Positions 1 through 27,906 of a stretch of DNA of 27,906 nt are shown one piece after another (position 1 is the first letter of the stretch; every line of letters begins with the position of its first letter). The stretch comes from a virus. Both the position numbers and the translations under genes were made by a program. The DNA is taken from positions 1 through 27,906 of IMG/VR virus record IMGVR_UViG_3300042923_001765; one strand, written 5' to 3'. The notes beneath the pieces are model-generated. The model was not told the origin of the DNA and did not search any database. It saw only the letters and a program-made list of their open reading frames with translations.

Positions 1-375
1 ATGATTGATTTAAGTAATATATGGGCATTAAGAAATGCCAAGTTGTTATTTGGAGACCAAGTATACAGTTTTGAAATAAAGTGTATATCTAGAGGTGCAA
101 CTAAAAAAGATGAATTAACTGGTTTTTTATCAGATGTAGTAATTGAAGAGTTACTTGAAGAGCTTTGTATGGCAACAAATGAAGTAAGTAAATCAAAAGC
201 CTTACAAGACGAAGTAAAAGAGTTAAAGGCAGAAAACGAAAGACTTAAAAGTGATGTAAAGTCTTTAAAGGCTGAGAACGAAACGCTTTCTACTGAGTTA
301 AGAGAAACAGAAGACCTTTTATACAGTACACTAGCTGATAATCTTCTACTTATGGACATCATTAGAAGTAACTAA
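1..375 (+). CDS. Hypothetical coiled-coil protein (124 aa)
   Basis: I do not recognise a family. The ORF begins with ATG at the first base of the window, so its ribosome binding site and upstream context cannot be seen and the true start could lie further left. Residues about 1-60 look globular. Residues about 62-105 form a clear heptad-rich coiled coil with repeated units of the type VKELKAENERL and VKSLKAENETL, followed by a short hydrophobic tail. It heads a run of small same-strand genes before the terminase, a position where temperate phages of Firmicutes carry early or regulatory genes. The coiled coil suggests oligomerisation or protein binding; no enzymatic motif is seen. Confidence 0.7.
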   Translation: MIDLSNIWALRNAKLLFGDQVYSFEIKCISRGATKKDELTGFLSDVVIEELLEELCMATNEVSKSKALQDEVKELKAENERLKSDVKSLKAENETLSTELRETEDLLYSTLADNLLLMDIIRSN

Positions 376-385
376 TACATATCAA

Positions 386-420
386 TCAACTGCACCACGC
401 AACCTGCGCAGTGCAGTTGA
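386..420 (+). other. Perfect dyad / hairpin between genes
   Basis: Perfect 10-bp inverted repeat TCAACTGCAC (386-395) and GTGCAGTTGA (411-420). Inside it is a second 3-bp stem CGC/GCG (398-400/406-408) around the loop AACCT, separated by a symmetric CA/CA internal loop. No T-tract follows, so it is not a standard terminator. It sits in the 70-bp gap before the next gene and could be a leader hairpin, an RNA-processing site or an operator. Confidence 0.55.
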
Positions 421-445
421 ACCACTTTAGAAAGGAAGTACATAT

Positions 446-874
446 ATGCATTATGAACCAATTTCAACAGACTTTTGTTATAACGACAGTAAAACAGAGT
501 TTAGAATTATATTAAGAGATTTAACACAAGAACGTCCAACAGCAGTGCTTGTAGACGCAATTTATGACTACAATGACACTTTAAAGCATCTGTATATCAA
601 CTTTGAAGTGGATGGTCTATGGTATATGAGACCGTTAAAATTTGACTATGAGTACCAACGTGAAACGGTTGAACTTTTGAGAAAAATTAAATATTCTCTT
701 TATTTATATCTAGTTACTGATATCCCTGAATCCTTGGAAAATGTTAAACGTAATGTAACTAAAAATTTAGAAGAATCCTTAAAACAAATGCAATCAATGT
801 GTGCAGGTAAGCTACCTAAGAAATCTTGGAAAGATTTTAAGGCAGAATTAGAGGAAAAAGATAATTTGAAATAA
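446..874 (+). CDS. Hypothetical phage protein (142 aa)
   Basis: No family recognised. The ATG at 446 follows a good ribosome binding site (AGAAAGGAAG) about 7 bases upstream. The protein is rich in Tyr, Leu, Glu and Lys and looks soluble, with alternating beta-like stretches in the first 80 residues (LRDLTQERPTAVLVDAIYDY) and a charged helical C-terminal third (about 95-142). There is no signal peptide or membrane segment. It lies in the run of short early-region genes; the downstream gene starts 30 bp after its stop, so they are probably co-transcribed. Confidence 0.65.
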   Translation: MHYEPISTDFCYNDSKTEFRIILRDLTQERPTAVLVDAIYDYNDTLKHLYINFEVDGLWYMRPLKFDYEYQRETVELLRKIKYSLYLYLVTDIPESLENVKRNVTKNLEESLKQMQSMCAGKLPKKSWKDFKAELEEKDNLK

Positions 875-904
875 ACCGTGATTGTAATGAAAGGATGTGA
901 TTAT

Positions 905-1066
905 ATGGATTTTGAACAGTTTATTGTTATGGTTGTAACTTTTCTTTTTTATTGTATCCCTACTTATATACTAGTAGACTTAATACCTCGTTATATAGAC
1001 CGTGGTAAAGAGATAGCAAGACTTAGAGCTGAACTAGAAAAATCAGCAGATAAAAAGGATGTGTAA
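905..1066 (+). CDS. Small single-pass membrane protein (53 aa)
   Basis: The ATG at 905 is preferred over an in-frame GTG at 878 because AAAGGA (890-895) lies 9 bases before it, whereas the GTG has no ribosome binding site. Residues about 5-27 (FIVMVVTFLFYCIPTYILV) form one hydrophobic segment, followed by a positively charged stretch (RYIDRGKEIARLRAELEK) that should stay cytoplasmic and can form a short amphipathic helix. It is too short for a known enzyme. Possible roles are a holin-like or antiholin-like protein or a superinfection-exclusion peptide, but nothing in the sequence decides between them. Confidence 0.6.
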   Translation: MDFEQFIVMVVTFLFYCIPTYILVDLIPRYIDRGKEIARLRAELEKSADKKDV

Positions 1067-1068
1067 CT

Positions 1069-1272
1069 ATGGATGAAGCAACTATAAGAGCAACTATTGT
1101 ACCGGGTGGTTTTATATCAGTATCTTTTAATTACATAGAGGTTTTCAAATTTCATTGGATGGCTTGGGTAACAGGCAGTAATGGTGTTTTATCAGATATT
1201 ACAGACATAATTGGATTACAATATAAAGACGACCTTAAAACACGCATCGACAGATGCATCGCAGGTATGTAG
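1069..1272 (+). CDS. Hypothetical phage protein (67 aa)
   Basis: ATG at 1069, two bases after the previous stop, with AAAAAGGATG as ribosome binding site overlapping the end of that gene; the two are likely translationally coupled. The product is small, soluble and of mixed composition, with a central aromatic stretch (FNYIEVFKFHWMAWVTG) and an Asp/Lys-rich C-terminus. I recognise no domain. It has the size and spacing typical of phage accessory genes. Confidence 0.55.
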   Translation: MDEATIRATIVPGGFISVSFNYIEVFKFHWMAWVTGSNGVLSDITDIIGLQYKDDLKTRIDRCIAGM

Positions 1273-1287
1273 AAAGGACGTGTCACT

Positions 1288-1581
1288 ATGAGTAAGCGTA
1301 AGCATATAGAGGTACTAAGTGCCAACACACTATCTCACGTATATCAAAGACCTTTTGAAATCAAGTTTTATGAGGGTAAAGATAAAAGGTCATTTGGTGT
1401 TGCAGTATATGATATAGAATCCTTTAAAGTCTTTGGACGAGGGTACTATAACTTCAATTTAGATACAATCTTAGATGAAGTAAAACAAGACCTTGAATCA
1501 AATAAAAACCTAAATATTGTTGAGTTTTCAAATGTATTAGAGCTTGTTGTAGATTTTTTAAAAAGTAGTGATAGAAAGTAG
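1288..1581 (+). CDS. Hypothetical phage protein (97 aa)
   Basis: ATG at 1288 with AGAAAGGACG 7-8 bases upstream. No recognisable domain. The first half has beta-type patterning around Tyr and Phe residues (RPFEIKFYEGKDKRSFGVAV); the second half is likely helical and acidic. It sits 15 bp after the preceding gene and ends immediately before the next reading frame, consistent with one polycistronic message. Confidence 0.6.
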   Translation: MSKRKHIEVLSANTLSHVYQRPFEIKFYEGKDKRSFGVAVYDIESFKVFGRGYYNFNLDTILDEVKQDLESNKNLNIVEFSNVLELVVDFLKSSDRK

Positions 1582-1590
1582 GTGTATAGA

Positions 1591-1878
1591 ATGAAGTTAG
1601 AGGAATACGCAATACAGCAAATAAATTTTGCTTTTACTGAGTTAAGAGAAACCGTAGAACGTCAGGATGCTAAGATAATTGAACAAGAAAAGCAAATTGC
1701 AGAATTGTCTGGTAAAATAGCAAAGTATGAAAGTAAAACCATAAGTACTGTTGGTACTGTTTTTTATAGTAATACTGGTACAGAAGCAATAATACCACTT
1801 AATAATGATGCAACTTTATCCAAATTAGCTAATGAGGTAGAAAAAGCTATTAAACGTAAGCAAAATATTTTAGGATAA
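1591..1878 (+). CDS. Hypothetical coiled-coil protein (95 aa)
   Basis: Two starts are possible: GTG at 1582, abutting the previous stop, or ATG at 1591. I chose the ATG because AAGTAGGTG lies about 6 bases before it. Residues about 5-48 form an amphipathic coiled coil (EQEKQIAELSGKIAKYESK). The rest is an extended Thr/Ser/Gly-rich linker and a short basic helix at the C-terminus (KAIKRKQN). It is the last gene before a new promoter. No function assigned. Confidence 0.6.
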   Translation: MKLEEYAIQQINFAFTELRETVERQDAKIIEQEKQIAELSGKIAKYESKTISTVGTVFYSNTGTEAIIPLNNDATLSKLANEVEKAIKRKQNILG

Positions 1879-1896
1879 ATATTTTTACATAGGGTA

Positions 1897-1924
1897 TTGA
1901 CAACCACTATATATGCGTTATACT
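1897..1924 (+). promoter_or_regulatory. Sigma-A-type promoter of the 53-aa ORF unit
   Basis: TTGACA at 1897-1902, a 16-bp spacer, and TATACT at 1919-1924, close to consensus at both boxes. Predicted start point about 1931. It drives the isolated unit ending at the terminator 2314-2355. The -10 box lies inside the dyad at 1905-1950, so a bound regulator could block it. Confidence 0.7.
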
Positions 1925-1950
1925 ACGTGTGTAGATAACAATATATAGTG
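1905..1950 (+). promoter_or_regulatory. Long dyad overlapping promoter (candidate operator)
   Basis: Outer arms CACTATATAT (1905-1914) and ATATATAGTG (1941-1950) are perfect 10-bp inverted repeats. Inner arms TTAT-A-CTAC (1918-1926) and GTAGATAA (1931-1938) pair with one bulged A around GTGT. The symmetry spans the -10 box and predicted start point, as expected for a repressor operator. Because transcription probably starts inside it, the complete hairpin would not form in the transcript, so a DNA-level role (operator or extruded cruciform) is more likely. Confidence 0.55.
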
Positions 1951-1975
1951 TTTACAGAAATAAGAGGTACTATAT

Positions 1976-2137
1976 ATGAGTAAGATTGAAGAATTTGCAA
2001 AAGAATTATTTGGAGAAATGCGACCACTAACGAAAGAAGAAATTGCATTAAAAAATGCATATTATGATAGCATTTCAGAATATACGGGTAGGAATTTTTT
2101 TGATTTATTAGAAGACAATGGAAAGTCCGAGCCTTAG
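1976..2137 (+). CDS. Small acidic protein (53 aa) with its own promoter
   Basis: ATG at 1976 preceded by AAGAGGT (1962-1968), stop TAG at 2135-2137. The protein begins MSKIEEFAKELFGEM and is short, acidic and mainly helical, with an aromatic centre (KNAYYDSISEYTGRNFFDLL). I do not recognise a family. Support for a real gene: consensus-like promoter 1897-1924, good ribosome binding site, and a strong terminator at 2314-2355 that closes a transcript of roughly 425 nt. Independent promoter plus terminator is the usual layout of a phage moron, a gene that can be expressed from the dormant prophage. The stop codon lies in the loop of a small hairpin (TCCGA 2126-2130 with TCGGA 2138-2142). Confidence 0.6.
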   Translation: MSKIEEFAKELFGEMRPLTKEEIALKNAYYDSISEYTGRNFFDLLEDNGKSEP

Positions 2138-2313
2138 TCGGAATGTTAAAATACGGAGGAGTTCCCAAGCCTATCAATGTAATATTTTGATTTAAGTTGG
2201 GTATTGAAAGACACATACAGCAGCACAAAAAATTATGGATACTGTAAATATCTCGCCTTTGGCAAAAGCGTGTCTTGTAAACTTAATAGAATCAGCAGAT
2301 AGAGCCATTTGAG
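2138..2313 (+). ncRNA. Structured 3' region or small RNA candidate
   Basis: A 176-nt stretch without a convincing ORF but with nested pairing. AAGACAC (2208-2214) pairs perfectly with GTGTCTT (2270-2276). Inside it TACAG (2216-2220) pairs with CTGTA (2242-2246), and GCC (2255-2257) with GGC (2261-2263), giving a small multibranch fold. It lies between the 53-aa ORF and the terminator at 2314-2355, so it is either a long 3' UTR or a processed small RNA. No known Rfam class is recognised by eye. Confidence 0.35.
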
Positions 2314-2320
2314 CCAGTTG
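2288..2320 (+). repeat. Imperfect direct repeat, copy 1
   Basis: 33-nt segment sharing a core CAGATAGAGCC, then TTGAGCCA and TTG, with copy 2 at 3121-3151. About 27 positions match, with a 2-nt gap and four mismatches. In both copies the segment runs straight into a hairpin followed by a T-tract. The two copies bracket the block of three small genes at 2376-3115. Confidence 0.55.
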
Positions 2321-2355
2321 CATATGCGAAAGCATTGTAGCTGGTTTTTCTTTTT
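2314..2355 (+). terminator. Rho-independent terminator with GAAA tetraloop
   Basis: Stem of about 13 pairs, CCAGTTGCATATGC (2314-2327) with GCATTGTAGCTGG (2332-2344), one bulged T, two GU pairs and a GAAA loop. It is followed by TTTTTCTTTTT (2345-2355). Ends the transcript of the 53-aa ORF unit. Confidence 0.8.
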
Positions 2356-2375
2356 ATAAAAGTGGGGTGTAAATT

Positions 2376-2555
2376 ATGAATTTATATATTTTAAAATCAA
2401 CAGATGCTAATGGTTATCCAAGGATTGAAAGCCGATTTATAGCAGTTAATAATAATGAAAAATATGAGGGTTGTGTATTTGATAACATCTATATTTATGA
2501 TGATAAAGAAGCAAGTATAGAGTATGAGTTCGAGCATAGATGCCTGTCATATTAA
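2376..2555 (+). CDS. Hypothetical small protein (59 aa)
   Basis: ATG at 2376 with GTGGGGTG about 6 bases upstream; TAA at 2553-2555. It begins MNLYILKSTDANGYPRIES and is Tyr- and Asp-rich with an acidic C-terminal half ending HRCLSY. The pattern suggests a small beta-rich soluble domain; no family recognised. It lies directly after the terminator at 2314-2355 and 14 bp before the next gene, so it opens the three-gene block bracketed by the direct repeats. No promoter is obvious between terminator and gene, so read-through or a non-canonical promoter must be assumed. Confidence 0.6.
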   Translation: MNLYILKSTDANGYPRIESRFIAVNNNEKYEGCVFDNIYIYDDKEASIEYEFEHRCLSY

Positions 2556-2569
2556 AGGGGTTGAACCAA

Positions 2570-2761
2570 ATGAGTATAGGTAAGACCAAAAGAATAATCT
2601 TAAATTTAGCAACAAAAGGTGTTAGTGAATTGTTGGGTATATCTTACGAAGATGCTTTAAAAATAGTAAAAGAATCAGGATTAGAACAGTCAATAGAGAA
2701 AGCACCAGACCTTATGTTGCATTACAGTAAAGACCAATTGGTCTATGAAGTATTAAGTTAG
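2570..2761 (+). CDS. Small protein, paralog A (63 aa)
   Basis: ATG at 2570 is chosen over an in-frame ATG at 2540, which would overlap the upstream gene, because AAAGGGG (2554-2560) lies 9 bases before it. The product is helical. The pattern SELLGISYEDALKIVKESG, then I..SIE..P...LHYS, resembles the product at 2885-3115: both have an N-terminal T-K-x motif, a helix with E-x-A, I-E in the middle, P...LH near the end and a final hydrophobic helix. I know of many short clostridial proteins with this EDAL..IV / LHYS layout but cannot name the family securely. It could be an adaptor or an antitoxin-like protein; no partner toxin is evident. Confidence 0.6.
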   Translation: MSIGKTKRIILNLATKGVSELLGISYEDALKIVKESGLEQSIEKAPDLMLHYSKDQLVYEVLS

Positions 2762-2764
2762 TAC

Positions 2765-2858
2765 AGGGTAAAATCGGACTATCAGCAAAATAATAAACTT
2801 AGCCGTAAACATAATACGAGCATAACAACAGCGGTACGTAATAATCGCATTTTGCCCT
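2765..2858 (+). promoter_or_regulatory. Candidate structured leader before paralog B
   Basis: AGGGTAAAAT followed by CG (2765-2776) can pair with CG, a bulged C, then ATTTTGCCCT (2846-2858): 12 pairs including one GU, enclosing about 69 nt. A small internal hairpin CGTA/TACG lies within. The structure ends about 26 nt before the start codon of paralog B, where a regulatory leader would be expected. Pairing was found by eye only. Confidence 0.3.
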
Positions 2859-2884
2859 TTACATATAAAAATGGAGTGAGAATT

Positions 2885-3115
2885 ATGGATTTGGATTTGA
2901 AACATGAAATACTTACCATAGAAATAAGTACAAAGCGAGCATTGGTTGAGGTATTTCACAAAAGTGAAGAAGAAGCTGTAAATCTTGTAATAGAAGCAGA
3001 TATAAAAAATACTATTGAGAACTACCCTATGTCTTTACACGATTGTCCTAGAACTTGGGCAGTTAGTATTCTTACTTGTGCAGAGGACTATAAAACCTTA
3101 GAAAAGTATCTATAA
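2885..3115 (+). CDS. Small protein, paralog B (76 aa)
   Basis: ATG at 2885 is preferred to the in-frame ATG at 2852 because GGAGTGAG (2873-2880) precedes it and 2852 falls inside a predicted stem. The first 60 residues align by eye with paralog A at 2570-2761 (TKRALVEVFHKSEEEAVNL against TKGVSELLGISYEDALKI, and NYPMSLHDCPRTWAVSIL against APDLMLHYSKDQLVYEVL). A C-terminal extension (TCAEDYKTLEKYL) is unique to B. It is likely an all-helical small domain. Duplication and divergence within the phage is the simplest explanation. No function assigned. Confidence 0.6.
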   Translation: MDLDLKHEILTIEISTKRALVEVFHKSEEEAVNLVIEADIKNTIENYPMSLHDCPRTWAVSILTCAEDYKTLEKYL

Positions 3116-3120
3116 GATAA

Positions 3121-3151
3121 AGAATTGACAGATAGAGCCTTGAGCCAATTG
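3121..3151 (+). repeat. Imperfect direct repeat, copy 2
   Basis: 31-nt counterpart of 2288-2320, with the shared core CAGATAGAGCC followed by TTGAGCCA and TTG. It starts 6 bp after the stop of paralog B and runs into the terminator-like structure at 3134-3187. Confidence 0.55.
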
Positions 3152-3187
3152 TCCGTGAGAACGAATAGTGGGTAAATGGCTCTTTTT
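3134..3187 (+). terminator. Terminator with two alternative stems
   Basis: TGGCTCT (3177-3183) followed by TTTT can pair with either GAGCCA (3142-3147) or AGAGCC (3134-3139), giving two mutually exclusive stems before the T-tract at 3183-3187. A weaker inner hairpin (ATTGT with ACGAAT) sits in the loop. It terminates the small-gene block just upstream of the terminase genes; the two-state pairing could act as an attenuator. Confidence 0.5.
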
Positions 3188-3236
3188 AATTACATATTTA
3201 TGGTGTCTGTATGGTAGGCATAAGGAGGTTTTAACT

Positions 3237-3680
3237 ATGAGGGAGACCTTAAAACACAGGGACGCCTTTGAAGTCTACTATAAAATGAAAAAGCGAAGTT
3301 GTTCAAAGGTGGCAGAAAAACTAGGTGTGAAACCTGAAACAGTTGAAAATTGGAGTACGAAGTTTCATTGGCAAGACAGAATAGACGAAAGAGATAAGTT
3401 GATAGCTGATAAAGTAACCACTATTAACATTGAGAAAGATATTGACATACGAGCAAAACTATACAATGCAATAGGACTTGCAGTAGATAAATACACAGAT
3501 GCTCTTATATCTGGTAAAGCAACCATAGAAGAAGTTAAGGATATAGACACATTGGGTAGGCTTTGGAAAGACCTTGAATTGATGGGTAGTAAAGGCGAAG
3601 CCGATAGTTCACAGGTTGAAACCGTCACAGAGTTAGCAGATGACGAAGAACCTAATGAGCAATTAAAACCAAGTGAATAG
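3237..3680 (+). CDS. terS: Terminase small subunit
   Basis: The ATG at 3237 follows a textbook AAGGAGG (3222-3228). An upstream in-frame start at 3168 would place the start inside the terminator and is rejected. The N-terminal region has a helix-turn-helix of the small-terminase type (residues about 18-42, SCSKVAEKLGVKPETVENW, then W..RI.ERD), which recognises the phage packaging site. The central helices (about 65-120) should drive ring assembly, and the acidic tail (about 125-147) is typical of the contact with the large subunit. The length of 147 aa is normal for this family. The next gene, 11 bp downstream, is the large terminase, which supports the call. Confidence 0.85.
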   Translation: MRETLKHRDAFEVYYKMKKRSCSKVAEKLGVKPETVENWSTKFHWQDRIDERDKLIADKVTTINIEKDIDIRAKLYNAIGLAVDKYTDALISGKATIEEVKDIDTLGRLWKDLELMGSKGEADSSQVETVTELADDEEPNEQLKPSE

Positions 3681-3691
3681 GTGGTGTTTAT

Positions 3692-4984
3692 ATGGTAAAA
3701 ACACAAAAAGTTAAACTTTTGAACTATGTAGCACAAGCTTATAAATCTTTAATTTATGACATTGTATATAAAAAAACATATAAAGAGTATGTCATAAGGG
3801 GTGGCAGAGCAAAAGGTGAAACAACTCATAGTGCCCTTGCAGGTGTAACAATGGTACACAAAGGTCAGGGTAGTGGGATTGTCATAAGACAAGTACATAA
3901 AACGCATAGGGCTACAACACGTAAAGCCATCATAAATGCAATACACGAATTAAAATTAGAAAAATATTTTAAATGGTCTGAAAAAGACAATGGTGTAATG
4001 ACCATCCATCATAAAAATGGCTGTTATATAGCTTTTGAGGGTTTTGATGACCCCGGTAAATTAAGGGGTTATGAAGATAAAAAGTCAAATATTGCTTGGG
4101 TATGGTTTGAAGAGTGCCAAAATATAAAAGGAATTAAGCAAATAGATGATGCTTTAGCAACATTTGACCGTTATGACAATATTGTTTTTATATTTGGATA
4201 TAACCCTCCGATTTCAAAACGTCATTGGTGTAATACAGAATTAACACAATCACATCCTGATAGGTACATTATTCACCTATCCTATCTTGATATTTTAGAA
4301 GTTTTGAAAGAAGGAACTATAAAAAGGGCTGAAAAACTTAAACTTGTTAACTTTGAGAGATTTCAGAATGAGTATATGGGTCTGATTGGAACTTACTCAG
4401 AGGGTAAGGTTTTCAACAATTTAAGAGATATAAGCAAAGAAGAAATACTTAAAGTTAAAGCGAATGCAACTTTCACTAACCGTGGTTTAGACCTTGGTTT
4501 CTCTAATAAAGGTGACCCAACATCATACACAGGTTGGGTAAAGAAAAGAAATTCAAATGGTGGCATTGACATATATTGTGTATTTGAGCATCACGAGAAA
4601 AAAATGAAAATTCCGCAATTAGCAGCTGTAATAAAAACACACAATCCTTTCAATAACATAGTTTATTCAGACCATATGCCTGTTGTTGTTGATTCATTAG
4701 TTGAAACATATGACCTTGAGGTGGCAAATGCTTATAAAAGTAACAGAGAAATGCGTTACTACTGGTTAGCAAATGAAGTAGATAACATATTCATTTGTGA
4801 GGAATTAACACCTAATACGTACAAGTCTTTTGAGGGTTGTGAGTATAAAACCAATAAAAATGACGAGCTTGATTTTAGTGTGTATCCAAAAGAGGAAGAC
4901 CACCCGATTGATAGCTGTCTATACGCATTTACTGAAGAACTACAAGCAGAATATTCCTATATACAAGAAGATGAAGAAGATTAA
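3692..4984 (+). CDS. terL: Terminase large subunit
   Basis: The packaging motor ATPase and headful/cos nuclease; it docks on the portal and pumps DNA into the prohead. ATG at 3692 after AGGTGGTG. The ATPase domain has a P-loop-like segment at residues 37-45 (GGRAKGETT), followed by a Walker B (IAWVWFEE, about 133-140) with the catalytic Glu. The nuclease domain follows from about 265 (NRGLDLGFSNKGDPTSYTGW), with acidic residues in VYSDHMPVVVDS and a final D-S-C-LYAF. The 430 aa fit the PBSX/Terminase_3 group. Oddity: where most homologs have GKS or GKT in the P-loop, this one has GET, with a Lys two residues earlier. Confidence 0.92.
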   Translation: MVKTQKVKLLNYVAQAYKSLIYDIVYKKTYKEYVIRGGRAKGETTHSALAGVTMVHKGQGSGIVIRQVHKTHRATTRKAIINAIHELKLEKYFKWSEKDNGVMTIHHKNGCYIAFEGFDDPGKLRGYEDKKSNIAWVWFEECQNIKGIKQIDDALATFDRYDNIVFIFGYNPPISKRHWCNTELTQSHPDRYIIHLSYLDILEVLKEGTIKRAEKLKLVNFERFQNEYMGLIGTYSEGKVFNNLRDISKEEILKVKANATFTNRGLDLGFSNKGDPTSYTGWVKKRNSNGGIDIYCVFEHHEKKMKIPQLAAVIKTHNPFNNIVYSDHMPVVVDSLVETYDLEVANAYKSNREMRYYWLANEVDNIFICEELTPNTYKSFEGCEYKTNKNDELDFSVYPKEEDHPIDSCLYAFTEELQAEYSYIQEDEED

Positions 4985-5004
4985 CCTAAGGGGGTGAAAC
5001 ATAG

Positions 5005-6384
5005 ATGGAGTACATAACTAGTGAGAAGTTTATAGAGAATGGGTTAATCTTCCCACCATACCGAAGTCAAGACAGATTAGAGAGTTACGAGTTTCATAAC
5101 AAGTGCTACTCTGGTGCCTATTCAAAAGGTAGAAAACTTAAAGTAAAGACAGCAAATGGTACCAAGGAGCTAGATTGGAAACAGCCTGAATACAACTACT
5201 ATAAATTAATTACAGATAAAATGAAGACCATTATAACAAGTGAAGACCCTATAGTAAAAGCTGATAATGATAGCAATACAAAACTTTTAAATGGTTTGAT
5301 AGCGGATACAAATTTTCTTGGTGTGTTGGGTGATGTAATACAATCTGAAACATCCTTAGGTGATGGTGTTTTTTACCTAGATAACTTAGGAGGTACATTA
5401 TCAATAAATGCTGTCAATCCAGCTAATTGGTATAAAGTTGTGTCACCTATAAACATCAACAATGTTATATGCCACGTCTTAGTACAGCCCATATATACAG
5501 AGGATTATTCAGTAATGTATACCGAGGAAAGAATTACGCACCTTAGGGTACTGTATCACTATAAGGGTTATTACATAGAAAAGTATTTTATCTATGATGG
5601 TACGCGCATTGGACAGGCTGTAGCATATGGCAAGGTTGAGGAAGAAGGTAGGAAAGTATCAACAGGCTTTAAAGGCTTTGCAGTACATTCCGTACATAAC
5701 TCAAAGCCAATTAATGGTTGTTATGGAATCAGTGATTATGTAGCTATAACTGATTCGGTTAATCTTATGGAAAAGAAGTCAACGCAGTTTGACTTGATAA
5801 CAGATAAGCACTCAGACCCTGTTTTCCAGACAAGTAAAGAGAATGGAAAAATCAATGAGAAAACTGGTAAAGCTGAATATGAAGTATTTGGAAATATCAT
5901 TTTTCCTAAGAAAGACGCAGTTGAAAGTAAGTATATAACTTGGGACGGCAACTTAGACCAACTACTTAAATACATAGATAAGCAAGAGAATAATATAGCA
6001 GTTTTAAGTGAGTTTGGTAAGGTTTTTTTAACCGGGGACTTTGGAAGTAATGCTTCTGGTGAGAGCATAAGAAATATGGCTCAATCAGTATTAGGTAAAG
6101 CAAGCAGATTAATTGATACCTTAGATTATACAGTCAAATGTATTTTCTGTGAAATGCTTTATACAAAGGGTATTGACTTAAACCCAAGTGATATTTCAAT
6201 CACGTGGAAGGATGGATTACCTAATGATTCAATGCTTACACAAGCACAAGCTATACAATTACGTAAACAAGTAGGTACTATCAGCACCCATCGCGTTTTG
6301 ACAGACTATGACGAAATGACTTCAGAACAGGCGGATGTAGAAATAGAACGAATAAAAGCGGAAGGGGGAACAGTAAATGTTTAA
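5005..6384 (+). CDS. Portal protein
   Basis: Dodecameric vertex channel through which DNA enters and leaves the capsid. ATG at 5005 after GGGGGTG. The 459 aa is the usual size for SPP1/HK97-like siphophage portals. Consistent features are the N-terminal segment with YNYYKLITDKMKTIITSEDP, the beta-rich wing (about 95-215) containing ETSLGDGVFYLDN and NPANWYKVVSP, and the long helical stem and crown region near the C-terminus containing GSNASGESIRNMAQSVLGKA. The gene lies immediately after TerL and overlaps the next gene by 8 bp. No unusual features. Confidence 0.85.
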   Translation: MEYITSEKFIENGLIFPPYRSQDRLESYEFHNKCYSGAYSKGRKLKVKTANGTKELDWKQPEYNYYKLITDKMKTIITSEDPIVKADNDSNTKLLNGLIADTNFLGVLGDVIQSETSLGDGVFYLDNLGGTLSINAVNPANWYKVVSPININNVICHVLVQPIYTEDYSVMYTEERITHLRVLYHYKGYYIEKYFIYDGTRIGQAVAYGKVEEEGRKVSTGFKGFAVHSVHNSKPINGCYGISDYVAITDSVNLMEKKSTQFDLITDKHSDPVFQTSKENGKINEKTGKAEYEVFGNIIFPKKDAVESKYITWDGNLDQLLKYIDKQENNIAVLSEFGKVFLTGDFGSNASGESIRNMAQSVLGKASRLIDTLDYTVKCIFCEMLYTKGIDLNPSDISITWKDGLPNDSMLTQAQAIQLRKQVGTISTHRVLTDYDEMTSEQADVEIERIKAEGGTVNV

Positions 6385-6850
6385 TAAATTAAAAGAATTG
6401 TTGGTAAAGTGGGGAATTGTCCTAACTGACGAACAGGTTACTGAGGTAGATGCTTTAGAAGAAGGTGAATCAGAGCCAAGTTTAGACGAACCTGCAAAGG
6501 AAGATGCTGAAGTTGAAGAACCTGCAAAGGACGAGCCTGCAAAGGATGAACCTGCAAAGGATGAGCCTGCAATTGAAGAGCCAGCTAAGGAAGAGCCCGT
6601 AGTTGAAGAGCATAAGGCAGATGAACCTACACCACCTACACCATATCAAGACGGATGGGTAGATGACAAAGGCAATATAGACCTAGATAAGGTAAATGAT
6701 GAAGCTCTAAAAGGTGTATTAAAAAGCCTTATAGATAAAGTAAAGTCAGTTGACACAGAGGACAAAGGATTTAATCCGGCAAGTCCTAACACAAACACAG
6801 GTTATCAAGTGGGTATGAGCTTTTCAGATGCACTTGATAAACAAAAATAA
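6377..6850 (+). CDS. Putative scaffolding protein (Glu/Pro-rich)
   Basis: ATG at 6377 within the end of the portal gene, with GGAAGGGGG just upstream, so translation is probably coupled. The protein is very acidic. Residues about 30-90 are dominated by EEPAKDEPAKDEPAKDEPA repeats, low-complexity and likely disordered. The remainder includes a conserved-looking segment GWVDDKGNIDLDKVNDEALKG and a helical region. The slot between portal and major capsid protein is that of the scaffold or protease in siphophages. No protease motif is seen, so scaffold is the better guess. The function is inferred from position and composition only. Confidence 0.6.
   Translation: MFNKLKELLVKWGIVLTDEQVTEVDALEEGESEPSLDEPAKEDAEVEEPAKDEPAKDEPAKDEPAIEEPAKEEPVVEEHKADEPTPPTPYQDGWVDDKGNIDLDKVNDEALKGVLKSLIDKVKSVDTEDKGFNPASPNTNTGYQVGMSFSDALDKQK
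6518..6577 (+). repeat. 15-bp tandem repeat coding DEPAK units
   Basis: Consecutive 15-bp units of the form GARCCTGCAAAGGAY at 6518-6532, 6533-6547 and 6548-6562, followed by a partial unit at 6563-6577. They encode EPAKD. Near-identity of the DNA units suggests recent slippage expansion inside the scaffold-like gene. Confidence 0.75.
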
Positions 6851-6877
6851 CAGTGAGAATAAAGGAGATGTTCAATT

Positions 6878-7819
6878 ATGGGATATGCAGCAAGTTATTT
6901 AACAGCACTAAAAGAGAAACCGTTAGCAGGTCTTTTTGTGCAGGAGTATATGGTAGAGGATAAGGTACTTAATGCAATGAAGTTTAGCAATAAGGCAGTA
7001 AATAGTAATGCTAACTCATTAGGTTACACAGTAGTAAGAAATGAAGATGTTGATGGATTAGCAGCAACAAGAGAGTTTGGTTCTGATTACGCAACAGTAA
7101 ACAGCAACCCAGTAGCTGAGACTTATTACCTTAAAGTTTTCGGTGGTAAATATTCTATCGATGCAACAATGGAAGAAATTATAAAGAAAATTAATGCAGA
7201 GAATGAAGCCAGACAAAAGATGGCTGCAGCAGTAAAAGAGTTTGCTAGACAGCTAGTTAAAGGTACTGGAGCAAATGGTGAGTTCTTGGGTATGGACAAA
7301 TTCTGTACTGATAATTCTTTAGTTACAGATATAACCTTAGAATTGGATGGAGCTATTACTGAAGCTAAAGCTATTGAGTTATACTCACAATTTACACAGA
7401 TTGCAGGTTCATTAAATGTAGATGCAAACGCAATAATCTGCTCTAAGTTAATGGAATCAAAGTTAGTTGCTGCTGAAGCTGTAGCTAATAAAAACACTCA
7501 GAAGTTGGCAATTGGAACATTGAACTATAACACATACATGGGCTTACCAATCCTTCCTATTGACAACGCAGTTGGTTTAAGAAAGACAGATGGCGTTTCT
7601 GGTGATGTAACAGAAGATATTTACTTAGTAAGAATAGACGAGAACAATGGTGTATTCTGTGCATCCCCTGCTGATGCAAGTGCGTTTGTAAAGGTTACAA
7701 AGCCTGTTGCAAATGGAACACCTATTGAAACAGGTTATGTAGACTTTGCAACTTGCTTTATTCCTAAGAACCGTAAAGCTATTGTAAAGGCTTCTGTATT
7801 GGTACAAGCTGGTGCTTAA
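6878..7819 (+). CDS. Major capsid protein
   Basis: Main shell protein of the head. ATG at 6878 after AAAGGAGATG. The 313 aa fit small siphophage capsid proteins with the HK97 fold. Supporting features are the N-terminal helical arm, the segment with NANSLGYTVVRNEDVDG and ATREFGSDYATV, the long spine-like helix (KINAENEARQKMAAAVKEFA, about 105-125) followed by FARQLVKGTG, and the C-terminal beta-rich part ending KNRKAIVKASVLVQAGA. Ala-rich composition and its position after the portal and scaffold support the call. A strong hairpin with UUCG loop follows the stop codon. Exact family not assigned. Confidence 0.85.
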   Translation: MGYAASYLTALKEKPLAGLFVQEYMVEDKVLNAMKFSNKAVNSNANSLGYTVVRNEDVDGLAATREFGSDYATVNSNPVAETYYLKVFGGKYSIDATMEEIIKKINAENEARQKMAAAVKEFARQLVKGTGANGEFLGMDKFCTDNSLVTDITLELDGAITEAKAIELYSQFTQIAGSLNVDANAIICSKLMESKLVAAEAVANKNTQKLAIGTLNYNTYMGLPILPIDNAVGLRKTDGVSGDVTEDIYLVRIDENNGVFCASPADASAFVKVTKPVANGTPIETGYVDFATCFIPKNRKAIVKASVLVQAGA

Positions 7820-7831
7820 TAACAATAATGC

Positions 7832-7854
7832 GGGAGGCTCTTCGGAGCCCTCCC
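7832..7854 (+). terminator. UUCG-loop hairpin after major capsid gene
   Basis: GGGAGGCTC (7832-7840), loop TTCG, GAGCCCTCCC (7845-7854), 9 pairs with one bulged C. The tract downstream is only moderately T-rich (CTATTATATAA), so this may be a partial terminator or a 3'-stabilising hairpin that raises capsid mRNA relative to downstream genes. Confidence 0.65.
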
Positions 7855-7881
7855 CTATTATATAAATTGTGAGGTGTTGAT

Positions 7882-8331
7882 ATGTACTACATAGAGAATA
7901 TAGGACAACTTAATACTCTTATGACTGCTGTCTTCGCTTCTAAGCAGCTTTCAGATGCAGGGTATACTAACTTGCCAGATGAAGACAAAATGAGCTTTGT
8001 AGGGCAAGCTGAGGACTTTATAGACGATTTTAATTCAATACGTTACCGCGGTGACTCTGTAGAGGATTACCAAGTACATGCTTTTCCACGTAAATTAGGT
8101 GGAAGAATTATTGAAAAGACAGATACAAGGGTACAAAAAGCTTTGGCTTACATAATATTCGATAAAGTTAAATTTGAAGAAAATAGCAGAAAGAAGCAAA
8201 TTGAGCAAGGTGTCAAGAGTATGAATTTAGATGGTCAATCAGAGAGTTATGTAGGGTTGAATGAATTAGTTGAGGTTAGTGACAATTACGAAAGATACCT
8301 TGGGTTTTGTATGATTCAAGGATGCTTATAA
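7882..8331 (+). CDS. Head-tail connector (gp6-like)
   Basis: ATG at 7882 after GTGAGGTG. The protein is helical. The stretch HAFPRKLGGRI followed by a T-x-VQKALAYIIFDKVK helix is typical of the gp6/DnaT-like connector family that forms the ring beneath the portal. The length (149 aa) is in the usual range. The gene comes directly after the major capsid gene, the normal place for the first connector. The call rests on this motif and synteny. Confidence 0.7.
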   Translation: MYYIENIGQLNTLMTAVFASKQLSDAGYTNLPDEDKMSFVGQAEDFIDDFNSIRYRGDSVEDYQVHAFPRKLGGRIIEKTDTRVQKALAYIIFDKVKFEENSRKKQIEQGVKSMNLDGQSESYVGLNELVEVSDNYERYLGFCMIQGCL

Positions 8332-8356
8332 AAAGACAATTTTGGGGGTGGCAACA

Positions 8357-8671
8357 ATGGATATGACAACAGCAGTACAACTCATACAAACTATAGGATT
8401 TCCTATGTTTGTAGCATTGGTTTGTGGTTGGTATATATATAAGACTGATAAGCGTTATAAAGACGAGGCAAAAGCAAGAGAAGATAAAGCCTGTGACTAT
8501 ATAAAAGACCTTGCCGATGCATTAAATAAATCTTCTGAGGCGATAAGTAATAGTACAAAAATCAACAGTGAACTATCTGAGACAAACAAAATGTTGGCAA
8601 ATGAACTAAAAGCTGAAATTGGCTCTGTGGGTAAAACTGTGGAAAAGATATATGAACAAGTAAGTAAGTAG
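8357..8671 (+). CDS. BhlA/UviB-like holin-type membrane protein
   Basis: ATG at 8357 is favoured over the in-frame TTG at 8342 because GGGGGTGG (8344-8351) lies just before it. The 104-aa product has one N-terminal hydrophobic segment (about 7-27, IQTIGFPMFVALVCGWYIY), then a charged KTDKRYKDEAKARED linker and a long coiled coil to the C-terminus. This is the layout of the BhlA/UviB bacteriocin-holin group. Such genes normally sit in lysis cassettes; here it lies between two head-tail joining genes. Alternatively it could be a structural membrane-anchored coiled-coil protein. Confidence 0.55.
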   Translation: MDMTTAVQLIQTIGFPMFVALVCGWYIYKTDKRYKDEAKAREDKACDYIKDLADALNKSSEAISNSTKINSELSETNKMLANELKAEIGSVGKTVEKIYEQVSK

Positions 8672-8685
8672 TGGGGGTGTTTATT

Positions 8686-8976
8686 ATGATTGGTGTTTTA
8701 CTACATACGTGTATATGGACACAAAAGCTATCTACACAATCAAAGTACCCTGAGGCACCTTACGGTGCCCCGCTATCACTAGATTGCTGTCGTTCAGAGA
8801 AGTTGGATTACATAAAGACACCAACGGGGTATGAAAAAGCCTTAATTATATCCTATCTACTACACACAGACGTAGTAAAGACAGGTGATATGTTAGACGG
8901 TAAGGAAGTTGCAGTAAAGACCTTAACCGACTTCGCAGATACAATACAAGGTTATAAGGCGGTGGTTTTAAAATGA
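8686..8976 (+). CDS. Putative head-closure (stopper) protein
   Basis: ATG at 8686 with GTGGGGGTG upstream; an in-frame GTG at 8671 overlaps the previous stop and lacks spacing for a ribosome binding site. The protein is 96 aa and likely beta-rich; the C-terminal half (DVVKTGDMLDGKEVAVKTL, then IQGYKAVVLK) has the G-D-x-x-DG and final Y-K-A-x-x pattern that I associate with head-closure stoppers. The position between the gp6-like connector and the gp10-like protein is the usual slot. Sequence evidence alone is weak. Confidence 0.5.
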   Translation: MIGVLLHTCIWTQKLSTQSKYPEAPYGAPLSLDCCRSEKLDYIKTPTGYEKALIISYLLHTDVVKTGDMLDGKEVAVKTLTDFADTIQGYKAVVLK

Positions 8977-9302
8977 TGAAATTCACAGTTCAAAATAATT
9001 TAAGTAAAGCGAAGATGCAAGAATTGGCTAAGAAGTATGGTAAAAGTGCCGTTCAAGAAACAGCCGAGCATCTTTTTCAAGATAGCCAAAATGCTTGCCC
9101 TGTAAAGTCTGGGAAACTTAAAGAAAGTGGTTATATTAAAGAAATTGGAAATGGTTATGAAATTGGGTATTCTGCTGACTACGCGCAATATGTAGATAAG
9201 ATGCCACAAGCTTGGTTGAGTAGGACCGGACACGGTGGTAAAACACATTTTCTGACTGGTGCAGCTCAAAGATATGCTGGAGGTGGTATCAATGTTAAAT
9301 AA
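8973..9302 (+). CDS. HK97 gp10-like head-tail joining protein
   Basis: ATG at 8973 overlaps the preceding gene by 4 bp (ATGA-type coupling), with GGCGGTGG upstream. The 109-aa product contains the family hallmark CPVKSGKLKESGYI, followed by a YEIGYSADYAQYVD stretch, as in HK97 gp10 / minor capsid 2 proteins, which complete the tail attachment site. The C-terminal GGxxHFLTGAAQRYA is also typical. It overlaps the next gene by 11 bp. Confidence 0.8.
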   Translation: MMKFTVQNNLSKAKMQELAKKYGKSAVQETAEHLFQDSQNACPVKSGKLKESGYIKEIGNGYEIGYSADYAQYVDKMPQAWLSRTGHGGKTHFLTGAAQRYAGGGINVK

Positions 9303-9690
9303 CATAATTGAGGTTATAGATTCCATATTACCACAAGACCAAATAACAATAACTTTTTTAGAATTTCCTTTTGAGGGTGATTGCCTTTTTATTGAGGAAA
9401 CTACTATAAGAGGTAAGATAACAAACTTCAAAGGTTTTGATGGTCTAACAACTTCAAATATACAGCTTTTTGTAAGGAAAAAAGCAAAAAGTAATGCCTA
9501 TGTAGGTATTATCACAATGCTTAAAGGCTTTTTCAAATTGTTAAAAGCCAATGAGGGTAAGACCTTTGATAACTACGAGATATTATATGTTGATGAATTT
9601 ACAATATCAGCTCCATATAAAAATAAAGACGGAAACTACATAATTTCAATGGATTTTCCACTAATTTATAAAGAAAGAGAGCGTGAATAA
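9292..9690 (+). CDS. Putative tail-terminator / minor capsid protein
   Basis: ATG at 9292 is chosen over the upstream in-frame ATG at 9259 because GGAGGTGG (9279-9286) lies just before it. The 132-aa product has a mixed alpha/beta pattern with an N-terminal helix (MLNNIIEVIDSILP), central strands and a C-terminal strand (GNYIISMDFPLIYK) of the sort seen in tail-terminator proteins. It lies between the gp10-like gene and the major tail protein, the usual site of the terminator that caps the tail tube. The call is by position and shape, not by a clear family motif. Confidence 0.5.
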   Translation: MLNNIIEVIDSILPQDQITITFLEFPFEGDCLFIEETTIRGKITNFKGFDGLTTSNIQLFVRKKAKSNAYVGIITMLKGFFKLLKANEGKTFDNYEILYVDEFTISAPYKNKDGNYIISMDFPLIYKERERE

Positions 9691-9693
9691 ATT

Positions 9694-10146
9694 ATGATTT
9701 TAAGAGATTTTACAGCTTATTATGTACAGGATGATGATGTTAGTACAGCGACTTTTACTAAATCAGCAGTTATACCAAAGGTGGCTGAGTATAGTTTACC
9801 ATCCGGGACAAAGGACACAGTTGAGAGAACCTACTTCAATGCTGAACACGTTAAGAAATACGGTTTAGGTTATGAAGATATGGGCGAATTTACAATGAAG
9901 ATTGACCTTGATACTGACAGCCTAGCAGCACTTGTAATTCTAAGAGGTTACTATGACGCAGAGCAAGAAGTTTGCTTTGGTTTTCAGGTTAGTGATGCTA
10001 ATACGGCGTTAAATCAGAAATTCTCAGTTTTACTTACAAACGTGCCTTTAATAGATGGTTCTATAGCACCGGGTACAAATGCAACAGCAACCATTACAGG
10101 TAAAGTAAACAGCAAGTTATCAGCTTTTACAGAACCAACAGCTTAA
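9694..10146 (+). CDS. Major tail (tube) protein
   Basis: ATG at 9694, 3 bp after the previous stop; the ribosome binding site (GAGCGTG) is weak, suggesting translational coupling. The product is 150 aa, rich in Thr, Ala and beta-strand patterning, with a compact fold ending in ATATITGKVNSKLSAFTEPTA, a strand-plus-tail arrangement seen in tail tube proteins. The size and location just before the chaperone pair and tape measure are diagnostic in siphophages. Polymerised hexameric rings of this protein form the tail tube. Confidence 0.7.
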   Translation: MILRDFTAYYVQDDDVSTATFTKSAVIPKVAEYSLPSGTKDTVERTYFNAEHVKKYGLGYEDMGEFTMKIDLDTDSLAALVILRGYYDAEQEVCFGFQVSDANTALNQKFSVLLTNVPLIDGSIAPGTNATATITGKVNSKLSAFTEPTA

Positions 10147-10171
10147 TTGATATAAGAGGGGAGATTTTATT

Positions 10172-10486
10172 ATGTTGGATTTAAAGTATACAAATTTAGA
10201 TATTAAGGTTTTGGCTAGAAAAGTAAAGCAAACATATAAGATAGATTCATTGGTTCAGATGGTACAGTACGTTTTTTCAGATGCTGATATTTTCAATGAA
10301 TTTGTGAGAGTAGGTGCACATACCACAGAGGACAAGGCTGATAAATTAATTCAATCTGAGTTAGACGCTGATAGAGACTATCTTGACGTACAGATGGATG
10401 TTGTTGAGGGTCTTATAGCATCGGGGTTTTACAAGAAGGAACTGAGAGCAATGTTAACAACTCTACAGGAGAACCTGAACCAGTAG
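10172..10486 (+). CDS. Tail assembly chaperone (gpG-like)
   Basis: ATG at 10172 after AGAGGGGAG. The 104-aa helical protein lies between the major tail protein and the tape measure gene, the fixed position of the lambda gpG-type chaperone that coats the tape measure during tail assembly. It stops at TAG 10484-10486. The -1 frame is open from 10408 to 10800, so a longer gpGT-like product by ribosomal slippage is expected. No family motif is recognised beyond this architecture. Confidence 0.75.
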   Translation: MLDLKYTNLDIKVLARKVKQTYKIDSLVQMVQYVFSDADIFNEFVRVGAHTTEDKADKLIQSELDADRDYLDVQMDVVEGLIASGFYKKELRAMLTTLQENLNQ

Positions 10487-10800
10487 CACCTACCAACATT
10501 ATAGAACAGTTGGAAGATGAAGAGCCTTATGCTTACAGCTTGGGTATCTTTAACTACTGGGATTTAACCCAAAAGTGCTACAGAAAACTTGTTGAGTTTA
10601 AGAGGCAAGAAAAAATAGAGCAGTTTAACAATAATATGGCTTTGGCTTGGGAGACAGCACGACTTGTGGGTATAGCCTTTAACAATCCCAAGGAATTTCC
10701 TAGAAAACCTTATCAGTATGAGGAAACCGAACCTAAGAAACCTCAAACACGTGAGGAAAGTTTGGCTGAATGGTCAGCATACTGTAAAGCTAACAGCTAA
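10408..10800 (+). CDS. Tail chaperone -1 frameshift extension (gpT-like)
   Basis: This frame is open from 10408 (after TGA at 10405-10407) to TAA at 10798-10800 and overlaps the end of the gpG-like gene in the -1 frame. The only upstream start near its core, TTG at 10510, has no ribosome binding site, so it is most likely translated as a fusion after a -1 slip. The fused part begins in a Pro/Asn-rich linker (PEPVAPTN) and continues with a Trp/Tyr-rich helical segment (YSLGIFNYWDLTQK) and a Pro/Glu/Lys tail. In lambda the equivalent gpGT recruits the tape measure to the tail tube. The exact junction is not known; coordinates give the maximal open frame. Confidence 0.65.
   Translation, partial: GSYSIGVLQEGTESNVNNSTGEPEPVAPTNIIEQLEDEEPYAYSLGIFNYWDLTQKCYRKLVEFKRQEKIEQFNNNMALAWETARLVGIAFNNPKEFPRKPYQYEETEPKKPQTREESLAEWSAYCKANS
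10423..10430 (+). promoter_or_regulatory. Candidate slippery sequence GGGGTTTT
   Basis: Within the overlap, the zero frame reads TCG GGG TTT TAC. A -1 slip re-pairs the P-site codon perfectly (GGG to GGG), but the A-site TTT would face GTT, so it is not a canonical XXXYYYZ heptamer in this frame. It is the best homopolymer-type candidate in the window 10408-10486. Confidence 0.3.
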
Positions 10801-10827
10801 ATATTGAGTTAATTGAGAGTTAAGGAG

Positions 10828-10855
10828 GGGGCGTGGTATCAAAGTATCACGTCCC
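10828..10855 (+). terminator. Hairpin before tape measure gene
   Basis: GGGGCGTGGTAT (10828-10839), loop CAAA, GTATCACGTCCC (10844-10855): 12 pairs including three wobble pairs, followed by TATTTA. A weak terminator or processing hairpin separating the chaperone genes from the tape measure gene, where expression usually steps down. Confidence 0.55.
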
Positions 10856-10883
10856 TATTTACGTTTAGAGAGGAGGTAAAAAT

Positions 10884-13541
10884 ATGGATTCAGCAGGAAA
10901 TGTAAGTATTTATGTAAATTATGCGTTAAATCAATCTAGCCTAAATCGAGTAAATAAGTCCATTAGTGGTCTTAATAGTCACGCTATCACTATAAGTAAT
11001 AGTTTTACTGGTGCTTTTTCAAAGATTGCTGGTGCGGCAGTTGCGGCCTTTTCAGTTTCAGCTATATCTAATTTTACAAAGTCCTGTATTGAGTTAAGTA
11101 GTAATTTAACGGAAGTGCAGAACGTAGTAGATGTTACATTTAGGCAGTTCTCAAGTAGGATTGATGAGTTTGCAAAGACTTCGATTGAAAAGTTTGGTAT
11201 ATCACAGTTATCAGCGAAACGTTATGCTTCCACAATGGGCGCTATGTTGAAAAGTTCGGGTATTGCAAGTCTTGGACAAGTTACAGATATGTCAGAGAAA
11301 ATTACTGGGTTAGCTGCCGATATGGCGTCCTTTTATAATATATCTTCTGATGATGCATTTGCTAAGATACGTTCTGGTATGTCAGGTATGACAGCACCTT
11401 TAAAAGAACTTGGTATTAGTATGACAGTAGCAAATCTTCAATCTTATGCTCTCACACAAGGTATAACAAAAAGCTATAAGACAATGAACAATGCTGAAAA
11501 GACAATGCTTAGATATAACTACTTGATGTCAGTAACAGCCGATGCTCAAGGTGACTTTTTACGTACGCAAGATACTTGGGCTAATCAAACAAGAATCCTT
11601 ACAGAGAAATTTAATGCTTTAAAGGGTACTCTTGGTGGGGCTTTTATATCTGTGTTGGAACCAGCCCTTAAAATGTTGGTTAATTTTATGGATACATTAC
11701 AGGTAGTAGCCGATAGATTCGCTTCTTTTGTAACACTTATAACAGGTAAAAAAACAGATACTATGAGTACAGCTAAGGCACAGGCGCAAGCAAACGCTTT
11801 AGCAGCAAGTACAGATACAGCGTCAGATAGCGTAGACGGTCTTGCAGATAGTTACAAAGCAGCTGGTACTGCAGCAAAAAAAGCAAGTGAATCTTTAGCG
11901 TCCTTTGATAATACTGTGCAGTTGGGTAGTTCATCTAGTTCAAGTGGTTCAGGTACTTCAAATACTGCTAGTGTAGATTCTCTTGTTGATGATTCAAGTG
12001 TATCAGAAACAAGTACTGCAGTAGATAAGATTACTGAAAAATTTAAAGGTTTGAAAAAGTATCTGAAAGGCTTTGTGAAAGATATTTTCAAAGGTACTGA
12101 TTTTAAAGAAAACTTCTCTTCTATTGCAAATTCACTGAAAACAATATTTGAAAAGACTAAACCATCAGCAAAAAACTTCTTTTCAAGTTACATAAATGCA
12201 ATGTTTGTAGAGGGTAAAGAGCTACTAAGAGTTGGTGTAGCTATTGTAGATGCCTTTGTTGGTGGCATAGAAATATGGTTGTCAGAGGGTAAAAATAGAA
12301 TTGCGAAGTCTTGGACAAGTATCTTTGACGAGTTTAGTGAGGGTTTTAATAACTCAGCTTCTATAATGACTAACTTTGGTGGATTACTAAGTGATTTTTT
12401 CAAATTAGATAGTACAAAACAAGCAATCGGTGATGCTTTAACAACAGTAGAGGGTTTTATAACTGGGGCAATGCAACTTTTTTCACAACTCTATAGTGAC
12501 ATAACAGCAACGATAGACCAAATAATTTCTGATAATACAGGTGGTTTAACATTATTCTTTTCAAATATTTCTACTGTTATAGGGTTGGAAATGAGTAATG
12601 TAAAAACTCTTGTTATAGGTGTGTTTAGTAGTATAAATAAAGCCTATACAGATTATATCAAACCTGCCTTTTCACAATTTGCTGACGGCGCGTCAAGTGC
12701 TTTTGGAACTATGGTAGATTTGTGGAATACATACCTACTACCTACAGTAATTGATATACAAAAAAGTTTTAAAACTCTATGGGATGAGAATCTAGGACCC
12801 TTTGTTGATAAAGTTTGTGGCATAGCTGGTAGATTAATTGAGCTGGTAGCCATAATTTATAAGCAATTTATAGTTCCATTCATTGAAAAATTTGAAAAGA
12901 AATTGATTCCTGCGATTACAGTAATTACAAGTATGATTTGGGGATTATTTAGTTCGGCAGTAAGTAGTATAGTTGATGTTTTCAGTGGATTGGCAGATAT
13001 TATAAACGGAGTTTTGGACGTTATTATTGGTGCACTGACTGGAGATACCAAACGACTTGTATCTGGATTAAAAGAGATATTGGCAGGTTTTGTGAACACT
13101 CTTGCAAGTATATTAACAATGCCACTTAATGCAATCATTGGTTCAATAAATGGATTCATTAAGGGAGTTAATAAAATTAAGATACCAGAGGGTATACCGG
13201 GAGTTGGTGGTGTAAGTTTTAATATCGCTGAAATACCGAAAATAAAAATACCAAAACTTGCTGATGGTGGTATCGTAACCAAGGAAACAAACTTTGGTAG
13301 TTATATTGCTGGAGAACGTGGAGCAGAAGCTATAGTACCTTTACAAAACTCAAATTACACACGAATTTTAGCACAAGAGATAGTAAAGGGAATGGTGGAT
13401 GCAGGTATAGGTGGTGGAGATACATACCAAATTGAAAATGCTTATGGTGATGAACGTTCCATGAACCGACTACTTAATAATATTGCAACTGCACAAGCTA
13501 AGAAAAAAGGTAATAAAGGGGGATTATCATATGGCTATTAA
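10884..13541 (+). CDS. Tail tape measure protein
   Basis: ATG at 10884 after AGAGGAGG. At 885 aa it is the longest gene in the window. Residues about 70-270 match the TP901-type tape measure core (segments SQLSAKRYASTMGAMLKSSG, GLAADMASFYNISSDDAF and GMTAPLKELGISM are characteristic). A Ser-rich linker (about 347-377) follows, then long amphipathic helices and hydrophobic stretches (about 680-740) that may insert into the host membrane during DNA ejection. The C-terminus has the common LADGGIV...AGERGAEAIVPL motif (about 791-815). By the usual 1.5 angstrom per residue rule the tail would be about 130 nm long. Its end overlaps the next gene by 11 bp. Confidence 0.93.
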   Translation: MDSAGNVSIYVNYALNQSSLNRVNKSISGLNSHAITISNSFTGAFSKIAGAAVAAFSVSAISNFTKSCIELSSNLTEVQNVVDVTFRQFSSRIDEFAKTSIEKFGISQLSAKRYASTMGAMLKSSGIASLGQVTDMSEKITGLAADMASFYNISSDDAFAKIRSGMSGMTAPLKELGISMTVANLQSYALTQGITKSYKTMNNAEKTMLRYNYLMSVTADAQGDFLRTQDTWANQTRILTEKFNALKGTLGGAFISVLEPALKMLVNFMDTLQVVADRFASFVTLITGKKTDTMSTAKAQAQANALAASTDTASDSVDGLADSYKAAGTAAKKASESLASFDNTVQLGSSSSSSGSGTSNTASVDSLVDDSSVSETSTAVDKITEKFKGLKKYLKGFVKDIFKGTDFKENFSSIANSLKTIFEKTKPSAKNFFSSYINAMFVEGKELLRVGVAIVDAFVGGIEIWLSEGKNRIAKSWTSIFDEFSEGFNNSASIMTNFGGLLSDFFKLDSTKQAIGDALTTVEGFITGAMQLFSQLYSDITATIDQIISDNTGGLTLFFSNISTVIGLEMSNVKTLVIGVFSSINKAYTDYIKPAFSQFADGASSAFGTMVDLWNTYLLPTVIDIQKSFKTLWDENLGPFVDKVCGIAGRLIELVAIIYKQFIVPFIEKFEKKLIPAITVITSMIWGLFSSAVSSIVDVFSGLADIINGVLDVIIGALTGDTKRLVSGLKEILAGFVNTLASILTMPLNAIIGSINGFIKGVNKIKIPEGIPGVGGVSFNIAEIPKIKIPKLADGGIVTKETNFGSYIAGERGAEAIVPLQNSNYTRILAQEIVKGMVDAGIGGGDTYQIENAYGDERSMNRLLNNIATAQAKKKGNKGGLSYGY

Positions 13542-13905
13542 TACAGTTTTACCTTATGTGACAATCAATGGCGTTGAGTTCAAAGAGTTCGACGCCTATA
13601 AACCCTCACGTTTTGATATAACAAAAGGCGGAAGAAATGAACTGACAGGTAAGAATAATTTACGTCTTATAGCAAAAAAATGGAAATTGGTGCTTGGTGC
13701 GGCATATATAAGTGACGCTGTTTATAAGCAGATAACAGATTTCATAGACCAAAATAGCCTTGATGTTAATGTGACTTTTAGAGATAAAGACACAGCAAAT
13801 TTGGTATCTATAAACTGTTATGCAGTCTATGACAAAGACCGTACCAAAGAAGCAGATGCTATGGGTTGTTGGAGTAACTTTTCGTTGGAATTGATAGAGA
13901 ATTAA
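13531..13905 (+). CDS. Small tail protein (DUF6711-like)
   Basis: ATG at 13531, chosen over an in-frame TTG at 13483, because AAAGGGGGAT (13515-13524) precedes it; it overlaps the tape measure end. The 124-aa protein is beta-rich and begins with an INGVEFKEFDAYKPSRFDI segment, followed by a K-K-W-K-L strand. This resembles the DUF6711-type proteins that follow the tape measure in many Firmicutes siphophages and are thought to join the tail tip. The family call is from memory of the pattern and order. Confidence 0.55.
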   Translation: MAINTVLPYVTINGVEFKEFDAYKPSRFDITKGGRNELTGKNNLRLIAKKWKLVLGAAYISDAVYKQITDFIDQNSLDVNVTFRDKDTANLVSINCYAVYDKDRTKEADAMGCWSNFSLELIEN

Positions 13906-13920
13906 GAAAGGGGTTGTACT

Positions 13921-15240
13921 ATGAGCCAATTAAAGATAATTGTAAAGGTTGATGATACAACCTCTTACACTTTCTTGGAAACTAATAATCTTATAGAAGG
14001 TGTAAGTATAGCACGTAAAATGGATTCAGATATAAAAGCACTTGTGTCAGATATAGAATGCGGAGAAGTCAATATACAGATGTCCAATCTTTTCAATGAC
14101 TTCAATACGACTTCAGCAACAGCAAAGTATAGTAAGTTGAAAAATGGGCAATCTGTGAAGATTTACAATATAACTGATACAACTACTACTCTTCTTTTTA
14201 CAGGGTTCTTAGTTGACTTTAAAGCACCCACAAGCAGTAAGACACAGAGTTGCAGTCTGCGCGTTGTAGACAGACTGCACTATATCTTGAATAGTGAAAT
14301 AACATCAACTTTTACAGTAGACAGCGATATAACGCTGTCAGCATACGTAACTTTACTGTTTACTGCCTTTGGTCTTACTGCAGATGAATACGTCATAGAT
14401 ACGTCATTAGCAGATATAATATTGAGTTATTCCTTAATAACAGGGTATAAACTGGCAGAGCAACTAAATAACATTTGTAAGGCTGTAGACGCTTATATTT
14501 ATGTAGATAAGGCGGGTATTCTGCAAGTAAAACCAAAAGAAATTACAGGTATAGCAACTACCTTATTTAATCGTGAATCAAAGATTAATTGCCTTGAAAA
14601 TAGTGAATTTGGTGCAAGTATACTTTCTTCATATAATTGCTTGAAAGTTGGTTACGTTGCTACAAAACAGTCCGAAGTAAAAGAAGTTTTAAAACTAGCA
14701 AGTATCACAGCAAAGCCGGGGATAACAACAATTGAAAATTATGCCTTAGAAACGGGTAATTTATATGAATTAGATAGCCTTAAAGTAACTTCGTCAGCAG
14801 ATGTCGTAGTATCTTCTGTTTCAGCTACTTCTTCAACGATAACATTAGCTTTAAAGAATGATACCACAGTTGATGAAATAGTAAGTATAGCTGTTTATGG
14901 TAAAGTAATTGAAACAGCTGAATCCTACATAATTAAAACAGTAGAATCCGAAAAAACTGTACAGACCTTAGAAGTTTCAAGCATTCTTGTACAATCAAAA
15001 GCATATGCAGAATCACTTGCAAATAAACTTTATGCCCGTGCTTCATTGCCTTTGCCGTATATAACAGCAGATGTAACAGTTATAGATTTTACTGTTGATT
15101 TAGGTGATATAGTAAGGATTCAAGATACCGAAGCAGACCTTGATTATACTGGGTATATTCACTCCATAGATATAGAGTATGATGGTCAAGGATATTCTTA
15201 CTATAATTTAGGAATTAAATATGTAGAGGAGGTTGCATAG
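13921..15240 (+). CDS. Tail hub / tail-associated structural protein
   Basis: ATG at 13921 after AAGGGGTTG. A 439-aa beta-rich protein. Residues about 1-120 (two small barrels, with LKNGQSVKIYN and FTGFLVDFKAP strands), a helical insert (about 175-200, AEQLNNICKAVDAYIYVD) and a C-terminal barrel (LGDIVRIQDTEADLDYTGYI) give the gp27/XkdQ-type hub layout seen in tail-tip and baseplate hubs. It directly follows the DUF6711-like gene and precedes further tail-tip genes. No peptidoglycan hydrolase domain is fused to it, unlike many Tal proteins. Confidence 0.6.
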   Translation: MSQLKIIVKVDDTTSYTFLETNNLIEGVSIARKMDSDIKALVSDIECGEVNIQMSNLFNDFNTTSATAKYSKLKNGQSVKIYNITDTTTTLLFTGFLVDFKAPTSSKTQSCSLRVVDRLHYILNSEITSTFTVDSDITLSAYVTLLFTAFGLTADEYVIDTSLADIILSYSLITGYKLAEQLNNICKAVDAYIYVDKAGILQVKPKEITGIATTLFNRESKINCLENSEFGASILSSYNCLKVGYVATKQSEVKEVLKLASITAKPGITTIENYALETGNLYELDSLKVTSSADVVVSSVSATSSTITLALKNDTTVDEIVSIAVYGKVIETAESYIIKTVESEKTVQTLEVSSILVQSKAYAESLANKLYARASLPLPYITADVTVIDFTVDLGDIVRIQDTEADLDYTGYIHSIDIEYDGQGYSYYNLGIKYVEEVA

Positions 15241-15241
15241 T

Positions 15242-16438
15242 ATGGCAGAATTAACTTATAAGACTAGTCCACTTTGGAAAGACACAACAGTTATAGCGAT
15301 TGCACCTATGCAATCCACTTCTATCACAATAGCTGATATAAAGACAGCTGCAAAATACTTAAACTTTCAGCAGACCGTAGTAAAAAATGGTGCTACTTTG
15401 TATCAGTTTCAGGCGAAGTCCTCAATAAACTGCAAAATATCATATAAGAGTGAATTCTTAAAGAATGAAAATTTTATGATTTTATTTAATCGTGATACTG
15501 AGGATGTGGATGGAGTTTTCACTAATATAGCAATACTTGAATTGCAAGGAAATGATATTGCAGAAATAATACTAACAATTACAAATAATAGCACTGCTGA
15601 TACTCTCACAATCAATTCAATGGCGATTTATGAGAGTGATGATGTGCAGATAACAACAATTGCTAAAGTATTAAAAGAAGAAACAATAGCGGCTGACGTT
15701 ATACAAGCTACCAGTTCTTTCACGGATTCTCTTTTTACTCAACTTTTACAGACCTCTGTAATGTCAATGACAACTCGTAATGCAAATCCGGGTGATGTTG
15801 TGAATTACTTGAAAATTGAGAATTATACTCAATCCTTTTATCGTGCAACTTTAGGTACTGAAACAGAGCAATTTTCAATAACAACTACAACTGCGGGAAC
15901 AGAAAGCACCACATACTACTGGTACGCAGTAATTGAGGGAGAGGATGCTTATAAGTACATAACAACTGTTGACCCACGTACCAAATATCCTGATATAAGT
16001 GATTCTAATAGAGATGCTTTTAAGTTATTGGTATATAAACCAATTACTTTGGTAAAAGACTTAGAAATTAAATTTGCTGAGGCAGACGATGGCACAATTA
16101 TACCGTCAATAGTCTATGGTGCTGGCTCTTCTGCAGGCACACGTTTGGGTAAAGGTTTTACATATAAGAATTCTAATGGGTTTTATCATACGTATGTGAA
16201 AGAAGATGGTACAGGAACTATTGGTATTATTATGGATTCCGACGGTGTACATATTAAGGGTTTGGCAGACCAACATTGCGAATACATTAAGTTTCGAGAT
16301 AATGGAGTACAATTAAAATATTCTGGTGAAAACGAACATAAATTCGAGTATATTTTTAGTGAAACTGACGACATAACTGGGTATATACAGGATTCTAATT
16401 ATATTACCAATGTTTCTTATGAAGCAGGAAATGTATAA
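15242..16438 (+). CDS. Tail-tip structural protein (398 aa)
   Basis: ATG at 15242 is preferred to the in-frame TTG at 15233 because GAGGAGG (15226-15232) lies at good distance. The protein is Thr/Ser-rich and strongly beta-patterned: residues about 20-140 look like a jelly-roll domain (NFMILFNRDTEDVDG, NIAILELQGNDIAEIIL), a helical linker follows (about 150-180), and the C-terminal part (about 285-398) has short Gly-rich strands (GTIGIIMDSDGVHIKGL) reminiscent of fibre anchor proteins. The start overlaps the previous stop region, indicating coupling. Likely part of the tail tip or fibre attachment; not assigned to a named family. Confidence 0.55.
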   Translation: MAELTYKTSPLWKDTTVIAIAPMQSTSITIADIKTAAKYLNFQQTVVKNGATLYQFQAKSSINCKISYKSEFLKNENFMILFNRDTEDVDGVFTNIAILELQGNDIAEIILTITNNSTADTLTINSMAIYESDDVQITTIAKVLKEETIAADVIQATSSFTDSLFTQLLQTSVMSMTTRNANPGDVVNYLKIENYTQSFYRATLGTETEQFSITTTTAGTESTTYYWYAVIEGEDAYKYITTVDPRTKYPDISDSNRDAFKLLVYKPITLVKDLEIKFAEADDGTIIPSIVYGAGSSAGTRLGKGFTYKNSNGFYHTYVKEDGTGTIGIIMDSDGVHIKGLADQHCEYIKFRDNGVQLKYSGENEHKFEYIFSETDDITGYIQDSNYITNVSYEAGNV

Positions 16439-16479
16439 GTGGGCATATATAAAATATAAGTAAGGGACTTTTTTAAAAC

Positions 16480-16508
16480 TTGGACACATTGTACTACAGT
16501 TATATAAA
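16480..16508 (+). promoter_or_regulatory. Possible promoter before cohesin-domain gene
   Basis: TTGGAC (16480-16485), 17-bp spacer, TATAAA (16503-16508), in the 99-bp gap before the cohesin-domain gene. It would allow the two surface genes to be transcribed separately from the late operon. AT-rich context makes chance matches common. Confidence 0.4.
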
Positions 16509-16537
16509 TATTTGTAGAGGAGAGGGTGATATAAAAG

Positions 16538-18007
16538 ATGTCAACAATAACAGAAATTGATTGGAAATACTACTGGTTAGGCTACTCTATGGGAGTAACT
16601 AGCTATAAGAGAATCTTGGAATCACCTACCACTATAATTAACTATGGTAAGCAAGGTGTGAAAGTAAGCTTAACTAATAAGCAAAAAGTTTCTTTTATCT
16701 TAGGACTTCAAGATGGTAGACGTAAGATAGTTAACAATCATAATCAAGTATTGGTTAAAATGACACAAAGTAGAAAACCAACAAGAACTACAAAGCCATA
16801 TCTTACTCTTGCAGTAGGTGAATTACAAGGTGTCAGAGGTTCTTATGTAGATATACCAGTCTATATAGAAAATAATCGTGTAGATAATCGTGGTGTTGCA
16901 GGTTTTCAACTTTCACTATCATATGATAGTACAAAGTTAGATTTTGTCAGTATAACTCAATCGTCTGCATGGACCGGAACTTTAATTTCAGATACTTCAA
17001 CAGTAGGAACAATACGAGCGCAAGGTATGAAAACAGTTGCAGATAAAGTGGATTGTGCTATCTGCAACCTGCGCTTTCTAGTCAAAGCAGATGTACCAGA
17101 ATCAACAGCAGAGATACCTTTAAGTTTACAGGGTAGTCCGGGAACAGGCATTGGTTCAGAACTGTTCACATTGATAACTGAGGAACTTTATTACATAACA
17201 CCAATCACTCTCACAAGTGGTAAAGTGCTGCTTGAATCCAAGCAGGCCGCACCTATTGCATCCGAGATTACAGCAGTTGAGGGAACAACAACGATAGGTT
17301 CAGGTAGTTCAAGTGTAGACTTTAGCTTTGATGCAACTGTTGGAGTTCCAGCAGGTATCACACCAAGTGGTGGCATTTCAGCATATGTCAATGTATATCT
17401 TAATGGTACACGGATAGGTACTCAAAAAGTATCACTAGAACAAGGCACTAAAAAATACAGTGGAAATGTATTGCTATCACTTCCGAGCCTTGAAACAGGT
17501 TCAATAACTTACGAAATAGTAGTAGAACCTGATAATACTGAGGATGAGGGTTTTTATTATGTTTTCATCAAGGTAGGTGCGTTGTTTATATTGCAAACAG
17601 AGATAAAACGTGAGGAAGTTAATGCTCTTCCACCACTTGATACCAAACGTAAGCTATATGATAACTGGATTATATACGATGAAGTATGGTTTAATACTAT
17701 AAGTAGTGGTGGTCACGAGCCTGTAGACGTTTTAGTTACAGATACGTGGGTAGTTGGGGATACTGCAGTATTAAATACATATATACAAAAATTGCATGAA
17801 GTCCTTGAAACAGTTAGTTTACAAGACATCGTAGACTTTATTCATTACAATCCTAATCCTACACCACATACACCTATTAATGAAAAAATAGCAGAATTTT
17901 TGAAACTGTTAGATTTGATAGAGATAGAGTTAAATAATGCAACTTTAGAAGAAGACGCAGATATTCACAGTATAAGTGATGACGTACTGTTTACAACACA
18001 TAAATAA
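16538..18007 (+). CDS. Tail surface protein with cohesin domain
   Basis: ATG at 16538 after AGAGGAGAGGG. Residues about 1-75 form an N-terminal helical part with WLGYSMGVTSYKR and ILGLQDGRRK. Residues about 88-232 match a cohesin module: an LTLAVGELQGVRGSYVDIPV start, the signature GVAGFQLSLSYDSTKLDFVS, a GTIRAQGM strand, CNLRFLVKADVP, and the closing strand SGKVLL. Cohesins are the beta-sandwich receptors for dockerins in cellulosomes. A second beta-sandwich (about 255-345) and a helical C-terminus (about 415-489) follow. Placed between tail-tip genes and the terminal fibre gene, it is probably displayed on the virion and may bind dockerin-like or glycan ligands on host cells. I see no dockerin in this window. 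Confidence 0.7.
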   Translation: MSTITEIDWKYYWLGYSMGVTSYKRILESPTTIINYGKQGVKVSLTNKQKVSFILGLQDGRRKIVNNHNQVLVKMTQSRKPTRTTKPYLTLAVGELQGVRGSYVDIPVYIENNRVDNRGVAGFQLSLSYDSTKLDFVSITQSSAWTGTLISDTSTVGTIRAQGMKTVADKVDCAICNLRFLVKADVPESTAEIPLSLQGSPGTGIGSELFTLITEELYYITPITLTSGKVLLESKQAAPIASEITAVEGTTTIGSGSSSVDFSFDATVGVPAGITPSGGISAYVNVYLNGTRIGTQKVSLEQGTKKYSGNVLLSLPSLETGSITYEIVVEPDNTEDEGFYYVFIKVGALFILQTEIKREEVNALPPLDTKRKLYDNWIIYDEVWFNTISSGGHEPVDVLVTDTWVVGDTAVLNTYIQKLHEVLETVSLQDIVDFIHYNPNPTPHTPINEKIAEFLKLLDLIEIELNNATLEEDADIHSISDDVLFTTHK

Positions 18008-18020
18008 GGGGGTTATAGAT

Positions 18021-19493
18021 ATGGCAGAAAATATCAAGAAAAAAGGTTTTATACACTTTATAACAATGAAAGAAGATGGTACAGTAACAAAAGAGCTTAA
18101 TGTACCAAATATAGTAACAGAGTTGGGTGACGTGTACTTTGATGCTACAAGTGGTGCCAATATCTTTGCATTAATGCGAGGTATAGAGGAAGCTGTTGAC
18201 TTTGTTAATTCTCCGCTTTTCAGAATGAACAATGCAACTACTATCAGTACGGGTGATGACGACAATAATTTGTGTGTTTATCTCTTAAATCTCACAGAAT
18301 CTGATAAAGCATCATTATCAGCAGATAGCCGGATTCTTCCAATATACACACCGGGTACTTTTGCTATTGATTCTACTAAGATTGTAGGTTGGGCGAGCCT
18401 TGACCGTAGTAGCACACAAGCAAAGCAAGGTGTTTTATCTAGTAGAGCAACAGACACGATACTAAACCCAAAATCATCTAGCGTAGCTTGGGAATGGGCA
18501 GTTGGTAAGGCTACGGGTACTTTCAATTGTATAGCGGTAGGTGTAAACGTAGTAAACACAAGCAGTTATGCTTATGCTGGTCTTAGTATCTTTAGAGGTT
18601 TGGAAAATAACGATGTTAATGCAGGTGACCCAAACCCATCAGGATACTATGCAAGACCCGGAATTTCTGGTATTACTAGTGCAAATGAAATTCTGCTTGG
18701 TGGAACAACAACAGATGGTAGAGCAAGAATTAAGTGGGACTTAGTTTCAAATGTGAAAACAGAACTAACAGCTACAGATGCTGCTTATGACTTTAAACTT
18801 AGTATGGCAGATACACCACAAGTGATTATAGGGACAAAAGTCTTTTATATCTATCAAGGTTATGTATGGGTATATGATACTGTAGCAAAAACACACTCTA
18901 ACACAAACATATATCCATACAGATATTGGATGTTTGCATATAATGGATACTTATATGTACCGGGTTCTACTACTACTTGTTATGCTTATGATACCTCATC
19001 ATATGCTAATGTAAGCGCACAGAACAAAACGATAAGTGAGATGTTGGGTATTCCTAACACCGATGCTTTTTATAATCCATTGACAGCAAGCAGTTACAGA
19101 AGCTTTTTATATTGGAGAATCAGTAACTATGGTGACACAGGGAATTTCCTTATATCTTTTGACTATAACAGCACACGTGAGTATAAGCGTGCATTTGTGG
19201 TGTCAAACCTTTTTACTGCTAATACAGTAGTAGATATACTTCCAAGAGTTTCTACACCATCAGCATATACTATCAATAACGAAATATGGATGTTTGATTA
19301 TAATACGTTAGATAATTTGATTCAAAACATCACAGGTCAGACAACAAATACAATAAGTTCTTTTGGCTCATATGGTACAAAGTGGAGTAAGTTTTTTGGT
19401 AATATGATTTCATTTAAAATATATGATACACCACTAACTATAGCAGCTGATGAAGTTGCAAAAGTAGAGTACGCTTATAAATCCGGGTCATAA
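18021..19493 (+). CDS. Putative tail fibre / receptor-binding protein
   Basis: ATG at 18021 is chosen over an upstream in-frame ATG at 17976 because TAAGGGGGTT lies just before it. The 490-aa protein starts with a segment KGFIHFITMKEDGTVTKEL and continues as a beta-rich N-terminal domain (about 20-195). The C-terminal half has blade-like repeats rich in aromatic residues (TKVFYIYQGYVWVYDTVAK, WMFAYNGYLYVPGS, NEIWMFDYNTLDN), which suggest a kelch-like propeller. It is the last gene of the late operon, the standard place for the receptor-binding protein. A strong terminator follows 3 bp after the stop. Confidence 0.65.
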   Translation: MAENIKKKGFIHFITMKEDGTVTKELNVPNIVTELGDVYFDATSGANIFALMRGIEEAVDFVNSPLFRMNNATTISTGDDDNNLCVYLLNLTESDKASLSADSRILPIYTPGTFAIDSTKIVGWASLDRSSTQAKQGVLSSRATDTILNPKSSSVAWEWAVGKATGTFNCIAVGVNVVNTSSYAYAGLSIFRGLENNDVNAGDPNPSGYYARPGISGITSANEILLGGTTTDGRARIKWDLVSNVKTELTATDAAYDFKLSMADTPQVIIGTKVFYIYQGYVWVYDTVAKTHSNTNIYPYRYWMFAYNGYLYVPGSTTTCYAYDTSSYANVSAQNKTISEMLGIPNTDAFYNPLTASSYRSFLYWRISNYGDTGNFLISFDYNSTREYKRAFVVSNLFTANTVVDILPRVSTPSAYTINNEIWMFDYNTLDNLIQNITGQTTNTISSFGSYGTKWSKFFGNMISFKIYDTPLTIAADEVAKVEYAYKSGS

Positions 19494-19496
19494 TTA

Positions 19497-19525
19497 ATAA
19501 GGTAGGCTGTGATAGCCTACCTTAT
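19497..19525 (+). terminator. Late operon terminator
   Basis: Perfect 12-bp stem ATAAGGTAGGCT (19497-19508) and AGCCTACCTTAT (19514-19525) around GTGAT, then CTTTAT. Ends the tail operon. Confidence 0.8.
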
Positions 19526-20058
19526 CTTTATGCCTATATGGGTACTTTTTAACGTAGTTGCCTATAAGTTGCATAATATATAGGATATTATGCAACCCGC
19601 GCATCCACTACTACCTATCTTCCTATACTTTTTAATATAACAAGTCATAACTTACATAATCAGACCTATTTTTAATTTATTAGAATCCTAAGAAAAAGTG
19701 GCACTTTTTAAGCTCATTTTTTCTATCCATATACTTTTTTGGCAAATACCACCCTGAAATTATCATTTTCTGATAAAAAATAAAACGAAGAGAAAAAATA
19801 TACTGCTAACTACCACTTTTAATAACATAATTGATAAATTAACCTTTGACAATGTTTATTAAAATAGCTACTACAGTGATTATAAATCTCTACACAGTAG
19901 TTATACAAAAGCTGAGACATATAATATAAGTTTGTACATATGTTAGCTTTTTATAAGCTATTTGTATAATTCAGCGAAGACATACTATAAAAACATCTGC
20001 AGTTATTATAAAATTGGTAAGTTGATTTTAGTATGTAGTAGAGAGGGGTGTTATAATT
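19526..20058 (+). other. Noncoding AT-rich region with several dyads
   Basis: 533 bp without a credible gene on either strand. It holds a perfect 11-bp hairpin at 19568-19596, a 17-bp palindrome AAAAAGTG-G-CACTTTTT (19693-19709), smaller stems such as TTATCA/TGATAA and TAGCTT/AAGCTA, and a TTGACA at 19846-19851 with only a weak -10 (TACTAC, 19869). A possible promoter, TTGTAT (19962-19967) with an 18-bp spacer to TATAAA (19986-19991), could serve the gene at 20059. The density of dyads suggests regulatory sites or a small RNA; nothing here is recognised as an origin or tRNA. Confidence 0.5.
19568..19596 (+). other. Perfect 11-bp hairpin
   Basis: GTTGCATAATA (19568-19578), 7-nt loop, TATTATGCAAC (19586-19596). 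No T-tract follows (CCGCGCATCC), so it is not a typical terminator. Confidence 0.6.
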
Positions 20059-20346
20059 ATGGTAAAAACAGATGCTAGGTTATGGGGTGCAAAGGAAACT
20101 GACTTGGAAATAGAAATTTATAAAACTAAGAAACATATACGAGAACTAGTACTACAGATATACCAGCTTGATTCTATGCTATCAGACGAGGATTTTTTGT
20201 ATCACTACAGGGTAAAAGATATAGAGGGTTTTAAGTATGACCTTTATAAGTTAGAAAGTGAACGAACCATCCTTGAAAAAGACTTACGTAAGCTTGAAAA
20301 AGAGTGGCAGAAACAGAACCCCATAATAGTGGAAGAAATAGATTGA
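20059..20346 (+). CDS. Coiled-coil protein of unknown function (95 aa)
   Basis: ATG at 20059 with GAGAGGGGTG 8 bases upstream. Highly charged and almost wholly helical, with two long helices (about 12-40 and 55-85) that could pair as a hairpin (TKKHIRELVLQIYQLDSML, KLESERTILEKDLRKLEKEW). No membrane segment. It is isolated between the dyad-rich gap and the restriction endonuclease promoter, with its own terminator at 20440-20465. Possibly a regulator or part of the accessory cargo; not assigned. Confidence 0.6.
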   Translation: MVKTDARLWGAKETDLEIEIYKTKKHIRELVLQIYQLDSMLSDEDFLYHYRVKDIEGFKYDLYKLESERTILEKDLRKLEKEWQKQNPIIVEEID

Positions 20347-20439
20347 TTTAATTAAGACTTAATATACATTACTTGGTAGAGATTAGGTTAAATGTATTTT
20401 ATCTCTTAATAAGAATAAAAAATTTAATAATTTTAAATA

Positions 20440-20465
20440 AAAGCCTTGGTTCTCCAAGGCTTTTT
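20440..20465 (+). terminator. Rho-independent terminator
   Basis: AAAGCCTTGG (20440-20449), loop TTCT, CCAAGGCTTT (20454-20463), then a run of Ts to 20465. Perfect 10-bp stem; separates the coiled-coil gene from the endonuclease gene. Confidence 0.85.
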
Positions 20466-20520
20466 CCATTACATATTAATGTTGAAAAATCAACGTATTT
20501 ACATATTTGTGTAAAAGGTA

Positions 20521-20550
20521 TTGTGTCCAACTCCTGTCTTGGTGTATACT
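20521..20550 (+). promoter_or_regulatory. Promoter of the restriction endonuclease gene
   Basis: TTGTGT (20521-20526), 18-bp spacer, TATACT (20545-20550), 24 bp before the start codon. The -10 box and the 12 bases after it match the promoter at 23384-23413 at 14 of 18 positions, which hints at shared control. No C-box of a controller protein is recognised. Confidence 0.5.
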
Positions 20551-20573
20551 GGAAGCGAAAAGGGGGTTAAATT

Positions 20574-21365
20574 ATGATAGTAAAGTATTTTTCATATAGA
20601 TTTGCTGCTGAGATACTACAGCATCCTAAATACTCAATGATTTTTAGCGAGCTTATGAGAGTTTGTACAGAATGTCCATTACCACTTTACGAGGGTAAAT
20701 CACGAACCCAAGCGGGCAAAGATATAGTTCAGCAAGTAATGAATTCGTTTTTTAAACATAGGTTTGTTTCATTAGGTTGGGAAGCAGAACCTTTGGCAAC
20801 ACCTAATGACAATGAAGATGCACTACGTTCAGATTTCAGAAAAACATTCTGTGACGCAACAACGGGTGAAATAACTGCAACTATTCAAATTGAAGTTGAA
20901 TTTGGAAATGTTGCTTCCTCATACCGTAATTATTTCAAGTTTCAGTTATCTTTTTCCTATGGACTTACTGACATATGTGTACTGATAGTTCCATCACAGC
21001 ATCTTTCAGTTAGAATTGACTCAGGTGTATCAAATTTTGAAAAAACATTGAGAGAAATCCCAAGCGCAAAATTGTCAATAACCGTACCAACTTTGGTAAT
21101 TGGGTTATTTGATGAAGATGAAAACGGACGAGTTGTACCTTGGGATGTAAAAGCAATTACTACAAACCTTGATGTGTTAAAGGGTGATAAACTTGCAGAT
21201 AGACCGCAGCATAGCCAAATTATTCAAACCTATGTAAATCAGGTTAGCACTATACCTGTAATTAATCAATATGACCCTTTGGGTGGGAATGCCTTACCAC
21301 AAATGAATGTGTTTAATGCTAGGCCAGACCAGAATCTAATGTTTCCGGAATTTTTTAATCAGTAA
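20574..21365 (+). CDS. BglII/BstYI-like type II restriction endonuclease
   Basis: ATG at 20574 after AAAGGGGG. The 263-aa protein resembles the BglII/BstYI family from memory: a helical N-terminus with a GW segment (LGWEAEP, about 68-74), then D87 and the core strand IQIEVEFGN (104-112), followed by a Y-x-x-F motif (120-123) and VLIVPSQHLSVRIDSGVS (136-153) ending in PTLVIGL. In BglII the active site is D..E-x-Q; here E107 and E109 fit as E-x-E, with D87 the probable first acidic residue, though it lies further upstream than usual. Family members cut within GATC-containing sites. It is convergent with the cytosine-5 methyltransferase and shares its terminator, as in a type II restriction-modification system. 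Specificity is inferred, not proven. Confidence 0.65.
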   Translation: MIVKYFSYRFAAEILQHPKYSMIFSELMRVCTECPLPLYEGKSRTQAGKDIVQQVMNSFFKHRFVSLGWEAEPLATPNDNEDALRSDFRKTFCDATTGEITATIQIEVEFGNVASSYRNYFKFQLSFSYGLTDICVLIVPSQHLSVRIDSGVSNFEKTLREIPSAKLSITVPTLVIGLFDEDENGRVVPWDVKAITTNLDVLKGDKLADRPQHSQIIQTYVNQVSTIPVINQYDPLGGNALPQMNVFNARPDQNLMFPEFFNQ

Positions 21366-21367
21366 AT

Positions 21368-21391
21368 AAGAGTAGGCTTGCGCCTACTCTT
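21368..21391 (+). terminator. Bidirectional terminator between R and M genes
   Basis: AAGAGTAGGC (21368-21377), loop TTGC, GCCTACTCTT (21382-21391): perfect 10-bp stem, with T-rich sequence on the + side. It overlaps the methyltransferase stop codon and serves the converging genes. Confidence 0.75.
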
Positions 21392-22574
21392 TATCTATTA
21401 TCTTTGAAATTTCTTTCCCTAATTTCTCAATGATTCCAACTACAAGCGCATTTCCCATACAAAAGTAACGCATCTTCTCAGGCATCCCTGTATTAGTCCA
21501 ATCATCAGCAAACCCGTTTAACCTTTCACATTCAATAGGTGTTAAAAGCCTGTATTCGTGGGTATTGAGGTCTTCGACAACGTGGGTAGAACGATTCACA
21601 CTAGATTCACTTGTTAACATTGTACGAGCAGGACGGTCCGTAGGGTCAGGGAAAGCAATACTACCCTCAGCAAAAGTGTACTCATAACCAGTTTTTGAGG
21701 TTCTTTGTAGCTGTTTTGAACCTTTAAGATATTCCCATTTTGTTCGGTCTACACCTAAAAAGTAGTGAGCATCTATATTGTGTTCCATAATTTCTGCAAG
21801 TGTTTTTGCAGTTTGATATATAGGTGTTGTTTTTGCAGTAGTAATAACTCCATTCTGCATAAAGCCAGCTACCTCAAATGTATATTTGAAATTGTTGGAT
21901 ATCTCAACCAAATTATCAGTAGTGAATGCACTTTGAGTAGATGCAAATTCAACTTCTATAGGAAATGCTTTGGCAAATACACCTTCTGTTGCAATAATAT
22001 CTTGAGCTATTTTTTTAGTCATCTTATTATAATACATAGTGCTATTATGATAAGCATATATAAAAATTCTTCTTCGTCTTTGAGCAAAACCGTAATCGGC
22101 TGCGTTAATGATTCTCCACTCAACCGAATAACCTAGTGCATTGAGTGTATGTAACATTACACCGAAGTCACGTCCTCTTTGTGTCGAGGGTGATTTAACT
22201 AACCTATCTACATTTTCTAATAGAACAAAAGGAGGTCTTTTTGCTTCCAATATATCTCTGATTTCCCACCATAGTACACCTTTTTTACCCTCGATTCCTT
22301 TTGCGCTTGTACTTGCAACCGAATAATCCTGACACGGAAATCCCCCAACTAACAGCGAATGTGAGGGTATGCTGTGTTTTGCAATACCTATGTCCTCATT
22401 AACACATTCTGTAGTTTCTCCAAAATGACTTTTATAACAATCAAAAGCGTGCTGAACCTTTTTACCCGGCTCCCACTGATTTGCCCAAATTATCTTAAAG
22501 TTTGAATCTGCTTGTGTTAATCCACGGTGAAACCCGCCTACGCCCGCAAACAGTTCGCATACTGTTTTTTTCAT
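21384..22574 (-). CDS. DNA cytosine-5 methyltransferase, Sau3AI-like
   Basis: Transfers a methyl group from S-adenosylmethionine to C5 of cytosine. The ATG at 22574 (- strand) follows GGAGGAG. All key motifs are present: I (ELFAGVGGF, 7-15), IV with catalytic Cys81 (GGFPCQDYSV), VI (ENVDRL, 120-125), VIII (AQRRRRIFIY, 164-173), and X near the end (MGNALVVGIIEKLG). The length (396 aa) is normal. The strings NQWEP..K.QHAFDCY, KSPSTQRGRDFGVML and PARTMLTSESSVNRSTH closely recall M.Sau3AI, which modifies GATC. The target-recognition region (about 200-310) also looks similar. It is convergent with the BglII/BstYI-like endonuclease and lies 48 bp downstream of the serine recombinase gene, probably in the same transcript. 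Confidence 0.88.
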   Translation of the reverse strand: MKKTVCELFAGVGGFHRGLTQADSNFKIIWANQWEPGKKVQHAFDCYKSHFGETTECVNEDIGIAKHSIPSHSLLVGGFPCQDYSVASTSAKGIEGKKGVLWWEIRDILEAKRPPFVLLENVDRLVKSPSTQRGRDFGVMLHTLNALGYSVEWRIINAADYGFAQRRRRIFIYAYHNSTMYYNKMTKKIAQDIIATEGVFAKAFPIEVEFASTQSAFTTDNLVEISNNFKYTFEVAGFMQNGVITTAKTTPIYQTAKTLAEIMEHNIDAHYFLGVDRTKWEYLKGSKQLQRTSKTGYEYTFAEGSIAFPDPTDRPARTMLTSESSVNRSTHVVEDLNTHEYRLLTPIECERLNGFADDWTNTGMPEKMRYFCMGNALVVGIIEKLGKEISKIIDKE

Positions 22575-22622
22575 ATTAATATCTCCTCCGCAACTATATA
22601 ATAATACTTGATTTTTTAGTTT

Positions 22623-23231
22623 TTAGCAATTACTTTTTGTAGAATGTATGTTCTTTTCTTCGTATTCCTTTATCATCCTATCAAGTGTAGGTCTACTTAT
22701 TTTAAGCTGTTTGGCAAGTTGTAACTTGCTAACCTCGCGTGTCATATACCGAGTATAGTGGGTAGGAAAATCTTTAATTGACTTTGTATTGGAACCTTTA
22801 TATTTACCAGCCTCTTTTGCAATTTTTATTCCCTCTCTTTGACGTTCGAGCAAAGTAGACCTCTCCAGTTCTGAAATGGCACTTATGACAACAATAAAAA
22901 ATTTTCCCATAGGCGTAGAAGTATCAATGCTTTCCTTAAGACTTACTAATCTGACAGATTTTTTGTCGAGAAGTTCTACTATACTAAGTAAGTCCTTAGT
23001 ACTTCTAGCCAATCTATCGAAACTTAAAATGTATATTGTATCTGGTTCAATATTAGCATCCTCACTACCACCACGAACATAGTTAAGCATTTCTTGGAGT
23101 TTAGGTCTGTTAGTGTCTTTAGCACTAACCTTTTCTATGAACCACTTATCAATACTATATTCTTTTAAAGCTTCTATTTGGCGTTGCTCATTTTGGTCCA
23201 CAGAACTTACACGTACATAAGCTACTCTCAT
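22623..23231 (-). CDS. Serine recombinase (resolvase/invertase)
   Basis: The ATG at 23231 (- strand) follows GAGAGGAAG. The 202-aa protein is a complete small serine recombinase. Nucleophile Ser9 lies in YVRVSSVDQN with Arg7; the active-site loop SFDRLARST (70-78) supplies Arg73 and Arg76; a long E-helix with ELERSTLLERQREGI (121-135) follows; and a C-terminal helix-turn-helix (about 166-192, SKLQLAKQLKISRPTLDRMI) binds DNA. It should resolve or invert DNA between short sites. The upstream region has a promoter and a small palindrome that could be part of its site. It is unusual as the first gene of a methyltransferase operon and may have mobilised or phase-varied the restriction-modification cargo. 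Confidence 0.88.
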   Translation of the reverse strand: MRVAYVRVSSVDQNEQRQIEALKEYSIDKWFIEKVSAKDTNRPKLQEMLNYVRGGSEDANIEPDTIYILSFDRLARSTKDLLSIVELLDKKSVRLVSLKESIDTSTPMGKFFIVVISAISELERSTLLERQREGIKIAKEAGKYKGSNTKSIKDFPTHYTRYMTREVSKLQLAKQLKISRPTLDRMIKEYEEKNIHSTKSNC

Positions 23232-23267
23232 AATTGATTACTTCCTCTCTGTCAATGTCTTTACTTA

Positions 23268-23296
23268 ATTGTAACTCCAATGTAAAATGACGTCAA
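23268..23296 (-). promoter_or_regulatory. Promoter of recombinase-methyltransferase operon
   Basis: On the - strand, TTGACG (23296-23291), 17-bp spacer, TACAAT (23273-23268), 37 bp before the recombinase start. Well placed for the two-gene operon. Confidence 0.65.
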
Positions 23297-23350
23297 GGAC
23301 TTCCGTTACAAATTGTAAAAATGGCTGTAAAACCAATATGATTTTTACAT
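23280..23350. promoter_or_regulatory. Clustered TGTAAAA motifs and palindrome
   Basis: Three direct TGTAAAA motifs (23281, 23314 and 23326) and one inverted (23341-23350, reading ATGTAAAAAT on the - strand) surround the palindrome TTACAA-A-TTGTAA (23306-23318), just upstream of the recombinase -35 box. Suitable as an operator or recombinase site between the divergent promoters. Confidence 0.4.
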
Positions 23351-23369
23351 ATACTAAGGAGTAAAGATT

Positions 23370-23413
23370 GGGTATACTCTAGTTTGACATAATAACTATC
23401 TATCGGGTATACT
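23370..23413 (+). promoter_or_regulatory. Promoter of ParB-MT-A70 gene with GGGTATACT repeats
   Basis: TTGACA (23384-23389), 18-bp spacer, TATACT (23408-23413). The nonamer GGGTATACT occurs twice (23370-23378 and 23405-23413), 35 bp apart, the second copy covering the -10 box. Repeated sites at this spacing suggest a regulator binding both. Confidence 0.6.
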
Positions 23414-23463
23414 GAACGAGAATAGTAAGTTATGGTTTAAATTGATATTTTGAGGTGATACAT

Positions 23464-24645
23464 ATGTTAATTTCAATAGCTAAAATAAAGGTAAGTAATA
23501 ATAGACGGGAAGTGGATGAAGCAAAAATACTAGAATTAGCTGACTCTATCAAAACGGTAGGATTAATAAATCCAATTACTATTTCAACAAATAATGATTT
23601 AATAGCTGGTGCGCATAGACTACTGGCATATAAGCAACTTGGCTTGAATGAAATAGAATCAAATGTTGTAGAATTAACGGAACTACAACAAGAACTTATA
23701 GAAATAGATGAAAATTTAATTAGGAATGAATTGCATTACACAGAGCGCGGTGAGCAGCTACTTAGAAGAAAAGCTATATATGAAGAGTTGCATCCCCAAT
23801 CAAAACACGGTATGCGAAACGGGCAGACTTCTAAAAACGAAATAATTTCGTCTTTAGAAACCAAGTCTTTTGCTGATGAAATTGCTGATAAAATAAATGT
23901 TTCTGCAAGGACGATTCAACAAGAAATTCAGATTGCAAAAGACCTAGCACCAAGTGTAAAGGGTATCATAAGACAAAGTGATTTAAGCAAAACAACTGCA
24001 CTTAAATTGGCAAGACTTGAACCGGAGATGCAAGAAAAAGCTATTGAACTTATTATAGGTAAAGATATAAGTTTAGAAAAGGCATTAAAAGATATAAAAC
24101 TGCAAGAAATAAAAAGTAATATACTTACACACGAACCAAAAACTCTAACAGGGTCATACGATATAATTTATGCAGACCCACCTTGGAAGTACGAGTTTTC
24201 TGAGACTTCAAGTAGAAGTATAGAAGCAAAGTATCCTACAATGACTATAGACGAGTTAAAAGATATAATGATACCAGCCGATGATAATGCAGTTTTACTG
24301 CTCTGGGCAACCGCACCACTTTTAAAAAAGGCTATCGAATTAATGGAACATTGGGGTTTTATATATAGAACATGTGCTGTATGGGATAAGCAGAAATTTG
24401 GCACCGGGTATTGGTTTAGAGGTCAACACGAACTTTTACTCGTAGGTGTAAAAGGTGAGTTTTCTCCCCCACAACCAGAAGCTAGGGTATCATCTGTATT
24501 CAGAGAAGTTAGGACAGTTCACAGCAAAAAGCCTGATTATTACTATGGATTGATTGAAAGTATGTTTCCTAACTGTAGATACATAGAGATGTTTGCTAGG
24601 ACTAAACATAGTGCTAAGTGGGACGTGTGGGGAAACCAAATATAG
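23464..24645 (+). CDS. ParB-MT-A70 adenine methyltransferase fusion
   Basis: ATG at 23464, chosen over GTG at 23455, with TGAGGTGATA as ribosome binding site. Residues about 1-95 are a ParB/Srx-like nuclease-type domain (LADSIKTVGLINPITI and LIAGAHRLLAYKQLG). Residues about 95-215 form a helical ParB-type DNA-binding middle with a helix-turn-helix (FADEIADKINVSARTIQQEI). Residues about 230-393 are an MT-A70-type N6-adenine methyltransferase with the catalytic DPPW (238-241) and a WGFIYRTCAVWDK strand. The 393-aa fusion is known in phages. It probably methylates adenines at sites chosen by the ParB part and may protect phage DNA; its target is unknown. It is divergent from the recombinase operon, with its own promoter. 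Confidence 0.85.
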   Translation: MLISIAKIKVSNNRREVDEAKILELADSIKTVGLINPITISTNNDLIAGAHRLLAYKQLGLNEIESNVVELTELQQELIEIDENLIRNELHYTERGEQLLRRKAIYEELHPQSKHGMRNGQTSKNEIISSLETKSFADEIADKINVSARTIQQEIQIAKDLAPSVKGIIRQSDLSKTTALKLARLEPEMQEKAIELIIGKDISLEKALKDIKLQEIKSNILTHEPKTLTGSYDIIYADPPWKYEFSETSSRSIEAKYPTMTIDELKDIMIPADDNAVLLLWATAPLLKKAIELMEHWGFIYRTCAVWDKQKFGTGYWFRGQHELLLVGVKGEFSPPQPEARVSSVFREVRTVHSKKPDYYYGLIESMFPNCRYIEMFARTKHSAKWDVWGNQI

Positions 24646-24665
24646 TCGGGTTATATAACTTTTTA

Positions 24666-24695
24666 TTGTAAACACACCACTTATAACGATATAAT
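24666..24695 (+). promoter_or_regulatory. Integrase promoter
   Basis: TTGTAA (24666-24671), 18-bp spacer, TATAAT (24690-24695), 32 bp before the integrase start. Inverted GGTGTGT sites at 24672-24678 and 24715-24721 flank it, so integrase binding could repress its own gene. Confidence 0.65.
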
Positions 24696-24721
24696 GTGTG
24701 TAAAATACATAAAAGGTGTGT
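24672..24721. repeat. Inverted GGTGTGT sites at int promoter
   Basis: ACACACC (24672-24678, the complement of GGTGTGT) and GGTGTGT (24715-24721) face each other around the integrase -10 box. The same heptamer recurs twice after the gene at 26040-26058, as expected for arm-type integrase sites. Confidence 0.5.
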
Positions 24722-24727
24722 GATAAA

Positions 24728-25996
24728 TTGAGAACAAGAGAATATAAAGGAAAAGAGCTACCAGAAGGTATCTTTTATGATGATAAAAAGAAAAAGTTTG
24801 GTTACCGTATTAAAATCAAAGATGCTACTGGGGAAAAAAGAGACAGAACTAAATGTGAGTTTAGCCTGCAAACAGAAGCGGTTTCTGCAAGAAGAATTGC
24901 ACTTCACGAACTGAAAGATATAAAACCTGAGCCAGAACAAGTCCAAGAGCCTATTTATGATAAGACTTTTGAGGATGTTTATAATAAATATCTTGAAGAT
25001 ATAGCTCAAAAGCGTAGACTTTCTACTAATAAAAAACACGACAGTTTATGGAAAAATCATATCAAACCATATTTTGGAGATAAAAAGTTAGTTGAGGTAT
25101 CGGCTGGTGATATGCGTAAGTACCTACAACAACTATATGATAAAGGTGACGAATATAACAACTATAAGTGTAGTTATAGTTATGGGTATGTTGTAGGTTT
25201 TATTAAGTTTTTTTTCTTAATTTATGGTCTTGCATATGATTATAATTGGATTACTGGGGATTTATATAATAAAAATTTTGTTAATAGGCAGACAAAACTT
25301 CATATGCCTGAAATGACATACGAAGATAAAGAAGATGATAAAAATGTAGTTATATTTTCTAAAGAAGAATTAAGAAAATTGGATGAAATTTTAAAAGATA
25401 GTAATATCTATATCTGCTATATGATAGGTCTGCATTTAGGTTTACGAATCTCAGAATGTATGGGTTTAATGTGGTCCGATGTAAACTGGGATAAACAAAC
25501 CATAAAAATTACAAAACAATTACAGTACCAAGACTTTTGTTTTTGCTTAGTACCACCTAAAACAGATGCAGGAAATCGTACCTTATACATACCAGATAAA
25601 CTTTTCACTTATCTTAAACAGTACAAGGAAGAACAAGACAAAACAAAGAAGTTAAAAGGAAAAGGGTATAAGGCAACTGAACGTGTATTAAATAGGTTAT
25701 ATAGTGAAGAAAAGGAAATTATAGGCGGTGCTTTTATCCAACGTAAGGAAAATGGAGAGTTAATCACTATAAACTCAATAAAATATTGGACTACTAAAAT
25801 AAAAAAAGAAAATATAGATTTCAAATTCCATACTTTGCGTCATACCTGTGCGTCACATTTAGCATCTATGAATGTACCTAAATCAGCACTTATGAAGTAT
25901 ATGGGTCATAAAAGTATGGCAATCACTGAACAGTATTATCTTGCAGATAATGAACTTGCAGAAGAAAAAATGAGAGCAGCTTTAAACTCAATATAA
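24728..25996 (+). CDS. int: Tyrosine integrase
   Basis: Catalyses site-specific integration and excision of the prophage. TTG at 24728 is preferred because AAAGGTG (24712-24718) lies about 9 bases upstream; a GTG at 24716 would overlap that site. The 422-aa protein has an N-terminal arm-binding domain (about 1-60, KFGYRIKIKDATGEKRDR), a core-binding SAM-like domain (about 75-175) and a C-terminal catalytic domain. Catalytic residues visible are Arg in LGLRISE (about 240), His and Arg in HTLRHT (about 367-372), His in MGHKS and the nucleophile Tyr in TEQYYL (about 401). It resembles Tn916-type/Firmicutes phage integrases. Located at the prophage end next to host DNA. Confidence 0.92.
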   Translation: MRTREYKGKELPEGIFYDDKKKKFGYRIKIKDATGEKRDRTKCEFSLQTEAVSARRIALHELKDIKPEPEQVQEPIYDKTFEDVYNKYLEDIAQKRRLSTNKKHDSLWKNHIKPYFGDKKLVEVSAGDMRKYLQQLYDKGDEYNNYKCSYSYGYVVGFIKFFFLIYGLAYDYNWITGDLYNKNFVNRQTKLHMPEMTYEDKEDDKNVVIFSKEELRKLDEILKDSNIYICYMIGLHLGLRISECMGLMWSDVNWDKQTIKITKQLQYQDFCFCLVPPKTDAGNRTLYIPDKLFTYLKQYKEEQDKTKKLKGKGYKATERVLNRLYSEEKEIIGGAFIQRKENGELITINSIKYWTTKIKKENIDFKFHTLRHTCASHLASMNVPKSALMKYMGHKSMAITEQYYLADNELAEEKMRAALNSI

Positions 25997-26039
25997 TATC
26001 ACTCCAGATATTCGCTTCCTTGTCAATGCTATCTTTTGT

Positions 26040-26058
26040 GGTGTGTATGTTGGTGTGT
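26040..26058 (+). repeat. Two direct GGTGTGT arm-type sites
   Basis: GGTGTGT at 26040-26046 and 26052-26058, both followed by TA, 12 bp apart. Spacing of about one helical turn and the inverted copies upstream of int support a role as integrase arm sites. Confidence 0.5.
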
Positions 26059-26076
26059 AAATGCCATTTATGGGTA

Positions 26077-26104
26077 TTGTCAAAACCTTGTATAGTGCTA
26101 TAAT
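26077..26104 (+). promoter_or_regulatory. Possible promoter before HicA remnant
   Basis: TTGTCA (26077-26082), 16-bp spacer, TATAAT (26099-26104). The predicted start point (about 26111) is only a few bases before the ATG at 26115, so the transcript would be nearly leaderless. Confidence 0.45.
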
Positions 26105-26114
26105 ATAAGGAAAA

Positions 26115-26171
26115 ATGAAATTATTACCCGTGTCGAGGCGAGACATGGTAAAGCATTTAAAGGCTTATTAG
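26115..26171 (+). pseudogene. Truncated HicA-like toxin N-terminus (18 codons)
   Basis: ATG at 26115, stop TAG at 26169-26171. The short product begins MKLLPVSRRDMVKHLKAY, which matches the N-terminal consensus of Firmicutes HicA mRNA-interferase toxins (LPVS-x-[KR]-[DE]-[MLV]-[IV]-[KR]-x-L, usually followed by GF). The expected GF, the catalytic His and the rest of the about 60-80 aa protein are missing. It may mark a gene broken by prophage integration or an old deletion. Similarity over 18 residues is suggestive only. Confidence 0.4.
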
Positions 26172-26259
26172 ACCGTTACTTCGCATAATTGTACTTATTC
26201 CTGTGTATATATACTCCCCAAATATATGTACCTCTCCGTATATAGTTATTTAACCTAAT

Positions 26260-26296
26260 AAAAAAGAATCGACTCCCCCAAAGTCGATTCTTTTTT
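26260..26296. terminator. Bidirectional terminator of host helicase gene
   Basis: AAAAAAGAATCGACT (26260-26274), loop CCCCCAA, AGTCGATTCTTTTTT (26282-26296): perfect 15-bp stem with A-run on one side and T-run on the other, so it works in both directions. It lies 18 bp after the helicase stop. Confidence 0.88.
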
Positions 26297-26313
26297 ATTT
26301 TTTATATATTAAC

Positions 26314-27906
26314 TTATTTACGATTAGCAGGTTCGATATTAATGCTCTTACCCTTGATTTTTGCGTCCTTCATTACCTGAACCACTTCGGAAGCATATTC
26401 TCTTGGTACTTCTACAAAGGTGTATTTATCATACATATCGATACTTCCAATTAATTTACCGGGCATTCCGGTTTCTCCAGCGATAGCTCCAAGAATATCT
26501 CCTGGTCTGGTATTTTGTTTCTTACCAATATTAATAAACAGTCGAACCATACCTTCTTCAGCACCTGTATCACCGTAATCCTCATAACTTGCTTTTTGAA
26601 CTAGCTGTTCATTATCATCACCCATAGCCATCTTTAAAAAGGCAGCTGCTACATCAAGGGAAGTAAAATCTTCGGAGTTTACACGTTCTTCGATTAAGTC
26701 AATCATTTTGCTTAAATCTTCAGATTGAATTAGATTGGTTACACGTTCTAATATTTTCTCAGCTTTAACTGCTGTCACATCATTTACAGATGGTATTGGC
26801 TGTGCAATAATTTTTGTTTTACAATATTTTTGTATATCTCTTAGTTTATAGACTTCTTTTCCAACAACTAAGTTAAATGCTCTTCCGGTTCTTCCTGCGC
26901 GGCCTGTTCTTCCAATACGATGTACATAGTACTCATCATCCTGTGGAACATCATAGTTAAATACCGCTTCTACATCATCAACATCAATTCCTCTTGCTGC
27001 AACATCAGTAGCTACCAGTATTTCAGTCTTACCATTACGGAAGCTGCCCATTACCCTGTCTCTTTGCTGTTGTTTTAAGTCTCCATGCAGCCCATCTGCA
27101 AAGTATCCTCTACCCTGTAATGCACTCACAAGTTCATCAACCTGTCTTTTGGTATTACAGAAAACTAAAGATAGTTTTGGATTGTAAATGTCTAAAAGTC
27201 TGCATAATACTTCTTCTTTATTTTTCGCATTTACTTCGTAGTAATATTGTTCAATCTTAGGTACTGTTAACTCTTTTTTCACTACTTTAATAATCTCTGC
27301 ACTTTTCTGATAAGTTCTTGCAATATCCATAATTGGTTTTGGCATAGTTGCAGAGAATAATACGGTCTGTCTCTCTTCTGGTACATCTTTTAAGATTGTT
27401 TCTATATCTTCACGGAATCCCATGTTAAGCATTTCATCTGCTTCATCCAAAACAATCATTTTCACATCGTCAAATTTTACTGTTTTTCTTCTCATATGGT
27501 CCATAACACGGCCTGGTGTTCCGATTACAACCTGTGTTCCAGCTTTTAAGGAACGTATTTGTTTTGATATTTCCTGTCCTCCATAGATTGGTAACACTTT
27601 GATACCGTGAAGGTATTTTCCTAACTTACGTATCTCTTCAGCTACCTGAATTGCAAGTTCTCTGGTTGGACATAATATTACTGCCTGTAATTGTTTATTT
27701 TTAGGGTCAATTAACTGTAATAAAGGTATGCCAAAAGCTGCTGTTTTTCCAGTTCCTGTTTGTGCCTGGCCAACAATATCCTTACCGGATAAAATTACCG
27801 GAATAGCACTTGCCTGGATAGGAGATGCAACTTCAAATCCCATATCAACAACTGCTTTTAATAGTGGTTCACTAATGTTTAATTCTTCAAATCTTACTGT
27901 TTGCAT
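26314..27906 (-). CDS. deaD: DEAD-box ATP-dependent RNA helicase
   Basis: Host gene that unwinds short RNA duplexes using ATP; in this family it acts in ribosome assembly, cold adaptation and RNA decay. The ATG (27906, - strand) is the last base of the window, so the promoter is not visible. All motifs are present: Q motif (F..L.....L........SPIQ), I (AQTGTGKT), Ia (PTRELAIQ), Ib (TPGR), II (DEAD), III (SAT), IV (LVFCNTKRQ), V (ATDVAARGID) and VI (HRIGRTGRAG). The C-terminal region (about 455-530) resembles the DbpA-type RNA-binding domain (VRLFINIGKKQNTRPGDILG). At 530 aa it fits CshA/DeaD of clostridia. Codon use and composition look more GC-rich than the phage genes. Confidence 0.95.
   Translation of the reverse strand: MQTVRFEELNISEPLLKAVVDMGFEVASPIQASAIPVILSGKDIVGQAQTGTGKTAAFGIPLLQLIDPKNKQLQAVILCPTRELAIQVAEEIRKLGKYLHGIKVLPIYGGQEISKQIRSLKAGTQVVIGTPGRVMDHMRRKTVKFDDVKMIVLDEADEMLNMGFREDIETILKDVPEERQTVLFSATMPKPIMDIARTYQKSAEIIKVVKKELTVPKIEQYYYEVNAKNKEEVLCRLLDIYNPKLSLVFCNTKRQVDELVSALQGRGYFADGLHGDLKQQQRDRVMGSFRNGKTEILVATDVAARGIDVDDVEAVFNYDVPQDDEYYVHRIGRTGRAGRTGRAFNLVVGKEVYKLRDIQKYCKTKIIAQPIPSVNDVTAVKAEKILERVTNLIQSEDLSKMIDLIEERVNSEDFTSLDVAAAFLKMAMGDDNEQLVQKASYEDYGDTGAEEGMVRLFINIGKKQNTRPGDILGAIAGETGMPGKLIGSIDMYDKYTFVEVPREYASEVVQVMKDAKIKGKSINIEPANRK

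Follow-up and report, generated by a model that had tools for sequence, protein, structure and literature searches.

A cohesin domain in a protein encoded within the tail module of a siphophage-like prophage

We found that a gene in the tail module of a siphophage-like prophage (16538-18007, + strand) encodes a genuine cohesin domain, a reading confirmed from the sequence of the domain and the position of the gene. A cohesin is unusual in a virus. Our leading explanation, to which we assign a probability of about 0.45, is that the product is a distal tail protein carrying a cohesin captured from Clostridia as a putative adhesion module.

Background

In the cellulose-degrading complexes of bacteria, cohesins form one half of the docking pair. 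They are also known as docking modules in surface proteins of bacteria and archaea. The IMG/VR record studied here reads as a siphophage-like prophage, and the window, that is, the whole stretch of DNA that was analysed, is 27,906 bases long. In the present study, we examined the cohesin-bearing protein encoded in the window (hereafter P0001), its genomic setting, its relatives in viruses and cells, and the dockerins of its presumed host.

Results

The window encodes terminase subunits, a portal, a major head protein, a tail tube-like protein, a tape measure, and a phrog_1887 tail protein. After the last of these come two unknown proteins flanking P0001, then an integrase, and then, on the opposite strand, a DEAD-box helicase. 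The tape measure protein (10884-13541, + strand) matched phrog_1535 (3e-102), and the tail protein (13921-15240, + strand), Tal/gp27-like by its position, matched phrog_1887 (1.3e-8). The small protein encoded between these two genes (13483-13905, + strand) is distal-tail-like by that position and had no family match. The tail-module protein 5' of the cohesin gene (15245-16438, + strand; ORF 15233-16438) gave no significant match. It is followed by a gap of 100 bp (16438-16538), the cohesin gene, and the gene of a possible receptor-binding protein (18021-19493, + strand; no significant family match), the ATG of which lies 13 bp past the cohesin stop and shortly 3' of a GGGGG stretch. No IMG/VR relatives of the neighboring tail genes or the capsid protein were confirmed. 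Lying 3' of the tape measure and phrog_1887 genes on the same strand, the P0001 gene is within the tail module, as the first-pass annotation had stated in placing it in a tail operon. The annotation had also described the gene as adjoining the receptor-binding gene; the adjacency holds, but the neighbor found no family match that would identify it as a receptor-binding protein.

The tyrosine integrase (24716-25996, + strand; phrog_1, 6.5e-48) stands at the right end of the prophage, and the DEAD-box RNA helicase (26314-27906, - strand; Pfam DEAD/DbpA), which is at most 89% identical to sequences in bacterial genomes, is a host gene past the prophage edge. DNA identity to the bacterial genomes G415 and G726 spans the helicase and stops at about its 3' end, which fits such an edge. 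The left part of the prophage is probably outside the record. About 560 bp (19494-20058) that separate the tail module from the right-hand genes contain no ORF of at least 60 aa on either strand. Beyond this stretch (20574-22574), a BglII-family restriction endonuclease gene (Pfam 41.7 bits, cut-off 26) is convergent with a C5-cytosine methyltransferase gene, and this pair, located past the tail genes and ahead of the integrase gene, likely forms a type II restriction-modification cassette. A serine recombinase or DNA invertase-like gene adjoins this pair (22623-23231; phrog_125, 1.8e-59), and an MT-A70 adenine methyltransferase is fused to a ParB N-terminal domain at 23455-24645. No endolysin or other lysis enzyme was recognized in the window; a weak BhlA-holin-like match (18.2 bits, cut-off 22.6) lies inside the head module at 8342-8671.

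P0001 is encoded by an intact ORF of 489 aa preceded by a ribosome-binding-like stretch, GAGGAGAGGG. The protein matched the Pfam family Cohesin (PF00963) at residues 90-193 with 36.9 bits (E 5e-9), and the DNA-level search with the same profile gave 38.8 bits at 16805-17116. Both scores are above the curated cut-off of 24.1 bits, and the Pfam search that the first-pass annotation had proposed as a check was thereby positive. The match fades over the last strands because it covers profile positions 2-112 of 139. In the alignment to bacterial cohesins, the full domain occupies residues ~88-235 (16799-17242, + strand).

Against an HMM built from ten bacterial cohesins, with the phage sequence excluded, P0001 scored 63.6 bits, and the best of 2000 composition shuffles of P0001 reached 10.3 bits. 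As the ten rows had themselves been collected by similarity to P0001, this test shows real relatedness, and the identity of the domain as a cohesin rests on the Pfam and PDB results. A sequence search of the PDB with P0001 (phmmer) gave four weak matches, all of them cohesins (best E 0.02). With the phage row included, a profile recovered cohesin-bearing PDB chains (33 sequences). P0001 contains one cohesin. The earlier placement of a cohesin at residues ~88-232 agrees with the full aligned domain. We rejected a generic Ig-like sandwich as a label for the domain because the cohesin score is specific.

The domain model, which covers 160 residues and was built with four alignment rows, is of medium confidence (mean pLDDT 56, pTM 0.60). 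When it was compared with the PDB by Foldseek, the structural check suggested with the original annotation, cohesins made up 35 of the 36 best matches. As bacterial cohesin rows were fed into the alignment and aided the model, the fold search supports the assignment without being independent of it. We consider it almost certain that the P0001 domain has the cohesin fold.

The remainder of the protein is less readily classified. Searches of Pfam, PHROGs, and related phages gave no match for residues 1-85 (16538-16792, + strand), which possibly form the virion attachment part. A second beta-rich region follows the cohesin at residues ~240-335 (17246-17548, + strand); it contains beta strands in the full-length model, which was made without an alignment and is of low confidence (pLDDT 36), and includes a match to CARDB (cell-adhesion related) at residues 283-337 that, at 17.7 bits, is below the cut-off of 22.7. 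The C-terminal region (17585-18004, + strand) is partly helical, with helices at residues 409-467 in the same model, and had no significant family match. The CARDB-like region directly after the cohesin is what might be expected if the cohesin, like many other beta-sandwiches in phage tail proteins, had no dockerin partner and served as a structural spacer that stiffens the protein or binds sugars weakly. Among the fold matches of the domain model there is also a fibrillar adhesin domain, which points the same way. We regard this spacer role as the main rival of the adhesion reading and as a real possibility, short of an even chance. However, the sequence is specifically that of a cohesin rather than of a generic Ig-like sandwich, and the nearest relatives are often linked to a dockerin within one chain.

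In the cohesin of Clostridium thermocellum, Asn37 and Asp39 contact the Ser/Thr motif of the dockerin (PMC5772552). The P0001 motif GVAGFQ aligns over GIASGD (3kcp) and GISTAD (5nrk), and by our own residue mapping the two contact positions are occupied by Gly122 and Gln124, so that neither contact is retained. With Gln124 as the equivalent of Asp39, canonical type-I dockerin specificity is unlikely, and the changed binding-face residue would also suit a spacer. Most cellular relatives whose chain also includes a dockerin likewise have no Asp at this position; therefore, Gln124 is compatible with binding to a dockerin of another type.

The cellular relatives, having cohesin and dockerin in one chain, raise the possibility that the P0001 cohesin pairs with a dockerin-like partner inside the virion, in tail assembly, as these relatives may do between chains. 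However, the Pfam scan found no dockerin in the window ORFs scanned, in a record from which part of the phage, at its left, is probably missing, and of all the explanations weighed we consider this one the least probable. That the partner of the P0001 cohesin is a dockerin is plausible, although less likely than not. In a fuller proposal, the cohesin-dockerin pair familiar from cellulosomes would serve in phage adsorption: the tail cohesin would attach to host-surface enzymes or scaffold proteins that carry dockerins, which would tie host range to the cellulosome. We hold this fuller proposal to be somewhat less likely still.

Neither a signal peptide nor a membrane segment was found in P0001, and its N-terminus has no hydrophobic segment (Kyte-Doolittle-19 maximum of 0.32 in the first ~60 residues), which makes Sec export unlikely. 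If P0001 works extracellularly, it thus most likely exits on virions. The same observation bears on whether the gene might instead be cargo (a moron) with a role in the lysogen or outside the virion, present in the tail operon by chance. The 100-bp gap ahead of the gene would fit a moron, as would the fact that relatives of the domain are otherwise found in cells only. However, without a signal peptide P0001 would have no access to the cell surface via Sec, the gene is on the same strand as the next tail-module gene at a distance of 13 bp, and the promoter scan gave no more sites than shuffles did and none in the gap. We therefore consider a cargo role improbable. From the position of the gene we infer that P0001 is a tail surface protein located on the virion, and we think it quite probable that it is a virion component.

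Pattern scans confirmed no relative of whole P0001 in IMG/VR; the alignment of 11 rows was too variable for such a scan. The whole protein likewise found no relative among 50,697 phage records, where raising the limit to E 10 added chance-level matches only, and no match among 72,556 plasmids. In PHROGs, neither the whole protein nor its parts gave a significant match, and no homology to known tail proteins was seen in PHROGs, the phage records, or IMG/VR. No cohesin was found in six phages related by the tape measure, and the tail protein gave nothing in the 348 family genomes, in a search run without a positive control. Some candidate phage relatives were rejected. MT837893, which carries a classical cohesin, is a 6-kb fragment with transpeptidase-like and O-antigen-ligase-like genes and reads as bacterial. 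L049, L031, and L056-L059, also considered as candidates, read as proteins of cells that are either secreted or anchored in the membrane.

Foldseek against predicted viral structures (BFVD) gave one match with E < 0.001, A0A7T8ERM8, and a few others with a probability near 1, including A0A6J5M064 from an uncultured Caudovirales phage. A0A7T8ERM8, A0A6J5M064, and A0A7T8ESD7 match the phage domain in fold; however, they have 19-22% identity, borderline E-values, and a different architecture, and one of the three is annotated with a secretion sorting domain. Judging from these model-based matches, a cohesin-like fold is probably a rare feature of viruses and not one unique to P0001. The weak viral fold matches also included A0A8S5M688, a protein from a Myoviridae metagenome that bears the name 'Dockerin type 1'. 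In the literature searched, which included few subscription journals, we found no description of a cohesin in a phage tail.

In cells, P0001 matched 15 genomes from the 391 class and 348 family genomes searched, and one relative (L002) came from genome contigs. The cohesin domain is the centre of every cellular match, and the matching proteins that we examined read as bacterial cell-surface proteins, the closest being cohesin domains in surface proteins of Clostridia. Of the 19 matching ORFs, 9 (with open frames of 841-1618 aa) encode a Dockerin_1 domain in frame with the cohesin, and at least one dockerin occurred in 14 of the 15 matching genomes. In G255, G195, G058, G151, G530, and other genomes, a cohesin and a dockerin are found in one Clostridia surface chain, sometimes in the order cohesin-dockerin-cohesin. 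As its nearest relatives are of this type, the phage domain groups with non-cellulosomal-type cohesins often found with dockerins, and not with the scaffold cohesins of the presumed host genus.

The presumed host was approached through the helicase, which is 89% identical to that of G415, 86% to that of G488, and 85% to that of G726; we read the host family as Lachnospiraceae-like. On whether the host encodes dockerins, a check raised by the first-pass annotation, the result is divided: Dockerin_1 is over the cut-off in 6 of 15 genomes of the genus of G415, but no dockerin exceeded the threshold in G415 or G726, the nearest of the checked genomes by helicase. The latter result counts in favor of the spacer. 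Dockerin_1 matches number 11 in G738, where most are clustered, and four in each of G731 and G740. In each of these three genomes, one protein combines a leader, an N-terminal module, and a single cohesin (L052-L054), and the clusters of 4-11 dockerins adjoin or lie near this scaffold-like protein. These loci are small cellulosome-type systems. The first-pass proposal that the protein may let the virion dock on surfaces bearing dockerins or glycans is thus supported in part, namely by the cohesin itself, the tail setting of its gene, and a plausible host genus with dockerins in some species.

Discussion

We favor the explanation that P0001 is a distal tail protein with a cohesin captured from Clostridia; that the cohesin is used as an adhesion module, a putative role, we consider slightly better than an even chance. 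A siphophage-like prophage would have captured a cohesin-family beta-sandwich from a Clostridia surface protein, and P0001 would be assembled into the tail tip via its N- or C-terminal parts. The cohesin could then face outward and bind a protein partner on the host surface, the simplest being a dockerin-bearing enzyme or scaffold protein. Such a contact might aid a first, reversible binding ahead of engagement of the true receptor. We count for this explanation the cohesin identity, the one-strand tail position, the lack of an export signal, the dockerin-linked relatives, and the dockerins in the host genus, and against it the absence of dockerin matches in the window ORFs scanned and in G415 and G726, Gln124, and the absence of a relative in the phage collections searched.

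If dockerin binding is true, the cellulosome surface would be a phage receptor, and this might be relevant to how cellulosome parts vary among related species. If the domain does not bind dockerins, the gene still documents that a phage tail has taken up an adhesion module of bacterial origin. Because both bacteria and archaea are known to have cohesins and dockerins of the non-cellulosomal kind (PMC9012536 and its reference 166), the family as such is not new.

With the cellulosomal type-I cohesins (CipA, 1ohz/3kcp; ScaB, 5nrk/5nrm), P0001 has the fold and the Pfam family in common, but it differs from them in having Gln124 for Asp39, no scaffold, and no CBM, and phmmer relates them at E 0.02 at best. 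With one cohesin, no CBM, and no leader, P0001 does not have the makeup of a cellulosomal scaffoldin. The single-cohesin scaffold-like proteins L052-L054 also share the cohesin domain and come from the genus nearest by helicase; however, they are not the closest relatives (no tblastn match), are secreted, and have an extra N-terminal module that we read as CBM-like. N-terminal leaders are present in the cellular cohesin proteins L049 and L052, whereas P0001 has none. The closest relatives are the non-cellulosomal-type cohesins of Clostridia (L015, L019, L021, and L051). Although these belong to large bacterial proteins, and P0001 has 489 aa and one cohesin without a dockerin or a leader, they share with the phage domain a G-x-A-G-F...YD core and about 26-50% identity over the matched part.
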